A stretch of DNA of 64,000 nt, taken from the NCBI GenBank assembly GCA_002898215.1, contig BEIF01000001.1, positions 477,501 to 541,500 of the forward strand. Reading direction: 5' to 3'. The translations under genes were made by a program, and so were the position numbers. Source of the stretch: a bacterium HR29. Lineage in GTDB: Bacteria > Chloroflexota > Dehalococcoidia > Tepidiformales > Tepidiformaceae. The notes under the pieces were generated by a model that ran no database searches, was not told the origin of the DNA, and was given only the letters and a program-made list of their open reading frames with translations. This document shows, one piece after another, positions 1-64,000 of the stretch; position 1 is the stretch's first letter; every line of letters begins with the position of its first letter.

Positions 1-978
1 CTTGATGCGAATCAGGCGGGCACGGTCGATGACGAGCTCGCCGACAAGGTTCATGAGGCCGTCGAGTCGCTCTACGTCGATGCGGATGGAGCCTGCGCCG
101 GCCCGCCTGCTCGCGGAGGCTGCGTTTCCCGGCTCGCCGGCGCTCGGGGCAGCACCGGGTCGGAGCGGCCGCGGTTCGCTGGCCGGAGCCGGCGCTCCCA
201 GGGGCTCGTCCTCCCCGATCTCCCGCACCTCGGCCCCCGCCACCTCGGAGATGTCGGCGAGCGCCGCCTGTAGCTGGGCCGGGGGCAGCGTTGCTGCCAC
301 CACGGCGCGCACCACGTAGTCGGCCTCTCCCGCCTCGATCACCTGGCGCGGCGGGTCCGTGGCGACGACGGTACCGGCGGCGTCGAGCTCCTGCAACACC
401 TGGAAGCAGCGGATGCCGGGCAGCGGCGAGTCGTCCCGGATGCGGACCGAGACGGCGAGGATGCTCTTTCCCGACGCCCGATGGGCGGCGATATCCGCGC
501 GGGCTTGTGCGGCGAAACCGAAGTCCGCGCCGTCGCCGTGGCCGGGCCCGGCGTTCGCAGGCTCCTCCCCGGCGTTCTCCAGCAGGGCCAGCAGCTCCTC
601 CTCGAGGCTCTGGGTCTCGATGCCGGAGTCCTGGCGCGTCACGACCTCGTTCGCCAGGACGCGGAGTGCATCGAGCGCGTTCAACAGGGCGTCGACAACC
701 TCCGAGCTCGGGCGCAGGCGACGCTGCCGAAGCGCATCCAGCACGCTCTCCATCGCGTGCGTGAGGCTGGCCATCTTCTTGTGCCCGATGGCCGCCGACG
801 AGCCCTTGAGCGTGTGGGCCGCTCGGAAGATGCGCTGAAGGAGCTCGTCGTCGGCGTCGGCCTCCAGCTGCACGAGCGCCACGTCGAGGACCTCGATCTG
901 CTCCGCGGCCTCCTCGGAGAAGAGCTTCAGGTCCTCGTCATCGAGTTCGAACTCCAGCCGCTTGCCCTCCTCGGCCAT
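1..978 (-). CDS. cheA: Chemotaxis histidine kinase CheA, N-terminal part (runs off the window)
   Basis: Only the first 326 codons are inside the window; the frame is still open at base 1. CheA autophosphorylates on a histidine in its HPt domain and passes phosphate to CheY/CheB to control the flagellar motor. The HPt domain is clear at residues 15-120, with the motif AAHTLKGSSA and phospho-acceptor H55. An acidic, Ala/Pro-rich linker follows. The last visible residues (LMNLVGELVIDRARL) open the P3 dimerisation domain, so the kinase and CheW-like domains lie outside. Start is ATG at 978, 10 nt after the cheW stop, so the two are co-transcribed with cheW first. The HPt identification is firm. 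Confidence 0.93.
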   Translation of the reverse strand, partial: MAEEGKRLEFELDDEDLKLFSEEAAEQIEVLDVALVQLEADADDELLQRIFRAAHTLKGSSAAIGHKKMASLTHAMESVLDALRQRRLRPSSEVVDALLNALDALRVLANEVVTRQDSGIETQSLEEELLALLENAGEEPANAGPGHGDGADFGFAAQARADIAAHRASGKSILAVSVRIRDDSPLPGIRCFQVLQELDAAGTVVATDPPRQVIEAGEADYVVRAVVAATLPPAQLQAALADISEVAGAEVREIGEDEPLGAPAPASEPRPLRPGAAPSAGEPGNAASASRRAGAGSIRIDVERLDGLMNLVGELVIDRARLIRIK

Positions 979-988
979 GCGAGTCCTC

Positions 989-1498
989 CTACGCGGCTGC
1001 GTCGAGCGCCTCTTGTGCCTCGTCGACGGCGGCGGCAGTCGCCTCGTCGAGGCCGAGGAGAGCGTCCAGGTTCACGAGCGAGACGAGGCGGTCGGGAAGC
1101 TTCGCGACGGCACGCAGGTAGCCGTTCGCAGCGCTTTGCGAAAGGGCGTTCGGCGGTTCGATGGCGCTGGCGGGAATCCGCAGCACTTCGGTGACGGCGT
1201 CGACGATGAGGCCGACAGTTCCCGCCGAGCAGTGCACCACGACGATGCGGGTCTCGGAGGTGTGCTCCGATTCGGGAATGCCGCACCGCCGGCGCAAGTC
1301 AACCACCGGCACGACCCGTCCCCGGAGATTCGTAATTCCCTCGACCCAGGGGTCGGACCCGGGGATCGCAGTGATAGGCTGCAGGCGGACGATCTCCTGC
1401 ACCGAATGGATATCGATGGCGTAGAACTCCCGGTCGAGCCGGAAGATGACGACGTGCTCTTCGGCTGCGGGCGATTCGGCCGGGTTGCGCGCAGACAC
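989..1498 (-). CDS. cheW: Chemotaxis coupling protein CheW
   Basis: 169 residues, the usual size for CheW, which links chemoreceptors to CheA in the polar signalling array. A single CheW/SH3-like domain covers residues 14-160. Family hallmarks seen are VVIFRLDREFYAI near the N-terminus, ITNLRGRVVPVVDL in the middle and GLIVDAVTEVLRIP further on. Start is GTG at 1498 with a strong Shine-Dalgarno GGAGGTG about 5 nt upstream. It is the first gene of a leftward cheW-cheA unit and diverges from fliM across about 210 bp. No receptor (MCP) gene is in the window. Confidence 0.95.
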   Translation of the reverse strand: MSARNPAESPAAEEHVVIFRLDREFYAIDIHSVQEIVRLQPITAIPGSDPWVEGITNLRGRVVPVVDLRRRCGIPESEHTSETRIVVVHCSAGTVGLIVDAVTEVLRIPASAIEPPNALSQSAANGYLRAVAKLPDRLVSLVNLDALLGLDEATAAAVDEAQEALDAAA

Positions 1499-1711
1499 GG
1501 TTCACCTCCAGTGGGTCAGCGTTGGTCTCCTCGGCCGAAGCTACGGCCTCTCCGTGGGGCTCTCGTATCGGGAAAAGCCACCATTTCCCCTCGGGGCCGG
1601 CCTGACGCAGCCGTTGCGAAATGGGGGAGCTTGCGGGGCCAGGCCTAGGGATGCTGCCGATGCCCCGCCGATAGTCGTTGTAGGACCCTGGCGGTGCGGA
1701 GACGATTCGGT

Positions 1712-2761
1712 ATGGCTGCAGAGCGAGCCACCCTCAGCCAACGGGAAATCGACGCACTGCTCAGCGCGGGCCTCGAAGGGCTCGACCTCGAGAAGGTGGA
1801 GGAGGTCGTAGCGGCGCGGAGGCCGCCTCGCGAGGCCGAGCGCCGGGTGAAGCTGTACGACTTCCGCCATCCCGAGAAGCTCTCGAAGGAGCAGCTCAGA
1901 GGCCTTCAGGTCATTCAGCAAAGCGTCGCCAGTTCGCTGGCAGCCATCCTCAGCGGGCGCCTTCGCCTCAGCGTGGAAGCACGGTTGGGTGCCCTTGAGC
2001 GCGGCATCTTCGAAGAGTACCTGGCGCAAGTCGGGCTCTCCTCGGTTCTCGGTGTGCTCGAACTTCCGCCCCTGAAGGGCGTCGCCATCGTCGCCTTCGG
2101 GCTCGACCTCGCTTTCGCCTTCGTCGACCGCCTCCTCGGCGGCCCAGGAAAGATGCCCTCGCGGCTCCCAGACCGCGAGCTCACGGATATCGAGCTGGCC
2201 CTCCTCCGCCACGTCGTCGGCGATATCGCTCGCTCGCTCGTCGAGCCGTGGAGCCGCCTCGTGACCGTGGACCCGACGGTGGCCGACCTGGTTTACGGCC
2301 CTCAGGTGATGCATCCGGTGCCGCCGTCGGAGTTCGTGCTCACCGCTTGGTACGAAGTTCGCTTCAACGAACAAACCGGAGGGCTCTCCCTCTGCTTCCC
2401 TCTCACGCTCCTCGAGAGTGTGTTGCCGAAGCTCACTGGCCAAAGCCTCTTCGAGGTCGGTCACGGGCCGGTCGCCGGTGAGGGGGCCGGAGTTCGCGAG
2501 GAACACTTGTTGCCCGCCCGGGTGGAACTTCGCGCCGTGCTCGGTCGCGCCCTCATCAGCGCTGCCGAGCTCGCCGAGCTGGCACCGGGCGATGTGCTGG
2601 TCCTCGACCAGGAGGTCGGCGAACCGCTCCGGGTGCTCGTGGGAAACGTGGAACGGCTTGCCGGACACCCCGGGACGGTCGGCAAGCGGCTGGGGGTCAA
2701 GCTTTTGGGTACCGTTGACGAAGATGGATTCGTGAGACCGTTTCCAGCGGATGGAGCATGA
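1712..2761 (+). CDS. fliM: Flagellar motor switch protein FliM
   Basis: 349 residues, close to the usual 330. FliM forms the C-ring switch with FliG and FliN and binds CheY-P. The N-terminal CheY-P-binding motif LSQREIDALL is at residues 8-17, followed by the CheC-like middle domain (about 50-230, including LLGGPGKMP) and a C-terminal SpoA/FliN-like domain with LAPGDVLVLDQ. ATG at 1712 is preferred over an in-frame GTG at 1694 because the conserved motif then sits where it does in the family and GCGGAG precedes it. The stop overlaps the next gene by ATGA. Its presence implies a flagellated cell. No fliN or fliG is in the window. Confidence 0.95.
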   Translation: MAAERATLSQREIDALLSAGLEGLDLEKVEEVVAARRPPREAERRVKLYDFRHPEKLSKEQLRGLQVIQQSVASSLAAILSGRLRLSVEARLGALERGIFEEYLAQVGLSSVLGVLELPPLKGVAIVAFGLDLAFAFVDRLLGGPGKMPSRLPDRELTDIELALLRHVVGDIARSLVEPWSRLVTVDPTVADLVYGPQVMHPVPPSEFVLTAWYEVRFNEQTGGLSLCFPLTLLESVLPKLTGQSLFEVGHGPVAGEGAGVREEHLLPARVELRAVLGRALISAAELAELAPGDVLVLDQEVGEPLRVLVGNVERLAGHPGTVGKRLGVKLLGTVDEDGFVRPFPADGA

Positions 2762-3111
2762 GCAGCGTGACGCAGCTTCGCGCGGTCCTCATGGCAGCCG
2801 AGCTCCAGAACGGGCGCTCCGGCTACCACCGCTTCCTCTTCCGTGTCGACGGGGGACGCGCCGGGATGTTCAACGTCGCGGTGCAGATCTCCGAGGACGC
2901 GTATCGGAAGCTCGTGGGGCAGCTCGCCCGCGCACGCATCCATCCGCTCGAGAAGGTCGCCATGCTGAAGCACTGGGCCCGCTGGGAGATCGCCCGGCGG
3001 CTCGAGGAGGAGGGAACGGTTCCGGGGACCATCACCATCGCCGTGTACGACGTCGACGATTCAGGAGCGTACGCGACGGCGCTCGGCCGGACGCTCTCCC
3101 TCACACGCTGA
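2758..3111 (+). CDS. Uncharacterised 117-residue protein coupled to fliM
   Basis: Starts inside the fliM stop (ATGA, 4-bp overlap), so it is probably translationally coupled to fliM and followed 36 nt later by the CheX-like gene. No signal peptide or membrane segment is visible. The protein is mixed alpha/beta: residues 20-50 form probable strands (YHRFLFRVDGG, MFNVAVQIS), then a helical part (LEKVAMLKHWARWEIARRLEEE) and a final strand TITIAVYDVDD. I do not recognise a family. The setting suggests a role in chemotaxis or motor control, but that is inference only. Confidence 0.72.
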   Translation: MSSVTQLRAVLMAAELQNGRSGYHRFLFRVDGGRAGMFNVAVQISEDAYRKLVGQLARARIHPLEKVAMLKHWARWEIARRLEEEGTVPGTITIAVYDVDDSGAYATALGRTLSLTR

Positions 3112-3147
3112 CATCGCCTCGCCGGAGACCTGGAGGAGCTTGCTGCT

Positions 3148-3666
3148 GTGAAAGCGAACGTGAACCTCGACGAAGCTGCCCGCGTCGCCGCCGAAGCCGA
3201 CCAGGCGAAGGCCGAGCTCGTCTCCCCCTTCCTCGAGGCGGCGGCGCTGGTGCTGTGGCAGGAGTGCCGCGAGCAGCCGTCCCGCGGACGGGTCCACCGC
3301 GTCCGTTCGCCCCGAACGAGCGACGAGGTGAGCGCGCTGGTCGCCCTCACCGGCAGCGTGGCCGGCCTCGTCATCTACTCCATGTCGTCGGCGACCGCCT
3401 GCGCCCTCGCGTCGAGGATGATCGGCGAGACGGTGGAATCGCTCGACCCCATGGCCCAGAGCGCCATCGCCGAGCTGGCGAACGTCATCACTGGCCAGGC
3501 CAGCATCCTCCTCGAACAGGCGGGGTACCCGAGCGATATCTCCCCTCCCGTCCTGCTCGTGGGGCACGGGAGCAGCATCGCTACGTTCAACCTCACGCGG
3601 GTGGTGGTACCCCTGGAGCTCTCCGTGGGCCGGTTCAGCATCGACGTCGCGATCCGCGAGACGTAG
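3148..3666 (+). CDS. cheX: CheX/CheC-like chemotaxis phosphatase
   Basis: 172 residues. CheX and CheC proteins dephosphorylate CheY-P. The signature is here: IAELANVITG at 107-116 with E109 and N112 as the expected catalytic pair, then ISPPVLLVG (131-139), and SGS-like VAGLVIYSMS before it (71-80), the Gly-rich strand common in CheX. Only one E-x2-N motif is present, which fits CheX better than two-site CheC. Start is GTG at 3148 with GGAGGAG 9 nt upstream. It follows fliM and an unknown gene on the same strand, so it is likely part of a switch/adaptation operon. Family assignment is good; CheX rather than CheC is likely. Confidence 0.83.
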   Translation: MKANVNLDEAARVAAEADQAKAELVSPFLEAAALVLWQECREQPSRGRVHRVRSPRTSDEVSALVALTGSVAGLVIYSMSSATACALASRMIGETVESLDPMAQSAIAELANVITGQASILLEQAGYPSDISPPVLLVGHGSSIATFNLTRVVVPLELSVGRFSIDVAIRET

Positions 3667-3695
3667 CGGCCCTGGTCCTTCCCGCCGTCTGACGG

Positions 3696-3701
3696 TAGCA
3701 T
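3696..3701 (+). promoter_or_regulatory. -10 box TAGCAT of a leaderless promoter
   Basis: TAGCAT ends 6 nt before the ATG at 3708, and no Shine-Dalgarno sequence is present. Transcription would begin at or within a base of the start codon. No convincing -35. Confidence 0.45.
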
Positions 3702-3707
3702 CGGGGC

Positions 3708-3950
3708 ATGCCCGAGCCCCGTCACCGCCGGACCAGGCGGCGGCTCCCCCGCGCCGTAACGCCCCGCCCCACCGTCCGGGATGTCCACGCTGCCCGCAGC
3801 ACGGAGCGGACGGTCCACACACCGCCGCGCATGCGCGAGCACCACATCACGACCGACTTCTCTTACGTGCGCTCGGACCTCGTCACCATCGCCGTGCTGA
3901 CGGCGGTGATCATCGGCTTCATCGTGGGGATGCGGTTCGCCATCGGCTAG
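3708..3950 (+). CDS. Small single-pass membrane protein
   Basis: 80 residues from ATG 3708. The C-terminal 39 residues are the recognisable part: MREHHITTDFSYVRSDL, then one hydrophobic helix (TIAVLTAVIIGFIVGMRFAIG). A His-His, DxSYV, DL pattern before one membrane span recurs in small uncharacterised proteins I associate with Chloroflexota. The first 41 residues are Arg/Pro-rich and low-complexity. Translation could instead start at the ATG at 3831, which would give the compact 39-residue form. I chose 3708 because of the -10 box placed 6 nt before it. Function unknown. Confidence 0.6.
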   Translation: MPEPRHRRTRRRLPRAVTPRPTVRDVHAARSTERTVHTPPRMREHHITTDFSYVRSDLVTIAVLTAVIIGFIVGMRFAIG

Positions 3951-3951
3951 G

Positions 3952-4437
3952 TCACCGTAGGTTCGCGTACGCCAGGTAGATGCCGATTCCCACCGCTACC
4001 AGGCCGTAGAGGGCGACGCGTGGCTCGATGAAGAGGAGCAGGACGCCCCAGGCCAGCACGATTCCGAGGCTGGCCGCTGCGATGGTGATGGGTCCGCGCT
4101 TCCTGCCGGTTGCCAGGTCGACGAGCCGCGTGAACGCCCATCCCAGGCCGGCCCCGATGAAGATCGCAAGGAAGCCGAACGTGAACGGCAAGAGGACGAA
4201 GGCCCATACGAGCCCCATCACCGCCCCGCCGACGATGGCTGCGCCGAACGCCCGGGCAATGTGGCTAGCGCCAAGCGTGTAGACCGGTGAGCGAACGACC
4301 CGGGCGCACTCGCGGCAGCGCGCCCCGACCGGCGTTTGGATGGAGCAGCGCGGGCATATGGGCGCCTCGCAACGGCTGCAGCGGAGCGCTGTCACGGTTT
4401 CGGGATGGCGCGGGCACGGCACTTCGGTGGGCGGCAC
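3952..4437 (-). CDS. Membrane protein with N-terminal B-box-like zinc finger
   Basis: 161 residues. The first 42 carry paired metal ligands: CPRH (8-11), CSRC (19-22), CPRC (27-30) and C38/C41. This spacing resembles the B-box-type zinc finger found at the N-terminus of bacterial rhomboid-like and other membrane proteins. Four hydrophobic segments follow (roughly 62-83, 85-102, 115-133, 138-157). No catalytic motif of rhomboid proteases is visible, so it is not assigned to that family. It is the last gene of the leftward block containing fabZ and a PHP protein, 35 nt after fabZ. Role unknown; a membrane-anchored zinc or protein-binding module is plausible. Confidence 0.75.
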   Translation of the reverse strand: MPPTEVPCPRHPETVTALRCSRCEAPICPRCSIQTPVGARCRECARVVRSPVYTLGASHIARAFGAAIVGGAVMGLVWAFVLLPFTFGFLAIFIGAGLGWAFTRLVDLATGRKRGPITIAAASLGIVLAWGVLLLFIEPRVALYGLVAVGIGIYLAYANLR

Positions 4438-4472
4438 GCCGACCTCCTCGACTCCTCTCCAGACGCGAGGCC

Positions 4473-4910
4473 CTACGCCTCGCCGACGCGCGCCAGGGCG
4501 AAGGAGATGACGCCTTCCGCGACGACCGCGCCGTCGACCGTCGCCCGCACGCTCCCCTTGCCGACCGGGCCGCGCGCCTTGAGGAGTTCGAACTCGAGCC
4601 GGAGCTGATCCCCCGGCCGGACAGGTTTACGGAAGCGAAACTCTTCGATGCCCGCGAAGAGAGGGAGCTCGTCGCTGGGGGGACGGTCGGCCAGGAGCGC
4701 CACGGCGGCCGTCTGGGCGAGGGCTTCGATGACGAGAACGCCCGGCATGATCGGTCGTCCGGGGAAGTGGCCCTGGAAGAACCATTCGTTGGCCGTGACG
4801 TTCTTGATAGCGACGGCGCGTTTCCCGGGCTCCAGCTCCACCACACGGTCGATGAGCAGGAACGGGTACCGGTGTGGGATGATGGCTTCGATCCGCTCGC
4901 TATCGAGCAC
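4473..4910 (-). CDS. fabZ: 3-hydroxyacyl-ACP dehydratase FabZ
   Basis: 145 residues, the normal length. FabZ dehydrates (3R)-hydroxyacyl-ACP in each cycle of type II fatty acid synthesis in the cytoplasm. The hot-dog fold motifs are complete: [13 protein letters not shown] at 11-23, [13 protein letters not shown] with catalytic H48, and EALAQ with catalytic E62. Start is ATG at 4910, 9 nt after the stop of the PHP gene, so it is co-transcribed with it. No other fab genes are adjacent, so this copy is isolated from the main fatty-acid cluster. Confidence 0.96.
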
Positions 4911-4919
4911 CGTGTGCTC

Positions 4920-5771
4920 CTAGACGAGGTAGGGCCGCCGGCAGCGGCCTTCGAGGAATTCTACAAACCGCCGCGCCCAGCCGTCAGGGAAGACGATGTC
5001 GCCCGGGGGCCGCTCTCCCGGGTTTCCCAATCCGTGGAAGTCGCTCCCCCCTGAGCGTTCCAGCCGAAGGCGTTCGGCCGCCGATTCCAATTCGGCAACC
5101 GTTTCCGCCGGATAGTCGCGGTAGTACACCTCCATGGCATCGACGCCGGCCGCGGCCACTTCTTCCAGCACGCCGAGCCAGCCCTCGCCGACGAAACACG
5201 GGTGGGCGGCGACGGCGACGCCTCCCCACTCGTGGATGCGGGCCACCGCCTCGGCCGGCGTGAGCTTCGGCCGGGGTATGTCCCCGGGCTTGCCGTCTCC
5301 CAGCCAGCGGTCGAATGCCTCCTGGACCGTGGCCACGTAGCCCCGCTCCAGCATGGCCCGCGCCACGTGAGGTCGGCCCACGCTCCCTTCGCCCGCGAGC
5401 TCGAAGAGCCGCTCGAGGTCGAGCTCGATCCCATACTCACGCAGCGTCTCCACGATGCGCCGTGCCCGTCCCTGGCGATGCTCGCGCTGCTCGGCGAGGA
5501 AAGCCAGCAAATCTGGGCGGTCGATCTCGATGCCGAGGGCGATGAGGTGCACATCGCGCGGGCCGAGGTCGGTGCTCAGCTCGATGCCCGGGACCAGCCG
5601 CAGGCCCCAGCTCCGGGCCGCCTCTGCGGCCTCCCTCAGGCCGTCCACGGTGTCGTGGTCCGTGAGGGCCACGACGCGAACGCCGTTCCGAGCGGCAGCA
5701 GCGACGACCTCGGCCGGCGTTCGCACGCCGTCGCTCGCCGTACTGTGGAGGTGGAAGTCGGCCAGCGCCAT
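4920..5771 (-). CDS. PHP-domain metal-dependent phosphoesterase (YciV/TrpH type)
   Basis: 283 residues. The PHP signature is complete: DFHLH at 5-9, LTDHDTVDG near 36-44, VPGIELS further on, AAHPCF near 200 and GGSDFHG near 247. These His/Asp residues bind a di- or tri-metal centre. The closest known relatives are RNase AM/YciV nucleases and 3',5'-nucleoside bisphosphate phosphatases, which act on RNA 5' ends or pAp. Its position directly after rny (8 nt gap) fits an RNA-turnover role, but substrate is inference. A second, unrelated PHP protein lies at 45.8 kb. Confidence 0.87.
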   Translation of the reverse strand: MALADFHLHSTASDGVRTPAEVVAAAARNGVRVVALTDHDTVDGLREAAEAARSWGLRLVPGIELSTDLGPRDVHLIALGIEIDRPDLLAFLAEQREHRQGRARRIVETLREYGIELDLERLFELAGEGSVGRPHVARAMLERGYVATVQEAFDRWLGDGKPGDIPRPKLTPAEAVARIHEWGGVAVAAHPCFVGEGWLGVLEEVAAAGVDAMEVYYRDYPAETVAELESAAERLRLERSGGSDFHGLGNPGERPPGDIVFPDGWARRFVEFLEGRCRRPYLV

Positions 5772-5779
5772 CGCTCCCG

Positions 5780-7309
5780 TCAGCGAGCGTATTCGGTGGC
5801 GCGGGTTTCGCGGACCACGGTGACCTTGATCTGGCCGGGATACTCCATGGTCTGCTCGATCTTCTGGGAGACGTCGCGAGCGATGCGCATCGCCTCCAGG
5901 TCGTCCACTTTGTCGGGCTTCACGATGATGCGCACCTCGCGGCCCGCCTGGATGGCGTATGCTTCTTCGACGCCCTTGTGTTCCCGGGCGATCTGCTCCA
6001 AGGTCTCGAGGCGCTTGATGTAAGCCTCCAGGGACTCGCGGCGCGCCCCTGGCCGGCCACCGGAGATGGCGTCGGCCATCATGACGATGATCGCTTCCAC
6101 CGTCGACGGCTCCACTTCCTCGTGGTGCGCCTCGATGCAGTGGACGACCGCCTCCTTCACGCGGTACCGGCGGGCAATGTCGGCACCGATGCGCGCGTGC
6201 GTCCCATCGACTTCGTGGTCCACCGCTTTGCCCAGGTCGTGGAGGAACCCGCCCGCGCGGGCAACCTCGACGTCCGCCCCGATCTCCCGGGCGATCATGG
6301 CCGCGATGTGGGCTGTCTCGATGGAGTGCCGGAGGACGTTCTGGCCGTAGCTGGTGCGATACCGCAGCCGGCCCATCAGCTTGAGGATCTCGGGGTGGAG
6401 ATTGAGCACGCCGGCCTCGACGGCAGCCGCCTCGGCGGCCTCCATCATCGCCGCTTCGACGTCTCGCTTCGCCCGGGCCACGGCCTCTTCGATGCGCGCG
6501 GGATGGATCCGTCCGTCGGCGATGAGCGACGTCAGCGCCACCCGGGCCACCTCGCGCCGGACGGGGTCGAACGCGCTCACCGTGATGGCGTCCGGCGTGT
6601 CGTCGATGATGACATCGACGCCGGTGGCTGCCTCGAGGGCGCGGATGTTCCGGCCCTCCCGACCGATGATCCGCCCCTTCATCTCCTCGCTGGGGATGGG
6701 TACCACGGAGACGGTCGTTTCGGCCGTCACCTCGGCGGCGTATCGCTGGATGGCGGTGGCGAGGATTTTCTTCGCCCGCATGGCGGCGGTGGCTTCCGCC
6801 TCCCGCTCGATCTCGCGGGCGCGGCGCGCAGCCTCCTCGCGGACCTCTTGTTCGATGGCCGCCAGAAGCTGAGCCCGCGCTTCGTCGCGGGTAAGGCCGC
6901 TCACGCGCTCGATCTCGGCGATCTGCCGTTGGCGGAGCTCCTGCGCCTCCGCGTGCAACCGCTGGATCTCCGCTTCGCGTTCCTTGAGGCGCTGCTCACG
7001 GGCTTCGAGCTGTTCTGCCTTCCGGTCCAGGTGCTCTTCCCGTTGCGCAAGCCGCTGCTCGAGGCGCTGGACCTCGGCCCGGCGCTCGCGCATCTCCGCT
7101 TCGAGCTTGTTTCGGAGTTCGAGGGTTTCCTCCTTCGCCTGGAGGAGGATTTCCTTCTGTTTTGCCTCGGCCTCAGCCAGGAGGCGGTTCGCCTCCTGTT
7201 CGGCCAGGATGACAGCGTTCGCCACGGCCCTGCGGCGGAGGGCATAGCCAATGCCGATGCCAACCGGTAATGCCACAAGGCCGACGATCAGGGCAACGAT
7301 CGTCGACAT
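5780..7309 (-). CDS. rny: Ribonuclease Y
   Basis: 509 residues, the usual 510-520. RNase Y is the membrane-anchored endoribonuclease that starts mRNA decay in bacteria lacking RNase E. Visible in order: one N-terminal membrane anchor (4-25), a long charged coiled coil (30-190), a KH domain with GRIIGREGRNIR at 212-223, and an HD domain with H357-D358 in FLHDLGK. The start is ATG at 7309 with a GGAGCTG ribosome site. A sigma-A-type promoter lies 74 nt upstream, so rny can be expressed independently of recA-recX. The PHP gene follows at 8 nt. Confidence 0.97.
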   Translation of the reverse strand: MSTIVALIVGLVALPVGIGIGYALRRRAVANAVILAEQEANRLLAEAEAKQKEILLQAKEETLELRNKLEAEMRERRAEVQRLEQRLAQREEHLDRKAEQLEAREQRLKEREAEIQRLHAEAQELRQRQIAEIERVSGLTRDEARAQLLAAIEQEVREEAARRAREIEREAEATAAMRAKKILATAIQRYAAEVTAETTVSVVPIPSEEMKGRIIGREGRNIRALEAATGVDVIIDDTPDAITVSAFDPVRREVARVALTSLIADGRIHPARIEEAVARAKRDVEAAMMEAAEAAAVEAGVLNLHPEILKLMGRLRYRTSYGQNVLRHSIETAHIAAMIAREIGADVEVARAGGFLHDLGKAVDHEVDGTHARIGADIARRYRVKEAVVHCIEAHHEEVEPSTVEAIIVMMADAISGGRPGARRESLEAYIKRLETLEQIAREHKGVEEAYAIQAGREVRIIVKPDKVDDLEAMRIARDVSQKIEQTMEYPGQIKVTVVRETRATEYAR

Positions 7310-7382
7310 GAATCAGCTCCAGGGTGTTCATTCCAGTCACGAGAACCACCGGAAGCACCTTCGGCGGCGACTTCCTACCGCC

Positions 7383-7412
7383 ATCGTACCGGCGGCGCGA
7401 GTGCGGGGTCAA
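7383..7412 (-). promoter_or_regulatory. Promoter for rny: TTGACC, 18 nt, TACGAT
   Basis: On the minus strand, -35 TTGACC (7407-7412) and -10 TACGAT (7383-7388) are separated by 18 nt. Five of six -35 bases match consensus. It lies in the recX-rny gap, giving an mRNA leader of about 70 nt that contains a short GGCGG/CCGCC inverted repeat. Confidence 0.7.
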
Positions 7413-7430
7413 AGATCGCCAAGGGGCGCA

Positions 7431-8129
7431 TCACGAGGAGTGATTTCCTTGCCCGTTTCGTGTTTCTTCGGGCGGCTCCTCCGAGGTGAGTTCCATCCAG
7501 GCGAGCCGCGCAGCGTGGCGGGCGGTCTCCCAATCGAAGCCGCGTCGGCGGAGGAACGCACCCACGTTGACGATGAACGCCTCTTCGCCAGCCCCTTCGA
7601 GCCGGCTGCCCCGCTGCCGGGCGAGCTCGAGGGCCGTCGGCAGATCGTCGACGTCGCGCGTAGCGCGCTCGACCGCGTCGGGGTCGATGCCACGCCCGAG
7701 AAGTTCGTACCGAAGCATGCGTCGGCTCCGGGGCGACGTGCGGCGTCGCTCCTCCACCCATGCGGCAGCGAACTTCTCGTCGTCGAGGAGGCCGGTCTCG
7801 CGCAGCCGCTCGACTTCGGCCGCCACGATATCGGCGGGGATGCCGCGCAGCTCGAGGCGCGTACGGAGCTCGCGCTCGCTGCGTGCCCGGTGCGAAAGGA
7901 GCCGCAGGGCCGCCTCGTGGGCCACCACGCGCCAGTTCGCCCGCTCGAGCTCGGCGATTCGGTCTTCGCTGATGGCGTCCCCTTCGTGCACGGGGCCTAC
8001 GCTCGCGAGGGCTTCCTCGTGCACCAGCAGCTCCCGACCGTCGCTGAGCACGATGAGCTGTTGGCGATGGCCCCCGGGACGGACAGCCACGACGATGAGA
8101 CGGTGACTGGGAGGTTCGTCCATAGGCAT
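7431..8129 (-). CDS. recX: Recombination regulator RecX
   Basis: 232 residues. RecX binds RecA filaments and limits RecA recombinase activity. The protein has the typical tandem three-helix repeats; the best is the stretch ALRLLSHRARSERELRTRL followed by LRETGLLDDEKFAAAWVEERRR (about 70-125). Start is ATG at 8129, 13 nt after the recA stop, so recA and recX form one unit, the standard arrangement. A second in-frame ATG two codons later is possible. The last 20 residues are acidic and polar and do not belong to the repeats. Confidence 0.93.
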   Translation of the reverse strand: MPMDEPPSHRLIVVAVRPGGHRQQLIVLSDGRELLVHEEALASVGPVHEGDAISEDRIAELERANWRVVAHEAALRLLSHRARSERELRTRLELRGIPADIVAAEVERLRETGLLDDEKFAAAWVEERRRTSPRSRRMLRYELLGRGIDPDAVERATRDVDDLPTALELARQRGSRLEGAGEEAFIVNVGAFLRRRGFDWETARHAARLAWMELTSEEPPEETRNGQGNHSS

Positions 8130-8142
8130 CCGTGGTGCTGGC

Positions 8143-9180
8143 TCACTCGCTGACGGTGGCGGCCGCGGGCACCGTTGCCGGCCTCGTCAGGCCCGCCTCC
8201 TGCCGGATGAGCGCTTCGATCTCCGCGGCCACGTCGGGGTTCTCCATCAGGAACTGTTTGGCGTTCTCGCGCCCTTGGCCGATGCGCAGGTCGCCGAAGC
8301 TGTAGAAGGCGCCGCTCTTCGTGATGACACCGTACTCCACGCCGAGGTCGACGATGTCGCCCACCCGGCTGATGCCTCGCGGCGGCTCGAACATGATGTC
8401 GAACTCCGCCGACTTGAACGGCGCCGCAACCTTGTTCTTCACGATCTTCGCCCGCACGCGGTTCCCCACCGTTTCGTTCCCTCGCTTGATCGAATCGACG
8501 CGGCGCAGCTCGATCCGAACGGAGGCGTAGAACTTCAGGGCCCGGCCGCCCGGGGTGACCTCAGGGTTGCCGAACACCACCCCGACCTTCTCTCGGAGCT
8601 GGTTGATGAAGACCACGGCCGTACTCGTGCGGGCGATGGCAGCAGTGAGCTTCCGCAACGCCTGCGACATGAGCCGGGCTTGCAGGCCCACGTGCGCGTC
8701 GCCCATCTCCCCTTCGATTTCGGCGCGCGGTACGAGGGCCGCCACCGAGTCGATGACGATAGCATCCACCGCGTTGGAGCGAACCAGCGCCTCGCAGATC
8801 TCCAGGGCCTGCTCACCTGTGTCCGGCTGGCTCACGAGCAGCTCGTCGATGTTCACGCCCAGGTCGCGTGCGTAACCGGGGTCGAGGGCGTGCTCCACGT
8901 CGATGTAGGCGGCTGTCCCCCCCAGCTTCTGGGCTTCGGCCATGATGTGCTGGGCGAGTGTGCTCTTCCCCGCCGATTCCGGCCCGTAGATCTCCGTGAT
9001 CCGGCCGCGTGGGATGCCGCCCACACCCAGGGCGATATCCAGGGCGAGGGAGCCGCTCGAGATGACGTCGACGGTGATGTTCCGCGCTTCCCCGAGACGC
9101 ATCACTGCCCCGCGGCCGAACTGCTTCTCGATCTGGCCGAGGGCAAGCTCCAAGGCCCGTCGCCGGTCTTCGCTTGTCAT
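8143..9180 (-). CDS. recA: Recombinase RecA
   Basis: 345 residues, the normal length. RecA forms the ssDNA filament for homologous recombination and triggers LexA self-cleavage in the SOS response. Walker [10 protein letters not shown] is at 66-74; other hallmarks are [22 protein letters not shown] and the ATP-cap region [15 protein letters not shown] at 9180 is chosen over ATG 9204 because it aligns with the family N-terminus and has GGGAAGG just upstream. The frame stays open to 9663, but that upstream part is antisense to DUF167. The gene heads a recA-recX unit, with an SOS-type box 76 bp upstream. Confidence 0.97.
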
Positions 9181-9212
9181 GTCCTTCCCTGCCCCAAGGG
9201 GCATCCGGCTAG

Positions 9213-9221
9213 ATACTAGCA
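9213..9221 (-). promoter_or_regulatory. Extended -10 for recA (TGCTAGTAT)
   Basis: TGC-TAGTAT on the minus strand is an extended -10 element 32 bp before the recA ATG, predicting a leader of roughly 25 nt. No good -35 is visible, which is usual when an extended -10 is present. Confidence 0.5.
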
Positions 9222-9255
9222 GGAAGCACCGTGCTGGCGAGAGTGTACCGAATGG

Positions 9256-9269
9256 CGAACATTTGTGCG
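9256..9269. promoter_or_regulatory. LexA/SOS box between recA and the DUF167 gene
   Basis: CGAACATTTGTGCG matches the Gram-positive/Chloroflexota-type SOS consensus CGAAC-N4-GTTCG with one mismatch in the right half. It lies 76 bp upstream of recA and 11 bp upstream of the divergent DUF167 start, so LexA bound here could repress both genes. LexA itself is not encoded in the window. Confidence 0.62.
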
Positions 9270-9280
9270 AGGGGCTTGCG

Positions 9281-9544
9281 ATGGTGCGCATCACGCTTTC
9301 CGTGACGCCCCGCGCCAGCAAGCCACGGGTCGTCTGGGATGGCGCGGTCCTCCGGGTGTGGGTCACCGCGCCGCCGGTCGACGGCGCCGCCAACTCCGCC
9401 GCGCTCGCCCTCATCGCCGAATCGCTCGAGGTGCCGCGCCGCGCCGTCCGGATCGCCGCCGGGGCGACGTCCCGGCGGAAGGTGCTCGAGATCGACGCCG
9501 ACCCGGGCGACCTCGCCCGGAAACTGGAGCGCCTCGGGCCATAG
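9281..9544 (+). CDS. DUF167 (YggU-type) family protein
   Basis: 87 residues. DUF167 proteins are small conserved alpha/beta proteins of unknown function. Family features here: [14 protein letters not shown] at the N-terminus, [22 protein letters not shown] (the conserved PPxxGxAN segment, about 29-50), and [11 protein letters not shown] near 61-71. Start is ATG at 9281 with GAGGGG upstream. It is divergent from recA and shares the intergenic SOS-like box, so damage regulation is possible. valS follows on the same strand about 100 nt later with its own promoter. Confidence 0.87.
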
Positions 9545-9576
9545 CCGAGGCGATCGATTGCAGGGCGCGCGTTTCG

Positions 9577-9596
9577 TACACTGGCTCGAACGAGCC
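9577..9596 (+). promoter_or_regulatory. -10 box and adjacent inverted repeat before valS
   Basis: TACACT (9577-9582) is a likely -10. Directly after it lies GGCTCG-AA-CGAGCC (9583-9596), 6-bp arms around 2 nt, covering the expected transcription start. It could be an operator or the first hairpin of a leader of about 50 nt. No T-box features are seen. Confidence 0.4.
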
Positions 9597-9640
9597 GCCT
9601 GTCGGCCGCTTCCAGCCCGTCCTGAGCCGAGGGATGAACC

Positions 9641-12346
9641 ATGGCGACGCTCCCGTCTCGCAAGCAGCTCCCACCTGCCTACGAGCCGGCCAGCGTAGAG
9701 GCCCGCATCTACCAACGATGGGAGCGGGGGGGCTACTTCAAGCCGAGGCTCGTGCCCGGTGCCGAGCCGTACTGCATCATCATGCCCCCGCCCAACGTCA
9801 CGGGTGAGCTGCACCTTGGCCACGGGCTCGAAGACGCCCTCACCGACGCGCTCGTCCGCTGGCACCGGATGCAGGGCGACGCGACCTTGTGGGTCCCCGG
9901 CGAGGACCATGCGGGCATCGCAACCCAGAACGTCATCGAGCGCGAGCTGGCGAAGGAGGGCCTGACCCGGCACGACATCGGACGGGAGGCGTTCCTCGAG
10001 CGCACCTGGGAGTGGGTGCGGCGCTACCGCGCTCGCATCGTCGAGCAGCACAAGCGCCTGGGGGCCAGTGCCGACTGGGACTACGACGTCTTCACCCTCG
10101 ACCCCCGCATCGTGCGGGCGGTGCGCACCACCTTCGTCAACCTCTACCGCGACGGCCTGATCTACCGCGGGCTGCGGATGATCAACTGGTGCCCGCGCTG
10201 CGAGACCGCTCTCAGCGACCTCGAGGTGGAGTACGAGCAGGAGCCCGCGAAGCTGTACTACGTTCGCTACCCCATCGTCGGCGAAGGCGGGATGCCCTTG
10301 CCGGACGCGATCGTCGTGGCCACCACCCGGCCGGAGACGATGGTGGCCGATACGGGCGTGGCCGTGAACCCGTCCGACCCCCGCTACGAGGAGCGAATCG
10401 GTCGCTGGGTGCTGCTCCCCCTCGTCGGCCGGGAGATCCCTGTCGTCGCCGACGAGGCCGTCGACCCCGAATTCGGTACCGGCGCCCTCAAAGTCACGCC
10501 GGGCCACGACCCGAACGACTGGGAGATCGGGCAACGGCACAGTCTCGAGGTCATCGTCGCCATCGACTTGAAGGGGCGAATGAACGACGAAGCCGGCCCC
10601 TACGCCGGCCTCTCGGTCGACGAAGCCCGCGAGGCCATCGTCCGCGACTTGGCCGACGAAGGTTTCCTGGAGCGAGTGGAGGACATCGTGCACAGCGTCG
10701 GCCGCTGCAGCCGCTGTCGGACCACGGTCGAGCCGCTGCCGAGCGAGCAGTGGTTCGTGGCGGTGAACAAGGAGTATGAGCCCGGGGTCAGCCTCGCCAG
10801 CGCCGCCGCGGAAGCCGTGCGCAGCGGACGCATCCGCATCGTGCCTCAACGCTTCGTGAAGGTGTACCTCAACTGGCTCGAGAACATCCGCGACTGGTGC
10901 ATCAGCCGGCAGCTCTGGTGGGGACACCAGATTCCCGTCTGGTACTGCGACTGCGGTGAGACCATCGTCCAGGTCGACGACCCCGACCGTTGCCCGAAGT
11001 GCGGGAGCGCGGAACTCCGCCAGGACCCCGACGTCCTCGATACCTGGTTCTCCTCCGCTCTCGCGCCGCACGCCGACCTCGGCTGGCCCGACGATACGGA
11101 AGAGCTGCGGATCTTCTACCCCACGAGCGACATGCAGATGGGGTACGACATCATGTTCTTTTGGTGCGCCCGAATGGTGATGTTCGGGCTGTACAACATG
11201 CGCCACCGCGGCCCCGATGGGGCCATCCCCTTCCGCACCGTGCTCTTCCACGGCCTCATCCGCGACGCGAAGGGTGAGAAGATGACAAAGTCGAAGGGCA
11301 ACGTCGTCGACCCGCTAGTGGCGGCGGCGAAATACGGTGCCGACGCCTTCCGATTCGGGTTGCTGGCCAACACCACCCTCGGCCAAGACCAGAAGTACAG
11401 CGACGAACGGCTGGAGGCAGCCCGGAACTTCGCCAACAAGCTGTGGAACAGCGCGCGGTTCGTCCTCATGCGTCTGGGGGAGCACCGCATTCGCCGCCCC
11501 CACCCGGCCGACCGCGAGACGTACGCCCTCGAAGACCGCTGGATCCTCTCCCGCCTCGAGGGGCTGATGGAAGACGTCGATTCCCTCTTCCGGGCCTACC
11601 AGGTGGGCGAAGTCGGCCGCCGTATCGAGGAGTTCCTCTGGAACGAGTTCTGCGACTGGTACATCGAGATGGCGAAGGTGCGCCTCGCCGCTGGCGACCA
11701 GAGGCCGCTCGACGTGTTGGGCCACGTCCTCGATTACTCCCTGCGCCTCCTCCACCCCATCATGCCCTTCGTCACCGAAGAGCTGTGGCAGCACCTCCGC
11801 GACCACCTGCCGAACGACGTCCCGGAGATGCTCATCGTGGCTTGGTATCCGAAGAGTGGAGCGAACTGGCGTGACCCCGCCGCTGAGGAAGCCATGGAGC
11901 ACGTCATCGCCGTGAACCGCGCCATCCGCAACGTCCGCGCTGAAAAGCGCCTCCCGGCGGGGGAGCGCCCGGCCGTCTTCCTCCGGGCGGGCGACTTCCG
12001 CGCCGCCCTCGAGGAGACGCTGGCGGCGACCGCTACCCTCTCCCGCTGCGTTCCGGAGCTGCTCCCGGCCGGTGCCGCCCTCCCGGAGGGCGAGTTCGCC
12101 TTCGACCGGGTGGCCGATACGGAGATCGCCGTTGCCCTGCCCGCGGTGGACCGCAGCGAGGAGCGCCGCCGGCTCGAACGAGAACTCGCCGAAGCGGAGG
12201 AGTACGTCCAGCGGCTGCGAGCCCAACTTGCGAACGAGCAGTTCGTCGCGAAGGCGCCCGCGCGGGTCGTCGAGGGCGTGCGTCGCAACCTGGAAGAGGC
12301 CGAGGAGCGGGCGGCCGGCCTCCGAGAACGGCTGGCGGCGCTCTAG
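9641..12346 (+). CDS. valS: Valine-tRNA ligase
   Basis: 901 residues, normal for ValRS. It charges tRNA-Val and edits mischarged threonine. Class I signatures: HLGH at 58-61 (in [14 protein letters not shown]) and KMTKS at 547-551 in place of KMSKS. The CP1 editing domain (about 190-350, with TTRPETM), a zinc-like pair of CxxC motifs near 443-452 (WYCDCGE, CPKCGS), the anticodon-binding helical domain and a C-terminal coiled coil (about 845-901) all follow. Start is ATG at 9641. The stop overlaps the convergent HAD gene by 4 bp, leaving no room for a terminator between them. Confidence 0.97.
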
Positions 12347-13026
12347 CCGTCGAGGATCGCCAGCACGTCGGCCGTGGGTGCTAGCGTCTCGACGACGGCA
12401 TCGGCCCCGGCCTGCCGGAGGGCTTCGGCCGAGTAGTTGCCCGTAGCGACCCCGAGGGCGCGGAGACCGGCGGCGCGGGCTCCCTCGATGTCGAGCGGCG
12501 TATCGCCGATGACCCAGGCGCGCTCCCGAACGAGCGGTGCCCCCAAATGCTCCTCGGCCGCGGCGAGCGCCTGGGCGATGACCTGCACGCGAGCGGTGCC
12601 GTGGTCCCCGAAGCCACCGAAGGCGAAGGGGTCTCTCAACCCGTAGAAGAGCAGTTTCTGCTCGGCCCCGCGCTGGAAGTTCCCCGTGGCCAGGCCGAGG
12701 GCCCATCCCCGCTCGACGAGCACCTCGAGAATCTCGCGAGCCCCGGGGAGGACAACGCCGCGCCGCGATGCGAGCTCCTCGGGAAGGAGGGCGAGATACC
12801 GCTCGGTCACTTCGCCCAGCACGGCATCGAGCTCCTTGGCCGGTACCCCGCAGCGCTCGAGGACGTCGAGGAAGATCGCGCGGTCGGTCCGCCCGTCGAT
12901 CGGCACCTGCATCACCAGCGAGCCGTCGAACCCGAGCCCTTCGAAGGCTCGACGCATAGCCGCCCGGCCCGCGCCGTTCGTGTTCACCAGGGTGAGGTCG
13001 ATGTCGAAGAAGGCGACGGGGCGCAC
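12343..13026 (-). CDS. HAD-family hydrolase (phosphoglycolate phosphatase-like)
   Basis: 227 residues. HAD phosphatases use an aspartyl-phosphate intermediate. Motif I is FFDIDLTLVN with nucleophile D8 and acid/base D10; motif II is the Thr of LATGN (near 118); motif IV is VIGDTPLDIEGA (about 170-181). A helical cap lies between motif I and II. Family resemblance is to Gph/beta-phosphoglucomutase-type enzymes; the substrate cannot be read from sequence. Start is GTG at 13026 with no ribosome site and a TACCCT box 7 nt before it. The 3' end overlaps valS by 4 bp. Confidence 0.86.
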   Translation of the reverse strand: MRPVAFFDIDLTLVNTNGAGRAAMRRAFEGLGFDGSLVMQVPIDGRTDRAIFLDVLERCGVPAKELDAVLGEVTERYLALLPEELASRRGVVLPGAREILEVLVERGWALGLATGNFQRGAEQKLLFYGLRDPFAFGGFGDHGTARVQVIAQALAAAEEHLGAPLVRERAWVIGDTPLDIEGARAAGLRALGVATGNYSAEALRQAGADAVVETLAPTADVLAILDG

Positions 13027-13033
13027 GTCACCG

Positions 13034-13039
13034 AGGGTA
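13034..13039 (-). promoter_or_regulatory. -10 box TACCCT of a leaderless promoter (HAD gene)
   Basis: TACCCT on the minus strand ends 7 nt before the GTG at 13026. The 26-bp gap to the upstream diguanylate cyclase gene holds no Shine-Dalgarno sequence. Confidence 0.45.
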
Positions 13040-13052
13040 GCTGCCGGTCGGG

Positions 13053-14090
13053 TTAGGCGCTCTTCGCCAGCTCCTCCTCGGTAGCGACGAGGTTCTTCCC
13101 CCGCCGCTTCGCTGCCAGCAGCAGGTCGTCGGCGCGCCGGACGACGGACTCGGCGGGCTCGCCGGGACGCCGAACGGCGACACCGATGGAGGCGCTCGTC
13201 GGCACGGTTGCCAGGATCGCGTTGCGTAGCCGCTCCGCCACATGCCGCGCCGCCAGGTCATCGGCCCCCGGGAGGGCGATGACGAACTCCTCCCCGCCGT
13301 AGCGCGCGACGAGATCGCCAGGCCGGACGGTGCGCCGCAAGACGCGGCCGACATCGGCCAGCACCTGGTCGCCCACCAGGTGGCCGTACTCGTCGTTCAG
13401 CCGTTTGAAGTCGTCCAGGTCCACCATCAGGATGGCGAACCGGTCCGCAGGGTCGAAGGCGAGGCGCGGCAGCGCCTCCATGAACCATCGGCGGTTGCCC
13501 ACGCCGGTGAGGGAATCGGTCTCCGCCGCTCGCCGGAGCTCTCCCGCCGAGCGCCGGAATTCGTCGCCCGTTGCCTTGGCGAGCGCGAACACGACGACTC
13601 CGATCGCCACCATGATGGCGACGCGGTCCGCTCCGACGGAGCCCTCCGCGCGCCACTCGACGATGAGCTGGGCAGCGGCAAGGTTGGCGAGCACGTAGAC
13701 GCCGAGGACCACGTACGCCGGACCCGACATCCGGCGGGCATAGGCGACCAAGGCGTACAGGTACACCGCCCAGAAGGGCGAGCTGGGATCGCTCAGGGCG
13801 ATGTAGCCGGCCGTGACCGATGCCACGTCGAGCGGCCCCTTGGCCGCTTCAGCGGCGGGGATGGTTCGGCCGCGCGCCCGAAACCGGAGGGTGTAGAGGA
13901 GAGCGAGCGCGTGGTATCCGGCGATCCAGCCGACGGCCCAGGGTGCGAGGCTCGGGTCGCCTCGCAGCCATCCCGAACCTACGCCGACGCAGAAGAGCGC
14001 CGCCAGAGCGGCCTGGAGGATTCCGACTTCCAGTTCCGTGCGCGCGGATCGGCCCGCGGCACGCCCACTGCGCAACATGCGAAGCCGCAC
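13053..14090 (-). CDS. Membrane diguanylate cyclase (GGDEF)
   Basis: 345 residues. It should make cyclic di-GMP from two GTP. Roughly six membrane segments fill residues 22-172, an uncharacterised membrane sensor. The C-terminal GGDEF domain (about 188-335) has DLDDFK at 224-229 and an intact GGEEF active site at 265-269. An RxxD inhibitory I-site (RPGD, 256-259) sits five residues upstream, so product inhibition is expected. Start is GTG at 14090; an internal ATG five codons later is possible. This is the only catalytically intact GGDEF protein in the window. Confidence 0.92.
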   Translation of the reverse strand: MRLRMLRSGRAAGRSARTELEVGILQAALAALFCVGVGSGWLRGDPSLAPWAVGWIAGYHALALLYTLRFRARGRTIPAAEAAKGPLDVASVTAGYIALSDPSSPFWAVYLYALVAYARRMSGPAYVVLGVYVLANLAAAQLIVEWRAEGSVGADRVAIMVAIGVVVFALAKATGDEFRRSAGELRRAAETDSLTGVGNRRWFMEALPRLAFDPADRFAILMVDLDDFKRLNDEYGHLVGDQVLADVGRVLRRTVRPGDLVARYGGEEFVIALPGADDLAARHVAERLRNAILATVPTSASIGVAVRRPGEPAESVVRRADDLLLAAKRRGKNLVATEEELAKSA

Positions 14091-14240
14091 CCACCAACCC
14101 CCTACTGGGAGAAGTCGACAGCCGTCGGCTCGGCGTGAGTGGACGATGCGTGAAACCGGGCTCCCAAGTGCGTAGACCTTGACGATCCTCTTCGATGGAG
14201 AAGGAGATGGGGTGGCGTTCGCAGGCGAGCAGCGGCGCCC

Positions 14241-15191
14241 CTATTCAGGGGAGTACGTTCCCGTGGTTGGGGCTTCGCGCCGGGGAGGTTGGTCGGCACT
14301 TCCTTTGGCGAGTGCGAGGGCCACGCCGCCGACGATGAGGGGCCCGCCTGCGGCGACGGGTGTCCCGACGGGCTCTCCTAGGACCGGAACGGCCAGCAGC
14401 GTGGCCAGAACCGGCTCGGCCTGGGCTACCAGGCTCACGGTGGCGACGCGGAAGCGCCCGAGAGCCCAGTTCAGCGCCGTGTGCCCGACGACCTGGGAAA
14501 CGACCGCGAGCGCCAGCAGCCATCCCCAGGTCTCGGGCGCGAAGCCCGACGTTCGCGCCCCGGTCGCTGCCGCCAGCGCCCAGAGGAGGACGGCAGCCAC
14601 CGTGTACACGCCGGCGGAATATTCGAGGGCTCCCAGGCTCGGACGCGCCGCCCGGCCGAGGGTTCGGTAGGCGGCGCCGAGCAGGGCGCCCAGCAACGCG
14701 AGGGCGTCGCCCGTCAGGGCGTCCCTCCCGCCCCCAAGGTCGCCGGCACCGATGACCGCGAGGCCGACCGCCGCCATGGCCATCCCCACCAGCTCCCAAT
14801 GGGTGGGCCGCTCCGACAGCCACACGTAAGCCATCGCCGACGCGAGGAGGGGCTGGAGGCCGATGATCATGACGCTGCTGCCGACGCTCGTCCGCTCGAG
14901 GGACGCGAACCAGCTCCAGAAGTGCCCGGCGAGGATGACGCCGCCGGCCGCAAACCAGGGGGCGCTGCGCCGGAGGTCGGAGACGGCGCCCTGCCGACGC
15001 GTCCACCACGCGGCAGCAGCGACCACCACCGCAGCGCCGACCGCCATCCGCACCGCGGCGATCGTGAGGGCCGGGGCCTCGCCGGCCAACCGGACGAAGA
15101 TCGCGGCCCACGAGATCGCGAGCACTCCTGCAAGGAGGACGGCGGAGGGCGCGGCGCGCTCGACGAGGGAGGGTTGGGCACCTGGACGCAC
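14241..15191 (-). CDS. EamA/DMT-family transporter
   Basis: 316 residues from GTG 15191. About ten hydrophobic helices in two five-helix EamA repeats identify a drug/metabolite transporter; typical stretches are VLAISWAAIFVRLAGEAP in helix 1 and SVMIIGLQPLLASAMAYVWLSERPT in repeat 1. Substrate unknown; relatives export amino acids or metabolites. The frame is open up to an ATG at 15359, but that version would overlap the divergent gene and add a non-conserved tail. The chosen GTG has GATGAT 6 nt before it, a weak leaderless-type -10. Start is uncertain. Confidence 0.85.
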   Translation of the reverse strand: MRPGAQPSLVERAAPSAVLLAGVLAISWAAIFVRLAGEAPALTIAAVRMAVGAAVVVAAAAWWTRRQGAVSDLRRSAPWFAAGGVILAGHFWSWFASLERTSVGSSVMIIGLQPLLASAMAYVWLSERPTHWELVGMAMAAVGLAVIGAGDLGGGRDALTGDALALLGALLGAAYRTLGRAARPSLGALEYSAGVYTVAAVLLWALAAATGARTSGFAPETWGWLLALAVVSQVVGHTALNWALGRFRVATVSLVAQAEPVLATLLAVPVLGEPVGTPVAAGGPLIVGGVALALAKGSADQPPRREAPTTGTYSPE

Positions 15192-15348
15192 GCGCGCATC
15201 ATCCGGCGCGGCGGCGGCGGCGTCGAATCCGACGCCGTCCTCCGGGACCTCGAGGGGAAAAATCAGGGAAGGCCCGGACGTGCTATGCCTGTGCTCTATG
15301 GAGCTATAGCCGAAAATGAAGGTGAAAGCTGCCGTGGGGAGCGAGGGG

Positions 15349-15552
15349 ATGAAGGGCATCTACTACGACCGCAGTCGACGGATGGTCCACCGCGTCACCG
15401 GCAGGGCCGAGCCGGGTTGGACGCTTGTGACCCACGACCTGGGGGCGTCGGTCCACCATTGCCGACGGATTCTCGGCGAGTGGCTTCCGCCCGAGGAGCT
15501 GCGGGCGATCGACTGGAGTGGGCTCGCTCCCGACCTGCGTCACATCGCCTGA
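15349..15552 (+). CDS. Small uncharacterised protein (67 residues)
   Basis: Starts at ATG 15349 with GAGGGG just upstream; an ATG at 15316 would add 11 residues. The protein is soluble and has no signal peptide. Notable parts are MKGIYYDRSRRMVHRVTG at the N-terminus and a WLPPEELRAIDWSG segment near the C-terminus. It has no recognisable family. It diverges from the EamA transporter across an A+T-richer gap that contains TATAGC/CTATAG-like elements. Coding status rests on the ribosome site and codon pattern only. Confidence 0.55.
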   Translation: MKGIYYDRSRRMVHRVTGRAEPGWTLVTHDLGASVHHCRRILGEWLPPEELRAIDWSGLAPDLRHIA

Positions 15553-15590
15553 GGGCCACGGTCGCGCCGGCGCGAAGGGCGCTCGTCTGG

Positions 15591-15596
15591 CACACT
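15591..15596 (+). promoter_or_regulatory. -10 box CACACT of a leaderless promoter
   Basis: CACACT ends 7 nt before the GTG at 15604, and there is no ribosome site in between. Confidence 0.38.
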
Positions 15597-15603
15597 CCTG
15601 CCT

Positions 15604-16437
15604 GTGAACGTCGAGGCCCTTCCGTACACGCTCCTCCTCATCCTCGCCGAGCTCGCCATCGGGTCCCTTTGGGTCACGCTGGCGAGCGACCTCCGTGGGG
15701 GCGTAACGCGCGGATTCGTCCTCACCATGGCTCTCTGCATCGCTGCTGTCGGCGGGCTCGCCTACTGGCTCGCCGTGAGCCTCGAGCTCGGAGCCGATGT
15801 CGACGGTTACCCCATCGACCCTTCGTGGTGGGGCGAGGCGAAGGCGGCCATGCTCGCCGTCTTCGTCGCCTCGGCTCTCTACGCCGTCGGCGTGTTCATG
15901 GGATGGGACCCGGTGGGGCGGCTGGCAGCCATCGCCGGATCGGCGGCCGGTCTGGCGGCGGTTGCCATGCTGTCCGATATGTTGGCGCCACCTGCCTGGG
16001 GGTACCCGGCCGTTTTCCTTGCCCTACTGGCCGGCGCGCTCGTCACCGGCGCCGTGTCTACCGCCATGGTCTGGGGTCACTGGTATCTGACGGAAGGGGC
16101 GCTCCCCGCCTGGCCCCTGAAGGAGCTCTCCGTCTGGCTCCTCGGTTCGCTCGCGCTCCAGAGCGCCGTTTTCCTCGTGAACGCGCTCGTGCCGGTGCGG
16201 GTCGCTCCTTCGCCGTCGCAGCCGGTTGAGGTCGGCCTCCTGGGGAACCCGGCCTTCTACTTCCGCGTCGGCGTCGGTTTGGTCTTTCCGATCGTTCTCG
16301 GAGTCCTCTCCTTGCAGACAGCCCGCATCCGCGCGATGCAGAGCGCCACGGGGCTTCTCTACATTGCGATGGGAGCGGTGTTCGCCGGCGAAGTTCTGGC
16401 CAAGGGCCTCATGTTCATGACCGGGAAGCCGCTCTGA
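15604..16437 (+). CDS. Polytopic membrane protein of unknown function
   Basis: 277 residues with about eight hydrophobic helices and short loops, starting GTG 15604. Residues that could matter: an intramembrane AMVWGHWYLTEGALP segment (about 152-166) with His and Trp, and NPAFYFRVGVGLVFP near 217-231. The helix count and the charged ends are loosely like NrfD/PsrC-type membrane anchors, but no quinone- or haem-binding motif is clear, so I do not assign that family. It precedes glpX by 150 nt on the same strand. Function unknown. Confidence 0.75.
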   Translation: MNVEALPYTLLLILAELAIGSLWVTLASDLRGGVTRGFVLTMALCIAAVGGLAYWLAVSLELGADVDGYPIDPSWWGEAKAAMLAVFVASALYAVGVFMGWDPVGRLAAIAGSAAGLAAVAMLSDMLAPPAWGYPAVFLALLAGALVTGAVSTAMVWGHWYLTEGALPAWPLKELSVWLLGSLALQSAVFLVNALVPVRVAPSPSQPVEVGLLGNPAFYFRVGVGLVFPIVLGVLSLQTARIRAMQSATGLLYIAMGAVFAGEVLAKGLMFMTGKPL

Positions 16438-16587
16438 TATGGGCCAGCTATCTGGTACGATGCGTTCCGCGCCGAGGTGCCATCGAACAGGGCTATCGCG
16501 GCCGCTGCCGGCGCTGCAGGCGCCGAGCCGATTGCGAAAGGGAGCGAGGACCCGCCCGTGACCCAGACTCAGGAGGACCTGACGTCG

Positions 16588-17595
16588 ATGCGCAAGGAAC
16601 AGGTGCCCGATCGGAACATCGCCATGGAGCTCGTCCGAACCACCGAGGCGGCCGCCCTCGCTGCTGCCCGGTGGATGGGGCGCGGGAACAAGGAGGCAGC
16701 CGACCAGGCGGCCGTCGATGCGATGCGCACGATGCTCGACACCGTCGCCATGGACGGGGTGGTTGTCATCGGCGAGGGCGAAAAGGACCAAGCGCCGATG
16801 CTGTACAACGGCGAGCGGGTCGGGAACGGCCAGGGCCCCGCTGTCGACGTCGCCGTCGATCCCATCGACGGCACCCGCCTCCTCGCTATGGGCAGGCCGA
16901 ACGCCCTCAGCGTCGTCGCCGTCGCCCCTCGTGGGACGATGTACAACCCGCGAGGCATGTTCTACATGGACAAGATCGCTGTCGGCCCCGCCGCGAAGGG
17001 CATGATCGACCTCGAGGCGCCGGTGGAATGGAACATCCGCCAAGTCGCCAAGGCCCTCGACATGGACCCCCAAGAGGTGACCGTGGTCGTCCTCGACCGT
17101 GACCGGAACACCCACATCGTGGACCAGATCCGGGCCGTCGGGGCGCGCATCCGCCTCATCACCGACGGCGACGTCGCCGGTGCGGTCATGGCCGCCATGC
17201 GCGGCACAGGCGTGCACATGCTCCTGGGCATCGGCGGCTCCCCCGAAGGGGTGGTCGCCGCGTGTGCCCTCAAATGCTTGGGCGGCGACTTCCAGGGACG
17301 GCTCTGGCCGCGGAACGACGACGACCGCCGCCTTGCGGCGGAATGGGGGCTCGACCTGAACCACGTCCTGACCATCGACGAGCTCGTGAAGAGCGACGAC
17401 GTGTTCTTCGCGGCCACGGGCATCACCACGGGCGAACTCCTCCGTGGCGTCGATTACGTTCCCGGTGGCGCCACCAGCGAATCCCTCGTCATGCGCGCAC
17501 GCTCCGGCACGGTGCGCCGCATCTTCACCGAGCACCACTGGCGGAAGGTGCAGCAGTTCGGCGGCCCCGGACCGGGCGCAATCGGACCCCGTTGA
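16588..17595 (+). CDS. glpX: Class II fructose-1,6-bisphosphatase GlpX
   Basis: 335 residues, the normal GlpX length. The enzyme hydrolyses fructose 1,6-bisphosphate in gluconeogenesis; some relatives also act on sedoheptulose bisphosphate. Signature motifs: GEGEKDQAPML (metal ligands), DVAVDPIDGTRL and GIGGSPEGVVAACALKCLGG. ATG at 16588 is preferred because AGGAGGA lies 10 nt upstream and the N-terminus then matches GlpX; in-frame GTG codons at 16477 and 16558 would give longer proteins. A TACGAT box at 16456-16461 may be its -10. Its stop overlaps the TTG of truD. Confidence 0.94.
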   Translation: MRKEQVPDRNIAMELVRTTEAAALAAARWMGRGNKEAADQAAVDAMRTMLDTVAMDGVVVIGEGEKDQAPMLYNGERVGNGQGPAVDVAVDPIDGTRLLAMGRPNALSVVAVAPRGTMYNPRGMFYMDKIAVGPAAKGMIDLEAPVEWNIRQVAKALDMDPQEVTVVVLDRDRNTHIVDQIRAVGARIRLITDGDVAGAVMAAMRGTGVHMLLGIGGSPEGVVAACALKCLGGDFQGRLWPRNDDDRRLAAEWGLDLNHVLTIDELVKSDDVFFAATGITTGELLRGVDYVPGGATSESLVMRARSGTVRRIFTEHHWRKVQQFGGPGPGAIGPR

Positions 17596-18713
17596 GCGGC
17601 CCGCGACCTCCAGCCGGGGACGGACCGCTCCCGCCGGCCGACTTCCGGCCCGACTTCGACGCCTACCCCATGCTCACCGGCGACCTGCCCGGCATCGGCG
17701 GGCGCATCCGGGAGCGCGTCGAAGACTTCGTGGTCGAAGAGGTGCCCGCCTACCTCCCGTCCGGCGAAGGCGAGCACCTCTACCTCTACGTGGAGAAGGT
17801 CGGGATCGCCACGCCGCAGCTCGTCGAGCACCTTCGGGATGCGGGAGGTATCCCGGAGGCCGAAATCGGAACGGCCGGCCTCAAGGACAAGCGCGCGGTC
17901 GCGCGACAGTGGATTAGCATCCCGCGTCGCTGCCAGGAGCGGGCCGCAGTCTTGGAAGAGTTGGGCGTGCGCATCCTCGATGCCCGGCCGCACCGGAACA
18001 AGCTGCGCACCGGACACCTCGCCGGCAACCGCTTCCGCGTGCACATCCGTGCCGCCCGGGACGCGGAGTCCGCTCGGCGCATCCTCGCTCGGCTCGCCGC
18101 CGAAGGCGTGCCGAACTACTTCGGCCCGCAGCGCTTCGGACGGGAGGGCGAGAACGCGGTGAAGGGCCTCGCCGTCCTCCGCGGTCGCCGCTTCGGCCCG
18201 CGCTGGCTCGAGCGGTTGCTCGTCTCCAGCGTGCAGTCGCTCCTCTTCAACGAATGGCTCGCCGAGCGGATGCGGCGGGGGCTCTTCGACCGCTTCCTCG
18301 AGGGGGACGTGGCGAAGAAGCACGCCACGGGCGGCGAGTTCACCGTCACCGAACCCGAAACGGAGCGGGAGCGGCTGCTCCGCTTCGAGATATCGCCGAC
18401 GGGGCCCATTTTCGGCCGGAAGATGCGGGAGGCGGCCGGCCCCGCCCGAGCCTTCGAAGACGAGATCCTCGCCCGCTACGGCCTCGCCCGCCAAGCATTC
18501 GGACGCCGCCGGGGCGACCGCCGCTTCGCCCGCGTGCCCCTCCGCGAATGGAGCGTCGAGCCGTCTCCGGAAGGCCTCTGGGTATCGTTCGCCCTCCCCA
18601 AGGGTGCGTATGCGACCGCGGTCCTTCGCGAGGTGATGAAGGTGCCGCTCGCTCCGGGCGAAGCCGACGAGGCCGACGAGCCGACCGACGAGCTCACCAG
18701 CGGTCGGGACTGA
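17592..18713 (+). CDS. truD: tRNA pseudouridine synthase TruD
   Basis: 373 residues from TTG 17592. TruD converts U13 of tRNA-Glu to pseudouridine. The catalytic motif AGLKDKRAVARQW is intact (Asp of KDK), as are the family motifs VEDFVVEEVPAY, HRNKLRTGHLAGNRFRV and VPNYFGPQRFG. The start is uncertain: TTG 17592 overlaps the glpX stop (TTGA) and keeps a conserved-looking segment before LTGDLPGIGG, whereas ATG 17670 gives 347 residues. Neither has a good ribosome site, so coupling to glpX is likely. Its 3' end overlaps the convergent acetyltransferase by 20 bp. Confidence 0.92.
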   Translation: MSGPRPPAGDGPLPPADFRPDFDAYPMLTGDLPGIGGRIRERVEDFVVEEVPAYLPSGEGEHLYLYVEKVGIATPQLVEHLRDAGGIPEAEIGTAGLKDKRAVARQWISIPRRCQERAAVLEELGVRILDARPHRNKLRTGHLAGNRFRVHIRAARDAESARRILARLAAEGVPNYFGPQRFGREGENAVKGLAVLRGRRFGPRWLERLLVSSVQSLLFNEWLAERMRRGLFDRFLEGDVAKKHATGGEFTVTEPETERERLLRFEISPTGPIFGRKMREAAGPARAFEDEILARYGLARQAFGRRRGDRRFARVPLREWSVEPSPEGLWVSFALPKGAYATAVLREVMKVPLAPGEADEADEPTDELTSGRD

Positions 18714-19893
18714 ACGGCGCGCAACGCGTACGGAAGAGAGCGTCCATCTCGGCGAGTGTTCGGCGGTCGGCCCCTTCGATGAGGCCGGCGGCTGCGAGCT
18801 GGGTGGCGCTCCGGTGCCCGAAGAGAAGCTTCGCAAGGGTGTGGACGGTCATCGCCGGTTCCGGGCGCCCAAGTAGGCGGCGAACCGAGACCTCACCGCC
18901 CTCGACGCTCAGCTCGTAACCGCCGTCGTTCCAGGCGAGAAGCTCGTCGCGCACCGTGAACTGCACGCGGCCCTCGGCATCGTACCCGCGGGCCGCAAGG
19001 GCCGCCGGCACGTCGACGACTCGCGCCAGCATTCCGTCGTAGGCGGTGTCCCGCAGCATACGCGGTTCGACGAGCAGCTCCGGCAGGGGATCGTCGGGCG
19101 GTGCGGCCTGCCAGAAAACATAACGGGCGAGGTGCATCCGGGACATCAGGGACCAGAAGGCCCGATAGGCCGTTGGCGTGAGCCACGCCAGGTCGTTCAC
19201 CACCACGCGCTGTGTCGGCTCTGGCCCTTCGTACGGCCCCGGTCCCGTCGTGTAGATGCAGTAGCCCAACGGCTGGCCCTCCTCCTCGTAGACCACCGCG
19301 GCCTTCTGGTCGAGCCTCCCCTCCGGCGGCGCCAGGGCCCCCGCGTCCCACATCGGCCGGCCTCGGTGGACGAAGCCGGTCTTGTCCGCGCGAAAGGCTC
19401 GGTAGATCTCCACCAGGAGCCCGAAATCCCGCTCGGGGTCGATTTCCCGGAGGCGCCCGGGCAGGTCGCGCGGATGGGTGAACTGCAGGTAGCGGGGCTC
19501 GACCTGGTAACGGTGGTGGGTCGAGACTACCGCGTACCCGAAGCGCTGGTAGATGGCTGCTTGCGAGGCGTACAGCACGGCCAGCGCCCGCTCGCCTCGC
19601 TCCTTCAGCTCCTCGAAGTGCCGGCGAACGGCCATGCGCAGGAAGCCGCGTTGGCGGTCGATGGGGTCGGTCGAAACCGTGGTCACACCGGAGATCGGGG
19701 TCGAGACGCCGTTCATCCGCATGGTGAGCGGCCACGAGCCGTGGACGGTCGCGAGGCGGTCGTTCTCGAACACGCACAGGGTCATCTCGGGCCGGAGCGC
19801 TCGGAATTTCGCCGGGTCCAGCGCGAGGGAGCGGGAGACGAGCCGGGCGACATCGGGCATTTCGTCGGCGGTTGCGGGTCGAAGCTCGATCAT
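18694..19893 (-). CDS. Eis-like GNAT N-acetyltransferase
   Basis: 399 residues. The layout is that of the Eis family: an N-terminal GNAT domain (about 1-150, with VSTDPIDRQRGFLRMAVRRHF as the acetyl-CoA-binding segment), a second GNAT-like domain (about 150-290) and a C-terminal SCP2-like domain (about 290-399). Mycobacterial Eis acetylates aminoglycosides and protein lysines; the substrate here is unknown. Start is ATG at 19893, without a ribosome site but with a CATACT box 7 nt upstream. Its 3' end overlaps truD. Confidence 0.87.
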   Translation of the reverse strand: MIELRPATADEMPDVARLVSRSLALDPAKFRALRPEMTLCVFENDRLATVHGSWPLTMRMNGVSTPISGVTTVSTDPIDRQRGFLRMAVRRHFEELKERGERALAVLYASQAAIYQRFGYAVVSTHHRYQVEPRYLQFTHPRDLPGRLREIDPERDFGLLVEIYRAFRADKTGFVHRGRPMWDAGALAPPEGRLDQKAAVVYEEEGQPLGYCIYTTGPGPYEGPEPTQRVVVNDLAWLTPTAYRAFWSLMSRMHLARYVFWQAAPPDDPLPELLVEPRMLRDTAYDGMLARVVDVPAALAARGYDAEGRVQFTVRDELLAWNDGGYELSVEGGEVSVRRLLGRPEPAMTVHTLAKLLFGHRSATQLAAAGLIEGADRRTLAEMDALFRTRCAPFSPDRW

Positions 19894-19900
19894 GGCCGCA

Positions 19901-19906
19901 AGTATG
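19901..19906 (-). promoter_or_regulatory. -10 box CATACT of a leaderless promoter (Eis-like gene)
   Basis: CATACT on the minus strand ends 7 nt before ATG 19893. The 152-bp gap to bioB serves two divergent genes. Confidence 0.42.
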
Positions 19907-20045
19907 GCCTCGGCCGTGACGGGCCGCCACCGGAAGCGTTTGTCACCATTGGCGTCCTGGTGGTTGACGAATCGCCCGACCCTTCGCGACCATCGCTGCG
20001 GTCGTGGCGCGGCGCTGCGGCACGCTTCCTTCGAGGAGGAAACGC

Positions 20046-21023
20046 ATGGTGGATTGGCAAGCGGTGGAGCGCGGAGCCTTGGCGGGGGAACCGCTCCCGA
20101 TCGCGGTGGCGGAGGCGCTGGTGGGCGTTTCCCCGCCGGACCTCCTGCGGCTCGTCGCGATCGCGCACGCGGCGCGGCTTCGGCATCACGGACCCGGCAC
20201 CGAGCTGGAGGCGCTCATCAGCGCGAAAACCGGCGGCTGCCCCGAGGATTGTCGCTTCTGCTCGCAATCGATGCATTTCGAAACCGGCGTCGCGGCCCAC
20301 CCCTTTCTCGACCCCGACGAGGTGGTGCGCCGTGCCCTCGAAGCCGAAGCGCAGGGAGCGCGCCAGTTCTGCATCGTCGCTGCGGTGCGCGGGCCGAACG
20401 AACGTCTCCTGCGCTCCGCCATCGCGGCGGTCGAAGCGGTGCGGACGCGGACGTCGCTCGAGGTCCACGCCTCGCTGGGGATCCTCGCGCCGGACGATGC
20501 GCGCCGCCTCGCCGCCGCCGGTGTGCGGCGCTACAACCACAACCTCGAGACGGCCCGGAGCTTCTTCCCACGGGTGGTCACGACGCACACCTGGGAGGAG
20601 CGGTACCGCACCTGCATCTACGCTCGAGAAGCGGGGATGGAGGTGTGCTCGGGCGGCATATTCGGCATGGGCGAAGGCTGGCCCGAGCGCCTCGAGTTCG
20701 CCGAACAGCTCCGAACCCTCGACCCCGCCGAAATCCCCATCAACTTCCTGGACCCTCGGCCTGGCACGCCGCTCGGCGGGCGGCCCTTGCTCGAACCGCT
20801 GGAGGCGGTCCACATCATCGCCCTCTTCCGCTTGCTCTTTCCCCGCGCCAGCATCCGGGTCTCCGGCGGTCGCGAACGAGTCCTCCGCGACCTCCAGGCG
20901 CTCGCGCTGCTCGCCGGTGCGAACGGAATCGTGCTCGGGAACTACCTCACCACCCGCGGCCGCAGCGCCGCCGACGACCTCCAGATGTTGCGGGACCTCG
21001 GCCTCACCGACCCCGATGCGTAG
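20046..21023 (+). CDS. bioB: Biotin synthase BioB
   Basis: 325 residues. BioB is a radical-SAM enzyme that inserts sulfur into dethiobiotin, the last step of biotin synthesis. The radical-SAM cluster is CPEDCRFC (C65, C69, C72). YNHNLET, a typical BioB segment, and INFLDPRPGTPL also match. Start is ATG at 20046 with a strong GAGGAGGAAA site upstream; an upstream in-frame ATG is ignored. No other bio genes and no BirA-type operator are seen nearby. The CoA-transferase gene follows 21 nt later with its own -10 box. Confidence 0.95.
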   Translation: MVDWQAVERGALAGEPLPIAVAEALVGVSPPDLLRLVAIAHAARLRHHGPGTELEALISAKTGGCPEDCRFCSQSMHFETGVAAHPFLDPDEVVRRALEAEAQGARQFCIVAAVRGPNERLLRSAIAAVEAVRTRTSLEVHASLGILAPDDARRLAAAGVRRYNHNLETARSFFPRVVTTHTWEERYRTCIYAREAGMEVCSGGIFGMGEGWPERLEFAEQLRTLDPAEIPINFLDPRPGTPLGGRPLLEPLEAVHIIALFRLLFPRASIRVSGGRERVLRDLQALALLAGANGIVLGNYLTTRGRSAADDLQMLRDLGLTDPDA

Positions 21024-21031
21024 GCTGTCCG

Positions 21032-21037
21032 TATACT
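21032..21037 (+). promoter_or_regulatory. -10 box TATACT of a leaderless promoter (CoA transferase)
   Basis: TATACT, five of six consensus bases, ends 7 nt before GTG 21045. It lies in the short bioB-CoA transferase gap, so the second gene need not depend on bioB. Confidence 0.52.
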
Positions 21038-21044
21038 CCGAACC

Positions 21045-22271
21045 GTGCGTCCCCTCGAAGACATCGTCGTACTCGACTTGACGTGGGTCCTTGCCGGGCC
21101 CTTCGCCTCCATGCTGCTCTGCGACCTCGGGGCCGATGTAATCAAGGTCGAGCGCCCACCTTGGGGGGACATCTCCCGCACCACGGGTCCGTACCAGAAC
21201 GGCTTCAGCGGCTACTTCTTCAGCATCAACCGGGGGAAGCGCTCCATCGCCATCGACCTGCGCCATCCCGAGGGGCGAGAGCTCTTCCTGCGGCTTGCCG
21301 AACGGGCCGACGTGGTGATGGAGAACTTCACCCCAGGAACGATGGAGAAGCTTGGGCTCGGCTACGACGTGCTCTCCGCCCGGAACCCGCGGCTCGTGTA
21401 CGCGTCCACCTCGGGCTTCGGCCAAACGGGTCCGTACCGCACCCGCCCCGCCCTCGACATCATCGTCCAGGCGATGGGAGGTGCGATGTCGATTACCGGG
21501 GAGCCGGGCGGCCGGCCCGTGCGCCCCGGCGTCTCCTACGGGGACGTCGCCGCCGGGCTCTTCACCGTCATCGGCATCCTGGCGGCACTTCACGAGCGGG
21601 AGCGTACCGGCCGCGGGCAGGCGGTCGACATCTCCATGCTCGATTGCCAGGTCACGGTGATGGAGAACGCCATCATGCGCTACTTCGTCACCGGTGAGGT
21701 TCCTGGCCCGCTCGGCACCCGCCACCCGAGCGCTACCCCGTTCCAGGCTTTCCCCACCGCCGACGGCTACCTCGTCGTGGCGCTCGGTTTCGGCGAAGAG
21801 AACCAGTGGAACCTCCTCTGCGGCATCCTGGGCTTGCCCGAGCTCATTGACGACCCACGCTTCGATACCGGGCCGAAGCGGACGGCGCACCACGCGGAGC
21901 TCGAACCGATCCTCCAGGCGGCCTTCCGCAAGCGGACGACGGCCGAGTGGCTCGCCGAGCTCGAAGCGGTCGGGATCCCCTGCGGGCCCATCAACCGCGT
22001 GCCGGAGGTTGTGGCCGACCCCCAGGTCCAACATCGGAACATGATCGTCCCGGTGCACCACCACAAGGCCGGCACCATCCCCATCGCGAACACGCCCTTC
22101 AAGTTCTCGGCCTCCGAAGCCGGCATCAAAGGCCCTCCCCCCGACTTCGGCCAGCACACGCGCGAGGTGCTGCGGGAATTCCTCGGGCTTGGCGATGCTG
22201 CCATCGACGATCTCGTCGCCCGCGGCGTCGTGGCGACCGAGGGCGGGCCCGACCTCTCGCTGATTACCTGA
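21045..22271 (+). CDS. Family III CoA transferase (CaiB/BaiF type)
   Basis: 408 residues, normal for family III CoA transferases (formyl-CoA, carnitine, succinyl-CoA transferases). These move CoA between carboxylic acids through an aspartyl-CoA thioester; the catalytic Asp is D138 in PALDIIVQAMGG. Other hallmarks are LDLTWVLAGPFASMLLCDLGADVIKVE at the N-terminus and ENFTPGTMEKLGLGYDVL. The acid substrate cannot be read. Start is GTG 21045. With the thiolase, SDR and hot-dog genes elsewhere in the window it hints at carboxylic-acid degradation. The 3' end overlaps the convergent nadD-like gene by 8 bp. Confidence 0.92.
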   Translation: MRPLEDIVVLDLTWVLAGPFASMLLCDLGADVIKVERPPWGDISRTTGPYQNGFSGYFFSINRGKRSIAIDLRHPEGRELFLRLAERADVVMENFTPGTMEKLGLGYDVLSARNPRLVYASTSGFGQTGPYRTRPALDIIVQAMGGAMSITGEPGGRPVRPGVSYGDVAAGLFTVIGILAALHERERTGRGQAVDISMLDCQVTVMENAIMRYFVTGEVPGPLGTRHPSATPFQAFPTADGYLVVALGFGEENQWNLLCGILGLPELIDDPRFDTGPKRTAHHAELEPILQAAFRKRTTAEWLAELEAVGIPCGPINRVPEVVADPQVQHRNMIVPVHHHKAGTIPIANTPFKFSASEAGIKGPPPDFGQHTREVLREFLGLGDAAIDDLVARGVVATEGGPDLSLIT

Positions 22272-22980
22272 ACCCGCCCCGGTAGAGCCGATGGCGGGCG
22301 ATGTACCGGACCACCTCTGCCGGCGCTGCCCGTGGGCGAAGGCCGCTGGCCGCCCGAAAGCGGATTTCGGTCGACGAGACCGCGGCCGTCCACGCCGGCA
22401 GTTCGAGCGTGAGGATGTGCTCTCGCCAGTGCCGTGCAGGGCCGGCCAGCACCTGCTCGATCGCCTCCCGGCCTCCGGGGCCTCGTTCCGCGGCGAGCAA
22501 ACGGTGACTGCGAAAGAAGCGCTCGAGGGCAGCTTCCATCTCGCCCTCCTCGTAGTAACGGGGCTCGAAGAGTCGGACGAGCGTATCGTGCCCCACCACG
22601 AAGTCGAAGCTCGCTTCGGGATAGGCCCGTTGCAGCGCTGCCGACTGATCCGCGAGCAAGGCAGCGTTCGTAGCGACCACGGCGAGGTGCGCGTTCTCTC
22701 GGGCAACCGCGAGCAGCATGCCCGCCCGGTGATGGAGCGGCGCACCCGCCAGCGGTTTGTCCGCGTTCCGCGTACCGAGGAGCGCGACGACGGTATCGGC
22801 TCCGACAGTCGCGGCCGCACGTTCGAGAAGGGCGAAATGGGCAGCCGTGGGCGGGTTGAAGGAGGAAGGAAGCACCACGGCGCGCCCTGCCAGCGGCTCG
22901 GAACGGTCCAATCGCACCACCGCTGCCACGGGAAAGGCGTCGAGACGCGCCAGCGTACGGGCAAGGGCCAAGGGCGTCAC
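22264..22980 (-). CDS. NadD-like nucleotidyltransferase
   Basis: 238 residues. The nucleotidyltransferase signature SFNPPTAAH (about 39-47; the usual T/HxxH) and the C-terminal VSSTEIR motif (the ISSTxIR of the family) identify a nicotinate-nucleotide adenylyltransferase-like enzyme. NadD makes deamido-NAD from nicotinate mononucleotide and ATP. This copy has about 30 extra N-terminal residues before the first strand and may act on another nucleotide, so the gene symbol is withheld. Start ATG 22980 overlaps the stop of the cysteine desulfurase by 4 bp, indicating translational coupling. Confidence 0.8.
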   Translation of the reverse strand: MTPLALARTLARLDAFPVAAVVRLDRSEPLAGRAVVLPSSFNPPTAAHFALLERAAATVGADTVVALLGTRNADKPLAGAPLHHRAGMLLAVARENAHLAVVATNAALLADQSAALQRAYPEASFDFVVGHDTLVRLFEPRYYEEGEMEAALERFFRSHRLLAAERGPGGREAIEQVLAGPARHWREHILTLELPAWTAAVSSTEIRFRAASGLRPRAAPAEVVRYIARHRLYRGGFR

Positions 22981-24161
22981 GTCCGCACTCCTTCCCGTAG
23001 CCTCGCTGCCCGCAGGTAGGCCACGGCCTCGGCCGTTCGTTCGGCGGCGAGCTCCACCTCCTCCTCAGTGGTGCCTTCGCCCAGGCTGAAGCGGATGCTC
23101 CCCGCAGCGGCGCGGATGGGGACGCCCATGGCGAGGAGCACGTGCGAGGGCTCCCACGTGGAGTTCGAACAGGCGCTACCGGAGCTCACCGCAACGCCGC
23201 GTTCGTCGAGGGCCCGGACCAGGGACTCGCTGTCGATGCCTTCGAAGGCGACGTTGAGGATGTGCGGGAGGCATTCCTCCTGACAACCGTTGACCGACGC
23301 CCGGGGCACCCGGCGGAGGAGCGCCTCGCGCAGGCGCTCCCGGAGGGACCGCACGCGCACGCGGCGCTCCGGAATCCCCCTCGTTGCCTCTGCCAGGGCG
23401 GCCGCGGTTCCCGCGATGCCCGCGACGTTCTCCGTTCCCGCCCGCTTCTGGTGCTCCTGCCCGCCGCCGGCGAGGAGCGGCTGGAAGGGAGTGCCTCGCC
23501 GCAGGAAGAGGATGCCCGACCCCTTCGGCCCGCCGAACTTGTGCGCGGAGAGACTGAGGGCATCCACTCCGAGAGCGCGGACGTCAAGCGGGAGCCAGCC
23601 GACCGCCTGGACGGCGTCCGTGTGCAGCATGGGGCGATGCCCGGTCCGGGCTTCGAAAGCGCGGATGGCTTCGCCAACCGCCTCTACCGGCTGGATGGTG
23701 CCGACCTCGTTGTTCGCGAGCATGATGCTCACGAGGACCGTGTCCGTACGGAGGGCGGCCTCCACATCTTCGACGTGGACGCGCCCCCGCCGGTCACAGC
23801 CGACGTAGGTGACGTCGAACCCCAGGGTTTCGAGTGTCTGGGCGGCATGCAGCCCGGCGTGGTGCTCGATCGAGGTTGTGATGACGTGAGCACCGAGTCC
23901 GCCCCGCCGCATCGCTGCGGCAATACCGAGGAGCGCCGCGTTGATGCTCTCCGTCCCGCCGCTCGTGAAGATAATTTCGCGTGGCTCGGCGCCCAGACAT
24001 TCGGCCACGGTGCGTCGGGCGGCATCGAGGGCGGACTGCGCGCGGCGCCCGAGCTCATACAACCCGCTGGGGTTGCCGAACTCCGGGCCGAGGAACGGCT
24101 CCATGGCCGCGCGGGCCCGAGGGGAGAGCGGGGTAGTGGCGGCGTGGTCGAGGTAGATCAC
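22977..24161 (-). CDS. Cysteine desulfurase (NifS/IscS type)
   Basis: 394 residues. A PLP enzyme that releases sulfur from cysteine as a persulfide for Fe-S clusters, thiolated tRNA or cofactors. PLP lysine is K208 in SAHKFGG; active-site cysteine is C331 in SSGSACSNS, on a short loop that suggests the NifS/IscS group. Start is GTG 24161 in the family-typical position (IYLDHAATTPLS). There is no ribosome site, but TATGAT ends 6 nt upstream. No iscU, sufU or thiI gene is adjacent; the coupled nadD-like gene is the only partner in sight. Confidence 0.93.
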   Translation of the reverse strand: MIYLDHAATTPLSPRARAAMEPFLGPEFGNPSGLYELGRRAQSALDAARRTVAECLGAEPREIIFTSGGTESINAALLGIAAAMRRGGLGAHVITTSIEHHAGLHAAQTLETLGFDVTYVGCDRRGRVHVEDVEAALRTDTVLVSIMLANNEVGTIQPVEAVGEAIRAFEARTGHRPMLHTDAVQAVGWLPLDVRALGVDALSLSAHKFGGPKGSGILFLRRGTPFQPLLAGGGQEHQKRAGTENVAGIAGTAAALAEATRGIPERRVRVRSLRERLREALLRRVPRASVNGCQEECLPHILNVAFEGIDSESLVRALDERGVAVSSGSACSNSTWEPSHVLLAMGVPIRAAAGSIRFSLGEGTTEEEVELAAERTAEAVAYLRAARLREGVRT

Positions 24162-24167
24162 GGTGTC

Positions 24168-24173
24168 ATCATA
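24168..24173 (-). promoter_or_regulatory. -10 box TATGAT of a leaderless promoter (cysteine desulfurase)
   Basis: TATGAT on the minus strand (five of six consensus bases) ends 6 nt before GTG 24161, one of the clearest cases in the window. Confidence 0.55.
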
Positions 24174-24220
24174 CGCCCCGCCTCGCCCCCCGGCCGTTGA
24201 GCATGCGGTTCCCGAGTCGC

Positions 24221-24226
24221 TACGCT
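24221..24226 (+). promoter_or_regulatory. -10 box TACGCT of a leaderless promoter (hot-dog gene)
   Basis: TACGCT ends 6 nt before GTG 24233 and helps to select that start codon over ATG 24203. Confidence 0.48.
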
Positions 24227-24232
24227 GCCCGC

Positions 24233-24703
24233 GTGGCCATCGAATCGCTCCTTACTGAAGAGCTCCGCTCCTTCATCGGCCGCAGTGGTCCGGAAGTCAC
24301 GGTGTACGTCAGCGCGGGGGCCGTCGAGCGTGCCGCCGACGTCTTCCGCGGTACCCGAGAGGGGCTCGCGCTCGCGCCAGGCGCGCCCGTCCCCGGGTTC
24401 GTACTCGCCGCGCTGGAGTCCGACGTTCCTCGGGTCGCTCCTCCGGAGCCCCTGCCGAAGAGCCTGTTGGTCTCCAACGAGTGGCATTTCGAGCGGCCGC
24501 TTCGCTTGGGCGAGGCGCTGACGGCACAAGCGAAGGTTGCGGACATCACCGAACGCCTCGGCGGCCGGTTCGGTCAGGCGCTCTACGTGCGCACCGAGGT
24601 CGAGTTCCGCGACGATGCGGGCGCCCTGGTGGCGCGCTCCTCCATGACGCTGATGCATTACGACCCGTCCGGCGCGTCCCCTGCCGGGGAGGAGGAGTCG
24701 TGA
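24233..24703 (+). CDS. MaoC/FAS1-like hot-dog dehydratase subunit, first gene
   Basis: 156 residues from GTG 24233. It resembles the N-terminal MaoC-like (FAS1-type) dehydratase domain: VTVYVSAGAVERAADVFRG, then PKSLLVSNEWHFERPLRLGEALTAQAKVADI, the core strand of the hot-dog fold. Such proteins pair with a second hot-dog subunit to hydrate or dehydrate enoyl-CoA thioesters. Here the partner starts inside its stop codon. The in-frame ATG 24203 would add ten residues. Substrate unknown; two half-domains acting as a heterodimer, as in some mycobacterial HadAB-type enzymes, is the natural model. Confidence 0.77.
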   Translation: MAIESLLTEELRSFIGRSGPEVTVYVSAGAVERAADVFRGTREGLALAPGAPVPGFVLAALESDVPRVAPPEPLPKSLLVSNEWHFERPLRLGEALTAQAKVADITERLGGRFGQALYVRTEVEFRDDAGALVARSSMTLMHYDPSGASPAGEEES

Positions 24704-25119
24704 GCGCCTCGCCCTGGGAGGAGGGACGCGAGCTCCCGCCGTTCGAGGTGGCGGCGACGATGGAGCGGGTAATCCGCTACTGCGGGCTGAGCTGGAACTT
24801 CCCTCCCTTCTTCTACGACCCCGAAGCCGCCCGGGCGCAAGGGATGCCGGGCCCCCTCGTTCCAGGTCCCCTCAAGCTCGGCCTCCTCTACGCCGCGGTC
24901 GAACATTGGCTCCAGGGCCAAGGGTGGGTGCGGGACGTCCGTGCGGCGCACCGCCGCCCCGACCTTGTGGGGACGAAGCTCCGGATCGTTGGCCGCGTCG
25001 CACGGGTGTATGCGGAGGAGGGACGCCCGCGCGCCGATCTCGAGCTGGCGGTCCTCGACGAGGAGGGCCACCCCACCGTCCGCGGGTTCGCCAGCGTGGA
25101 GTTCGGGGCCGGTCCGTAG
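24700..25119 (+). CDS. MaoC-like hot-dog dehydratase subunit, second gene
   Basis: 139 residues. GTG 24700 overlaps the stop of the previous gene (GTGA) and has GGAGGAG upstream, so the pair is translationally coupled. Sequence features: an N-terminal RELPPFEVAATMERVIRYCGLSWNFPPFFYD segment and MPGPLVPGPLKLGLLYAAVEHWL, which corresponds to the central hot-dog helix. The usual hydratase-2 Asp/His motif is not plainly visible, so catalysis may need the partner subunit or differ from classical MaoC. Likely part of acyl-CoA metabolism. Confidence 0.75.
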   Translation: MSASPWEEGRELPPFEVAATMERVIRYCGLSWNFPPFFYDPEAARAQGMPGPLVPGPLKLGLLYAAVEHWLQGQGWVRDVRAAHRRPDLVGTKLRIVGRVARVYAEEGRPRADLELAVLDEEGHPTVRGFASVEFGAGP

Positions 25120-25510
25120 CTAGCCCTGCTTCGACGAGGAAACGGGGACGCTGCCTGCGTGCATTCCCCCAGGTTGCGCGCGCCTGAGAGCGCACACGCT
25201 GGCCGTAAGCGCTGCGAGGGTGCAGGGTGGCGCCGTTGTGGCCGGGTGGGCATTGCAGCCCGGGTCTCCCGGTCCGCGCACATTCGGCTGCGCCACGGCT
25301 GGCGCGGTGGTGGCGCGCGGGCATTGGAGCCGCTCGCGAAGTCCCGGTGCGGGCTTCACGCGGAGCGCCTTGCGCCGCGTCTCGGACCTGCTCGGAGAGC
25401 GTGGGCGGTGCGGCGAAGGAGATTCGCGAGGGATGGTTCGCGCCGGGCGAACACTCACCCCACGAGTTCGGGTACACTCCCCCAGAACGTCTGCTCGGGA
25501 GGAATCGCAC
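25120..25510 (+). other. 391-bp non-coding gap with imperfect repeats, upstream of the esterase
   Basis: No credible gene. It contains two related 30-35 bp stretches around 25228-25262 and 25304-25340, each with a GTGGC...GGGCATTG-AGCC core; one may be a degraded copy of the other. Its right end holds an inverted repeat and a -10 box described separately. Confidence 0.5.
25436..25478 (+). promoter_or_regulatory. Candidate operator plus -10 box for the esterase gene
   Basis: GTTCGC-GCCGG-GCGAAC (25436-25452) is a 6-bp-arm inverted repeat lying over the -35 position of a TACACT -10 box (25473-25478). No good -35 hexamer exists, so an activator or repressor binding the repeat is plausible. Confidence 0.42.
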
Positions 25511-26449
25511 ATGGACCCGCAGGTCGAAGCCCTGCTGCAGATGATGCAGGCCCAGGCGCGGGCGGCTGGGCAGCGGCCACTCCACGAGCTCTCCCCCCAG
25601 GAGGCACGCCAGCAGGCTGAGCTCGCGTTCGCTGCGTTCAATCAGCCGCTTCCCACGTCGGTTTCCGTGAGCGACCTCACGCTCCCGGGCCCTGCGGGGC
25701 TCCTCCGGGCGAAGCTCTTCCGCCCCCAGGGCGAGGGGACACTCCCGCTCCTCGTCTACTTCCACGGCGGCGGCTGGGTCATCGGCAGCCCCGAGACGCA
25801 CGCGAAGCTGTGCGCCGAGCTTGCCGAGGGCGCCGGCTGCCTCGTCCTCTCGGTCGACTACCGCCTTGCCCCGGAGCACCCTGCTCCAGCGCCGCTCGAC
25901 GATTGCACGGCGGCGGTACGGTGGGCGTTCGCCAACGCTGCTGCCCTGGGCGCCGACGCGAGTCGGATCGCCGTCGGCGGCGACTCGGCAGGCGCGAACC
26001 TCGCGGCGGCGGCCTGCCTGCGGCTGCGCGACGGAGGGGGGCCTCTACCGCGCTTCCAGCTCCTCCTCTACGGGGTCTTCCAGCGGAAGCTCGACAGCCC
26101 CTCGATGATCGAGAACGCGGAGGGGAAAATCCTCACGCGTGAGGCCATGGCCTGGTTCTGGAACCACTACCTCTCGGGCGGAGCGAGCGATACCGACCCC
26201 TATGTCGCGCCCGTGCATGGGGACCTGCGCGGCTTGCCGCCGGCCTTCCTCATCGTCGGGACGCTCGACCCGCTGCTGGACGACTCCCGCGCGTACGCCG
26301 CGAAGCTCGAGGCGGCCGGTGTGCCCGTGAAGCTCTCAATCTACGAGGACCAGCCGCACATCTTCCTGCAGCTCACGGCGCTCCTCGACCGGGCCAAGGA
26401 AGGCTTGAGCGAGACCTGCGCGGCATTGCGCGAAGGTCTCGCAGCCTAG
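25511..26449 (+). CDS. Alpha/beta hydrolase, hormone-sensitive-lipase family
   Basis: 312 residues, normal for family IV esterases. The oxyanion motif HGGG is at 85-88 and the nucleophile S159 sits in GDSAG (157-161); the acid is the Asp in GTLDPLLDDS and the base the His in EDQPHIF. These enzymes cleave short-chain acyl esters in the cytoplasm. An N-terminal helical cap (1-45) is typical. Start is ATG 25511 with GGGAGGAA upstream. It stands alone between a non-coding gap and a convergent Yip1 gene; physiological substrate unknown. Confidence 0.93.
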   Translation: MDPQVEALLQMMQAQARAAGQRPLHELSPQEARQQAELAFAAFNQPLPTSVSVSDLTLPGPAGLLRAKLFRPQGEGTLPLLVYFHGGGWVIGSPETHAKLCAELAEGAGCLVLSVDYRLAPEHPAPAPLDDCTAAVRWAFANAAALGADASRIAVGGDSAGANLAAAACLRLRDGGGPLPRFQLLLYGVFQRKLDSPSMIENAEGKILTREAMAWFWNHYLSGGASDTDPYVAPVHGDLRGLPPAFLIVGTLDPLLDDSRAYAAKLEAAGVPVKLSIYEDQPHIFLQLTALLDRAKEGLSETCAALREGLAA

Positions 26450-26479
26450 CCCCGCCCGTGGCTTCGGGTACCAGTCCTC

Positions 26480-27070
26480 TCAGTCCAAGAGAATTCCGAA
26501 CAGCCCCGCTCCCATCGGCGCGTCACGCTGGTCGCTGGCGAGCGCGATGATCCCCAGCACCAGGACCATCACCGTGAAGCCGACGATGGCGGAAACTGCC
26601 ACCTGCTTCGAGTCCGCCCCCGTGGCCGACTGGACAGCGTAGAACATCATCGTGAGGACCAGCGCCAGCGGCACGATGGCGAAGACGGGATAGATGACGC
26701 TCAGGAACATGAGCACCGAGAGTGCGAGCGGTGTAGCGGCGTACCCCAGCGTCCGCAGGAGCGCCTGGAGGTCGGCAGTCACGCGGTAGAGCTGGGCCAG
26801 AACCACGTAGATGACGAGCCCGGCGACCAGGTACATGCCGAAGAGAAACACCGAGCCCAGGACGAGGGTGTTGAGAATGAGGGAGTCGAGCTCGCGGTCG
26901 GGAATCACCTGCCACCACAGCGTGGCGCCGAGACCGGCGAGCACCGACGCGATGGCTGCCAGGACGAGCGCGGGAATCGTCTCGTTGGGGTCGTCCCGGA
27001 CTTCGTCAAAGACCGACGTGTCCAGTTGCGCGAGCCGCAACAACCGGTTGAGTGTGTTCTGCAGGTCCAT
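26480..27070 (-). CDS. Yip1-domain membrane protein
   Basis: 196 residues with about five membrane helices (starting near residues 35, 65, 105, 130 and 165), arranged like the Yip1 domain of bacterial integral membrane proteins. The N-terminal cytoplasmic part has DEVRDDPNETIPALVLAA, a typical lead-in. Function in bacteria is unknown. ATG 27070 with GGAGAAGAGGG upstream is preferred; the frame is open further but that region contains the promoter. It is monocistronic and convergent with the esterase gene. Confidence 0.78.
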   Translation of the reverse strand: MDLQNTLNRLLRLAQLDTSVFDEVRDDPNETIPALVLAAIASVLAGLGATLWWQVIPDRELDSLILNTLVLGSVFLFGMYLVAGLVIYVVLAQLYRVTADLQALLRTLGYAATPLALSVLMFLSVIYPVFAIVPLALVLTMMFYAVQSATGADSKQVAVSAIVGFTVMVLVLGIIALASDQRDAPMGAGLFGILLD

Positions 27071-27161
27071 CGCCCTCTTCTCCTGTCCCGAAATCGACCG
27101 CGGCCGCCTTGCTCGCCCGCGGGTCGTCCGCTTGCGAACCGCAGGTCTGCGATCGCGCGCA

Positions 27162-27191
27162 ACTATAGCACAGGTGCGCAATGGGTGGTAA
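27162..27191 (-). promoter_or_regulatory. Promoter for the Yip1 gene: TTACCA, 18 nt, TATAGT
   Basis: On the minus strand, -35 TTACCA (27186-27191) and -10 TATAGT (27162-27167, five of six consensus) are 18 nt apart, about 90 bp upstream of ATG 27070 and just after rsmG. Confidence 0.6.
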
Positions 27192-27218
27192 TGGGCGTTA
27201 TCCCTTTATCAGTTCCTC

Positions 27219-27929
27219 TCACAGCGGCCGTTTCCCTGGAACGCCGGGTCGGCGCGGATACCGATCCGGTGTGGGGCGCACCTTTCGGAACCGGGCCACG
27301 ACGATCGTTCCGCTGATCGTCGGGCGCATGGGCACCGCCCCTTCGTACTCGACGCCGAGCTCCGACATGGCGCGTTCGGCAGCCCGAAGCTCTTCGCGGA
27401 AGCTGGATCCCTTCGGGAGGATGACGGGAGCGCCGAGGGCGGCGAAGGGGGCCGTGTACTCCAGGGCTTCGCGCAGTGGTGCCACGGCCCGCGCCGTGAC
27501 CAGGTTGGCAGACTCCCGCAGGGGACCACGGCCCAGCGTCTCTGCCCGCTCGGGATGGACCGCGGCTCGCTCCAGCCCAAGGCCGGCGGCGATGGTGGCC
27601 AGCACGCGGGCGCGCTTCTGCAGGGGCTCGACGAGATGCACCTCCCACTCCGGGAACACGGCGGCGATGACGAGGCCCGGGAATCCGCCGCCCGAGCCCA
27701 CGTCGACGACCGGCGGGCCGCCGCCTGCGTCGAGGCTGATGCGCAGGATCTCGAGTGACTCGGCGAAGTGGCGCCGCACCATCTCCTCGGGTGGGACGGA
27801 CGTGGTGCGGACTTCGGCCGCCGCGAGCATCGCCGCGTGCGCGCGTAAGCGGGGGAGCCAGGCCTCCGGGTTGCCGATGGTGGAGAAGTGTGCCGCCAGC
27901 CACTCCCAGGTCGCGTGCCGCTCGTCCAC
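27219..27929 (-). CDS. rsmG: 16S rRNA (guanine-527-N7)-methyltransferase RsmG
   Basis: 236 residues. RsmG methylates G527 of 16S rRNA using SAM; its loss gives low-level streptomycin resistance. The SAM-binding motif VVDVGSGGGFPGL is near 73-85, followed by VHLVEPLQKRARVL and VTARAVAPL, both conserved in RsmG. GTG 27929 is chosen because GGGGGAGG lies 4 nt upstream and the protein then matches family length. That ribosome site is embedded in an inverted repeat. The gene diverges from the GreA-type gene across only 41 bp. Confidence 0.92.
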   Translation of the reverse strand: MDERHATWEWLAAHFSTIGNPEAWLPRLRAHAAMLAAAEVRTTSVPPEEMVRRHFAESLEILRISLDAGGGPPVVDVGSGGGFPGLVIAAVFPEWEVHLVEPLQKRARVLATIAAGLGLERAAVHPERAETLGRGPLRESANLVTARAVAPLREALEYTAPFAALGAPVILPKGSSFREELRAAERAMSELGVEYEGAVPMRPTISGTIVVARFRKVRPTPDRYPRRPGVPGKRPL

Positions 27930-27933
27930 GCTG

Positions 27934-27953
27934 CCTCCCCCGTTTTGGGGAGG
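27934..27953 (-). promoter_or_regulatory. Inverted repeat masking the rsmG ribosome-binding site
   Basis: CCTCCCC-(6 nt)-GGGGAGG. In the rsmG mRNA the right arm is the Shine-Dalgarno sequence itself, so a 7-bp stem would hide it. In DNA the same repeat sits directly upstream of the -10 box of the divergent GreA-type gene, so it could also be an operator. Confidence 0.5.
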
Positions 27954-27958
27954 GATGA

Positions 27959-27964
27959 TACGCT
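27959..27964 (+). promoter_or_regulatory. -10 box TACGCT of a leaderless promoter (GreA-type gene)
   Basis: TACGCT ends 6 nt before GTG 27971. The spacer/-35 region is occupied by the inverted repeat at 27934-27953. Confidence 0.5.
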
Positions 27965-27970
27965 GGTTTC

Positions 27971-28786
27971 GTGCCGGATTCCCAGCCGACGGTGCTCGAC
28001 CCCACGCTCGGAGAGGCGCTGGAGGAGTTCTTGGCATCCCTGAAGCCCCCACAGGCCCTCGCCTACGGGGGTTGGGTGCGAAAGTACGTGGAATTCGCCG
28101 GTGCCGACATGCGGGTGTCAGCGCTCACCGGCGCGAGGGTGGAGTCGTACGCTGCGTCGCAGCTCTCGCCGAGCGACCCGAACATCGAACAGCGCATCGA
28201 GGCCCTCAAGCGCTGGTTCCAGTTCCTGAAGAAGCGCGGTTACGCCTCGCAGAATTTCGGGGTGCACCTCCGCGTACGTGCCGCGGGGAAGAAAGCCACC
28301 GCCGGCCACCGGAGCCAAGGGGCGAAGGTGAAGCCGGTCGAGCTCACCGAGGCTGGTCTCGCCGCTCTCAAGGCCGAGCTGGCCGAGCTCGAGAGGCAGC
28401 GGGTCGAGCTGGTGAAGGCGGTGGCCCAGGCTCGCGAAGATAAGGACTTCCGCGAGAACGCACCACTCCACGCTGCTCGTGAGGCGCTGGCCTGGAACGA
28501 GCAGCGTCGCAAGGAGATCGAGGCCGTGCTTCGCGACGCGGTGGTCGTCGGGTCGGCCAACAACGGGCGGGCCGCGGTCGGCTCCACTGTCTCCATCGTG
28601 CGCCTCGACACGGGCGTCCGGGACCGGCTGACGCTCGTCTCGCCGCGGGAGGCCAACCCGGCGCAGAAGAAGATCTCCGTGGAGTCACCCGTGGGCCGGG
28701 CGCTCCTCGACCGTGCTCCGGGTGAGGAGGTCGTCGTGCAGACGCCCTCCGGCGAAGTTCACTTCCGCATCGAGGCAGTCGAGTAG
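27971..28786 (+). CDS. GreA-type transcription factor with N-terminal recombinase-like SAM domain
   Basis: 271 residues against about 158 for ordinary GreA. Residues 10-105 look like the core-binding (SAM-like) domain of tyrosine recombinases: GEALEEFLASL, WVRKYVEFAG, and a helix ending WFQFLKKRGY; no catalytic recombinase domain follows. Residues 121-190 are the GreA coiled coil with the acidic tip conserved as D159 and E162 in KDFRENA (E. coli D41 and E44). Residues 200-271 are the FKBP-like C-terminal domain (ISVESPVGRALL). It should stimulate RNA cleavage by backtracked RNA polymerase; the extra domain could bind DNA. Starts GTG 27971, leaderless type. Fusion is seen; its role is inference. 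Confidence 0.85.
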   Translation: MPDSQPTVLDPTLGEALEEFLASLKPPQALAYGGWVRKYVEFAGADMRVSALTGARVESYAASQLSPSDPNIEQRIEALKRWFQFLKKRGYASQNFGVHLRVRAAGKKATAGHRSQGAKVKPVELTEAGLAALKAELAELERQRVELVKAVAQAREDKDFRENAPLHAAREALAWNEQRRKEIEAVLRDAVVVGSANNGRAAVGSTVSIVRLDTGVRDRLTLVSPREANPAQKKISVESPVGRALLDRAPGEEVVVQTPSGEVHFRIEAVE

Positions 28787-28854
28787 CCCTGCGCTGTTGG
28801 GGCGCTGCCGACGGCCGAGGATCTCGGTATCGGACGCTCCCGAGGAGGGTTGCG

Positions 28855-29136
28855 ATGCTGGTGCGGGGCGAAGTGAAGTGTCTCCATTGCGGCTACGTGA
28901 GCGGTACCTGGGTCGGAGCTGCGGGAACGCCGCTGCGCCGGGCCGGTTTCACCCCGAGCCCCGGGGCGCCTGCCGAAGCCATTCCCGACCCCCTGCGCTG
29001 CCTCCGGTGCGGCGGTCCCGTCTACCTGGAATCGGCGACGCCGGTGCTCTCGTCGTCCCGGCTTCAGCGCATCAGGCAGCTTCGGGAGCAGCTCGACGCG
29101 CTCGACCTGCGTCGTAAGCGCCGGTCTGCCGCCTGA
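28855..29136 (+). CDS. Small zinc-ribbon protein
   Basis: 93 residues, ATG 28855 with GAGGAGGG upstream. Two CxxC pairs, CLHC (9-12) and CLRC (49-52), are 36 residues apart and should hold one zinc ion. A strand-rich core lies between, and the C-terminal third is a basic amphipathic helix (RLQRIRQLREQLDALDLRRKRR) that could bind nucleic acid or a partner. No named family is recognised. It follows the GreA-type gene by 68 nt on the same strand, so a transcription-related role is possible but unproven. Confidence 0.72.
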   Translation: MLVRGEVKCLHCGYVSGTWVGAAGTPLRRAGFTPSPGAPAEAIPDPLRCLRCGGPVYLESATPVLSSSRLQRIRQLREQLDALDLRRKRRSAA

Positions 29137-29214
29137 GCACTCGCATCGGCGGAACGATGCTCTGTCATCGGCCGTTCCAATGACGGAGGGGGTCACGGCG
29201 CTCGTGAAATCTGC

Positions 29215-29220
29215 CACAAT
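29215..29220 (+). promoter_or_regulatory. Extended -10 (TGC-CACAAT) of a leaderless promoter (cupredoxin)
   Basis: CACAAT preceded by TGC ends 6 nt before ATG 29227. GGAG between them is too close to the start to act as a ribosome site. Confidence 0.48.
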
Positions 29221-29226
29221 GGAGTC

Positions 29227-29631
29227 ATGAGCCGGACGCTGCGGGGTCGGCTGCTCGGCGCGGCCCTGATGCTCCTCGTCGCTGTGGCACTCGCCTCCTG
29301 TGCGTCCGGGACGGAGAACCCGGCGGTCGTCCCCACCACCGCGGAGGGGTACCCCATCGTGAACCAGGACCGCCTCCGCTTCATCCCGAAGAAGCTGACG
29401 ATCCCTGCTGGGCAAACGGTGCTCTTCCGTAACAGCGAAACGGCGATTCACGACGTCCTCGTCGATGGTGTGAACATCTCTGGGAACATGCGCAAAGGCG
29501 ACGAGGTGGTCTACACCTTCGAATCGACGGGCACGTTCACGATCACGTGCTCCTTCCACCCTCAGATGCGGGCGACGATCGTCGTCGTGCCACCTGAGTC
29601 GTTCACGCCGGTGGCGAGGGTCGAGGATTGA
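29227..29631 (+). CDS. Cupredoxin-domain lipoprotein
   Basis: 134 residues. A signal peptide ends in lipobox LASC with C25 as the lipidation site, so the protein should sit on the outer face of the membrane. Residues 45-121 form a plastocyanin-like domain with a full type I copper set: H75, C108, H111 and M114 (CSFHPQM). It is probably a small periplasmic/extracellular electron carrier or copper-binding protein. A short membrane-protein gene follows 47 nt later. No terminal oxidase or denitrification gene is nearby to suggest a partner. Confidence 0.88.
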   Translation: MSRTLRGRLLGAALMLLVAVALASCASGTENPAVVPTTAEGYPIVNQDRLRFIPKKLTIPAGQTVLFRNSETAIHDVLVDGVNISGNMRKGDEVVYTFESTGTFTITCSFHPQMRATIVVVPPESFTPVARVED

Positions 29632-29678
29632 CCCTTCCTTCGGGGGCTGGTAGAAGCGGAGGGTCGGAGGAGCCCAAC

Positions 29679-29912
29679 GTGATCCACCTCCCCTTGCCGG
29701 AAGAGCGCTCCGTGGCCCTCGCGCGCCGGTACGGCACGATTTTGGCGGCGGCCGGGGGTGCGCTCGCCCTCTTCCAGCTCGTCGGCCTCGCCCGCCGCAG
29801 TTACTGGGCCGTGGCGGTCCCCGTCGCAGCTGTCACGCTGGCCGGGGCGGGAGCGCTCGTGTGGATAGGGCGGCTCCTGATGACGACTCCCTACGAGCCG
29901 GCTGAGTTCTGA
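29679..29912 (+). CDS. Small two-span membrane protein
   Basis: 77 residues from GTG 29679 with GGAGGAG 5 nt upstream; the frame is open back to 29628, overlapping the cupredoxin stop, but that part lacks a ribosome site. Two hydrophobic helices (about 21-38 and 42-65) with a short loop containing RRSYW. No family recognised. Being just downstream of the cupredoxin lipoprotein, the two may be co-transcribed. The 3' end overlaps the convergent nuclease-helicase gene by 22 bp. Confidence 0.65.
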   Translation: MIHLPLPEERSVALARRYGTILAAAGGALALFQLVGLARRSYWAVAVPVAAVTLAGAGALVWIGRLLMTTPYEPAEF

Positions 29913-32900
29913 GCTTCGAGGCACTGAGCGCGCTCGTAGTAGCAGGCCAGCGCGTTCGCCAGCTCCATCTGTCGGATGCTCGTGCACGGCGGGTCGAGGA
30001 GCGCGGGTGAAGCAACCACGATTGCGAGGCACTTCGCCCGTGACGTGGCAACGTTCAACCGGTTGAGGCTGTAGAGGAACTCCATCCCCAGGGGCGCGTC
30101 CTCCTTCGAGCTGGAGGTCATCGAGTAGACGACCACCGGTGCCTCCTGCCCCTGGAACTTGTCCACCGTGCCGACGCGGAATGATTCGCCGAGCTTCTCC
30201 TTCAGCAGGCGAACCTGCAGGTTGTACGGGGCGATCACCAGGACGTCCTCGGGGCGAAGCGGCCGGCTCGTTCCGTCACGGTCGACCCAGCTTGCGCCGT
30301 CGCGTGTGAGATGGCAGCAGAGCTGGGCGATGGCCTTTGCCTCCTCTTCGCTGAGGACGTCGCACCCCTCGTGGCGGACGGGCACGAAGACGAGCCCAGC
30401 CTCCGGGAAACCCGGAACCTCGACACGCTGCCTCTCACACCCGGGCGCAGCCTTCAGGCGGCCGTCGTAGAAGAGCTCGGAGGTGAACTCGCAGATGGAG
30501 GGATGGAGTCGCCAGGTCTGTTCGAGGAAGAGGCCGCGCTCGGGAGGGATCGTGTCCTTGTCGCCGAGCAGGTGGGCCAGCGCGGAGCGGTCAGTCCCCG
30601 GCGGATGCGTAGCCAGGAGCGGCTGGTCGAGCTGCTGGGGGTCGCCCACGAGCACGACGCTCCGTGCCGCCATGGCGGCGACGAGCGCGTTCGCCAGCGA
30701 AAGCTGTCCCGCCTCGTCGATGAACAGCACGTCAACGGGGCAGAGATTCGGGCTCGCCCAGAACCACACGGTGCCGCCGGCTACGTGCACCTCACCGGTT
30801 TTCACGGCCTCGATCCCCTTCGAGCCCGCCAGATTCCGCCAGCCGTGACGCGGCTTGGTGCCGCCCAGGCGCTGCCCGATGGCGAGGCGGACCTTCCGGT
30901 TCCGTGCCTCTTCATCCACCCGCTCGAGGAGCGTCGTGATCACGCTGTGGCTGTTCGCGGTGACCCCGACCCGCTTCCCTCCGCGGGCCAGCTCGACGAT
31001 GAGCGTGGCGGCGAGCGTCGTCTTCCCCGAGCCAGGCGGTCCCTGAATGGCGAGGCAGCTCTCGTCGAGGAGCGGGACAAGCCGGAGGGCCGCGTCACGC
31101 GCGCTCTCGCCGGGCCCTACAAGCGGAGCCCCAGGGGGTTGGCCGCAGCGCGGCAGCGACCGCAGCAGCAGCTCGCGCGCCGCACGGTACCGTCCGGGGC
31201 CTTCGATGCCGCGTTCCGCGACGTGCTCGGCCAGTTCACGGAGCCTCGCCTCGATGGTCCCGGTGTCGTAGATCTCGAAGGGGACGAGCGCGCGAGGTGG
31301 CGAAACGTCGCCGTCCTTGGTCCTTCGGACGGTCACCACGTGCTCTGCCTCGTCGATCGCTTGGACGGTGCACTCTTCGAGCGTGTAAGGGTCGCGTGCC
31401 CTGTCGCCCGGCGAGAGTCGGTGCTCTTGGGGCGGGAAGCGGAATCGCCAGGAAGGCTTCCCCCGACTGTTCGGCACGGTTCCCAGGAACTCGAGGTCGC
31501 CGAGGGCCGTGCTGTCGAGGACGATCTCAGCGGGAGTCATCTCCCTGTAGGCGAAGACGCGCCACCAGGCGGCCCGCATCTCGCGCCGGTGCCAGGACAG
31601 CAAATGCCCGAGGATCCAGCGCGCCTGCTCCGCTTCGCTCCGTTCTCCTGGTGAGGCCGGGACCCCGTCCGTGAGGCGCCGGAAGAGGGCCGCCGTCTCG
31701 TCGAGCTCCTGCTCGGTCGCTTCGCTGGCATCAGGCCGTTTCGGTGCTGGTCGGGGAAGGCTCTCTCCCCTCTGCCTCTCCAGCTCCGCTCGACGCTCCT
31801 CGAGCCAATCGCGCAGGGCAGCGGCCGAGCGGCAGTCGTCCTTGTTGTACTCCTCGATCGTCTGTAGGAGGTCTCCGTTGGGCGTCTCCTCGCTGCCGAG
31901 TTCGAGCCAGCGCTCGAACGCTTCGATGCTGGCGCCCGCGTCCCTGAGCGTTGCCCGCCGCTGGAATCCGTAGAGCGGTTCGAGCTGCTTGATGGAGTAG
32001 CTCTCCACGGAGGCGCGAAGCCCCTGTCGTACGACGCGGTAGAGGTCCACAAACGCCTCGGCGCGAAGCAGCTCGTCCAGCTCACGCTCCCGGGTCCCGA
32101 AGCGAGCGGCGAGACGCTTGAGTGCCGCGGGCTCGTAGGCGCCGAAATGGTAGACGTGCATTCCCGTGGTGCCGTCCTCGCGCAGGGCCTTGCTGAAGCG
32201 GTCGTGGAGGAAGTCGATGGTTCTTTCGAACGCCTCCTGCTCGGCCTCACGGGTCACGCGGCCGTTCCCGTCGATGCTCCAGAAGCGGTGGTAGTTCTCG
32301 GCCTCCTGGTCCCCTCGTTCGAAGATGCCGAAGAGGTACTCGACGCCACCATCCAACGCGAAGGGGTCGCCCTCGATGTCGAAGAACAGGTCCGCGGGGC
32401 TTGGTTGGGGGAGAGCGGCCAACCCCTCCACGGCGAAGGTCCCGGCCTCGTCCTTGCGTGGCTCCAGGAGCTCGTACCGAAGTTGGCCGTCTCGTTCGGC
32501 GTCGACCTGCAGGCGGGCCTGCAGGTGGAGGCGGGAGTACGCCTCACGGGAGCGGGTGGGAATCGCGTTCTCAAGCCTCTCCCACTGCGTATCGGCGAAC
32601 TGGGTCCGTGTTGCGACCCCGGCCTCGGTGAGACGTCGGCGTTGGGGGCTGCCCATGCCCGCCACCAGGGAGAGGTGGTCGGCCTGGCGGCGAAGGTTGT
32701 CGCAGTGGAGGCGCCAGGCACACACCTCGCAGTGCTCGACGGGGTCCGGAGCTCCGTTCTGAGCCTCGAATTCCCCGTTGTCGAGCGCTGTTTCGAACCG
32801 CTTGCGGAGTCGGCGATACCAGGAGGCGTACCGCTTCACGGGGAACGAACGGACTTCGCGTCGGCTCCCGCCCAGCGCGAGGTGAACGGTTCCTCCCGAT

Positions 32901-33406
32901 ACGCCCTGAACCGTCGCGAGGAGGTCGTCGTAGAAGAGCACCTGCAGGAGGGCGCCCGCCTTCGCCTCGCGCGCCAGCTTCGTATCCCAGACTTCGTAAC
33001 ACCAGTCGCCGAAGGAGCTCTTCCGAGCGTCGCTGCGGATGAGGAAGTCGGCGTGGCCGCGGCGCCGACCGTCGAAGAAGGTGGCCTGGTAGATGACGTC
33101 GGCGCCCTCGCGCATCGCTTTCCGTGTGCATTCGGCGGCGAGCCGCAGACGTTCGGCCTTGTCTTCGACCGAGCCGTCGGGTTGGATTTTGACGACGCCC
33201 CTCCCCTCACTGCGCAGCGCTTCCAGGAACCGCTCTTCGTGCTGCTGGCCGCGTTGGACGAGGCGGTCCAGGGTAGGGTCGCGGAATTCGGGGCGCGGAA
33301 GGGTGCCCTTGGCTGCGGCGAGCTCGAGGCGGGGGAGCTGCGGGCAGAGGGCAAACCCCACCAGGTCACGGGCTGCGTAGACGAGTTTGCCGTCGAGCTC
33401 CTGCAC
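29891..33406 (-). CDS. TM0106-type RecB-like nuclease / DEDD exonuclease / SF1 helicase
   Basis: 1171 residues. Residues 1-250: RecB/Cas4-like nuclease with GHAD (D120), EVWDTK (D141, K143) and four cysteines (C21, C226, C229, C235) placed like a Cas4/AddB Fe-S cluster. Residues 335-530: RNase H-fold DEDDy exonuclease of the YprB type, with D343/E345 in FFDIEGDP, D454, and Y520/D524 in YNKDDC. Residues 770-1171: superfamily 1 helicase with GPPGSGKTT (789-797), DEAG (897-900), GDPQQL (921-926), VDKFQGQE and VATSRAK. GTG 33406 has AAAGGAG upstream. It looks like a DNA-repair or DNA-clearing machine; substrate and role are unknown. No adjacent defence genes. Confidence 0.88.
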   Translation of the reverse strand: MQELDGKLVYAARDLVGFALCPQLPRLELAAAKGTLPRPEFRDPTLDRLVQRGQQHEERFLEALRSEGRGVVKIQPDGSVEDKAERLRLAAECTRKAMREGADVIYQATFFDGRRRGHADFLIRSDARKSSFGDWCYEVWDTKLAREAKAGALLQVLFYDDLLATVQGVSGGTVHLALGGSRREVRSFPVKRYASWYRRLRKRFETALDNGEFEAQNGAPDPVEHCEVCAWRLHCDNLRRQADHLSLVAGMGSPQRRRLTEAGVATRTQFADTQWERLENAIPTRSREAYSRLHLQARLQVDAERDGQLRYELLEPRKDEAGTFAVEGLAALPQPSPADLFFDIEGDPFALDGGVEYLFGIFERGDQEAENYHRFWSIDGNGRVTREAEQEAFERTIDFLHDRFSKALREDGTTGMHVYHFGAYEPAALKRLAARFGTRERELDELLRAEAFVDLYRVVRQGLRASVESYSIKQLEPLYGFQRRATLRDAGASIEAFERWLELGSEETPNGDLLQTIEEYNKDDCRSAAALRDWLEERRAELERQRGESLPRPAPKRPDASEATEQELDETAALFRRLTDGVPASPGERSEAEQARWILGHLLSWHRREMRAAWWRVFAYREMTPAEIVLDSTALGDLEFLGTVPNSRGKPSWRFRFPPQEHRLSPGDRARDPYTLEECTVQAIDEAEHVVTVRRTKDGDVSPPRALVPFEIYDTGTIEARLRELAEHVAERGIEGPGRYRAARELLLRSLPRCGQPPGAPLVGPGESARDAALRLVPLLDESCLAIQGPPGSGKTTLAATLIVELARGGKRVGVTANSHSVITTLLERVDEEARNRKVRLAIGQRLGGTKPRHGWRNLAGSKGIEAVKTGEVHVAGGTVWFWASPNLCPVDVLFIDEAGQLSLANALVAAMAARSVVLVGDPQQLDQPLLATHPPGTDRSALAHLLGDKDTIPPERGLFLEQTWRLHPSICEFTSELFYDGRLKAAPGCERQRVEVPGFPEAGLVFVPVRHEGCDVLSEEEAKAIAQLCCHLTRDGASWVDRDGTSRPLRPEDVLVIAPYNLQVRLLKEKLGESFRVGTVDKFQGQEAPVVVYSMTSSSKEDAPLGMEFLYSLNRLNVATSRAKCLAIVVASPALLDPPCTSIRQMELANALACYYERAQCLEAQNSAGS

Positions 33407-33424
33407 GTCCGCTCCTTTCGGGCT

Positions 33425-34747
33425 TCAGGGGGAGAGCCGCATTCCGTCGCCGATTCGGACGATCACGTCTATCCCGTCGACGTGTTCGCTCCCCCGGTCG
33501 AGCATCCTCAGGTTCGTGAGGCGGGCGAGTTTTCGAGCCGTGTACGGTTTCCCGGTGAGGTCGACGACGCCCGGCGGGCCGCTGGCGCCGTTGACCAGCC
33601 GGATATACTGGGGCGGCACGCCGTACTGCTCCAGGCGCTGCCGCACCTGGGCCGCAAGCTCCTCCGCGCCGGGAGGGTATTCGAGTGCGATCACGGGGCG
33701 CTCGTCGCGCGTTAGGGGGTCGGCGAGGAACTCGTCGATGATGGCGTACACCTGGTCCCAGCGGGGCAGGAGGATGAGCTGCCCGTCCTCGGAGATCGAC
33801 CCGTAGGTGGCTGGGCCCAGGGAGTACGTCTCGATGCGCTCGTAGTCGAGTCGCTGGGCGAGAAGAGCGTAGCCGGGGATGAGGCCGGTATCGATGTCCG
33901 TCTGCACCGCGTCGCGGTACGCGGACCAGAGCTCGGGAATGCGTGTGAGCCAACCGAGGCTGAGGGCCTTGGCGATTGCCGCACGGATGACCAGCTGTTG
34001 CCGCTCGATACGCTTCAGGTCGCCGTCGGCCCGCGTGCGGGAGTAGGCGAGCGCTTGCTGGCCGTCGAAGTGGTGGAGGCCGGCCGTGACAGTCCGGTTG
34101 GGGAAGATCTCGAGGACGTCGGTGCCCCAGTCGGAAATCGTCTCCGGCACGTTCACCTCGATGCCCCCGAGCGCGTCGATGAGCCGCACGAAGCCCGTCC
34201 AGTCGACCACCACGTAGTGGTGGATGCGGATCCCGAAGGTCCTTTGCACCGTGGCGATGGCCGCGGCTGGCCCTCCCCCCGGGTACCGTTGCGAGATGCC
34301 GTACGAGAAGGCGGCGTTGATTTTCGCCTCGACCCAGAACTCGTCGCTCCCGTACGGGACCTCGGTCCAGAAGTCCCTTGGAATGGCGAGCATCTGGAGC
34401 CGGCCGTGGAAGGTGTCGATGCTGGCGATGAACATCGTGTCCGAACGTGCCGGAGAGTCCGGCGGCTCGTACGGACGGCGGTCGAGGCCCATCACGAGGA
34501 TGTTGATACGGTCGCTGGGCTTCCAAACCTGCTCGTCGGGAGCGGGCACTCCCGGTACGGAGACGCTCGCTCCCAGGTTGGTGCCGGGCACGAAGATCGG
34601 CACGCTCGGTACGGCTGCCTCGTTTCCCGGGAGGACGTACCGGTCGATGCGGGTGAAAGTGAGGAGGGAGAGGTAGACGGCCAGGGCGGCGCCGAGGAAA
34701 ATGGCGGCCGCAGCGCCCACGCGCCGGATGCGTTGCCTGGTGCCCAC
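33425..34747 (-). CDS. LytR-CpsA-Psr (LCP) family protein
   Basis: 440 residues. One N-terminal membrane anchor (about 10-30), then an extracellular LCP domain (about 80-240) with the expected NILVMGLDRR, RSDTMFIASID and IPRDFW motifs, including the Arg/Asp residues that bind polyprenyl pyrophosphate. A C-terminal LytR_C domain (about 345-435) follows. LCP enzymes attach glycopolymers to peptidoglycan or to surface proteins. GTG start 34747. It precedes the nuclease-helicase by 18 nt on the same strand and may share its mRNA, although the functions look unrelated. Confidence 0.9.
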   Translation of the reverse strand: MGTRQRIRRVGAAAAIFLGAALAVYLSLLTFTRIDRYVLPGNEAAVPSVPIFVPGTNLGASVSVPGVPAPDEQVWKPSDRINILVMGLDRRPYEPPDSPARSDTMFIASIDTFHGRLQMLAIPRDFWTEVPYGSDEFWVEAKINAAFSYGISQRYPGGGPAAAIATVQRTFGIRIHHYVVVDWTGFVRLIDALGGIEVNVPETISDWGTDVLEIFPNRTVTAGLHHFDGQQALAYSRTRADGDLKRIERQQLVIRAAIAKALSLGWLTRIPELWSAYRDAVQTDIDTGLIPGYALLAQRLDYERIETYSLGPATYGSISEDGQLILLPRWDQVYAIIDEFLADPLTRDERPVIALEYPPGAEELAAQVRQRLEQYGVPPQYIRLVNGASGPPGVVDLTGKPYTARKLARLTNLRMLDRGSEHVDGIDVIVRIGDGMRLSP

Positions 34748-34821
34748 CGGAATGTCGCGCCCGCTTTTCCGGCGATCCTGAGCGCCGCGCGCACCCCCGT
34801 CAAGCCTCGAAGAGGATTCGC

Positions 34822-35952
34822 GTGCCGTATCGACTTCTCGTTGCCGACGGCGTCCTCGCGCTCCCCGGGGGGCCGATGCGCGCTGCCCTTCTCTGCGACG
34901 CGAACCGAATCGTCGCGATCGGCCGGGAGGTGGAGGACCCCGCCGCCGCCGTCCTTGACGCCCAAGGGCTCACGGTGGCGCCCGGCTTCGTGGAAATCCA
35001 CGTTCACGGTGGCGGCGGAGCCTCCTTTCTGCCGCCGGGACCGGGCGCTCTCGAACGATACGCTCGCTGGGCACCCGCTCACGGTGTCACCGCCTTCGCG
35101 GCCAGCGTCGCCGCGCCGTCGGTGGAATCGCTGGTCGCGGCGCTCCAACTGCCGTTCGCCGGCTCGCCTGAAGGCGCCGACTTCCTGGGGTTCCACCTGG
35201 AGGGGCCGTTCCTCAATCCAGCCCGCCGGGGCGCGTTCCCGGCGGAGTGGCTCACGTTGCCGGACCGAGGTCTCTTCGAACGGCTCGCGGAGGCGGCGGG
35301 CGGGCGCTTGCGGATGATGACGGTTGCGCCCGAGCTCCCTGGCGCCGCGGACGTTGCCCGCGCCGCGGAAGAAGCCGGCGTGGTCCTGGCGCTTGGGCAC
35401 ACGGACGCATCCTTCGGCCAGGCGGCCGATGCCCTGCAGGGGGCGTTCACCCACGTCACGCACCTCTTCAACGCGATGCGCCCGTTCCACCACCGCGACG
35501 GTGGGCCGGTTGCCGCCGCCCTCCTCTCCGGTGCCACCTGCGAGCTCATCGCCGATGGCGAACACGTAGCGCCCGAGGTCCTCCGCTTGGCCTACCGCGT
35601 GTTAGGACCGTCCCGCGCCGTTCTCGTCTCCGATGCGGTGCCCGCCTCCGGCCCGGGGCCTATCGCGAGGACGGCCGATGGCACCATCGCCGGGAGCCTT
35701 CTCCCCTTCGACGAACACGCCCGTCGGGCCGCCGCCCTCCTCGGCGTCGACGTTTCCGCCCTCGTGCGGCTCTGTTCGGCCAACCCTGCCCGGGCCCTCG
35801 GCGTCCACCACCGGAAGGGGTCAATCGAGCGCGGTATGGACGCTGACCTGATTTTGCTCGACCGAGAGCTTCGCGTTGTGGCGACCGTTTGCCGCGGGCG
35901 GGTTGCCTTTCTGTCAGAGCCTCACCGATTCCGAGCTGCCCCCTCGCGTTGA
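34822..35952 (+). CDS. nagA: N-acetylglucosamine-6-phosphate deacetylase NagA
   Basis: 376 residues. NagA removes acetate from GlcNAc-6-P during amino-sugar recycling. Metal and catalytic residues are all visible: EIHVHG (H60, H62), HLEGPFLNP (E127), LGHTDAS (H193), THLFNAM (H214) and VSDAVPASG (catalytic D271). Start is GTG 34822 with GAAGAGGA upstream. It diverges from the LCP gene across 74 bp; no nagB or transporter is adjacent. Peptidoglycan or cell-wall sugar turnover is the likely context. Confidence 0.94.
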   Translation: MPYRLLVADGVLALPGGPMRAALLCDANRIVAIGREVEDPAAAVLDAQGLTVAPGFVEIHVHGGGGASFLPPGPGALERYARWAPAHGVTAFAASVAAPSVESLVAALQLPFAGSPEGADFLGFHLEGPFLNPARRGAFPAEWLTLPDRGLFERLAEAAGGRLRMMTVAPELPGAADVARAAEEAGVVLALGHTDASFGQAADALQGAFTHVTHLFNAMRPFHHRDGGPVAAALLSGATCELIADGEHVAPEVLRLAYRVLGPSRAVLVSDAVPASGPGPIARTADGTIAGSLLPFDEHARRAAALLGVDVSALVRLCSANPARALGVHHRKGSIERGMDADLILLDRELRVVATVCRGRVAFLSEPHRFRAAPSR

Positions 35953-35959
35953 AGTGCCC

Positions 35960-36685
35960 TCACGCGCGAGCTTCGTCGATCACGCCCCGGAGCGTGCGGA
36001 TGGATTCGGGGATGCGCGGTCCGTACCACCAGAGGAGCTTCCCGTCGATGAGCCGCGTCGGGGCGATGGCCGCGAAGGTGGGGAGGTGCCGTTCGCGGAA
36101 GCGGTAAGGCTCGTCGGGGAGGAGGATGAGCTCGGGCTCAGCGGCGCGCAGCGCTTCGAACGTGACGAGCGGGTAGCGGGGGACGCCTTCCAGCACGTTG
36201 GCCGCGCCCGCTGCGGTGAGCATGGCGTGCCCGAACGTGCCGCTCCCGAGTCCCATCAGGGGTTTGCCCCACACGGCAGCGAAGACGCGTGGCCGGCCGG
36301 CGGCGGGCCGCGTGGCGGCGCACTCCCGAATCCGCCCCACGAGGTTGGCGGCCCGATCCTCGGCGCCGAGCAGCGCTCCCAGGTCGGCGATGACGGCGGT
36401 CGCGTCCTCGATGCTCTCGATGTTCGTGACGAGGACCCGCAGCCCGCGGCTTTCGAGGGCCTCCACGTCTTCGCGCCGGTTCTCCTCCCTGTTGGCGATA
36501 ACCAGGTCGGGACGGAGCGTGGCGATGCCTTCGATGTCGGGCGTTTTCGTGCCTCCAAACGCCGGAACGGCAGCGGCCATCTCCGCGGGTTCGGTACAGT
36601 ACACGGTGCGCCCCACCAGCCGAGGGCCTGCGCCGAGCCACCACACCAGCTCCGTCAGGCTCGGGACGAGAGAGACGATCCGCAC
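35960..36685 (-). CDS. Helical-backbone metal receptor (BtuF-like), no signal peptide
   Basis: 241 residues. The fold of periplasmic cobalamin/ferric-siderophore receptors is clear: IVSLVPSLTELVWWLGAG at the N-terminus, TLRPDLVIANREENRREDVEALESRGL and LRAAEPELILLPDEPY. There is no signal peptide or lipobox, and the mature-like sequence begins at residue 1. Such shortened relatives are widespread and may be cytoplasmic or exported by other means. GTG 36685 follows the HtrA stop by 21 nt, so the two are likely one transcript. No permease or ATPase is adjacent, which argues against a classical uptake system. Confidence 0.82.
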   Translation of the reverse strand: MRIVSLVPSLTELVWWLGAGPRLVGRTVYCTEPAEMAAAVPAFGGTKTPDIEGIATLRPDLVIANREENRREDVEALESRGLRVLVTNIESIEDATAVIADLGALLGAEDRAANLVGRIRECAATRPAAGRPRVFAAVWGKPLMGLGSGTFGHAMLTAAGAANVLEGVPRYPLVTFEALRAAEPELILLPDEPYRFRERHLPTFAAIAPTRLIDGKLLWWYGPRIPESIRTLRGVIDEARA

Positions 36686-36706
36686 GGGGTGTCCGCTCCC
36701 AGTCTG

Positions 36707-37810
36707 CTAGGGTGTGCGCGCGTCGCCGAGGGTGACGCGAACGGTGAGCCGCTCGGAGCCGCGGAAAAGCTCGACCTCCACGGTATCGCCGGGGTCGTAG
36801 CGGATCATCGCGACGGCCAACTCCGATTCGTTCCGGATGCGGTAGTCGCCGATGCGGACGATCACGTCGCCGTCGCGGATCCCTGCCCTGGCCGCCGGTC
36901 CGCCGGGCACCACGCCGCCGCTGTTGAGGTAGACGCCGCCCGTGTCCTCGGCGATACCGAGCTCGCGCGCCCGCGCCGGGCGGAGCGCTTCGAAGTTCTG
37001 GATGCCGAGGAGTGCGCGCCGAACCTCCCCCTTCTCGCGGATCTCTTCGTACACGGCGCGTACCGTGTCCGAACCTACGGCGAAGCCGATGCCCTGGGCA
37101 ATCCCGCCTGTCGTTTGATCGGCGGCGAGCGAGGTGTTCACCCCCACGACCTCGCCCTTCATGTTCACCAACGGACCGCCGCTGTTGCCGTGGTTGATGG
37201 GAGCATCGGTTTGCACCGCGCCAAGGATGCCCAATTCCTGGATGGCCCGGTTCTTCTGGCTGACGATGCCGTGCGTGACCGTGAACCCGGCGCCTTCGCC
37301 CCGGTCGAGGTCGAGCGGGTATCCGATGGCGATGACCGCGTCGCCCACACGGACGTCGTCGAGGCGCGCGAGCGGGAGGGCGGGTAGTCCGGTCGCCTCG
37401 ATCTTGAGCACTGCCAGGTCGGAGCGGGGGTCTCGCCCCACAACCTCTGCCTGGTAGACGGAGCCGTCGCTGAGCGTGACCGAAATCGACCGGGCGACGC
37501 CGTTCCCGACCGCGATGACGTGGTTGTTCGTGATGATGTAGCCGTCGCCGTCGATTACGAAGCCGCTCCCCACTCCCCCGCCGAAGGTCGCCTGGGCTTC
37601 GATTCGAACCACTGCCGGCGCTACCCGCTCGACCAGGTCGGCGAGCGAGGCCGGCTCCTGGGCAGGAAGGCTGGCTGCGGTCGTGGGCGGCGTGCCTGTC
37701 TCCGCGGCGTCCGGCGATGCCGACGGTGCCCCGCCTCCTCGGCCGCTGCAGGCCCCGAAGAGCAGGACGCCGGCTGCCGCGGCTCCGATGAAGAGCGATG
37801 GGATGCGCAT
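36707..37810 (-). CDS. HtrA/DegP-like S1C serine protease lipoprotein with PDZ domain
   Basis: 367 residues. Lipobox LFGAC (C21) predicts an extracytoplasmic lipoprotein. After a Ser/Thr/Pro-rich linker, the trypsin-like domain has the full triad H97 (NNHV), D131 (SDLAVL) and S210 (GNSGGP). One PDZ domain (about 265-360) follows. These proteases degrade or refold damaged envelope proteins. ATG 37810 has GAGGAGG upstream. It diverges from the ECF sigma/anti-sigma pair across 136 bp, an arrangement that suggests membership of an envelope-stress regulon. Confidence 0.93.
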   Translation of the reverse strand: MRIPSLFIGAAAAGVLLFGACSGRGGGAPSASPDAAETGTPPTTAASLPAQEPASLADLVERVAPAVVRIEAQATFGGGVGSGFVIDGDGYIITNNHVIAVGNGVARSISVTLSDGSVYQAEVVGRDPRSDLAVLKIEATGLPALPLARLDDVRVGDAVIAIGYPLDLDRGEGAGFTVTHGIVSQKNRAIQELGILGAVQTDAPINHGNSGGPLVNMKGEVVGVNTSLAADQTTGGIAQGIGFAVGSDTVRAVYEEIREKGEVRRALLGIQNFEALRPARARELGIAEDTGGVYLNSGGVVPGGPAARAGIRDGDVIVRIGDYRIRNESELAVAMIRYDPGDTVEVELFRGSERLTVRVTLGDARTP

Positions 37811-37946
37811 GGTCGCCGCCTCCTCGTCGTGTTACCTCTTCGCTTCCAGTTTCCTCGACGCGGCTCCCGGAATGGGTAAATTCCTCACCTCAACGTAAAG
37901 AACTTCCCATACGGCGCCGGGGCCGCGGTATGATCCGGCCGACATC

Positions 37947-38606
37947 ATGGGATGGGAACGAGATCCATCCGCTCCCGCCGTACGTACCTACGGTAGCGCT
38001 GGCGAGTTGACCTGGGGGGCGCCCCCTACCGCCGGCGACCTCGCCGAGTGGAGCGACGATTCCCTCATGGCCGCCGTGGTTGCCCGCGACCCCGACGCCT
38101 TCGGTGTCCTCTACGACCGGTACGCGCCCCTCGTGTACACCACCTGTCTCCGCGTGGTGGGTGAGCCCGCGATGGCGGAAGACCTCGTACAGGACATCTT
38201 CGTCCGGTTGTGGCAGCGCCCGGAAGCGTTCATCCCCGCCAGGGGTCGGTTCGTCACCTGGCTCCTGAGCATCACCCGTAACCGGGCGGTCGACGAGGTA
38301 CGGTCGCGCAACCGGCGTCGGATGCGCGAGCTCCCCGAACCGAAGGATGCTCCGTTCGCTCCCGTCGCGACCGCTCGCGCTGACGACCCCGTATCCCTTG
38401 CCGAACTTCGCGAGGAGCAGGTGGCAGTGCGCCAGGCGCTTGCGCAGCTCCCCCCGGAGCAGCGACGGGTGTTGGAGCTCGCTTTCTTCGGAGGGTACAC
38501 GCACCAGGAGATCGCCACGCGACTCCGGGAGCCGCTCGGGACGGTGAAGACGCGCATCCGGCTGGGCATGCAGAAGCTGCGGGCCTCGCTCGAGCGGTTG
38601 CGGTGA
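37947..38606 (+). CDS. ECF sigma factor (SigK-like)
   Basis: 219 residues. Region 2 (about 38-105) has FGVLYDRYAPLVYTTCLRVVG and the DLVQDIFVRLW segment; region 4 (about 160-215) has LPPEQRRVLELAFFGGYTHQEIATRL, the helix-turn-helix for -35 binding. A 35-residue N-terminal tail precedes region 2. The RskA-type gene directly downstream (13 nt) marks it as a SigK-like group. TATGAT at 37929-37934 may be its -10, leaving a 12-nt leader. In SigK systems the pair is autoregulated and controlled by membrane proteolysis of RskA. Confidence 0.92.
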   Translation: MGWERDPSAPAVRTYGSAGELTWGAPPTAGDLAEWSDDSLMAAVVARDPDAFGVLYDRYAPLVYTTCLRVVGEPAMAEDLVQDIFVRLWQRPEAFIPARGRFVTWLLSITRNRAVDEVRSRNRRRMRELPEPKDAPFAPVATARADDPVSLAELREEQVAVRQALAQLPPEQRRVLELAFFGGYTHQEIATRLREPLGTVKTRIRLGMQKLRASLERLR

Positions 38607-38619
38607 GGAGTGGACACCG

Positions 38620-39477
38620 ATGCACGCGGAACACCTTACTCAGGCGGAGGCTGACGAGTACGCCCTCGGGGTCCTCGAACCCGATGCCCAGCGGGCGTAT
38701 GCCCAGCACGCCCTCGCCTGCGACGAATGCCGGGCGCGCATCCTCGACGCCCAACGGGTGATCGCCTTGCTCGCCTTGGCCCCACCGGTGCAGGCGCCCC
38801 CGCCGGGGCTGAAGCGGCGGGTGTTGCGTGCAGCCCGTGCCCGCCGCGGCCGCGCCTGGCTCCCTCGCCTCGCACGACTGTCGCCGGCGGCAGCGGCGTT
38901 GGTGGCCACAGCCGCCGCCGTCGTCTCCATCGCTGCCGTGATATCCCTCCGGGGCCAGGTGGAGTCCCTTCGGGACGAGAACGCCCTCCTGCAATCGAAG
39001 GTCGACGACGCGCTCAGCCAGCGGTTCGAGATCGTGGCGCTCACGAACCGCCTCTCCCAGGCCGAGGCCTCGGCGTGGGAGGCCCAGTACGAGTCCCAAC
39101 TCGACCGCGACATGCTCATGGCCGTGCTCTCGCCCGATTCGCAGACGGCCGAGGTGATCTCCGTGGCCGATGGCTTTACACCGGTCGGGCGGCTCATCTG
39201 GGACGGCCAACAGCAGCGGCTCTGGTTCGTGGCGAGCCGCCTCCCGAAGCTCGCCGAGGGCGAAACGTACCAGCTCTGGGTGAACGTCGACGGGCGATAC
39301 CGCAGCCTCGGCACGTTCCAACCGGATGAGAGCGGATTCGCCCGCTTCGTCCGCTACCTGCCCGAGGGGCTTGCTCGCTACGAGTCGGCCGTGGTGACGA
39401 TCGAACGTGCCGGCGGGTCGCCCGAACGGACCGGCCCCGGCGTGTTCTTCGTGGCCGACCTCAGCGCCTTCCGCTGA
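38620..39477 (+). CDS. RskA-type anti-sigma factor with zinc-binding ZAS domain
   Basis: 285 residues. The cytoplasmic N-terminus has the zinc-binding anti-sigma motif H30-x3-C34-x2-C37 (HALACDEC), which clamps the sigma factor. A single membrane span lies near 89-110, then a short coiled coil (QVESLRDENALLQSKV), and the extracytoplasmic RskA domain (about 150-285, with LPKLAEGETYQLWVNVDG). It should release the upstream ECF sigma factor after site-1/site-2 cleavage. ATG 38620 follows the sigma stop by 13 nt with GGTGAGGAG upstream. Confidence 0.92.
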   Translation: MHAEHLTQAEADEYALGVLEPDAQRAYAQHALACDECRARILDAQRVIALLALAPPVQAPPPGLKRRVLRAARARRGRAWLPRLARLSPAAAALVATAAAVVSIAAVISLRGQVESLRDENALLQSKVDDALSQRFEIVALTNRLSQAEASAWEAQYESQLDRDMLMAVLSPDSQTAEVISVADGFTPVGRLIWDGQQQRLWFVASRLPKLAEGETYQLWVNVDGRYRSLGTFQPDESGFARFVRYLPEGLARYESAVVTIERAGGSPERTGPGVFFVADLSAFR

Positions 39478-39568
39478 GCTCCGCTGCGAGCGCGGCGAGG
39501 CTCCGGTACACTCGCTTCGGCTGTTCTTTCGAAGCCGACCATCCCCAGTTGGACGAAAGGGTACCCGA

Positions 39569-40753
39569 ATGCGCGAAGTCGTCATCATCGACGCGGTCCG
39601 AACACCGCTCGGCCGCCGCGGCGGCGTCCTCTCCAAGGAGCACCCCGTCGAGACCTCCGCCCTGCTCCTGAAGGCGCTCCAGGAGCGCAACGGTCTCGAC
39701 CCCAGCATCGTCGACGATGTGATTTGGGGATGCGTCACCGAGATCGGCGCCCAATCGACGAACCTTGCCCGGAACATCGTGCTCACGGCCGGCTGGCCGT
39801 ACACGGTGCCGGGCGTGACCCTCGATCGGCAGTGTTCCTCCGGTCAGCAGGCGGTCCATTTCGCTGCCAACCAAATCGCGGCGGGGGTCCACGACGTGGT
39901 GGTGGCCGGCGGCACCGAGTGGATGTCGCAGATTCCCCTCGGCGCGAACATCATCCCCGAATTCGGCTTCCCCTTCACCCGGCAGATGCGCGAGCAGTAC
40001 GACCTCAGCTCGCAGGGCATCGCCGCGGAACGGATCGCGGAGCGTTGGGGCATCACTCGAGAAGAGGCTGACGAGTTCGCCGCCGAAAGCCAGCAGAAGG
40101 CGGCCCGAGCCCAGGCCGAGGGGCGCTTCAAGAACGAGATGATCCCCGTGCCCGGGAAGAAGAAGACGAAGAACCCCGACGGTACGGAGACGTGGGAGGA
40201 TGCCATCATCGACTTCGACGAGGGCATCCGCCCGGGGACGACGCCGGAGATCCTCGCGACCCTCAAGCCGTCCTTCAAGGAGAACGGCATCCATCACGCG
40301 GGGAACTCCAGCCAGATCACGGACGGGTCGGCGGCGGTGTTGCTCACCCATCCCGAATTCGCCAAGAAGATGGGTTGGAAGCCCCGCGCCCGCATCATCT
40401 CCCAGGCAGTGGTGGGCTCCGACCCGGAGCTGATGCTCACCGGCCCGATTACGGCGACACCGCTTGCCCTCCAGCGTGCGGGGCTCACCCTGCGGGACGT
40501 CGACCTCATCGAGATCAACGAGGCGTTCGCCAGCGTCGTCCTGGCCTGGAAGCGCGAGCTCAACCCCGATATGTCGAAGGTGAACGTGAACGGCGGCGCC
40601 ATCGCTCTCGGCCATCCGACGGGTGCGACGGGGGCGCGGCTCTTCGCGACGCTCATCAACGAGCTCGAGCGCCGGGAAGCCCGCTACGGGCTCATCACGA
40701 TGTGCGTCGGCGGCGGCATCGGCACCGCGACCGTCATCGAGCGTATCCCGTAG
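39569..40753 (+). CDS. Acetyl-CoA acetyltransferase (thiolase)
   Basis: 394 residues, normal for thiolases. It condenses two acetyl-CoA or cleaves 3-ketoacyl-CoA. Nucleophile C89 is in LDRQCSSGQQAV, the His is in GHPTGATGARL, and the second Cys is in MCVGGGIGTA. ATG 39569 has AAAGGG upstream; the frame is open further upstream but that part overlaps the RskA gene out of frame. TACACT at 39507-39512 may be the -10. A strong terminator follows. It can join the SDR (42.3 kb) in fatty-acid or polyhydroxybutyrate-type chemistry, but direction is not readable. Confidence 0.93.
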   Translation: MREVVIIDAVRTPLGRRGGVLSKEHPVETSALLLKALQERNGLDPSIVDDVIWGCVTEIGAQSTNLARNIVLTAGWPYTVPGVTLDRQCSSGQQAVHFAANQIAAGVHDVVVAGGTEWMSQIPLGANIIPEFGFPFTRQMREQYDLSSQGIAAERIAERWGITREEADEFAAESQQKAARAQAEGRFKNEMIPVPGKKKTKNPDGTETWEDAIIDFDEGIRPGTTPEILATLKPSFKENGIHHAGNSSQITDGSAAVLLTHPEFAKKMGWKPRARIISQAVVGSDPELMLTGPITATPLALQRAGLTLRDVDLIEINEAFASVVLAWKRELNPDMSKVNVNGGAIALGHPTGATGARLFATLINELERREARYGLITMCVGGGIGTATVIERIP

Positions 40754-40774
40754 GCAGCGCGTTCCGCCGGAGCA

Positions 40775-40805
40775 CGAAGCGGGGCCCCGGCCCCGCTTCG
40801 TTTTT
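40775..40805 (+). terminator. Rho-independent terminator after the thiolase
   Basis: Perfect 12-bp stem CGAAGCGGGGCC / GGCCCCGCTTCG with a 2-nt spacer, followed by five T residues (40801-40805). It ends the thiolase transcript 22 nt after its stop. Confidence 0.88.
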
Positions 40806-40839
40806 CGTAGAATCGCTCCAGCCCCCGCAGGAGCGAACG

Positions 40840-42288
40840 ATGGAGAGCCTGCTCCGCGATTCATCCCTGGTCGACCTTGTCGCGCTGCTCGAACGGCGGG
40901 AGCTTTCCGCGCGCGAGCTGATGGAGGCCGTCCTCCGCCGCATCGATGAGGCGAACCCCGATCTGAACGCGATCGTCGCGCTCCGGGACCGGGACGAGCT
41001 GATGGCGGAGGCGGCAGCCGCGGATGAGCGCCTCGCTCGAGGCGACGGCCGTCCCCTCGAAGGCATACCGTTCGCTGTGAAGGACCTCGAGGACGTCGCC
41101 GGATTGCCGACGACGTACGGGTCGCTCGTCTTCCGCGACAACATCGCCCGGGAGGATTCGGTCCAGGTGGCGCGGCTGAAGGCGGCCGGGGCGATCGTGG
41201 TCGGGAAGACGAACACGCCCGAATTCGGGTACACGGCCATCACGAAGAACCTCCTCTTCGGTGTCACGCGCTCGCCTTGGAACCTCGAGCGCTCCCCCGG
41301 TGGCTCCAGCGGGGGGTCGGCCGCGGCCCTCGCGGGCTGCCTGGTGCCGTTGGTGACGGCCAGCGACGGTGGCGGCTCGATCCGGCTCCCGGCGAGCATG
41401 GTGGGTGCCTTCGGCCTCAAGCCCTCCTTCGGGCGGGTACCCATCGGCCCGAACGAGCATTGGCAGTACGCCGACACCGCGTGCTACGGCCCCCTCACCA
41501 AGACTGTCGAGGATGCGGCGCTCTTCCTCGACGTCGTGGTCGGGCCCTCGCCCTACGACCCGAACAGCCTTCCCCACCCTGGCTACTCCTACCTCGACTG
41601 CGTGCACCGGAAGCTCGACGGGCCGCTGCGCATCGCCCTCTCGCTCGACTTCGGGTACACGCCGGTGCAGGAGGACATCGCGGAGGTCGTGTCGGACGCG
41701 GCCCGGGTCTTCGAACGCCTCGGTCACATCGTCGAGCCGTTGGAAGGTGGCCCGCCGATGCTCGGGCCGGCCTGGGCGCTCCTCGGGAACTACATGCAGC
41801 TCTCCCGCCTCGCGCCGCTGCTGCCCGAGCGGGAACCGGAGTTCGGGCGCTCCTTCATCGCTGCTGTGAAGGCCGCTCGCGAGCTCACACCGGAGCGCTG
41901 GGGCGAGCTGGCAGCCCTACGGGAGCAGCTGAACCGCTGGTGTGCCGACCTCTTCGCTCACTACGACCTGCTCGTTTCGCCGACGGTTCCGTTCGACCCG
42001 CCGCCGGCGAAGGGCCCCTTTCCGGATGCCATCGACGGACGGCCGCTGCCACCTGTCGCCGTCGCGGCTTTCACGATTCCCTTCAACCTGTCGTGGCATC
42101 CGGCCGCGACGGTGCGGGCGGGCCTCTCCCGGGCGGGGCTTCCGGTCGGGATGCAGATCGTCGGGCCACGTCACGCTGACGACCTCGTCCTCCAGGCAGC
42201 CCGTGCTTACGAGCAGGAGCGCCCCTGGCACCCCGAGTGGCCCGTGCGGTGGGAGCCGCTTCCGACTCCTGCGGGCTCCAGCCGTTGA
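40840..42288 (+). CDS. Amidase-signature family hydrolase
   Basis: 482 residues. Amidase-signature enzymes hydrolyse amides by a Ser-cisSer-Lys triad: K81 (FAVKDLED), S156 in GGSSGGS and nucleophile S180 in GGGSIRLPAS are all present. The family includes GatA, but there is no gatB or gatC nearby and the C-terminal half differs, so a catabolic or detoxifying amidase is more likely. ATG 40840 has CAGGAG upstream, and TAGAAT (40808-40813) right after the previous terminator is a plausible -10. A hairpin follows the stop. Confidence 0.9.
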   Translation: MESLLRDSSLVDLVALLERRELSARELMEAVLRRIDEANPDLNAIVALRDRDELMAEAAAADERLARGDGRPLEGIPFAVKDLEDVAGLPTTYGSLVFRDNIAREDSVQVARLKAAGAIVVGKTNTPEFGYTAITKNLLFGVTRSPWNLERSPGGSSGGSAAALAGCLVPLVTASDGGGSIRLPASMVGAFGLKPSFGRVPIGPNEHWQYADTACYGPLTKTVEDAALFLDVVVGPSPYDPNSLPHPGYSYLDCVHRKLDGPLRIALSLDFGYTPVQEDIAEVVSDAARVFERLGHIVEPLEGGPPMLGPAWALLGNYMQLSRLAPLLPEREPEFGRSFIAAVKAARELTPERWGELAALREQLNRWCADLFAHYDLLVSPTVPFDPPPAKGPFPDAIDGRPLPPVAVAAFTIPFNLSWHPAATVRAGLSRAGLPVGMQIVGPRHADDLVLQAARAYEQERPWHPEWPVRWEPLPTPAGSSR

Positions 42289-42294
42289 CGCGAA

Positions 42295-42325
42295 GGGGCC
42301 GGCGCCCCCCAAGGGCGCCGGCCCC
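42295..42325. terminator. Hairpin terminator shared by amidase and SDR genes
   Basis: GGGGCCGGCGCCC / GGGCGCCGGCCCC, a perfect 13-bp stem with a 5-nt loop, between two convergent genes. There is no T-run on either side, so efficiency as an intrinsic terminator is uncertain. Confidence 0.7.
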
Positions 42326-42345
42326 CGAATTGCCTCCGCCGGTCG

Positions 42346-43299
42346 TCAGGATGGCTGAGCCGGTGGCTGGGGCGGTGCCGGATTCCGAAGACCCGCCCCC
42401 AACGTGCTCGGGAACACCCGTTCGAGCGAATCGAGGTCCCAACCGCCTTCGCGGTAAATCGTCTTCTCGCGGTGCGGGATGCTCATGAGGCTGATTTCGT
42501 TGCCGCCGACCAGGAAGTCCCGCCCGTTCACGTTCGCGGCAGCGTCGGTGCAGAGGTAGACCACCAGCGGCGCCACCATCTCCGGCTTCAGCGCCTCGAT
42601 CTGGGCGATGACGCTCTCGGTCTGGGTGTCGACCTGCTGGCCAGCCTCGCGGGCCTGGCGAGCGCGCTCCATCGCCGCCCGAAGCTCCGGAGAAAGGGTC
42701 ATACGCGTCCCAGCGCGCGGCCGGATGGCGTTCACCGTCACACCGTAACGGCCGAGGTCGAGGGCGAGCGTGCGGGTAAGGCCGACGATGCCTTCCTTGG
42801 CGGCCGAGTAGTTCGCCTGGCCCATATTCCCGAGGCCGGACTCGGAGGACGTGTTCACGATCCGCCCGCTCCGCTGCTGACGGAAGACCTGGGAGGCGTA
42901 CTTCGTGACCGTGAAATGCCCCTTCAGGTGGACGGCGATGACCGCGTCCCACTCCTCTTCCGTCATGTTGAAGATCATCCGGTCCCGGAGGATGCCGGCA
43001 TTGTTGATAAGGATGTCCAGCCGCCCCCACGTATCGAGGGCAAGCTTCACGAGCTTTTCGCCGGTCGCCATCTCCGTGACGGAGTCGAAGTTGGGGACGG
43101 CGTCGCCCCCCATCTTCTTGATTTCCGCGACGACCTCTTCGGCTGGCGAAGTGTCCCGCCCTTCGCCCGCGACGGTGACGCCGGGGTCGTTCACAACGAC
43201 CCGGCAGCCCTCCTTCGCGAGCAGGAGCGCCTCCGCGCGGCCGATGCCGCGCCCGGCGCCGGTGACGATTGCGACCTTCCCCTCCAAACGGCCAGGCAT
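42346..43299 (-). CDS. Short-chain dehydrogenase (MFE2/17-beta-HSD4-like)
   Basis: 317 residues, longer than a typical 250-residue SDR. NAD(P) motif TGAGRGIGR is at 13-21, NNAG at 99-102, and the catalytic set S151/S152, Y164 and K168 (YSAAK) is intact. The insert after the cofactor site (NDPGVTVAGEGRDTSPAEEVV) is typical of (3R)-hydroxyacyl-CoA dehydrogenase domains of peroxisomal-type multifunctional enzymes. The C-terminal 70 residues are an extension with unknown role. ATG 43299. It probably acts on 3-hydroxyacyl-CoA in lipid or carboxylic-acid metabolism. Confidence 0.9.
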   Translation of the reverse strand: MPGRLEGKVAIVTGAGRGIGRAEALLLAKEGCRVVVNDPGVTVAGEGRDTSPAEEVVAEIKKMGGDAVPNFDSVTEMATGEKLVKLALDTWGRLDILINNAGILRDRMIFNMTEEEWDAVIAVHLKGHFTVTKYASQVFRQQRSGRIVNTSSESGLGNMGQANYSAAKEGIVGLTRTLALDLGRYGVTVNAIRPRAGTRMTLSPELRAAMERARQAREAGQQVDTQTESVIAQIEALKPEMVAPLVVYLCTDAAANVNGRDFLVGGNEISLMSIPHREKTIYREGGWDLDSLERVFPSTLGAGLRNPAPPQPPAQPS

Positions 43300-43470
43300 G
43301 CGACGGTAACCCCTTTCTCGGAATCGAATGGTTCGCTATGGCCAATCGTTGGCCGCTTCCGGCGCGCCACTCTAACACGGGCGGGCGCGAGCTGCCAGCC
43401 CCAATCGATGCATGCATAGCTCCGAGTAATGGCTACCGTTGAACTTCGTGCGCGAGACCCCATCGCTCGG

Positions 43471-43476
43471 CACGAT
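43471..43476 (+). promoter_or_regulatory. -10 box CACGAT of a leaderless promoter (PIG-L gene)
   Basis: CACGAT ends 6 nt before ATG 43483 and supports that start over ATG 43429. Confidence 0.38.
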
Positions 43477-43482
43477 CGCGTC

Positions 43483-44223
43483 ATGCCAGTCGCCCTCGCT
43501 GTCGCACCTCACCCCGACGACGAAGCCTACCCGTTCGGCGGTCTGCTCGCGTTGCTCGCCGGCGCCGGCTGGCGTTGCTTCGTGCTCGCCGCCACGCTCG
43601 GTGAGGCAGGCGAGCGGCACGACGGTGCCTGCGGGGAACCGCTGGCCATGGTGCGTGCCCGTGAGCTCCGCGAGGCGTGCCGGCTTCTGGGAGCCGAGCC
43701 ACCCCTCCTCTGGCGTCTCCCCGATGGCGGGCTGGCGGGTCTCCCCTCGCGTGGCGAAGAGCTCGCGAGGCTGGTGGCCGAACTCGACGCCGAGCTCCTC
43801 CTCTCGCTCGGCCCCGACGGCGCCTACGGCCACCCTGACCACGTGGCGGCCCACCGGTGGACGCGGGAGGCTTCGGAGCGCTCGGGCACCGCCCTTCTCG
43901 AGGCGGTGTTCGCCCCGCGCCTCTTCCTCCCGCAGTACGAGCGCTGCCGCTCCGCGGGGGTGCTGGGTGACCCACCCCTGCTCGCTCCGGACCAGCTTGG
44001 CTCGGGAAGCTGCGACATCGTGCTCCAGCTGACGCCTACGCTTCGCTCTCGCAAGCGCGCCGCCATCGCTGCTCACCGCTCCCAGCTTCCCGGGGGCGAA
44101 CCCGAAGCCCTCTTCCCGCGCGGGATCGTCGAGGCCCTGCTCGACCGAGAGTCCTATGCGATCGTCCAAGGCGGGCCCGCTGTCGATGCCGTCCGTCGGC
44201 TCGTTCGGTCACTTGGTGCCTGA
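43483..44223 (+). CDS. PIG-L/LmbE-family N-acetyl sugar deacetylase
   Basis: 246 residues from ATG 43483. The zinc-site signature APHPDDE is at 8-14 (H10, D13) and GHPDH lies near 120. PIG-L enzymes deacetylate GlcNAc on lipids or on mycothiol/bacillithiol precursors; the substrate here is not readable. An ATG at 43429 would add 18 residues that do not look conserved. The 3' end overlaps pth by 15 bp tail to tail. With nagA it is the second amino-sugar deacetylase in the window, but they are not linked. Confidence 0.87.
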   Translation: MPVALAVAPHPDDEAYPFGGLLALLAGAGWRCFVLAATLGEAGERHDGACGEPLAMVRARELREACRLLGAEPPLLWRLPDGGLAGLPSRGEELARLVAELDAELLLSLGPDGAYGHPDHVAAHRWTREASERSGTALLEAVFAPRLFLPQYERCRSAGVLGDPPLLAPDQLGSGSCDIVLQLTPTLRSRKRAAIAAHRSQLPGGEPEALFPRGIVEALLDRESYAIVQGGPAVDAVRRLVRSLGA

Positions 44224-44874
44224 GGTCGCGGCCGGTCCGCGCCGATTGAAGCGAGCGGCAGCCGCATCGGGTCCCTCGGCGACGATCGTTTCGACAGCGT
44301 CGGCAGCCGTCCGCACGGTTTCGTGGAGCGTTTCGAACTCCTGTGGCGGTGGGACGGAGAGCACGTAATCGGCGACCACCTCGGGGTCCCAGCTCGGCTC
44401 GCCGTCGACGAGGGGCCGGCCGATGCCGATGCGGACGCGCACGAACTCGGCACCCACGGCGGCCACGATGCTTTTGAGGCCGTTGTGGCCGCCGTGTCCT
44501 CCCCCTTTGCGGATCCGCAGCGCTCCGACCGGCAGGTCCAGGTCGTCGTAGACGACCACGAGCTGCTCGAGAGGTACCCCTGTCCAGGCGAGTGCCTGGC
44601 GAACGGCTTCCCCACTGCGATTGACGTAGGTCCGGGGCTTCACGAGCGCCACCGTGGCGCCGGAGAGCCGACCGACCGCGATGGCCATCGTCGAGCCGGT
44701 GGTCTTCGGGCGTACGCCGGCGCGGCGGGCCAGCTCATCGACCACCCAGAAGCCGACGTTGTGGCGATGCCGCGCGTACTCCTCGCCAGGATTGCCGAGG
44801 CCGACGACCGTCCATTCGGCAGGGAAGCGGGGCGTTCCGGGCGAGCGGAGGAATCGGGGAGCCACGGGGCTCAT
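44209..44874 (-). CDS. pth: Peptidyl-tRNA hydrolase
   Basis: 221 residues. Pth releases peptides from prematurely dropped peptidyl-tRNA. Conserved motifs: VVGLGNPGEEYARHRHNVGFWVVDELA (catalytic His in RHN), KPRTYVNRSGEAV, VYDDLDLPVGALRIRKGGGHGGHNGLKSI and RIGIGRP. The N-terminus carries about 20 residues more than usual before VVGLGNPG; no better internal start exists. ATG 44874 lacks an obvious ribosome site. It is divergent from the DinB gene and not next to rplY (2.9 kb away), although pth and bL25 are often neighbours in bacteria. Confidence 0.94.
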   Translation of the reverse strand: MSPVAPRFLRSPGTPRFPAEWTVVGLGNPGEEYARHRHNVGFWVVDELARRAGVRPKTTGSTMAIAVGRLSGATVALVKPRTYVNRSGEAVRQALAWTGVPLEQLVVVYDDLDLPVGALRIRKGGGHGGHNGLKSIVAAVGAEFVRVRIGIGRPLVDGEPSWDPEVVADYVLSVPPPQEFETLHETVRTAADAVETIVAEGPDAAAARFNRRGPAATSGTK

Positions 44875-44946
44875 GGTGCCGGGCGCGGAGCACAGGCGCC
44901 ACTCGCGCCGCTACACTGCAGGGAGCCCGGCCAAGAAGGAGTGCCA

Positions 44947-45492
44947 ATGGCGACGCAGGCGCAGGTCGATGAACTGCTGGAGAAGATGGCAGCCGAACGC
45001 GCCCGGCTGCTGGAAGTCGTGCGCTCCCTCTCGCCCGAGGCGCTGCGGTGGGCGCCCCTCGATGCCCAGGGCGAGGCGGAGTGGACGCCGCTCGAACAGC
45101 TCGCCCACCTCGCCGAGATGGAACGCACGTACGACGCCTGGGTGCAGGCGGCGCTCGAATCCGATAACCCCGACCTCTCCCTCATCGCCTGGCAACGGGT
45201 GGAGATCCCGGTCGAAGACGCGCTCGATGCGAGCCTGGACGACCTGCTGGCGCAGTTGGAGCGGGAGCGTGCGCGGACGCTCGAGATGATCCGCTCGATG
45301 TCGCTCGAGGCGTTCGACCGTACAGCCACGAGCCCCATCTTCGGCACGCTCACCGTGCTGCAGTGGCTGCGGTCGTTCTATCGGCACGACCGGCAGCACA
45401 TCGCCCAGATACTCGGGATACCCAGCGATTACCGGCCGAACTTTCTCGGCGGACGGGAGCCCGACCAGCGTCGGCGCCGGCGCCCGGCGTGA
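44947..45492 (+). CDS. DinB-superfamily protein
   Basis: 181 residues. A four-helix DinB-like fold: LLEKMAAERARLLEVVRSLS (helix 1), WTPLEQLAHLAEMERTYDAWV with the first metal His, and YRHDRQHIAQI with two more His. Three histidines in these places bind a metal in the family, whose members include mycothiol/bacillithiol-dependent transferases. ATG 44947 has AAGGAG upstream, and TACACT at 44912-44917 is a likely -10. Substrate unknown. The PIG-L enzyme 700 bp away could hint at a thiol cofactor, but that is speculative. Confidence 0.82.
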   Translation: MATQAQVDELLEKMAAERARLLEVVRSLSPEALRWAPLDAQGEAEWTPLEQLAHLAEMERTYDAWVQAALESDNPDLSLIAWQRVEIPVEDALDASLDDLLAQLERERARTLEMIRSMSLEAFDRTATSPIFGTLTVLQWLRSFYRHDRQHIAQILGIPSDYRPNFLGGREPDQRRRRRPA

Positions 45493-45498
45493 GGGCGG

Positions 45499-45645
45499 TC
45501 AAGCTCGCCGGGCGGCGAGCGCCGAGGCTGGCTTACCGCCGATGGCGCGTACGAGGCCGCACCGCTCGCAGCGGGCAACCCGCACGGCCTTCGTGCGCAC
45601 TTCGACCTCGTAGCGCCAAACGTGGAGACAGGCAGTCGGGTCCAT
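45499..45645 (-). CDS. 48-residue zinc-ribbon-like protein
   Basis: A very short frame, ATG 45645 to TGA 45499-45501. It carries C6-L-H8 near the N-terminus and CERC (26-29) in RCERCGLVRAIGG, a pattern of small metal-binding ribbons. TGAAGG precedes the start, and GACGCT 6 nt before it could also serve as a leaderless -10. It is convergent with the DinB gene (6-bp gap) and divergent from the PHP gene. Coding status is inferred from motif and start context. Confidence 0.55.
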   Translation of the reverse strand: MDPTACLHVWRYEVEVRTKAVRVARCERCGLVRAIGGKPASALAARRA

Positions 45646-45722
45646 GCCTTCAGCGTCGCGCGGCCGTATGAACGGCGCGTTTCCCTTCGGGGTCCGAGGT
45701 GTGTCGTGTGGCCCGGGTTCCG

Positions 45723-45751
45723 TTGCCCACCGTGGCGAGGGAACTTATAGT
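45723..45751 (+). promoter_or_regulatory. Promoter for the PHP gene: TTGCCC, 17 nt, TATAGT
   Basis: -35 TTGCCC (45723-45728) and -10 TATAGT (45746-45751) with the ideal 17-nt spacer, 16 bp before ATG 45768, giving a leader of about 10 nt without a clear ribosome site. Confidence 0.68.
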
Positions 45752-45767
45752 ACGTTTCCGCTGGCCT

Positions 45768-46442
45768 ATGCTTATCGACCTGCATGCCCACACCTGGCCC
45801 CGTTCGCACGATAGCGTTCTCAGCCCCGATGACCTGATCATTCGTGCGAAGCAGGCCGGATTGGACGCGATTTGCTTTACCGAACACGACACGGTGTGGG
45901 ATTACAAGACCATCGAAGAGCTCCGGGCGAAACATAACTTTTTAGTGCTCACGGGCGTGGAAATCAGCACTGATGACGGGCACATGCTCGTCTTCGGCAT
46001 CGACAAATACGTTTTCGGGATGCACCGCGTCCGCGAGCTCGCTTCCTATGTGGAGCGCTGCAACGGTGTGATGATCGCCGCCCACCCCTACCGGCGGCAG
46101 ATGCCCTGGTTTAGCCGAACCGAAGAGGAGTACCAGGCTGCCCTCGAGAAGGCGGCTCGCAATCCCGCCTATCAGTACGTCCAGGCGCTCGAAGAGCTGA
46201 ACGGACGGGGGAGCGACAAGGAGAACGAATTCTCTCGGCGGCTGGCCGACATGCTGAACCTGAGAGGGACGGCGGGCACCGACTCCCACGCCATCAGTGA
46301 CATCGGGAAGTGCGCCACGTACTTCGAGCGCGAAATCCGGGACGAGCGCGAGCTGATCGCGGAGTTGAAAGCAGGGCGGTTCGAGGCCGTCGACCTCCGC
46401 ACCGGCAAGCCGCTCTTCACCCGCAGGCCCACGGACGCCTAG
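45768..46442 (+). CDS. PHP-domain metal-dependent hydrolase
   Basis: 224 residues from ATG 45768. PHP metal-binding motifs: DLHAHTWPRS (4-13), FTEHDTVWDY, GVEISTDDGHMLVFG, AAHPYRR and TDSHAISDIG. It resembles stand-alone PHP phosphoesterases and is only distantly like the one at 4.9 kb. Base composition is odd: 45901-46020 is 50% G+C while the flanking genes are far richer, and A/T-ending codons are common. That suggests recent acquisition. A good promoter lies just upstream. An upstream in-frame start at 45699 would span the promoter and is rejected. Confidence 0.85.
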   Translation: MLIDLHAHTWPRSHDSVLSPDDLIIRAKQAGLDAICFTEHDTVWDYKTIEELRAKHNFLVLTGVEISTDDGHMLVFGIDKYVFGMHRVRELASYVERCNGVMIAAHPYRRQMPWFSRTEEEYQAALEKAARNPAYQYVQALEELNGRGSDKENEFSRRLADMLNLRGTAGTDSHAISDIGKCATYFEREIRDERELIAELKAGRFEAVDLRTGKPLFTRRPTDA

Positions 46443-46560
46443 CCGGCCAAGGTTCGACCTGGTCGTCTCCCGGCGGCCGGGAAGCCGCTAAGGGGGGAGG
46501 TCTGGTCGGGCGGCGGTCAGGGCATCGAAACATCCGATAACGGGGCCGCTCGTGCCGCGC

Positions 46561-46589
46561 TTCACACAGCGCAGGCCGAATTGTAGTAT
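46561..46589 (+). promoter_or_regulatory. Promoter for the ferredoxin gene: TTCACA, 17 nt, TAGTAT
   Basis: -35 TTCACA (46561-46566) and -10 TAGTAT (46584-46589) separated by 17 nt, with about 55 nt of leader before ATG 46649 and a GAGAGGAG ribosome site. Confidence 0.72.
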
Positions 46590-46648
46590 CGCGAGGGACC
46601 GCCGGATGGGCGGCCGCTAGCTCCGCGAACGAAACGAGAGGAGTCAGC

Positions 46649-46939
46649 ATGGCGTACGTCATCACCTCCCCGTGCATCGACGTCCAGGACCAGTCCTGCG
46701 TCGAGGTTTGCCCCGTCGACTGCATCTACTTCGACGAGGGCGAGGACCGCATGCTCTACATCAACCCCGACGAGTGCATCGACTGCGGCGCTTGCGAGCC
46801 CGCCTGCCCGGTCTCGGCTATCTTCGCCGAGGACGATGTCCCGGACGCCGAGAAGGAGTTCATCGAGCTCAACCGGAAGTGGTTCGAAGACAAGGCGGCC
46901 GTTCGGGCTCGCGTCAACGAGCTGAAGCCCTCGGCCTGA
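46649..46939 (+). CDS. Seven-iron ferredoxin (FdxA type)
   Basis: 96 residues, close to FdxA. The cysteine pattern fits a [3Fe-4S]/[4Fe-4S] ferredoxin: C9, C17 and C53 for the 3Fe cluster, and C21, C43, C46 and C49 ([12 protein letters not shown]) for the 4Fe cluster. The helical C-terminus ([22 protein letters not shown]) is typical of this group. It transfers electrons in the cytoplasm. Flanked by a strong promoter and a terminator, so it is a single-gene unit. Confidence 0.93.
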
Positions 46940-46955
46940 GCCGTCCGCCGAAGCG

Positions 46956-47003
46956 AACGCGGAAGGCTGAGCCGCCCACCAGGAGCGGCTCAGCCTTCGC
47001 GTT
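46956..47003 (+). terminator. Terminator hairpin after the ferredoxin gene
   Basis: Arms of 19-20 nt (46956-46975 and 46985-47003; GAAGGCTGAGCCGC pairs with GCGGCTCAGCCTTC, then GCG/CGC) with one bulged base and a 9-nt loop. It ends in GTTGACC with no long T-run. Confidence 0.78.
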
Positions 47004-47074
47004 GACCGTCTCTCGCCATCCGATACCCTGAGGTTCGGCGCTGCGTATCGAGCGCGGCGCGAAGGAGTGACCCC

Positions 47075-47701
47075 ATGGCCACCCGCGCGACTCTCACTGC
47101 TGCCCCCCGGTCCATCCTCGGGAAGCAGGTGAAGCGGCTGCGCCAGCAGGGCCTGCTGCCCGCCAACGTGTACGGTCGCGGACTCGAGAGCCTCGCCCTC
47201 CAGCTCGATGCCCGCGAGTTCTTGCGCACCGTTCGCGCGGCGGGCGTGCGCAGCATGTTCGAGCTGAAGGTCGAAGGTGAATCCCAGCCCCGCTACGTCC
47301 TCATCCGCGCGCTCCAGCGGAAGGGCGGGACCGGCGATCCCATCCATGTGGACTTCTACCAGGTCGACCTGAACCGCCCGATCCTCACCAACGTACCGCT
47401 CCGCGTCGTCGGCGAAGCCCCCGCGGTGCGCGACCTCGCCGGAACGCTCCTCGTGGCAATCGAATCCGTCACCGTGCGCTGTCGCCCCCTCGACCTGCCC
47501 GAGGCCATCGAGGTGGACGTGTCGAAGCTCGCCAGCTTCGACGCGACGATCACCGTCGGGGACCTTACTCCCCCTCCAGGCGTCGAGGTCGTTACGGAGC
47601 CCTCCACGCTCGTGGCGACCGTCAGCCCGCCGCGCTTGCGGCTCGGCGGCGAGACGCCGGCTGTCGACGGGGCGGAGGGCGCCGAAGCCGCTGAGGAGTA
47701 G
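47075..47701 (+). CDS. rplY: Ribosomal protein bL25 (CTC/general stress form)
   Basis: 208 residues, the long form with a C-terminal beta domain (TL5/CTC type). It binds 5S rRNA in the large subunit. N-terminal L25 domain residues 1-95: LGKQVKRLRQQGLLPANVYGRG and GDPIHVDFYQVDL are conserved. Residues 100-190 form the extra beta-sandwich (VPLRVVGEAPAVRDLAGTLL). The tail is acidic and Ala-rich. ATG 47075 with GAAGGAG upstream. The next gene starts 6 nt after its stop. Confidence 0.94.
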   Translation: MATRATLTAAPRSILGKQVKRLRQQGLLPANVYGRGLESLALQLDAREFLRTVRAAGVRSMFELKVEGESQPRYVLIRALQRKGGTGDPIHVDFYQVDLNRPILTNVPLRVVGEAPAVRDLAGTLLVAIESVTVRCRPLDLPEAIEVDVSKLASFDATITVGDLTPPPGVEVVTEPSTLVATVSPPRLRLGGETPAVDGAEGAEAAEE

Positions 47702-47707
47702 ACCTTC

Positions 47708-48685
47708 GTGGAAGGCGGGCGCGGGTACCCTGCTCCCTTGGGGGAAGCGGCGCTCGCCTTCTTCGTGCAATGGCTCGGGCGACATTACGCCCGCTCCATA
47801 TCGGTCGAGGAGCGAGAGAAACCCTCCGAGGAGCTCGCGGCCGCCCAGCTGATCATCGGGCGGCGATGGCGGCTCCGGGTGGCAGTCATCAATCTCGTCG
47901 CATCGGAAGCGACGTATCGCTCGGAGCTGAGCCGGGCAGCACTGGAGCGCCGCCTCGATGCTGCCGGGCTTTCCGTCATCGTCTGGGCGCCACGCGGCGC
48001 ACCTTTGCCCTTCGACGAGCCGGCGCTTTCCGAACTCGCCATCGCCGTCGAGGAGGCGAAGCCTACCGGGGACGGCCGCCTCGAGGCTCGACTGCCGGTC
48101 ACCCTCTACCTCAGACGAACGGCGCCGACCGGCTCGGTCGTTACCGCGTTCGGCGCGTTCGCGGACCATTGGGCCCAGTTCACGAATCGCGTTCCCGGAT
48201 CGTTCCAGCTCGACTCCCGTGCCCTCCACCGGCTCCCCGCCGACCCCCAAGAGCGGGAGGCGCTCGTAGAGCGCATCGTGATGGCCGCGCAACAGCCCGA
48301 GGTCGACGAGGGAGTCGAGATCCCCGCCTTCGACGCCTGGACGGTGACGCGTCTCGACGGCGAACGGGCATACGTCGTCGCCTCGCCCCAGGAGCCCTCG
48401 GACGACCTCTCGGCTTCCCAGCGACGGGCGCTCCGTCGGCTGCTCGGGGAGGCACGCGAGGCGGTGAGCGGCCCGGCCGATGCCCGTGCGCTGGCGGTCC
48501 TCACCGTGAGCACCTACGCGGAGGGGGAGCGGGTCTCGTGGGCCCTCCGGGGCATCGACCCAGCGCTCTACGCTGAATTCGACCTCCTGACCGTGCTCGC
48601 GGACGGTCTGGCGAAGCCCGTCCTCGAGCCACCGCGGGGCGCACTGCCTTGGGACGCTCCGCTCGGGCCAGCCGGGCGCGCGTAG
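47708..48685 (+). CDS. Uncharacterised 325-residue protein downstream of rplY
   Basis: GTG 47708, 6 nt after the rplY stop, so probably co-transcribed. No signal peptide or membrane span is visible. The protein is mixed alpha/beta, with a basic strand region (IIGRRWRLRVAVINLVASE), a strand-rich middle (ARLPVTLYLRRTAPTGSVVTAFGAF) and a helical, acidic C-terminal part (DDLSASQRRALRRLLGEAREAV). I recognise no family or catalytic motif. Codon use matches its neighbours, so it is a resident gene. Function unknown. Confidence 0.72.
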   Translation: MEGGRGYPAPLGEAALAFFVQWLGRHYARSISVEEREKPSEELAAAQLIIGRRWRLRVAVINLVASEATYRSELSRAALERRLDAAGLSVIVWAPRGAPLPFDEPALSELAIAVEEAKPTGDGRLEARLPVTLYLRRTAPTGSVVTAFGAFADHWAQFTNRVPGSFQLDSRALHRLPADPQEREALVERIVMAAQQPEVDEGVEIPAFDAWTVTRLDGERAYVVASPQEPSDDLSASQRRALRRLLGEAREAVSGPADARALAVLTVSTYAEGERVSWALRGIDPALYAEFDLLTVLADGLAKPVLEPPRGALPWDAPLGPAGRA

Positions 48686-48688
48686 CGA

Positions 48689-49273
48689 CTACGGTGCTGT
48701 GCCGCCCCCAGCTCCGCGCCATTCGGCGGCGCTTCCCCGGTACGCCTCGATCCAGAGGCGCGGGTTGTCGAACGCCGCTGCGAGGAACGTTTCGGGGTCG
48801 CGGAATTCGGGCACCCACGTCGCGGTGCCAGCCCGGCTGGCGAGGAAGACGGCCGGCTGGTCGGCCGCGGGCCGGTAGGGAGCGTTGCTGATGGCCGTCC
48901 GCACCCGTTCCGCGCACTCTGCCGCCCCTCGGGCAGGGCAGTCGACGAGGAGAACGGCGAAGTGGTTCTCCCCGACCCGGGCGACGATGTCGCTGGCCCG
49001 GGTGGAGAGCAGGATGCGGGAGGCCACGACCCGCCTCCAGCCGGGATCGACGGTCGCAGCCTGGTTCCTCGTCAAGGGCTCGACCTCGACGACGAGGAGG
49101 GAACACGCCGAGGGCGTACGGTGCAGCCGAGCGATCTCCCGTTCGATCGCCTCGAGCAGGTAGAGCCGGTTGGGGAGGCCCGTTTCCGGATCGGTGCGGC
49201 TCCAGGCATCGGCGAGGGGTGCCTCGGATTGGAGCCGGCGCTGTTCGCCGGCTGGCCGTCGGATACGGAACAC
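48689..49273 (-). CDS. Degenerate GGDEF-domain protein, downstream partner
   Basis: 194 residues from GTG 49273, chosen because GGGAGGA lies 5 nt upstream. The body (residues 30-170) keeps GGDEF-fold landmarks: DPETGLPNRLYLLEAIEREI at the start and RTAISNAPYRP near the end. The active site is degenerate: GENHF replaces GGDEF, and the metal-binding DxD of the first motif is VEVEPL. It should therefore not make cyclic di-GMP; such domains act as GTP or c-di-GMP sensors or protein scaffolds. Follows another degenerate GGDEF gene by 25 nt on the same strand. Confidence 0.73.
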   Translation of the reverse strand: MFRIRRPAGEQRRLQSEAPLADAWSRTDPETGLPNRLYLLEAIEREIARLHRTPSACSLLVVEVEPLTRNQAATVDPGWRRVVASRILLSTRASDIVARVGENHFAVLLVDCPARGAAECAERVRTAISNAPYRPAADQPAVFLASRAGTATWVPEFRDPETFLAAAFDNPRLWIEAYRGSAAEWRGAGGGTAP

Positions 49274-49298
49274 GCGCTTCCTCCCTTCTCCGTCGCTC

Positions 49299-50231
49299 TC
49301 AGGCCACCGAAGGGCCGTCGTCGCCCCCGACAGCGAACGCGGCCAGCGGCAGGGGCACCGTCCGCGGCTGCCGGAGCTGTTCGGCCGCCCGCTCCCACAG
49401 CTCGGCCGGTTCGGGGGATTCGGCCGCGGCAACGGCGATGCTGACCGCGGCCGGAAGTTCGCCGGGCATCTGGCTCGACTGCTCCACCTGGTGAGCGACG
49501 CGGCGGGCGACCCTGCGGGCCAGGTCGATGCCCGCGCCGCCGAGCGCCACTGCGAAACGCCCTCCTTCCAAGCGCGCCGCCACGTCTCCCGTGCGCACCG
49601 AGCTGGCCAGAATCCGCCCAATCCGATGGAGCATGCGGTCGCCCGCCTCTCGGCCGTGCACTTCGTTCACGACGCGCAGGCCCACCACGTCGAAGAGGAG
49701 GAGCGCGACCGGTTGGCCGCGGCTGCGCGCGTCGGCGCAGAGGGATGCGAACTCCTCTTCGAAGGCGAGGCGGTTGGAGAGACCGGTAAGGGGGTCGGTG
49801 CGGGCCTCCCGCTCGAGCCAGCGCAGCATCGTCCCGCGGTGACGGAGCCGGCGTTGCTGACGCACCGCCGCTCGCACTGCGCCCGCCGCCTCCGGGGAAC
49901 CGAGCTCGGCGCGCGCAATGACGGGAAGAGGCGACGGCGAGCCGTTCTCCTCGTCGCGGATGAGCACGACCGCGAGGTCCGGATACCCTTCGACTACGCT
50001 CCGTAACTCCTCGTGCTCCTCCCACACCGGCTCGGCGACGAGGAGGGCATCCCAGGGGCGGCGGCCGATGAGACGAGCCGCGTCGGCGGCCGAACGCGCG
50101 CTCTGGACCATCCAATCCGGGTCTGCTCCCGCGACAGCGCGGAGCGAGGCTCGCGCCGCAGCGGCATCACGCTCGACGACCAGGACCCGGAGCTGGGCCA
50201 CCTCGGAGCGGATTCCGGTCCCGATGGTCAT
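49299..50231 (-). CDS. Receiver-like plus degenerate GGDEF protein
   Basis: 310 residues. N-terminal 125 residues have a response-regulator-like layout (LRVLVVERD, then PWDALLVAEP and LAVVLIRDEE), but the usual phospho-accepting Asp is not plainly in place. Residues 140-300 are a GGDEF fold with ARTDPLTGLSNRLAFEEEFASL and FDVVGLRVVNEVHG; the signature loop reads EGGRF instead of GGDEF, so synthesis is unlikely. ATG 50231. The second degenerate GGDEF gene follows after 25 nt; together they look like a signalling pair. Confidence 0.75.
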   Translation of the reverse strand: MTIGTGIRSEVAQLRVLVVERDAAAARASLRAVAGADPDWMVQSARSAADAARLIGRRPWDALLVAEPVWEEHEELRSVVEGYPDLAVVLIRDEENGSPSPLPVIARAELGSPEAAGAVRAAVRQQRRLRHRGTMLRWLEREARTDPLTGLSNRLAFEEEFASLCADARSRGQPVALLLFDVVGLRVVNEVHGREAGDRMLHRIGRILASSVRTGDVAARLEGGRFAVALGGAGIDLARRVARRVAHQVEQSSQMPGELPAAVSIAVAAAESPEPAELWERAAEQLRQPRTVPLPLAAFAVGGDDGPSVA

Positions 50232-50336
50232 GGTTCCCGCCTCTTCACGTAAGGAACATCGGCAGGAACCCCATCCTTCAGGAGGGTTGGGGGCCGGAAC
50301 AGAGTGGGGATGGTGACAGGTGCGAGTCGAAGTGGG

Positions 50337-50558
50337 TCAGTCGAAGAGCGGTCCTCCGGGGTCGATCACGCTTCCGTCCACCCCGATGACGGCCGGGCGC
50401 TCCTCACAGTAGCCCTCGCTCTCGCACTTGTCGAAGAGGAACGCGCGCCGCTTCCGGTCGAAGTGGATGTGCCATGTGCCTAGCACGAGGTTCCCTTCCG
50501 GCCGGGCGAGTTGCTCCTGCAGGACGCGGATCAGCGCTTCGAGTTCTTCCCTTCCCAT
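50337..50558 (-). CDS. Small uncharacterised protein with conserved-looking Cys pair
   Basis: 73 residues from ATG 50558, 13 nt after the stop of the MFS gene, with AGGAG upstream, so co-transcription with the transporter is likely. An N-terminal helix (EELEALIRVLQEQLA) is followed by GTWHIHFDRKRRAFLF and KCESEGYCEERP, then an acidic tail. The two Cys residues are six apart. No family is recognised. An in-frame ATG 18 codons upstream would overlap the transporter gene and is unlikely. Confidence 0.6.
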   Translation of the reverse strand: MGREELEALIRVLQEQLARPEGNLVLGTWHIHFDRKRRAFLFDKCESEGYCEERPAVIGVDGSVIDPGGPLFD

Positions 50559-50571
50559 CGCTCTCCTTCCA

Positions 50572-51870
50572 TCACGAGCTTCCGAGGCTCCGCTCCTCTT
50601 GGGGGTCGGCAATCGGCAGGGCGACGTGAGCCGGCTGGAGGCGGCCGATGGCTCCAGCTCCGGCGGCCGCGAAGGCGGTGACGGCGACGACCGCGGCCGC
50701 CATCGCGAGGAGCGTGGCGCGCTCGCCGATGTGGTCGGCGAGCACGCCGAAGGGCAAACCCGCGATTCCGTTCGCTCCCCAAGCGAGCATCGTGAGGGAC
50801 ATCACACGGCCGTAGTAGGCCGGCTCGGCTTCGCGCATGACGAGCGCGTTGTTGAGCATCTGGAAGGTGCCCGTCCCCGCGCCGACGAGGAACATGGCGG
50901 CGGCGAGGTGGAGGAAGTTCGGCGCGAGACCGGCCCAGGCCAGCGAGGCGCCCATGAGCAGCCCACCCCCGAACATCAGGTCCCAAGCCCTGGGAGTGCC
51001 CGCCCTGCCCGCGAGCGCCAGCGTGGCGGCGAGCCCCGCGACAGCACCGACCCCCATCAGCAGGCCCAAGTCGCGGGAACTCCGGCCGAGCTCGTTCTCG
51101 AGGAAGCCGGGGAGCACCACCTGGTACGAGTAGCCGGTGATGACGATGGCGATGAACGTTCCGGCGAGGAGCGCGAGCCGCGGCCGCCCGGTGACGTGAG
51201 CGACGCCCTCGCGCAGGTCGGTGAGGACCGAGGTCGGCGCTCCCCCTCGGCTCTTGGTGGCTGGGAGGCGTGCCAAGGTGGCCACCACCACGACGAACAT
51301 CGCCGCCATGGCGAGATACGTCCCGCCCGTTCCCACGCCTGGAGCGGCGATGAGGAGGGCCGCCAGGAGCGGCCCTAGGATTCGCGTCGCTGTCATGGCG
51401 ACCTGCTGCAACGCGATCCCGTTGGCGAGGGCGGGCCCGCGGAGGATTTCGCCGATCCACGCCTGGCGAGCGGGCGCGATGAACGAGAACACGACCCCCA
51501 TCACGAAGGTGGAGGCGATGAGCCAGGCCACGGTGATGGCACCGGTGATGATGAGAACGCCGACGCCGGCAAAGGTGAGGCCGATGACCGTCTGCCCCAC
51601 CAACAGCAACCGCCGCTTCGATACACGGTCGGCAATCACCCCTCCGAACGGCGCGACGGCGAGCGTGGCCACGCCCATCCCGAGGGAGACGGCACCGACC
51701 GCCCCGTTCTTCCCCGTGAGGTCGAAAGCGACGACGCTCTGAACGACCCACGACATCATGAAGGCGAGGAAGGCGAGGGAGGTCCCGAACCAGAGGACCC
51801 GGTAGTCCCGGTTGCCGAGGGAGGCGAAGGTGCTCTTCGCCCAGCCGCGAGCTCTCTCGGGTGACGCCAT
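50572..51870 (-). CDS. Major facilitator superfamily transporter
   Basis: 432 residues with about 12 hydrophobic helices. The MFS motif between helices 2 and 3 is [17 protein letters not shown]. It resembles the enterobactin exporter/macrolide-efflux group (EntS/MefA-like: [28 protein letters not shown] near the N-terminus), so a drug or siderophore exporter is likely, but the substrate is unknown. ATG 51870 is selected by a TACGAT box 7 nt upstream. It diverges from the 2-hydroxyacid dehydrogenase across 68 bp; both promoters are leaderless in appearance. Confidence 0.87.
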
Positions 51871-51877
51871 CCTCGAC

Positions 51878-51883
51878 ATCGTA
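51878..51883 (-). promoter_or_regulatory. -10 box TACGAT of a leaderless promoter (MFS gene)
   Basis: TACGAT on the minus strand ends 7 nt before ATG 51870. The GAGG touching the start is too close to be a ribosome site. Confidence 0.5.
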
Positions 51884-51926
51884 CCCAACGGCGGGCGGGA
51901 GCGTTGCGCGCGAAGGCGCACCCCGA

Positions 51927-51932
51927 CACACT
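51927..51932 (+). promoter_or_regulatory. -10 box CACACT of a leaderless promoter (2-hydroxyacid dehydrogenase)
   Basis: CACACT ends 6 nt before ATG 51939. It lies 44 bp from the oppositely oriented MFS -10 box. Confidence 0.42.
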
Positions 51933-51938
51933 CGGGCC

Positions 51939-52925
51939 ATGGCGCGCGTCTTCGTTTCCCGAACGCTTCCCGGACGCGCCGTGGCGATGCTCGAGGAGGC
52001 GGGGCACACGGCCGAGGTGTGGCCTGGCGAGCTTCCCCCGCCGCGCGAGGTGCTCTCCGACGCCCTCGCCGATGCCGACGCGGCAATCGTGCTCCTCACC
52101 GATCGCATCGATGCGAGCTTGCTCGAGCGGGCAGCGAAGCTGCGGGTCGTCGCCAACGTTGCCGTGGGGTACGACAACATCGATGTGGACGCGGCCGCGG
52201 CCCGCGGAGTGTGGGTCACCAACACACCCGGCGTCCTGCACGAAACGACGGCCGACTTCACCTTCGCCCTGCTCCTCGCCGCCGCTCGGCGGGTGACCGT
52301 CAGTGAGCGCGCTGCTCGCGCTGGAGGTTGGAAGACGTGGTCGCCGACGGCGTTCCTCGGCCCAGATGTGCACGGTGCGGTGCTGGGCATCGTCGGCCTG
52401 GGGCAGATCGGGACGGCTGTTGCCCGCCGCGCCCGCGGCTTCGCCATGCGTACCCTCTACACGAGCCGCACGCGGAAGCCGGCGCTCGAGGAGGAGCTGG
52501 GCGTCGAGTGGCGGAGGTTGGACGACCTGCTCTCGGAGTCGGATTTCGTGTCCCTCCACGTCCCGTTGACGTCCGAGACGCGCGGGCTGATCGGCGCTGA
52601 ACAGCTCCGAAGAATGAAGCCGGGGGCGATCCTCGTGAACACCGCTCGGGGGCCCGTCGTCGACCACCGAGCACTGGTCGAAGCCCTGCGCGAGGGACAC
52701 CTCGGTGGTGCGGCGCTCGACGTCACCGACCCGGAACCCCTCCCGCTCGACCACCCTCTCTGGGCCTTCGAGAACGTAGTCATCACGCCGCATATCGCCT
52801 CGGCCAGCGAGCGGACGCGGGCGCGCATGGCGGAGATGGCGGCGGAGAACGTGATCGCGGTGCTCGCCGGGCGTGAGCCACCGAACCCTGTCGCGGGCCC
52901 TCGCGCCTCGCCGAAGCGCACATAA
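51939..52925 (+). CDS. D-2-hydroxyacid dehydrogenase (glyoxylate/hydroxypyruvate reductase type)
   Basis: 328 residues. NAD(P) motif [15 protein letters not shown] (about 149-163) and the catalytic trio Arg (NTARGPVVD), Glu ([13 protein letters not shown]) and His (ITPHIASAS) are intact. The closest group reduces glyoxylate and hydroxypyruvate to glycolate and D-glycerate. Start is ATG 51939. pyrE follows about 75 nt later on the same strand. larE lies nearby on the other strand, but nothing directly links the two to lactate racemisation. Confidence 0.9.
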
Positions 52926-53001
52926 GCGGGGTTTGTCGCATAATGCGCGCAAGCCGCCTCGCGCGCTGAAGAACCACGTCTTTCCGAACGGAGAACGCCG
53001 C

Positions 53002-53661
53002 TTGCCCCGAAGCAGCCGTCCCCCTGGGAACCTTTGGCTCGCCGAAGAGCTCTGGAACCTCGACGCTATCCAGTTCGGCGACTTCACGCTTGGCCGAACG
53101 GCGGTACATTCGCCCATCTACATCAACGTCCGCCGCCTCGTGAGCAACCCGAGGGCGCTGGCCCGCGTGGCCCGCATCATCCGCGAGGAGCTGGAAACGC
53201 TCCTCTCCATGCGCAACCCGCACGTGCGGCCGTTCAGCGTGGTCGCGGGCGTGCCCTTCGGCGGTCTCCACATCGCCACCGCCTTCGCCCTCGATGCGAA
53301 AGTGCCGATGATCTACATCCACCCCCCTGGCACGGACAAGGCGAACGTCATCGAGGGCGTGTACGTCCGTGGGCAGACGTGCCTCATCATCGACGACCTG
53401 ATCACCGGCGGCGGGAGTATCTTGCAGACCGCCGCGACGCTCAGCGAGGCAGGCCTGAACGTCTACGACGCTGTCACCCTCGTCGACCGGCAGGAGGGCG
53501 GGCGCCAGGCGTTGAAGGCAGCGGGGATCAACCTGATCTCCATCCTCACGCTGGAGCAGATCGCGAACTACCTCATGTCGGCGGGCTACATCGACGAATC
53601 GTGGTACCGGCGGACGATGGAGTACATCGAGGCCCGCAACCCTGGGCGGAACGGGGATTAG
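53002..53661 (+). CDS. pyrE: Orotate phosphoribosyltransferase
   Basis: 219 residues from TTG 53002, which has GGAGAA 8 nt upstream. OPRT joins orotate and PRPP to give OMP in pyrimidine synthesis. The PRPP-binding motif CLIIDDLITGGGSI and the substrate segment KANVIEGVY are conserved; SPIYINVRRL near the N-terminus also matches. A CATAAT box at 52939-52944 could be its -10. It stands apart from other pyr genes. The 3' end overlaps larE by 4 bp. An OPRT-like paralogue of different specificity cannot be fully excluded because the spacing before the PRPP loop is long. Confidence 0.87.
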   Translation: MPRSSRPPGNLWLAEELWNLDAIQFGDFTLGRTAVHSPIYINVRRLVSNPRALARVARIIREELETLLSMRNPHVRPFSVVAGVPFGGLHIATAFALDAKVPMIYIHPPGTDKANVIEGVYVRGQTCLIIDDLITGGGSILQTAATLSEAGLNVYDAVTLVDRQEGGRQALKAAGINLISILTLEQIANYLMSAGYIDESWYRRTMEYIEARNPGRNGD

Positions 53662-54449
53662 CCGCCCCGGCGATACCCCTCCAGGTCGAGCGTGACATAA
53701 CGAAAGCCGGCCCGCTTCACGGCGGCGACGGCTCGCTCGCGCACCTGGGGATCGGTAAGGAGGCGCAGCCCCTCGGCGTCGGTTTCGATGCGGGCGATCT
53801 CCCCATGGTGGCGCACGCGGAGCTGGCGCAGGCCGAGCGCGCGGAGCGCCGCTTCGGCGGCCTCGACTTCGGACAGCAGCTCCACCGTGACCGGCGTCCC
53901 CTGCGGGATGCGGCTGGCGAGGCAGGCCATCGCCGGCTTGTCCCATGTGGGGAGCCCCATCGCGCGGGAGAGCGCCCGAATTTCGGCCTTGGTCAGCCCC
54001 ACTTCGAGCAGGGGGCTACGGACACCGTGGAGCTCGGCAGCACGCCGTCCCGGCCTCCAGTCGTGGACGTCGTCGGCGTTCGTCCCATCGACGACGACGG
54101 CGCCTCCCGCGGCACGGGCGACCGCCCCCAGGACGGTGAAGAGCTCGTTCTTGCAGTGGAAGCAGCGGTCGCCGGCGTTCGCCGCGTAGGCTGGGTTCTC
54201 GAGCTCGTGCGTCTCGACCCACTCGTGGGCGATGCCGATGGCACGTGCCACCTCTTCGGCGTCGCGCCGCTCGGCTTGCGAAAGGGAGGGCGAAACCCCC
54301 GTGACAGCCTTCGCGTTCGGACCGAGCGCCTCGGCGGCCACAGCCGCGAGGAAGGATGAGTCGACGCCCCCGCTGAACGCCACGATGACGCGCCCGTACG
54401 ACCGCAGAAGCTCGACCAGACGGGACCGCTTCTCCTGGGCCGTGTTCAC
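53658..54449 (-). CDS. larE: Sulfur transferase LarE (nickel-pincer cofactor synthesis)
   Basis: 263 residues. LarE activates pyridinium-3,5-biscarboxylic acid mononucleotide with ATP and donates sulfur from its own cysteine to form the pincer ligand of the Ni cofactor of lactate racemase and related enzymes. PP-loop SGGVDSS is at 26-32 and the sacrificial Cys is C176 in MACLASRIPQG, the position known from Lactobacillus LarE. ATG 54449. larB, larC and larA are absent from the window, so the rest of the pathway must be elsewhere or the sulfur product differs. A MobB-FmdE fusion gene lies 29 nt upstream on the same strand. Confidence 0.92.
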   Translation of the reverse strand: MNTAQEKRSRLVELLRSYGRVIVAFSGGVDSSFLAAVAAEALGPNAKAVTGVSPSLSQAERRDAEEVARAIGIAHEWVETHELENPAYAANAGDRCFHCKNELFTVLGAVARAAGGAVVVDGTNADDVHDWRPGRRAAELHGVRSPLLEVGLTKAEIRALSRAMGLPTWDKPAMACLASRIPQGTPVTVELLSEVEAAEAALRALGLRQLRVRHHGEIARIETDAEGLRLLTDPQVRERAVAAVKRAGFRYVTLDLEGYRRGG

Positions 54450-54478
54450 GCCGCCATGCTAGCACGCGGGTCGGCCCC

Positions 54479-55498
54479 TCAACGCCCCGCGCACCCGCGA
54501 CAGACTGGTCCCGTCTCTCCTTCCAGATGGAGGCCGTCAGTGACCTCCTCGCCGCACGCTCGGCACTCCACCCTCCCACGCGGCTTTCCGGGCAGGTCCG
54601 CCTCCGTAAGGTCGAATGGCCAGGGCTGCAGCAGGAAGAGCTCCTCGGCGGGAAGCGAGGCGTAGGCGGCCCGCTGCGCTTCGAACGGCTCGACCCCAGG
54701 GAACGCGGACGACGCGACGGCGCGGAGCCCCGGTCGGGCGGCGACGCGGACGGCACGGCGAGTGGCGAGGTCGTAGAAGCGCGCAGCCAGCTTCCCCTGG
54801 TCGTCGATACGGAGGGTGCGACGGCCGGGACGGCAGCCCGTGACGGCGACGAAGGCGTCGAGCGCGCAGCGGCTCGTTTCGGCGACGAGGATGAGCCGCT
54901 TGTCGGCGTCCGGCAGGGCGATACCGAGCGCTCGGCCGCCTTCGAGGGCGAGCCTGGCACCGAGGACGATGCCAGGGCATCCGTGACCGCCGTGGAACGC
55001 ACGGGCAACCCCGATCGCGCGGGCGGCGGTCAGGTCCGGGGGCAAAAGCCCGCGAAGGTGCCCAACCAGGGCTTCCAGCTCCGAGGCTGCTGACGTGCCG
55101 TCCCACCTCGCAAGGACATCCTCCCCCTCGGCGGCGGGCGTGGCGCCGACCAGGACCGTCGGAACGGGCTCGGGCCGATGCGTCTCCAGCAGCACGAGGT
55201 CGGCGTACGCGGCGACGGAGTGGGCGAGGTCGGCGGCCTCGTCCGTTCCCGGCGGCAGGGTGAGCTGGCGCCGGTCGGGGGCACGCAGGAGCATGGCCGA
55301 CGGTGCTGCTTCCCAGATGCGACCCGAGGCCTTGTCGGGGAGGTCGAGGGGGTGATGGGTGCGCTTCACCCAGACCGTGCGCACGCCCGCCCGCTCGAGC
55401 GCCGGAATGAGCCGGGCGCACAGGCTCGTCTTCCCTGACTTGCTCGCGCCGCGGATGGCCACCACCGCTGGGAGGTCGAACACGACGCGCTCGCGCAT
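54479..55498 (-). CDS. MobB P-loop GTPase fused to an FmdE-like metal-binding domain
   Basis: 339 residues. Residues 10-145 are MobB-like: P-loop GASKSGKT (17-24), WVKRTHHPLDLPDKASGR and VLLETHRPEPVP, as in the GTP-binding helper of molybdenum-cofactor guanylylation. Residues 155-300 match FmdE of formylmethanofuran dehydrogenase: FHGGHGCPGIVLGARLAL with H172 and C174, then SRCALDAFVAVTGCRPG (C211, C222). A C-terminal ribbon has CRAC (312-315) and CRGC (333-336). ATG 55498 with TACCCT 6 nt before it. Likely a metal/cofactor assembly GTPase for a molybdo- or tungsto-enzyme. The frame extends to 56344, but that is antisense noise. Confidence 0.83.
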   Translation of the reverse strand: MRERVVFDLPAVVAIRGASKSGKTSLCARLIPALERAGVRTVWVKRTHHPLDLPDKASGRIWEAAPSAMLLRAPDRRQLTLPPGTDEAADLAHSVAAYADLVLLETHRPEPVPTVLVGATPAAEGEDVLARWDGTSAASELEALVGHLRGLLPPDLTAARAIGVARAFHGGHGCPGIVLGARLALEGGRALGIALPDADKRLILVAETSRCALDAFVAVTGCRPGRRTLRIDDQGKLAARFYDLATRRAVRVAARPGLRAVASSAFPGVEPFEAQRAAYASLPAEELFLLQPWPFDLTEADLPGKPRGRVECRACGEEVTDGLHLEGETGPVCRGCAGR

Positions 55499-55504
55499 AG
55501 AGCG

Positions 55505-55510
55505 AGGGTA
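55505..55510 (-). promoter_or_regulatory. -10 box TACCCT of a leaderless promoter (MobB-FmdE)
   Basis: TACCCT on the minus strand ends 6 nt before ATG 55498, and no ribosome site lies between. Confidence 0.5.
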
Positions 55511-55599
55511 CCGGCCGGAGCCGTCCCTCCGCACCGCCGACCGGCCGGCGGTGACTGCCCCGTTCGGCCGTCGCCGGACTCCGCGACGTTCACCGGGCA

Positions 55600-55628
55600 T
55601 TGGAATCGGAGCGAAAGCGGGATAGAAT
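55600..55628 (+). promoter_or_regulatory. Promoter TTGGAA, 17 nt, TAGAAT
   Basis: -35 TTGGAA (55600-55605) and -10 TAGAAT (55623-55628) at 17-nt spacing, about 45 bp before ATG 55673, with GGAGG as ribosome site. Confidence 0.7.
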
Positions 55629-55672
55629 TGCCAGGCTGCGAACGAGCTTTTGACGGCGAATGGAGGTCGTAG

Positions 55673-57163
55673 ATGAATCGTCGTACGGTGGCCGCCGTCG
55701 GTGCCGCTGTGCTGTTGCTGGCACTTAGCGGCACCGTCGCCGGGCTCCTCGTTTGGGAACGGGGCGCGAAGGAGCCGGAGGCGAAGCCGAGCCCACCGCC
55801 AGCCACAGAAGCGACACCGACTCCTCCGCCGACGGTGGCAGTCGAGGCGACACCGCCTCTTCCCGCCCGCTGCGTGATGGTCGAGGGGCCGCTCCCTGCC
55901 CGCCTTCCCGGTGACCGCGCAGCCTCCGACGTCTCCCAGACGTACCCGTTCCTGTCGACGACCGACGACCTCGCCGGGAACGGGTACGTCGAGGAGGAAT
56001 TCCTTCTTGCCGGGGAGGCCGACGCCTTCGGTCGGGACGGAACGCTCCTCGCGACCGGCGTGCCGTACCGTACGCGCATCATCGTGCGCCGCCCGGCGGC
56101 GGAGTCGCGCTTCGACGGCACCGTGCTCGCCGAGTGGCAGAACGTGACCGCCGGGTACGACCTCGACGCGCTCTGGGACGGAAAAGGCTTCATGCGTGCC
56201 GGCTACGCGTGGGTCGGCGTTTCCGCCCAGCGGGTGGGCGTCGACTTCCTGAAGGATTGGAGCCCCGCTCGCTACGGAACGCTCGACGTAACGGGTGGTG
56301 GTCGGTACACGGAGGACCAGCTCTCCTACGACATCTTCGCCCAAGCGGCACTGGTCCTGCGCGAGCCGCGCGCCCGTTGCCCCGGCAGCGCGGACCCGCT
56401 CGGCGGCCTCCGCCCGGCCACCGTGCTGGGGATCGGGGCCTCACAGTCGGCCCTCCGGATGGTGGTGTACTACGATGCGGTTCTCCCCAAGGCCCGGTAT
56501 CGTCCCTTCGACGGGTACGCCTTCGTCGTCGGGCCGGCGCCCAGCCGCGAGGGGAGTGAGCCCATCTTCCACGTCCTCTCCGAGACCGACGTGCGGGCGG
56601 TGCCGCGCCGCCGGGACGACAGCGACACGTACCGCCGGTGGGAGGTTGCGGGCGCGGCGCACGCCGGGTACCGCGGCTACGCCTACCGGCTGCCGATCCT
56701 TCAGCGCGATCTCCCCTCCGGGCCGGCCTCCTACCAGTGCGAACGTCCTCCCCTGAGCCGGGTCTCCCTTCACCTGGTGTTACGGGCCGCCTACGCCCAC
56801 CTGGTCGCGTGGGTCCGAGAAGGAACGCCCCCTCCACACGCCCCCGACATCCTCCGCGACGAGACGGGGTCGGTCGCGCGCAACGAGCTCGGCCTCGCTC
56901 TGGGCGGCATCCAGCTCTCGCAGGTGGCGGTGCCGACCGCCCTCAATACTGGTGCCAACTCCGGGCCCGGCTTCTGCATCCTCCTGGGGACGCACATCCC
57001 CTTCGAACCGCAGCGGCTCGCGGAGCTGTATCCGAGCAGGGAGCGGTACCTCGCGCTCGTCGAGCAGGTGGACCGGAACAACGTTCGGCTGGGGTACCTG
57101 CTTCCAGAGGACGCTGCAGACCTCCTCGCAGAGGCCCGGGAATCTGGGGTCGGGGGCGATTAG
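55673..57163 (+). CDS. Secreted alpha/beta-hydrolase-domain protein (PF20091-like)
   Basis: 496 residues. N-terminal signal anchor (8-27), then a Pro/Thr-rich spacer (about 35-63), so the protein is exported. The large domain shows the order of an alpha/beta-hydrolase-domain family: NGYVEEEFLLAGEA, RIIVRRPAAESRFDGTVLAEWQNVTAG, GYAWVGVSAQRVGVDFL and SYDIFAQAALVLR. GIGASQSALRMVVYY supplies a GxSQS nucleophile elbow. Substrate unknown; an extracellular esterase is plausible. Strong promoter upstream and hairpin downstream make it a single unit. Confidence 0.8.
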   Translation: MNRRTVAAVGAAVLLLALSGTVAGLLVWERGAKEPEAKPSPPPATEATPTPPPTVAVEATPPLPARCVMVEGPLPARLPGDRAASDVSQTYPFLSTTDDLAGNGYVEEEFLLAGEADAFGRDGTLLATGVPYRTRIIVRRPAAESRFDGTVLAEWQNVTAGYDLDALWDGKGFMRAGYAWVGVSAQRVGVDFLKDWSPARYGTLDVTGGGRYTEDQLSYDIFAQAALVLREPRARCPGSADPLGGLRPATVLGIGASQSALRMVVYYDAVLPKARYRPFDGYAFVVGPAPSREGSEPIFHVLSETDVRAVPRRRDDSDTYRRWEVAGAAHAGYRGYAYRLPILQRDLPSGPASYQCERPPLSRVSLHLVLRAAYAHLVAWVREGTPPPHAPDILRDETGSVARNELGLALGGIQLSQVAVPTALNTGANSGPGFCILLGTHIPFEPQRLAELYPSRERYLALVEQVDRNNVRLGYLLPEDAADLLAEARESGVGGD

Positions 57164-57180
57164 CGCGACCGAGACGGAAC

Positions 57181-57210
57181 GGGCGGGGGCTCTTTGGAGA
57201 ACCCCCGCCC
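57181..57210 (+). terminator. Terminator hairpin after the secreted hydrolase
   Basis: GGGCGGGGG / CCCCCGCCC, 9-bp stem with a 12-nt loop, 17 nt after the stop. No T-run. It separates the hydrolase from the convergent tRNA gene. Confidence 0.7.
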
Positions 57211-57227
57211 GGATTCGCCCGTGACCT

Positions 57228-57303
57228 TGGTGGAGCTGGGGGGATTCGAACCCCCTACCTTTTGACTGCCAGTCAAACGCTCTCCCAATTGAGCTACAGC
57301 CCC
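57228..57303 (-). tRNA. tRNA-Ala (anticodon GGC)
   Basis: 76 nt including an encoded CCA. All four arms fold. The anticodon loop reads CTGGCAG, so the anticodon is GGC (reads GCC/GCU). The acceptor stem has the G3-U70 wobble pair that defines alanine identity. D-loop AATTGGGA and T-loop TTCGAAT are standard. It has its own promoter immediately upstream and is flanked by a terminator hairpin on the other side. It is the only RNA gene in the window. Confidence 0.97.
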
Positions 57304-57314
57304 ACCCGGGATCC

Positions 57315-57344
57315 ATCCTAGCGGCGGGCGTCGGCTTCGGACAA
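57315..57344 (-). promoter_or_regulatory. Promoter for tRNA-Ala: TTGTCC, 18 nt, TAGGAT
   Basis: On the minus strand, -35 TTGTCC (57339-57344) and -10 TAGGAT (57315-57320) lie 18 nt apart; the -10 ends 11 nt before the tRNA 5' end. Confidence 0.6.
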
Positions 57345-57357
57345 CGGTGGCGGTGGC

Positions 57358-58320
57358 CTAGCGGCGGCCCCGGGGGTCGAGGGCGTCGCGCAACCCGTCC
57401 CCGAGGAACGTGAAGGACAACATGAGGATAGCGATGGTGGCCGCGGGAACGCTGATCATCCAAGGGTTCGAGCGGAAGTAGCTGTACCCCGCGAAGACGA
57501 GGGTGCCGAGGCTCGCCGTGGGAGGTTCCACCCCGAAGCCGATGAGCGCGAGTACCGCTTCGGCGTAGATGGCCAACGGAATGCCGAACGTCAGCACGAC
57601 GATGACCGGACCCAGGGTGTTGGGGAGCATGTGGACGAACACGATGCGCGGTGTCGAGGCTCCGAGGGCCCGCGCGGCCGTGACGAAATCGCTCGCTTTC
57701 AGCGACAGCATCTGTCCGCGCACGAGGCGCGCCGTCGTCACCCAGCTCACGAGACCGATGGCAAGGATGACTTGGAGGATCGTTCCCGGAAGGCCGGGGA
57801 TCTGCGGGTCGCCGTTGCCGATGATGGGCCAGGGGCGCTGGCTGAGGACGGCGCGCATTAGCACGATGGCGAGCAGGTCGGGGAAGGCGTAGGCCACGTC
57901 CACGAAGCGCATGATGAGGTTGTCGAGGAACCGGCCGCCTAGGGCTGCCGCGGCGCCGACCGCGATGCCGATGAATGCCACCAGGACCTGCGTGCCGAGA
58001 CCGATCCGGAGCGAAATGCGGACGCCCTCCCACACCCGCGCCCAGTTGTCTCGGCCGAGGTTATCGGTGCCGAGCCAGTGGGCGGCCGAAGGCCCCTGGT
58101 GGGCTTCCCGGACGGCTTGTGCCGAGGGCTCGTACCGCCCGACGGCGTCGACCGTCGCGGTCAACACGGAGAGCACCGCCATGGTGACCACGATGGCGAG
58201 ACCGACCATCGCGAGGCGGTTCCGCACGAGGCGGTCGAACGCCTGCCGCCATAGCCCCCGGTGCCGTACCGGGAGGCCGAACTCCTCGAACGCGGGCAAC
58301 GCGATCGGTTCGCTGGCCAC
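57358..58320 (-). CDS. Peptide-type ABC transporter permease (OppC/DppC)
   Basis: 320 residues. Six hydrophobic helices and the OppC N-terminal region (WRQAFDRLVRNRLAMVGLAIVV). The EAA loop that contacts the ATPase is visible as SDFVTAARALGASTPRIVFVHMLPN. The C-terminus FTFLGDGLRDALDPR is typical of DppC. It forms a heterodimer with the OppB-type permease encoded just upstream (3-nt gap). The final gene of a leftward binding-protein/permease cassette; ATPase genes (oppD/oppF) are not present and must be elsewhere. Confidence 0.93.
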   Translation of the reverse strand: MASEPIALPAFEEFGLPVRHRGLWRQAFDRLVRNRLAMVGLAIVVTMAVLSVLTATVDAVGRYEPSAQAVREAHQGPSAAHWLGTDNLGRDNWARVWEGVRISLRIGLGTQVLVAFIGIAVGAAAALGGRFLDNLIMRFVDVAYAFPDLLAIVLMRAVLSQRPWPIIGNGDPQIPGLPGTILQVILAIGLVSWVTTARLVRGQMLSLKASDFVTAARALGASTPRIVFVHMLPNTLGPVIVVLTFGIPLAIYAEAVLALIGFGVEPPTASLGTLVFAGYSYFRSNPWMISVPAATIAILMLSFTFLGDGLRDALDPRGRR

Positions 58321-58323
58321 GGG

Positions 58324-59241
58324 TCAGTACCGAATGCGGGGGTCGACGATCGCGTAGGAGATGTCGACCACAAGGTTCATGACGGCGATGGCCACGGCGA
58401 AGAGCAGCGTCGTTCCCATGATCATCCCGTAATCGCGGAGCTGGACCGCATCGACGAAGGCTGTACCGACGCCGCCGATAGCGTAGAACCGCTCGATGAT
58501 GAACGACCCGGTCAAGAGGCCGGCGAGGATAGGGCCGGCGATGGTGAGCACGGGGATGAGGGCGTTGCGCACGGCGTGGCGCATCACGACGCGGAACTCC
58601 GTGAGTCCCTTGGCGCGTGCTGTCCGGATGTAGTCCTGGTTCAGCACTTCGAGCATGGATGCGCGCGTCACGCGGGCGATCAGCGCGAGTGGCAACATCC
58701 CGAGGGAGACGATCGGCAGCACCATCTTCCGATAGTTTCCGAACTCCCACCCCAGAACGTCGAACCATCCGAGTTGGAGGGAGAAAAGCAGGACGAGGAA
58801 GACGGCGAGGACGAAGTTCGGGACGGAAGCCCCGATGGTCGCCAGCACGACGCTGAAGTAGTCCACCGCCGAGTTCTGACGGACGGCGGCTGTCACCCCG
58901 AGGGCGAGCCCTCCTACGAGGGCGAAGGAGAACGCACAGAGGCCGAGCTGCACCGACTTCGGGAGACGCTCGCGGATGATCGTCGTGACCGGCCGGTTCT
59001 GCGAGAACGACTGCCCGAGGTCGCCCGTCGCGAGCCCGCGCAGGAACAGGCCGTACTGCACGAGGATGGGCTTGTCGAGGTTGTACTTCCGCTCCAAGTT
59101 CGCCATGACCTGCGGGGGGAGCGGCTTCTCGCGGTCGAAGGGTCCCCCGGGGACCGCGTGCATGAGGAAGAAGGTGATGGTGGCGATGGCCCAGACGAGT
59201 GGTACGAAGGCCAAGATGCGCCGAACGAGGTAGGTGGTCAC
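58324..59241 (-). CDS. Peptide-type ABC transporter permease (OppB/DppB)
   Basis: 305 residues from GTG 59241, which has GGGAGCAGGAG upstream. Six helices with the OppB start YLVRRILAFVPLVWAIATITFFLMH and the loop QDYIRTARAKGLTEFRVVMRHAVRNAL. The C-terminus ISYAIVDPRIRY is also characteristic. The frame extends 24 codons upstream, but that part lies in the intergenic stem-loop. It follows the binding-protein gene by 94 nt, with the stem-loop between them. Confidence 0.93.
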   Translation of the reverse strand: MTTYLVRRILAFVPLVWAIATITFFLMHAVPGGPFDREKPLPPQVMANLERKYNLDKPILVQYGLFLRGLATGDLGQSFSQNRPVTTIIRERLPKSVQLGLCAFSFALVGGLALGVTAAVRQNSAVDYFSVVLATIGASVPNFVLAVFLVLLFSLQLGWFDVLGWEFGNYRKMVLPIVSLGMLPLALIARVTRASMLEVLNQDYIRTARAKGLTEFRVVMRHAVRNALIPVLTIAGPILAGLLTGSFIIERFYAIGGVGTAFVDAVQLRDYGMIMGTTLLFAVAIAVMNLVVDISYAIVDPRIRY

Positions 59242-59285
59242 GCGCTCCTGCTCCCGCGGGGCGTGGGTCGATGGAAGGGGCGGAC

Positions 59286-59315
59286 GAGTGGGGGAGCAGC
59301 ACGGCTCCCCCACTC
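59286..59315 (-). promoter_or_regulatory. Intergenic stem-loop between binding-protein and permease genes
   Basis: GAGTGGGGGAGC / GCTCCCCCACTC, perfect 12-bp stem with a 6-nt loop. No T-run follows. In this place such hairpins commonly stabilise the upstream binding-protein message or let only part of transcription continue, giving more binding protein than permease. Confidence 0.65.
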
Positions 59316-59335
59316 GCGGTCTTCGGAGCGGAGCG

Positions 59336-61021
59336 TTACTCGCTCAGCCACCAGAGCTCAGGCGCCCAGTCGCCGGCGAGGACGCGGTCCTGGGAAGTCG
59401 CGTTCTCGCGGACGCCCTTGAGACGTGGGTCGATGAGCACGTGGTTGAGCGAGTGGTACATGGGCGCCACGCCGCAGATGCGGGTGCTGATGAGCTCGTT
59501 CACCTTCTTGTACTGCTCGCGGCGCTCCTGGTCGTTCGTGTTGTACCGCGCCTTGGAGATGAGGTCGTCGATTTCGGGGTCGCTGCAGTTGTAGTTGTTC
59601 AGCGTCCCGCCTGTATCGAAGAGACCGATGATCCAGTTCTCCGGGTCGGGGTAATCCTGGTGCCAGCCGCCGGGGAAGAGCTCGAATTGCCCCTCGGTGA
59701 AGCGCTTCGAGCGGGTCGGGGCATCGACGATCTCGATGTTCACGTCGATGTTGAGGATCGTCTTGAACTGCTCCTTCAGGAATTCGGCCGTTGCCCGGGC
59801 GCCTGCGGAATCACGGATGAGGATGCTCAGGGTCGGGAAGCCCTGGCCGTTCGGGTAGCCGGCGGCGGCGAGCGCCTCCTTCGCCTTCTCGGGGTTGAAG
59901 CCGATCTGCTCCTCGAAAAGGTCGGTGGCGTTCGGGTCGAGGCCGAGCACTTCGGGCGGAACCCAGGTCGTCGTCGGAGTCACCGCGCCCTGGAGCACGT
60001 TCTCGGCCAGCGCCTTCCGGTCGATGGCGCGGGAGAGGGCGAGTCGCACGTTCAGGTTATCGAGCGGCTTCTTCTTCAGCTGCATCTCCAGGCCGATGGT
60101 CGTCGGCGTGACGTAGCTGAGGAGCTTGTCGGGGAACTCCTGCTGGAGCGCCTTCAAGTTCGTGGCGTCGGCCAGGGCCATGTGAAGCTCGCCCGCCCGG
60201 AAGGCGTTGTTCGACTGCACGTTGTCCTCGATGTAGCGGAAGGTGATCTTGTCGAGGTAGGCGGGCTGGCCGGCGTAGTTCGGGTTACGCGTGAAGACCA
60301 TCCGCTCCTTCGGCACGTACTCGGAGACGACGAACGGGCCGTTGAAGGCGAGCTTCGTCGGATCCTCCGGCCACGGCGTCGAGCCGTCGGGGACGATGTG
60401 GATGGGCACGGGCCACGTCATCCACATCGTGAGGATGGTGGTGAAGGTCGGCTGGGGCTGCTGGAGCTTGAATTCGATGGTGGTATCGTCGATGGCCCGC
60501 ACGCCCAGCTTCGCGCGCAGAGCGGCCTTTTCCGCTGCCGACTTGTCCGTCGCCGCGTAGTAATCGTCGCAGCCGACGATGTTGGAGAGGAGGTACTGGT
60601 ATTCACCAGCGTTGTCGGGGTTGCAGGTTCGCTCGATTCCGGCGACGAAATCTTCCGCCTTCAGGTCGTCGCCGTCGGACCACTTCAGGCCGGGCTTGAT
60701 CTTCACGGTGTAGGTCTTCCCGTCCGCCGAAATCTGCGGCATGTCGGCCGCCATCTCGGGCACGGGCTCGTTGTCCTTGTTCAGCTTGTAGAGACCGCGG
60801 AAGACGAACGTCTGGTGCCCGATGTCCTGCGCGAAGGACGAGAAATGCGGGTCGAACGACTGGAACTCGAGATACTGGACGACGATCTCGCCGCCCTGCC
60901 TCGGCTGCTCGGCCTCTCCGCCGGGGCCTCCGCCCTCCTCGTCGTCGCCGCAGGCGGCGGCGAGAACCACCGCCGCGAGGGCGAACAAGCCGAGGAGCGC
61001 ACGCCAATTGAATTTTTCCAT
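59336..61021 (-). CDS. Peptide-type ABC transporter substrate-binding lipoprotein (OppA family)
   Basis: 561 residues. Lipobox AAAC with C24 marks it as a lipoprotein; Glu/Asp/Gly-rich linker follows. The rest is a family 5 solute-binding protein: DPHFSSFAQDIGHQTFVFRGLY, KTYTVKIKPGLKWSDGDDLKAEDF and NVRLALSRAIDRKALAENVL. These bind oligopeptides or other substrates such as nickel complexes; specificity cannot be read. ATG 61021 has a very strong GGAGGAGGGAGGAAA site, and a TTGACA promoter lies upstream. First gene of the transporter cassette. Confidence 0.93.
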   Translation of the reverse strand: MEKFNWRALLGLFALAAVVLAAACGDDEEGGGPGGEAEQPRQGGEIVVQYLEFQSFDPHFSSFAQDIGHQTFVFRGLYKLNKDNEPVPEMAADMPQISADGKTYTVKIKPGLKWSDGDDLKAEDFVAGIERTCNPDNAGEYQYLLSNIVGCDDYYAATDKSAAEKAALRAKLGVRAIDDTTIEFKLQQPQPTFTTILTMWMTWPVPIHIVPDGSTPWPEDPTKLAFNGPFVVSEYVPKERMVFTRNPNYAGQPAYLDKITFRYIEDNVQSNNAFRAGELHMALADATNLKALQQEFPDKLLSYVTPTTIGLEMQLKKKPLDNLNVRLALSRAIDRKALAENVLQGAVTPTTTWVPPEVLGLDPNATDLFEEQIGFNPEKAKEALAAAGYPNGQGFPTLSILIRDSAGARATAEFLKEQFKTILNIDVNIEIVDAPTRSKRFTEGQFELFPGGWHQDYPDPENWIIGLFDTGGTLNNYNCSDPEIDDLISKARYNTNDQERREQYKKVNELISTRICGVAPMYHSLNHVLIDPRLKGVRENATSQDRVLAGDWAPELWWLSE

Positions 61022-61056
61022 GGATTTCCTCCCTCCTCCTCGGGTTACCGCGCGGT

Positions 61057-61085
61057 AGGATGCACCCTCGGGCCCTCGGTGTCAA
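61057..61085 (-). promoter_or_regulatory. Promoter for the ABC cassette: TTGACA, 17 nt, CATCCT
   Basis: On the minus strand, consensus -35 TTGACA (61080-61085), 17-nt spacer, weaker -10 CATCCT (61057-61062), with about 30 nt of leader before ATG 61021. Confidence 0.58.
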
Positions 61086-61238
61086 CGTTGGGCTCGAATC
61101 CCTATCACCGGAGGCAATGCCCGAAAGAAGTACGGTTCAGGCGTCGGGCGCGATTCGTGTGCTGCAAGGGCGCTTACTGCGCGCGCGGTGCCGGCCAGTG
61201 ACCCTGACGACGGAAGCGGGAAAAACGGGGAGCATGGC

Positions 61239-62126
61239 GTGAACGTCGTCGTGGCGGGCGGAACAGGCTTCATCGGGAGCGCCATCGTCCGGCGCTTGGC
61301 GGAATCGGGGCATCGGGTCGTGGTCCTCTCTCGAAGGCCGCGACCGGGCCTGGGCGGAGTTCAGCACGTCGCTGCAGACGTCACCGATCGCGCTTCCCTC
61401 CGAGGGAAGCTCGCGGGGTTCGAGGTCGTGGTCGACGCGGCCCAGTTCCCGAACTCGCCGATCGAAAATCCGAAGAAGGGGTGGACCTTCGAGCGCGTCG
61501 ACCTCGGCGGAACGAAGAATCTGGTCGACGAGGCGCGGGAGGCGGGGGTGGCCCACTACATCGACCTCTCGGGGGTGGGTGCGGCGCCGGACGCGCGCTT
61601 CCATTGGTTCCGCTTCAAGTGGGAAGAGGAGGAGTACATCGCCCGCTCGGGTCTGGGATACACCGTCTTCCGGCCGAGCTGGGTCTACGGGCCGGGCGAC
61701 AACTCCCTGAACCGATTCCTCGGCTTCGCCCGCTACCTCCCCTTCGTGCCCGTGATCGGCGACGGGAAGACCCGCGTCAACCCGGTGTTCGTCGAAGACG
61801 TGGCCGCGCACGTCAAGGCGGCCGTGGAGCGCGGCCCGATGAACGCGGTATTCGAGGTCGGCGGGCCGGAGGTCCTGACGATCGACGACGTCATCCGCAC
61901 CGCCCTGAGGGTGGCCGGGAAGCGACGGCTCCTCCTTCATCAGCCGGTCGCGCTCATGAAGGCCGTCGCCGCGGTTGTGCAGCACGTTCCGGGGCGGCCC
62001 CTGACCCCGGATGCCATCGATTTCATCACCCAGGACGCCGTCGCGGAGACCGGCCCCCTGCGCGAAGCCTTTGGGCTCGAGCTCACGCCGCTGGAGCGTG
62101 CGCTGGCGACGTACCTCAGGGGCTGA
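61239..62126 (+). CDS. NAD(P)-dependent epimerase/reductase (NDUFA9-like atypical SDR)
   Basis: 295 residues from GTG 61239, with GGGGAG upstream. The dinucleotide motif GGTGFIG is at 7-13, followed by VVVLSRRPRPG. It keeps an active-site-like YTVFRPSWVYGPGDNSLNRF segment and VFVEDVAAHVKAAVE, both common in extended and atypical SDRs of the complex I NDUFA9/YbjT kind. The tail after residue 230 is helical with VQHVPGRPLTPDAIDFI. Reaction unknown. Not part of a complex I operon here. Divergent from the ABC cassette. Confidence 0.85.
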   Translation: MNVVVAGGTGFIGSAIVRRLAESGHRVVVLSRRPRPGLGGVQHVAADVTDRASLRGKLAGFEVVVDAAQFPNSPIENPKKGWTFERVDLGGTKNLVDEAREAGVAHYIDLSGVGAAPDARFHWFRFKWEEEEYIARSGLGYTVFRPSWVYGPGDNSLNRFLGFARYLPFVPVIGDGKTRVNPVFVEDVAAHVKAAVERGPMNAVFEVGGPEVLTIDDVIRTALRVAGKRRLLLHQPVALMKAVAAVVQHVPGRPLTPDAIDFITQDAVAETGPLREAFGLELTPLERALATYLRG

Positions 62127-62258
62127 GGGTTCGGGAATCGGTATCGTCCCATCTATCGCTCCGATAGACCGCCTCTGGCTCGATCGTGCTGCCCTGCGTA
62201 GAATCGGCGCCGGGGACGGCGGGCGGCCGCCCCAAACGCTGAGGGGAGTAACGAGCCT

Positions 62259-62669
62259 GTGCGTGCGGAAACGTCCGACGTCGCATTCCGTCTCCTGCTC
62301 GCGCTCGGCGAGCTCTGGGACGGGCTCCAACGCGCCAACATCGATGCCACCCGGAAGGGACTCCATCTCTCCAAGCAGTACCTCGGCGGGTACGTGCGCA
62401 TCTCCGTCGGGCCGGGGTCGCGTCCCCGGCTCACCTTCGAATGGAACGAGGCGACGCGGCACCTCCGTGTGCTCCGCTGTGAGGCGTGGCCCGGCCTCGA
62501 AGCCACGCTCTCCGCAACGGTCGCCTACGTCCGCGAACAGGCCAGGGCACGGGGCATCGCCGACGTCGTCGACGGGGTGCTGCTGCGCGCCTGTCGCGAA
62601 CCGCTCCGGGCAAAGGTGACCCTGGCCGCCCGCGACGGAACGCGCGCCTTAACGCCCCAGCGCGCCTGA
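62259..62669 (+). CDS. Uncharacterised 136-residue protein
   Basis: GTG 62259 with GGGGAG upstream; TAGAAT at 62199-62204 is a possible -10. No signal peptide. The first half is helical (VAFRLLLALGELWDGLQRAN), the middle strand-rich (YVRISVGPGSRPRLTFEWNEATRHLRVL), and the C-terminal part helical with basic residues. I recognise no domain. It is followed 14 nt later by a small membrane protein gene, so both may be co-transcribed. Function unknown. Confidence 0.7.
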   Translation: MRAETSDVAFRLLLALGELWDGLQRANIDATRKGLHLSKQYLGGYVRISVGPGSRPRLTFEWNEATRHLRVLRCEAWPGLEATLSATVAYVREQARARGIADVVDGVLLRACREPLRAKVTLAARDGTRALTPQRA

Positions 62670-62683
62670 GCCTCGCAGGGGCC

Positions 62684-63034
62684 ATGTTCGAGCGGCGCCA
62701 CGAGCCGCTGTTGCCCTTCGGCGCCTTCCTTCTCCGTTGGCTGCGTTTCGCCCTCGCTGCCGGAGCGATCGTGGGGGTCTCGCTCGGCGCCGGCGTGGCC
62801 GGGTATCACACCGTGGCCGGCCTCGGCTGGGTGGATTCGGTGCTCGAGGCGGCCATGATTCTGGGCGGGATGGGGCCGGTCCATCCCCTGACGGGAACGG
62901 CGGCGAAACTCTTCGCCGCGGCGTACGCGCTCTTCGCGGGGGTCGTCTTCCTCGTCGCTGCCGGGGTCTTCTTCGCGCCTGTCATCCACCGCCTCTTCCA
63001 CCACTTCCACCTCGAGCCGCCTGGCGGCGACTGA
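62684..63034 (+). CDS. Conserved small three-helix membrane protein
   Basis: 116 residues. Membrane segments lie near 17-42, 50-67 and 73-98, with a short polar turn GGMGPVHPLTGTAAKLFAA that I associate with a widespread uncharacterised family. The C-terminus has a His-rich stretch (HRLFHHFHLE) after the last helix. The GGMGPVxPL loop between helices superficially resembles a pore loop, but no channel selectivity motif is present. ATG 62684. Follows the unknown gene by 14 nt. Function unknown. Confidence 0.75.
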   Translation: MFERRHEPLLPFGAFLLRWLRFALAAGAIVGVSLGAGVAGYHTVAGLGWVDSVLEAAMILGGMGPVHPLTGTAAKLFAAAYALFAGVVFLVAAGVFFAPVIHRLFHHFHLEPPGGD

Positions 63035-63415
63035 AGTGGTCGCGGCGCGCTCTGCCGCTCGGGGCCTCTCAGCCGCCGAGAGGTCGTCCCGCAGCTCCCC
63101 CCGCGGCCGGCGACGGAGGTGGCGGCGCGCGTCATCGGGGTCGGTTCCGGGGAGCCGTCTCGCCCTTCGCGCGTCCAAGGAGGCGTTTTCGGGCGCCGGG
63201 CCAGTGATTCCGCGGCGGCAGGAGGTCGCCCGGTAGGAGGTTCGCCGTGGACCCCCGGAAGCGAAGGCCCGCCGCAGTCTGCGCACGCTGCCGGCAGCGA
63301 ACCCGCGTGCGGTCGCGCTTTCGGGCGTCACGGTGGACCGGACCCGTGCGGCCCTTGCGCGGCCGAGGCGGGCTCGGCCAGCGTTCGCACAACCGACCGA
63401 TGCCGAGGCGCGCCG
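63035..63415 (+). other. 381-bp gap without a supported gene
   Basis: No frame here has a protein-like composition. A GTG at 63247 with TAGGAGG upstream opens a frame, but the product is Arg/Pro-rich and runs across the next gene in another frame. GAGG at about 63405 may serve the next gene. No promoter or repeat stands out. Confidence 0.45.
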
Positions 63416-64000
63416 ATGTCGAAGAGCGTCACCGCTCCGTATACCGCCGCTCGATTCACCGTCGTTCTCCCGACCGGGCTCTTCCTCCTGGTCTTCGTCG
63501 CCATCTGGCTCGGCATTCCTGCCCTCCTCAGCCTTCGTTGGAACATTCCCGGCTGGTTGGCGCTGCTGACCCTCCCGCCGGCCGTCGTGGCCGGGTTCGC
63601 CACGGCGGTGGTTTCCTACGGGCCACTGCTGGGGCTGGCCGAAGGAAAGCGCGGGGAACTTGTCCTCGACGGTGATCGGCTGTGTTGGCGCAGGGGGCGA
63701 CGCTGGCGGGAGGTCGATTTCTCGCGCGCCCATCGCGTGGCAGTCGCCGCCGGGAGGAGCGGGCTGGGGAAGGCTCACGCGAACATCACGATCTTCCCCT
63801 TGGTCGAAATTCTCCACCTGCACGGCATCTCCCGCGACGAAGTGCTCCGTCACATTCCCGCGCCCTACTTCGTATCGGAGGTGGCTCCTACGTCTACCGA
63901 GGGGCTCTGGGGCTTCGAACTTCGGGCCGATGACCCGGCGGGCGGAGATTTCGTCCGTTCCCTGCTCGACACCATATGGCGAAATCGTGCTCGGAATGCG
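63416..64000 (+). CDS. Membrane protein, 5' part (open at the window end)
   Basis: 195 codons from ATG 63416, still open at base 64000. Two hydrophobic helices (about 15-37 and 46-69) are followed by a soluble region with GELVLDGDRLCWRRGRRWREVDFSRAHRVAV, a PH-like strand pattern seen in small bacterial membrane-anchored domains, and then a helical part rich in His and Asp. The C-terminus is missing. No family can be named with confidence. GAGG lies about 8 nt upstream of the start. Confidence 0.65.
   Translation, partial: MSKSVTAPYTAARFTVVLPTGLFLLVFVAIWLGIPALLSLRWNIPGWLALLTLPPAVVAGFATAVVSYGPLLGLAEGKRGELVLDGDRLCWRRGRRWREVDFSRAHRVAVAAGRSGLGKAHANITIFPLVEILHLHGISRDEVLRHIPAPYFVSEVAPTSTEGLWGFELRADDPAGGDFVRSLLDTIWRNRARNA

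Follow-up and report, generated by a model that had tools for sequence, protein, structure and literature searches.

A GreA-family protein with a tyrosine-recombinase-type core-binding domain in the Dehalococcoidia

Nearly all sampled genomes of the class Dehalococcoidia encode a GreA-family protein that carries an additional N-terminal domain of the type used by tyrosine recombinases to bind DNA. We describe this fusion from a 64,000-nt stretch of DNA of bacterium HR29 (referred to here as the window), together with its relatives. In our reading, GreA gained a recombinase-derived core-binding domain, became the main transcript cleavage factor of the class and may use the new domain as a DNA tether; we give this reading as a whole a probability of roughly 0.55. 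The features of the locus are listed in Table 1.

Table 1. Positions of the fused gene, its parts and its divergent neighbor in the window
Feature	Position	Strand	Residues	Basis or remark
rsmG/gidB (16S rRNA methyltransferase)	27219..27929	-		Divergent neighbor of the fused gene
Extended -10 element, TGA TACGCT	27956..27964	+		6 nt upstream of the GTG; implied leaderless start
Fused-protein coding sequence	27971..28786	+	271 aa	GTG start, stop included; open reading frame and orthologs sharing the architecture
Core-binding (SAM-like) domain, tyrosine-recombinase type	27995..28285	+	9-105	Profile, hhalign, AlphaFold, fold search
Helices within the core-binding domain			13-23, 26-43, 54-64, 72-88, 96-99	
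Flexible linker	28286..28336	+	106-122	pLDDT about 50-60
GreA coiled-coil domain	28337..28546	+	123-192	Pfam and structure match
Coiled-coil tip, D159-F-R-E162 (E. coli GreA D41, E44)	28445..28456	+	159-162	Alignment
GreA C-terminal FKBP-like domain	28559..28783	+	197-271	Pfam and structure match

Taken as a single sequence, residues 1 to 123 of the window protein had no match in Pfam, and identifying the N-domain required a family alignment. A profile made from the window sequence and 27 aligned relatives had as its top match in the PDB the N-terminal domain of a phage integrase (3nrw; E = 5e-5), and its weaker matches included true recombinases (for example, L292). Individual family members also matched the Pfam families Phage_int_SAM_4 (best E, 3.6e-4) and Phage_int_SAM_1. 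An hhalign comparison of the N-domain with Xer-type core-binding domains, taken from recombinases of related genomes, gave a probability of 97, an E value of 1.1e-10 and a score of 60; the controls scored at most 19.6 (60 column shuffles), 7.4 (reversed) and 10.9 (GreA part). On the strength of these controls, and of the recombinases among the weak profile matches, a chance resemblance was rejected.

Structure prediction led to the same family. An AlphaFold model of residues 1 to 113 (pLDDT, 83.5) matched 3nrw (Z, 12.6; 95 residues, 2.2 Å), lambda integrase (Z, 10.8) and XerD (Z, 10.3; 84 residues, 2.4 Å) in a fold search whose 28 top-ranked chains were all integrase or recombinase-family entries. 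The Foldseek ranking agreed, with no match reaching an E value of 0.001. The N-domain thus has the four-helix core-binding fold together with sequence homology to tyrosine recombinases, and the initial annotation, which had placed such a domain at residues 10 to 105 from the sequence of the window alone, is borne out to within about a residue (approximately 9 to 105). It had also read that no catalytic recombinase domain follows, and indeed the R-H-R-Y domain is absent: residues 106 to 271 consist of the linker and GreA, with no integrase match. Judged by sequence and model, the fused protein is a GreA-family member carrying a core-binding domain and not a recombinase.

The GreA module, described at the outset as complete, with acidic residues D159 and E162 and an FKBP-like domain, was confirmed by Pfam, alignment and structure match. 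Both Pfam families were found above cut-off, GreA_GreB_N (PF03449) at residues 124 to 192 (3.4e-14) and GreA_GreB (PF01272) at residues 197 to 271 (3.7e-23), and the NCBIfam GreA models matched below their cut-offs (122 bits versus 145). The GreA part (residues 123 to 271) superposes on E. coli GreA (1grj) with a Z score of 16.6 over 145 residues at 39% identity, and D159 and E162 fall opposite D41 and E44 in a gap-free alignment, two residues that in E. coli GreA engage the catalytic Mg and are required for cleavage (PMC7527559). In about 125 fusion sequences, this D..E tip is intact essentially throughout. The protein therefore shows what is expected of GreA and GreB, namely, an antiparallel coiled coil with an FKBP-like domain (in Pfam and the AF2 model) and the acidic pair at the tip. 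It retains the DxxE from which the tip of Gfh1 departs, and its domain content differs from that of the TPR-GreA/B-C-PIN proteins, in which a GreA C-terminal domain lies between TPR repeats and a PIN nuclease. The full-length AlphaFold model (pLDDT, 90.7; pTM, 0.54) consists of two well-formed parts with a low-confidence linker between them. We considered whether the N-domain might lack a match to the recombinase fold or be a degenerate GreA leader, and neither possibility refuted the assignment; the fold and the two-domain architecture are, in our estimation, practically certain.

The full-length start is marked by its promoter. Within the window's family, all 25 testable members have TGNTANNNT at the exact spacing of the -10 element, 6 nt upstream of the start codon (maximum in 500 shuffles, 1/25), and in none of the 25 is the full-length start preceded by a Shine-Dalgarno-like sequence. 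A conserved extended -10 element at fixed spacing, with no Shine-Dalgarno sequence, fixes the full-length start and implies, at the level of sequence, a leaderless mRNA that begins there.

A different product, an ordinary short GreA translated from an internal start near residue 120, might nevertheless be the functional one. V120 of the window protein is encoded by a GTG that follows an AAGG-like stretch, and many family members have an ATG at 'MTAEG'. A further hint comes from Dehalococcoides mccartyi CBDB1, whose GreA (cbdbA743) has been detected, with strong acetylation of K17 in stationary phase (PMC7918482). In three closed genomes of 1.4 to 1.5 Mb, which we take to be Dehalococcoides, the full-length protein has a residue other than lysine at position 17, whereas a numbering that starts at the internal Met of MTASGYKKLEDELSTLK yields K17. 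As the acetylation site seems to fit the internal numbering and not the full-length one, the published CBDB1 gene model probably omits the N-domain, though the upstream frame is open and conserved. However, an internal start with a Shine-Dalgarno-like sequence is present in only 12 of 82 sequences, at differing positions, and the leaderless promoter at the full-length start is conserved without exception (25/25). A conserved internal start is thus unsupported, and we regard a short functional product as quite improbable.

Across the Chloroflexota, the architecture proved to be near-universal in the class, with about 236 of 246 sampled genomes carrying it (best E value, 1e-50 or better; our count), including nearly all genomes of the window's family, and it is also present in other families of the phylum (sequences inspected directly). 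Named records of the fusion belong to the Dehalococcoidia, Tepidiforma among them; one record is labeled Actinomycetes and looks mis-binned. In the tree, the GreA domains of fused proteins group together (SH-aLRT, 87). Among matches in phages, plasmids and viral contigs, no fused form was found, and the best plasmid matches covered less than 50% of the query, in the GreA part only; carriage as mobile-element cargo was rejected on these grounds. In the most divergent fused GreAs (L278, L280 and L281, from other families of the phylum), helix D is followed by a recombinase-like NP or DP turn (NNPATGLRI, SDPMKNVRLPR) that is closer to genuine integrases than are the copies found in the class. Three class members (G199, G229 and G490), with genomes 93 to 95% complete, have no match to the GreA C-terminal domain; they may lack Gre factors, or the assemblies may be incomplete.

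The N-domain is 20 to 54% identical to the window sequence across alignment A4 and is conserved less between families than the GreA part. This lower conservation is what one would expect if the domain were a degenerate leftover, a neutral leader without function. Against such a leader, almost all genomes of the class retain the domain in frame, its fold is predicted with high confidence, and the conserved promoter sets the start of transcription and translation exactly at the full-length start codon. Furthermore, dN/dS in the N-domain is mostly 0.05 to 0.3 in close pairs, well below 1 and similar to that of the GreA part, so by this sequence measure the domain is under purifying selection. We consider a functionless leader very improbable.

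The initial annotation had raised the question of whether a normal GreA accompanies the fusion. The window genome has its own short GreA, which lies outside the window (G000:C1:718454-718912; loci L001 and L218) and whose tip reads GTSQTDAEY against GDLKENAEY in E. coli, aligned without gaps; both D41 and E44 are replaced by Thr. This protein is probably a non-cleaving secondary-channel factor. We extended the comparison in a survey that read 105 fetched loci plus others. A properly spaced D41/E44 pair was found in 0 of 49 short GreAs from fusion-bearing genomes: the tip is lost in 37 and reads D..D in 11, and the DxxE aligned in the last one (L122) falls short by one residue. Among genomes of the phylum that lack the fusion, DxxE is kept in 38 of 43 (copies examined), with D..D or E..E in the copies examined from the remaining 5. 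Fisher's test gives P = 3e-19 for the association between fusion and tip loss, a value that is not a phylogenetic test; fusion and tip loss each changed few times, and independent contrasts yielded one independent pair on supported branches (six on the full tree), too few to decide on the association.

Elsewhere in the class, the short gene is missing altogether. No short GreA was found in 16 closed fusion-bearing genomes: in 13 of them the fusion is the sole GreA-family match, and in 3 further ones it is accompanied only by a match inside a very large frame. A short GreA beside the fusion is therefore either tip degenerate (49/49) or absent (16 closed genomes). Because the short form has lost its tip or is absent, the fusion keeps its own and D41 and E44 are needed for cleavage, the fusion is very likely the main cleavage-competent Gre factor of the class and often the only one. 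The remaining short GreAs have probably taken on a new, non-cleaving role, to judge from their tips.

How the N-domain contributes is less certain. Lys or Arg is frequent at positions 38 (84%), 75 (84%), 80 (98%), 87 (80%), 88 (89%), 101 (96%), 103 (89%) and 104 (84%), and the mean net charge of the domain is about +4.5. All of these positions except 38 cluster on helix D and the tail that follows it, the regions that contact DNA in recombinases (PMC3537659). From sequence and model, the odds lean slightly toward DNA binding by the N-domain. The same basic residues speak against a role as a protein-protein module that docks on RNA polymerase or another factor and owes its recombinase fold merely to ancestry. 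Such docking would nevertheless agree with three observations. Recombinase core-binding domains bind DNA through helices B and D, but the fusions do not conserve the Tyr-Arg pair that is common in helix B of Xer proteins (AYRNDL), a DNA-contact motif; positions 32 and 33 are mostly S/Q, which speaks against a simple inheritance of DNA recognition. Moreover, 2 of 45 N-domains are strongly acidic (net charge, -7; L107 and L112), and N95, the residue that varies least, lies at the recombinase 'NP' turn and is probably structural and not a DNA contact. We consider protein docking rather unlikely.

It had further been proposed that a DNA-tethered cleavage factor would target polymerases at collisions or special sites. 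The core-binding domains of Xer proteins and phage integrases are generally known to help recognize sites (PMC3537659), and the N-domain could likewise recognize sequences such as dif-like sites or promoters and bring GreA to polymerases stalled there. However, the fusion is near-universal and short GreA is absent (sixteen closed genomes) or tip degenerate, so the fused protein must do general cleavage work, serving all genes in fusion-only genomes and in those whose short GreA has lost its tip. In addition, the catalytic domain that would complete a specific site contact is absent, and a search for genetic partners yielded none that is class-wide. We thus disfavor targeting of collisions or special sites, and sequence-specific recruitment seems improbable. 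With moderate confidence, we favor weak nonspecific DNA tethering over protein docking and place site-specific targeting last of the three, since the fused protein must serve the whole genome. Nonspecific tethering as the role of the N-domain, as opposed to any other role, has in itself a little less than an even chance.

In the mechanism that we propose, a GreA first acquired, at its N terminus, a core-binding domain derived from tyrosine recombinases and later displaced the ordinary GreA as the cleavage factor. By homology to GreA, the GreA module would dock at the rim of the secondary channel of RNA polymerase and insert its coiled coil, placing D159 and E162 at the catalytic Mg, where the backtracked RNA would be cut. 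In GreA, the N terminus leaves the coiled coil at its base, a point that lies outside the secondary channel. The N-domain would accordingly sit outside the channel, and a flexible linker of about 17 residues could let it reach nearby DNA or the polymerase surface. There it may grip duplex DNA near the same elongation complex, with little sequence specificity, and such a grip would raise the local concentration of the cleavage factor. Held on the template near RNA polymerase by a recombinase-derived domain, the factor would make the rescue of backtracked complexes template bound. The ordinary short GreA would meanwhile have lost its catalytic tip and become a putative non-cleaving secondary-channel factor, or its gene would have been lost.

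Ordinarily, Gre factors are free in solution and act from there. Tentatively, and with somewhat less than even odds, we suggest that a freely diffusing GreA has been replaced throughout the class by a DNA-tethered cleavage factor, with the ancestral GreA now a non-cleaving channel factor. If the N-domain does bind DNA, the class offers a natural experiment in template-tethered cleavage, with testable effects on backtracking, fidelity and replication conflicts.

The fusion shares the complete GreA module and tip acids with E. coli GreA (1grj), which lacks the extra N-terminal domain of about 105 residues and the linker. The likeness to tyrosine-recombinase core-binding domains (3nrw, XerD 1a0p and lambda Int 1z1b) extends in fold and sequence over the whole N-domain, but the fusion has no catalytic domain, is joined to GreA and does not conserve the helix-B Tyr-Arg motif. 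ALOG domains (PMC3537659) provide a precedent for the reuse of a recombinase N-terminal DNA-binding domain in a transcription regulator, although they are plant proteins with a zinc-ribbon insert and no Gre module. Thermus Gfh1 and archaeal TFS4 (PMC5715097) are precedents for non-cleaving paralogs of cleavage factors and resemble the short GreAs described here; the latter have lost the tip with differing tip sequences, whereas the fusion keeps it. Gre fusions as such are already known (PMC8195603), and the NCBIfam models PRK06330 and PRK14720 represent further ones. Among them, the TPR-GreA/B-C-PIN conflict systems (PMC8195603) are likewise multidomain fusions that use the GreA C-terminal domain, but they contain only that Gre domain, have other partners and are predicted to act in defense. 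In three genomes of our set, GreA C-terminal-domain matches lie inside open frames of 1,300 to 1,600 aa (G105:C1:1647718-1647933, G456:C1:1730885-1731091 and G277:C1:1076496-1076708; the latter two score below the family cut-off), and these large frames are possibly relatives of such systems. In the literature searched, with subscription papers outside its scope, we found neither a GreA with a core-binding domain described nor any mention that the short GreA of the class has lost its tip.

The class thus seems reliant throughout on a GreA with a recombinase-type domain, and this probably extends to Dehalococcoides, the organohalide respirers employed in bioremediation, while the protein annotated as the normal GreA lacks the catalytic residues. 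For cleavage activity, "GreA" annotations in the class hence lead to the wrong gene, and the N-domain is probably missing from at least one published gene model.

We also examined the neighboring genes. The divergent rsmG lies about 40 nt from the fused gene; all family loci of sufficient length share this arrangement, which suggests that the two genes have paired promoters. Together with a gene for a Yip1-domain protein, rsmG is found divergently upstream throughout the family and also in a few other families; no operon partner of the fused gene is conserved class-wide. On the other side, 70 nt downstream of the fused gene, window positions 28855 to 29136 encode a small protein with CxxC pairs (zinc-ribbon-like) and no Pfam match, which recurs at this position in 14 further loci. 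The small genes on this side converge with a minus-strand gene (window positions 29891 to 33406) for a 1,171-aa protein with RNase H-like and AAA_12/AAA_11 helicase domains.

Follow-up and report, generated by a model that had tools for sequence, protein, structure and literature searches.

A MobB–FmdE–zinc-ribbon fusion encoded beside larE accompanies a predicted nitrite oxidoreductase in Tepidiformaceae

What does a protein that joins a MobB-like P-loop domain, an FmdE core, and a four-Cys ribbon do, and does its gene belong functionally with the larE gene beside it? The question arises from a 64,000-nucleotide stretch of the genome of bacterium HR29 (Chloroflexota, Tepidiformaceae; contig BEIF01000001.1, positions 477,501 to 541,500), hereafter the window. 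A sequence-only reading of this stretch took the fusion and LarE, the nickel-pincer cofactor sulfur transferase, as a pair acting in metal-cofactor assembly or insertion. We examined this proposal across 38 Tepidiformaceae genomes and a 400-genome sample of the phylum.

The fusion gene (54479..55498, minus strand, ATG start) encodes 339 residues, and the three-part architecture proposed from the sequence was confirmed. Its MobB-like P-loop domain (residues 12-117; 55148..55465, minus strand) scores 51.3 bits against PF03205 (cut-off 26.6) and matches E. coli and B. subtilis MobB in Foldseek. The Walker A motif GASKSGKT (residues 17-24; 55427..55450, minus strand) is well conserved, with G22 and K23 kept in all 18 ungapped rows of alignment A1 and residue 24 being Thr in 17 and Ser in one. 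As a MobB, the N-terminal half is divergent in sequence: it misses the cut-off of the equivalog TIGR00176 (47.9 versus 76.2 bits). The FmdE core (residues 168-281; 54656..54997, minus strand) scores 84.5 bits against PF02663 (cut-off 22.9) and holds a predicted metal site composed of H169, H172, and C174 (54977..54994, minus strand) and completed by C211 (54866-54868). In alignment A2, which omits L175 (interrupted by a stop codon), L167 (from G421, where the copy is split), and the short L180, H169, C174, and C211 are present in 32/32 rows and H172 in 27/32. D214 and T220 of the Asp/Gln/Thr dimer motif of FmdE proteins are also present, while Val replaces Gln at position 217 of the window protein (Gln in 17 of 19 family rows). 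The ribbon, of treble-clef type by analogy, comprises C312, C315, C333, and C336 (54491..54565, minus strand), all four kept in every one of the 19 family sequences aligned, which come from 18 genomes. The structure prediction suggested by the earlier reading, carried out with AlphaFold2, gave a model with a mean pLDDT of 89.6. All 15 Foldseek matches to this model at E <= 0.001 are FmdE or MobB structures, and 2gvi (E 5.9e-11), 2glz, and 3d00 lie within the six best. Given this model and the 18 other aligned family sequences, which are 47-54% identical to the window protein, an artefact of a single assembly can be dismissed.

LarE (53658..54449, minus strand, 263 residues, GTG start) was likewise confirmed, at 314.9 bits against a TIGR00268 cut-off of 150, and follows the fusion on the same strand after a 29-nt gap (54450-54478). 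It converges, with a 4-nt overlap, on an orotate-phosphoribosyltransferase-like gene (53002..53661, plus strand); a D-2-hydroxyacid dehydrogenase gene lies at 51939..52925 (plus strand). The starts of these two genes were set by our own gene caller. Both kinds of gene neighbor LarE in relatives, the dehydrogenase in several of them. The convergent arrangement with the orotate phosphoribosyltransferase recurs at L110, and L113, from a relative lacking the fusion, resembles the window larE locus in its order of an MFS gene (minus), the dehydrogenase (plus), the phosphoribosyltransferase (plus), and LarE (minus). The absence of larB and larC noted from the sequence holds at most for the window, as the genome encodes LarC (G000:C3:91312-92421) and an adjoining LarB (NF033503, 284.6 bits, cut-off 175). 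Of what the sequence-only reading had named as evidence against a pair, namely larB, larC, and a racemase with their own larE, one part is therefore present: larB and larC are there, and no LarE other than that of the window passes the family cut-off in this genome. For this last reason, it is probably the LarE of the lar system itself rather than a spare.

The regular companion of the fusion is NxrA. Nineteen of the 38 family genomes carry the fusion and 20 carry an NxrA of at least 59% identity; NxrA is found in all 19 fusion genomes and without the fusion only in G218 (Fisher p = 1e-9). At the genus level, 12/18 have both and 6/18 neither (p = 5e-5). The genomes are related, and all of these p values overstate independence. 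Counted as present are the fusion of G421, split in two frames, and that of G412, cut by a contig end. G419, which has a MobB half only and a 43% alpha homologue, is excluded from both counts; its inclusion gives 20 and 21/38 (p = 6e-10). The MobB half of G419 adjoins a DUF1786 gene, as found upstream of nxrA in the window genome (G000), and a CRP-type gene, as found at several nxr loci. In 11 genomes, the fusion lies immediately upstream of and co-oriented with nxrA, and genes for an FeS beta subunit, a NarJ-type delta subunit, and an EB_dh gamma subunit follow in 7 of these 11 loci, those with a long enough contig. A twelfth genome, G408, has a MobB-only half at nxrA. The fusion is apart from nxrA in seven genomes, including that of the window, and NxrA is encoded in all seven (p = 1e-5 over the 26 genomes in which no linked pair occurs). 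Presence of the fusion also tracks NxrA within genus g226 and, except for G218, within g2. In G218, a single-contig genome of 98% completeness, nxrA is uninterrupted and nothing matches the fusion, MobB, or FmdE, so the fusion is not strictly needed for NXR. Several loci have a CRP-type regulator gene next to the fusion or to nxrA. The window genome has the fusion outside its nxr operon, before a larE locus also found in relatives, where the fusion is missing from it; the tie to LarE is positional. The fusion gene appears to have been relocated out of the operon; the 1.3-kb gap upstream of nxrA yielded no relic of it (matches only at E above 0.03).

Judged from sequence comparison, the alpha subunit encoded in the window genome is NxrA rather than a NarG- or PcrA-type protein. 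It aligns to subunit A of Kuenenia NXR (7b04) with 1689 bits over 1141 residues, and the next best enzymes reach 195 bits (4ydd) and 140 bits (3ir5, NarG). The best NCBIfam models for the enzyme are DMSO_red_II alpha, beta, chaperone, and gamma, of which only gamma exceeds its cut-off (170.6 versus 169.85). NxrA bears a twin-arginine signal, and the enzyme of Tepidiformaceae is predicted to be a periplasmic-type nitrite oxidoreductase. Nitrite-oxidizing or NXR/NAR-bearing Chloroflexota of other kinds are known (PMC3578206; PMC13212565), and a literature search returned no report joining Tepidiforma or Tepidiform- with nitrite oxidation or nxr.

Because the fused gene belongs to the nxr gene cluster in relatives, its product is probably the assembly helper of NXR. 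In our judgment, the protein is likely an enzyme-dedicated factor in maturation of the molybdenum cofactor, serving NXR or the wider group of type II DMSO reductases in Tepidiformaceae and some related bacteria. Ahead of Tat export, such a factor would aid the assembly of Mo-bis-MGD or its delivery to NxrA (or to type II DMSO reductases at large). We infer both this delivery step and a division of labor in which the cytoplasmic MobB-type domain would bind GTP/MGD and power the assembly or transfer of the cofactor; the FmdE domain, which is dimeric in relatives of solved structure and has its metal site within a long cleft, would hold cofactor or metal or dock the apo-enzyme; and the ribbon would provide protein contact. 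The fusion may act on NxrA prior to export, alongside the NarJ/TorD-type chaperone encoded in the nxr operon; in Nitrospina, a TorD-like chaperone has been proposed to insert the molybdenum cofactor into NxrA before Tat export (PMC3578206). We offer only tentatively a more specific scheme of a one-protein, NXR-specific loader, in which a GTPase-timed FmdE platform might assemble or check Mo-bis-MGD (or Mo versus W) at the His/His/Cys/Cys site and pass it to NxrA while the NarJ-type chaperone holds that subunit.

A functional pair of fusion and LarE in a metal-cofactor step has in its favor the close spacing on one strand and the origin of both proteins in cofactor pathways; moreover, the genus of the window is represented by only one genome in the set. 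LarE was nonetheless not seen at any other fusion locus retrieved in the family, some of which have flanks cut by contig ends, and the suggested co-occurrence analysis gave no association (LarE in 7/19 genomes with the fusion and in 4/19 without it, a fragment in one of the latter; Fisher p = 0.48). Presence of LarC is equally unassociated (p = 0.51), and 10 of the 19 fusion genomes lack it. The larE locus also resembles that of the fusion-less relative at L113. We regard the pairing as very improbable and LarE as probably a chance neighbor, functionally unrelated to the fusion; the metal-cofactor role proposed for the fusion itself is supported. Could the fusion be the general MobB of the cell, serving all bis-MGD enzymes and associated with nxr through lineage history? 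Across the 38 genomes, every PF03205 match that passes the cut-off belongs to the fusion, to a copy of it, or to a MobB-only half, as do all 21 PF02663 matches, leaving the family with no other MobB by this measure. Yet 19/38 genomes (including G412, where the gene is cut) have no MobB over the cut-off, although MoeA is found in 35/38 and PF00384 in 38/38, and the fusion follows NxrA inside g226 and, G218 excepted, g2, which makes a general MobB unlikely. Given the confinement of PF02663 and PF03205 to the fusion and halves and the near-universal MoeA and PF02738 enzymes (36/38), the fusion does not follow general molybdenum use, which we rejected as its correlate, PF00384 also being near-universal in the family.

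It is harder to separate NXR from type II DMSO reductases as a whole. Fusion genomes contain more PF00384 matches (3-19, median 8) than the others (2-6, median 3), so specificity for NXR is confounded with DMSO-reductase content. The fusion might then serve type II enzymes generally, with NXR as the commonest client in Tepidiformaceae, a possibility that we rate as appreciable but short of likely. At L165, which encodes a distant homologue, the genes for the fusion, an EB_dh (heme-b) gamma subunit, and a NarJ delta subunit overlap end to start amid type II DMSO-reductase genes only ~25% identical to NxrA, and the full fusion of G408 lies ~5.5 kb from such genes, with the MobB half alone beside nxrA. 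Conversely, NXR is the direct operon neighbor in 11 genomes, and G419 has six PF00384 matches yet no intact fusion. Outside the family, the fusion was found at 0/14 NxrA-type loci in the phylum sample (at most the two best candidates per genome; the loci of G113, G179, and G373 have no upstream sequence, and that of G285 has only ~0.6 kb). Among the matches listed (at most the five best per genome), only those of G000 and G350 span both domains. On these two results, we dismissed the fusion as a universal NXR factor. FmdE-type matches, hand-sorted among those listed, occur in 7/14 out-of-family NxrA genomes versus 61/383 other out-of-family genomes (p = 0.004), an enrichment to which we give little weight because the genomes are related and none of these matches falls within the 14 nxr stretches. 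In G047, a MobB-only gene stands at the end of an nxr-like operon. Finally, instead of serving in maturation, the FmdE-ribbon part might sense a metal or cofactor and regulate the nxr operon. Transcriptional regulation or metal sensing has been suggested for zinc-finger members (PMC2954224), and at several loci a CRP-type gene adjoins the fusion or nxrA; that CRP protein, however, is already available as a regulator, the FmdE domain is joined to a MobB-type P-loop domain, and a Pfam profile search of the fusion returned no DNA-binding family, so that we hold a regulatory role to be quite improbable.

NXR is a key nitrate-forming enzyme, and the literature surveyed credits Mo-bis-MGD insertion only to a TorD-like chaperone (PMC3578206). 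A fusion that accompanies NxrA even when the genes are apart is a candidate second factor, and suggests what the FmdE domain may do, a role that a 2010 structure paper left open (PMC2954224). If the tentative loader scheme holds, FmdE proteins in general, those of methanogens included, would be cofactor-insertion modules for bis-MGD enzymes.

The fusion resembles several known systems in part. With MobB (E. coli 1np6, B. subtilis 4nkr), it shares the P-loop fold, the K-x-T-H-H motif, and the structural match of its N-terminal half, but in the alignment it has ETHR in place of the EGFK of E. coli MobB, falls below the TIGR00176 cut-off, and is joined to FmdE. In other NCBIfam MobB fusions (MobA-MobB, MobB-MoeA, MobB-FeS, MobB-unknown domain), MobB is likewise combined with a second, mostly cofactor-related domain, whereas these models cover only residues 10-145, the MobB half, of the window protein; PRK14495, "MobB/unknown domain fusion," was rejected as the same architecture, covering residues 13-118 only. 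FmdE proteins with a zinc finger (2gvi, Ta1109; 3d00, SYN_00638) share the core fold, the His/His/Cys/Cys site (His16/His18/Cys20/Cys61 in Ta1109), the Asp and Thr of the dimer motif, and a C-terminal finger in the same position as the four-Cys ribbon, according to PMC2954224, which also raises protein contact and RNA binding as roles for such members. The window fusion differs by one additional Gly between the two His (HGGHGC), by its MobB domain, and by its tie to NXR rather than to the Mo/W formylmethanofuran dehydrogenase, to which FmdE is gene-linked (PMC2954224). Formylmethanofuran dehydrogenase is reported to be active without FmdE (PMC7886697), as expected if FmdE is an accessory protein. 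The "fmdE" of Pseudomonas putida was set aside, the name denoting a formate-dehydrogenase gene (PMC10308882). As for the NarJ/TorD-type chaperones of type II DMSO reductases, their gene (PF02613) occurs in the same operon as the fusion, but the two have no sequence family in common, and the fusion would work beside or upstream of the chaperone.

The gene 54479-55498 (minus strand) encodes a 339-residue protein in which a MobB-type P-loop domain at residues 12-117 is fused to FmdE at residues 168-281, with a four-Cys ribbon at residues 312-336. The MobB and FmdE parts of this architecture, which the sequence-only reading had proposed, were borne out by structure prediction. When an AlphaFold2 model with 32 sequences as input (pTM 0.83, mean pLDDT 89.6) was searched with Foldseek, all 15 matches at E <= 0.001 were FmdE or MobB structures, among them 2gvi, 2glz, and 3d00 for FmdE and 1np6, 1p9n, 4nkr, 4oyh, 2f1r, and 1xjc for MobB. 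The accessible part of PMC2954224 gives the metal ligands of Ta1109 as His16, His18, Cys20, and Cys61, and a second FmdE motif of Asp, Gln, and Thr. With equivalence based on a phmmer alignment to 2glz, the fusion carries H169, H172, C174, C211, D214, and T220, differing from 2glz by one additional Gly separating the two His. H172 is kept in 27 of 32 aligned rows and the other five residues in all 32.

The probable partner of the fusion is NxrA, the catalytic subunit of nitrite oxidoreductase (NXR). In 11 Tepidiformaceae genomes, the fusion lies immediately upstream of nxrA (loci L057, L058, L060, L061, L062, L064, L065, L066, L069, L070, and L071). The gene behind it encodes a PF00384 protein of ~1150 aa whose best match is subunit A of the nitrite oxidoreductase of Kuenenia. 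The scores are 1505.8 bits in G350, a relative, and 1689 bits in G000, the window genome, with the next-best enzyme at 166 and 195 bits, respectively. A small protein, the FeS beta subunit, a NarJ-type protein, and the EB_dh gamma subunit follow. The G000 NxrA has a twin-arginine N-terminus (MALSRRSFLK), as do most relatives' proteins examined. A second NXR-like alpha, ~40-43% identical and encoded together with a separate set of beta, delta, and gamma genes (L234, L235, and L232), accompanies the NxrA of at least 59% identity in G410 and G350, and replaces it in G419.

Across the 38 family genomes, the fusion occurs in 19 and NxrA of at least 59% identity in 20, a count that omits the 43% homologue of G419. 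The two occur together in 19 genomes, leaving G218 as the one genome with nxrA and no fusion (Fisher p = 1e-9 by genome). By genus, 12 have both and 6 neither (Fisher p = 5e-5). When the set is restricted to completeness of 90% or more and contamination of 5% or less, FmdE is found in 11/22 genomes and NxrA in 12/22. Seven genomes (G000, G402, G404, G406, G421, G422, and G423) carry the fusion away from nxrA; all seven have nxrA, with the fusion on another contig except in G000, where it is ~117 kb distant. The G000 operon (L138, G000:C1:403500-423400; 4904-11585, minus strand), on the contig whose positions 477501-541500 form the window, reads nxrA-(small gene)-nxrB-delta-gamma and is of the periplasmic, Kuenenia-like type. 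At the nxr loci of G402, G422, and G423, as in G218, the CRP neighbor is retained with no fusion between. In G408 (L073), the MobB half alone precedes nxrA and a complete fusion lies on a different contig. Only the MobB half is present in G419, beside CRP-type and DUF1786 genes, which we read as probable decay following loss of the client. Two fusion copies are broken, in G421 (L233:2971-3938, plus strand, between frames) and as the third copy of G417 (L146:3527-4509, plus strand, by a stop); these are either sequencing errors or decaying genes.

LarE, whose gene (53658-54449) begins 29 nt past the fusion, is probably not its partner. The sequence-only reading had proposed this pairing, with larB and larC absent; both are encoded elsewhere in the 2.34-Mb, 97% complete G000 genome (LarC on contig 3, LarB adjoining), along with a single LarE above the family cut-off, MoeA, two PF02738 enzymes, and four PF00384 matches. 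The pairing was not supported by the co-occurrence analysis. LarE occurs in 7/19 fusion genomes versus 4/19 others (p = 0.48), where one of the four is a G419 fragment that scores under the cut-off, and LarC in 9/19 versus 6/19 (p = 0.51), neither being associated with the fusion; LarE and LarC do co-occur, with LarC in 11/11 LarE genomes. No LarE was found at the fusion loci of other family genomes (1.5-kb flanks where the contig allows) or in 20 family fusion regions of 4.4 to 19.5 kb.

The LarE neighborhood seems to predate the presence of the fusion there. A relative's locus, L113, has MFS, 2-hydroxyacid dehydrogenase, OPRT, and LarE genes in the same order and strand, with an extra gene between OPRT and LarE, and another, L110, retains the convergent OPRT/LarE overlap. 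Six of eight LarE loci in relatives have an SDR gene ahead of LarE, joined by two more small genes in five of the six (the sixth, L115, begins at a contig end); L111 and L114 have no SDR gene there. In the window, the fusion takes the position of these genes, and its relocation to the larE locus is the likeliest history. The window also contains an oligopeptide-type ABC transporter (57358-61021, minus strand; two permeases and one binding protein), with no ATPase gene noticed directly adjoining among partly annotated ORFs, and a tRNA-Ala (GGC; 57228-57303, minus strand; ARAGORN) between hydrolase and transporter genes.

The client range may extend to type II DMSO reductases generally, with NXR the usual client in Tepidiformaceae. 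The link to NxrA has limits, namely G218, the PF00384 content (3-19 matches, median 8, in fusion genomes versus 2-6, median 3, in others), and observations at more distant loci. NxrA-type genes occur in 14 genomes of a 400-genome phylum sample (six at 58-60% and eight at 41-44% identity over the matched part), and 0/14 have the fusion within the stretches covered, the upstream side being missing at a contig end in G113, G179, and G373 and cut to ~0.6 kb in G285. A distant fusion (L165:8031-10434, plus strand; best segment 38% identical; absent from the hits of the 38 genomes) overlaps EB_dh gamma and NarJ-type (delta) genes in a cluster with four type II DMSO-reductase alpha genes ~25% identical to NxrA. 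In G047, one of the 14 and from another Chloroflexota family, a MobB-only gene directly follows an nxr-like operon (L211:9766-10269, plus strand), and FmdE is encoded on a different contig.

The established role of MobB is to bind GTP and help form MGD. A P-loop-FmdE-ribbon fusion encoded in the operon of a Tat-type molybdoenzyme suggests a dedicated factor for assembly or delivery of that enzyme's cofactor. Beyond the observed domains, conserved residues, operon, and co-occurrence, we infer that the fusion would use GTP, bind cofactor or metal, and contact its client. For NxrA, a TorD-type protein has been proposed to insert the cofactor before Tat export (PMC3578206, in part). FmdE genes sit in operons of Mo/W formylmethanofuran dehydrogenases (PMC2954224), which are active without FmdE according to the accessible part of PMC7886697.

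The MobB and FmdE domains are each already known, and protein databases may already list their combination. No NCBIfam model matched the architecture beyond the MobB half, and a literature search, with subscription journals mostly outside its reach, found no relevant paper on MobB with FmdE and none on nxr in Tepidiforma. MobB-FmdE is not among the FmdE fusions named in the accessible part of PMC2954224, which are to PF00994 and PF01980.
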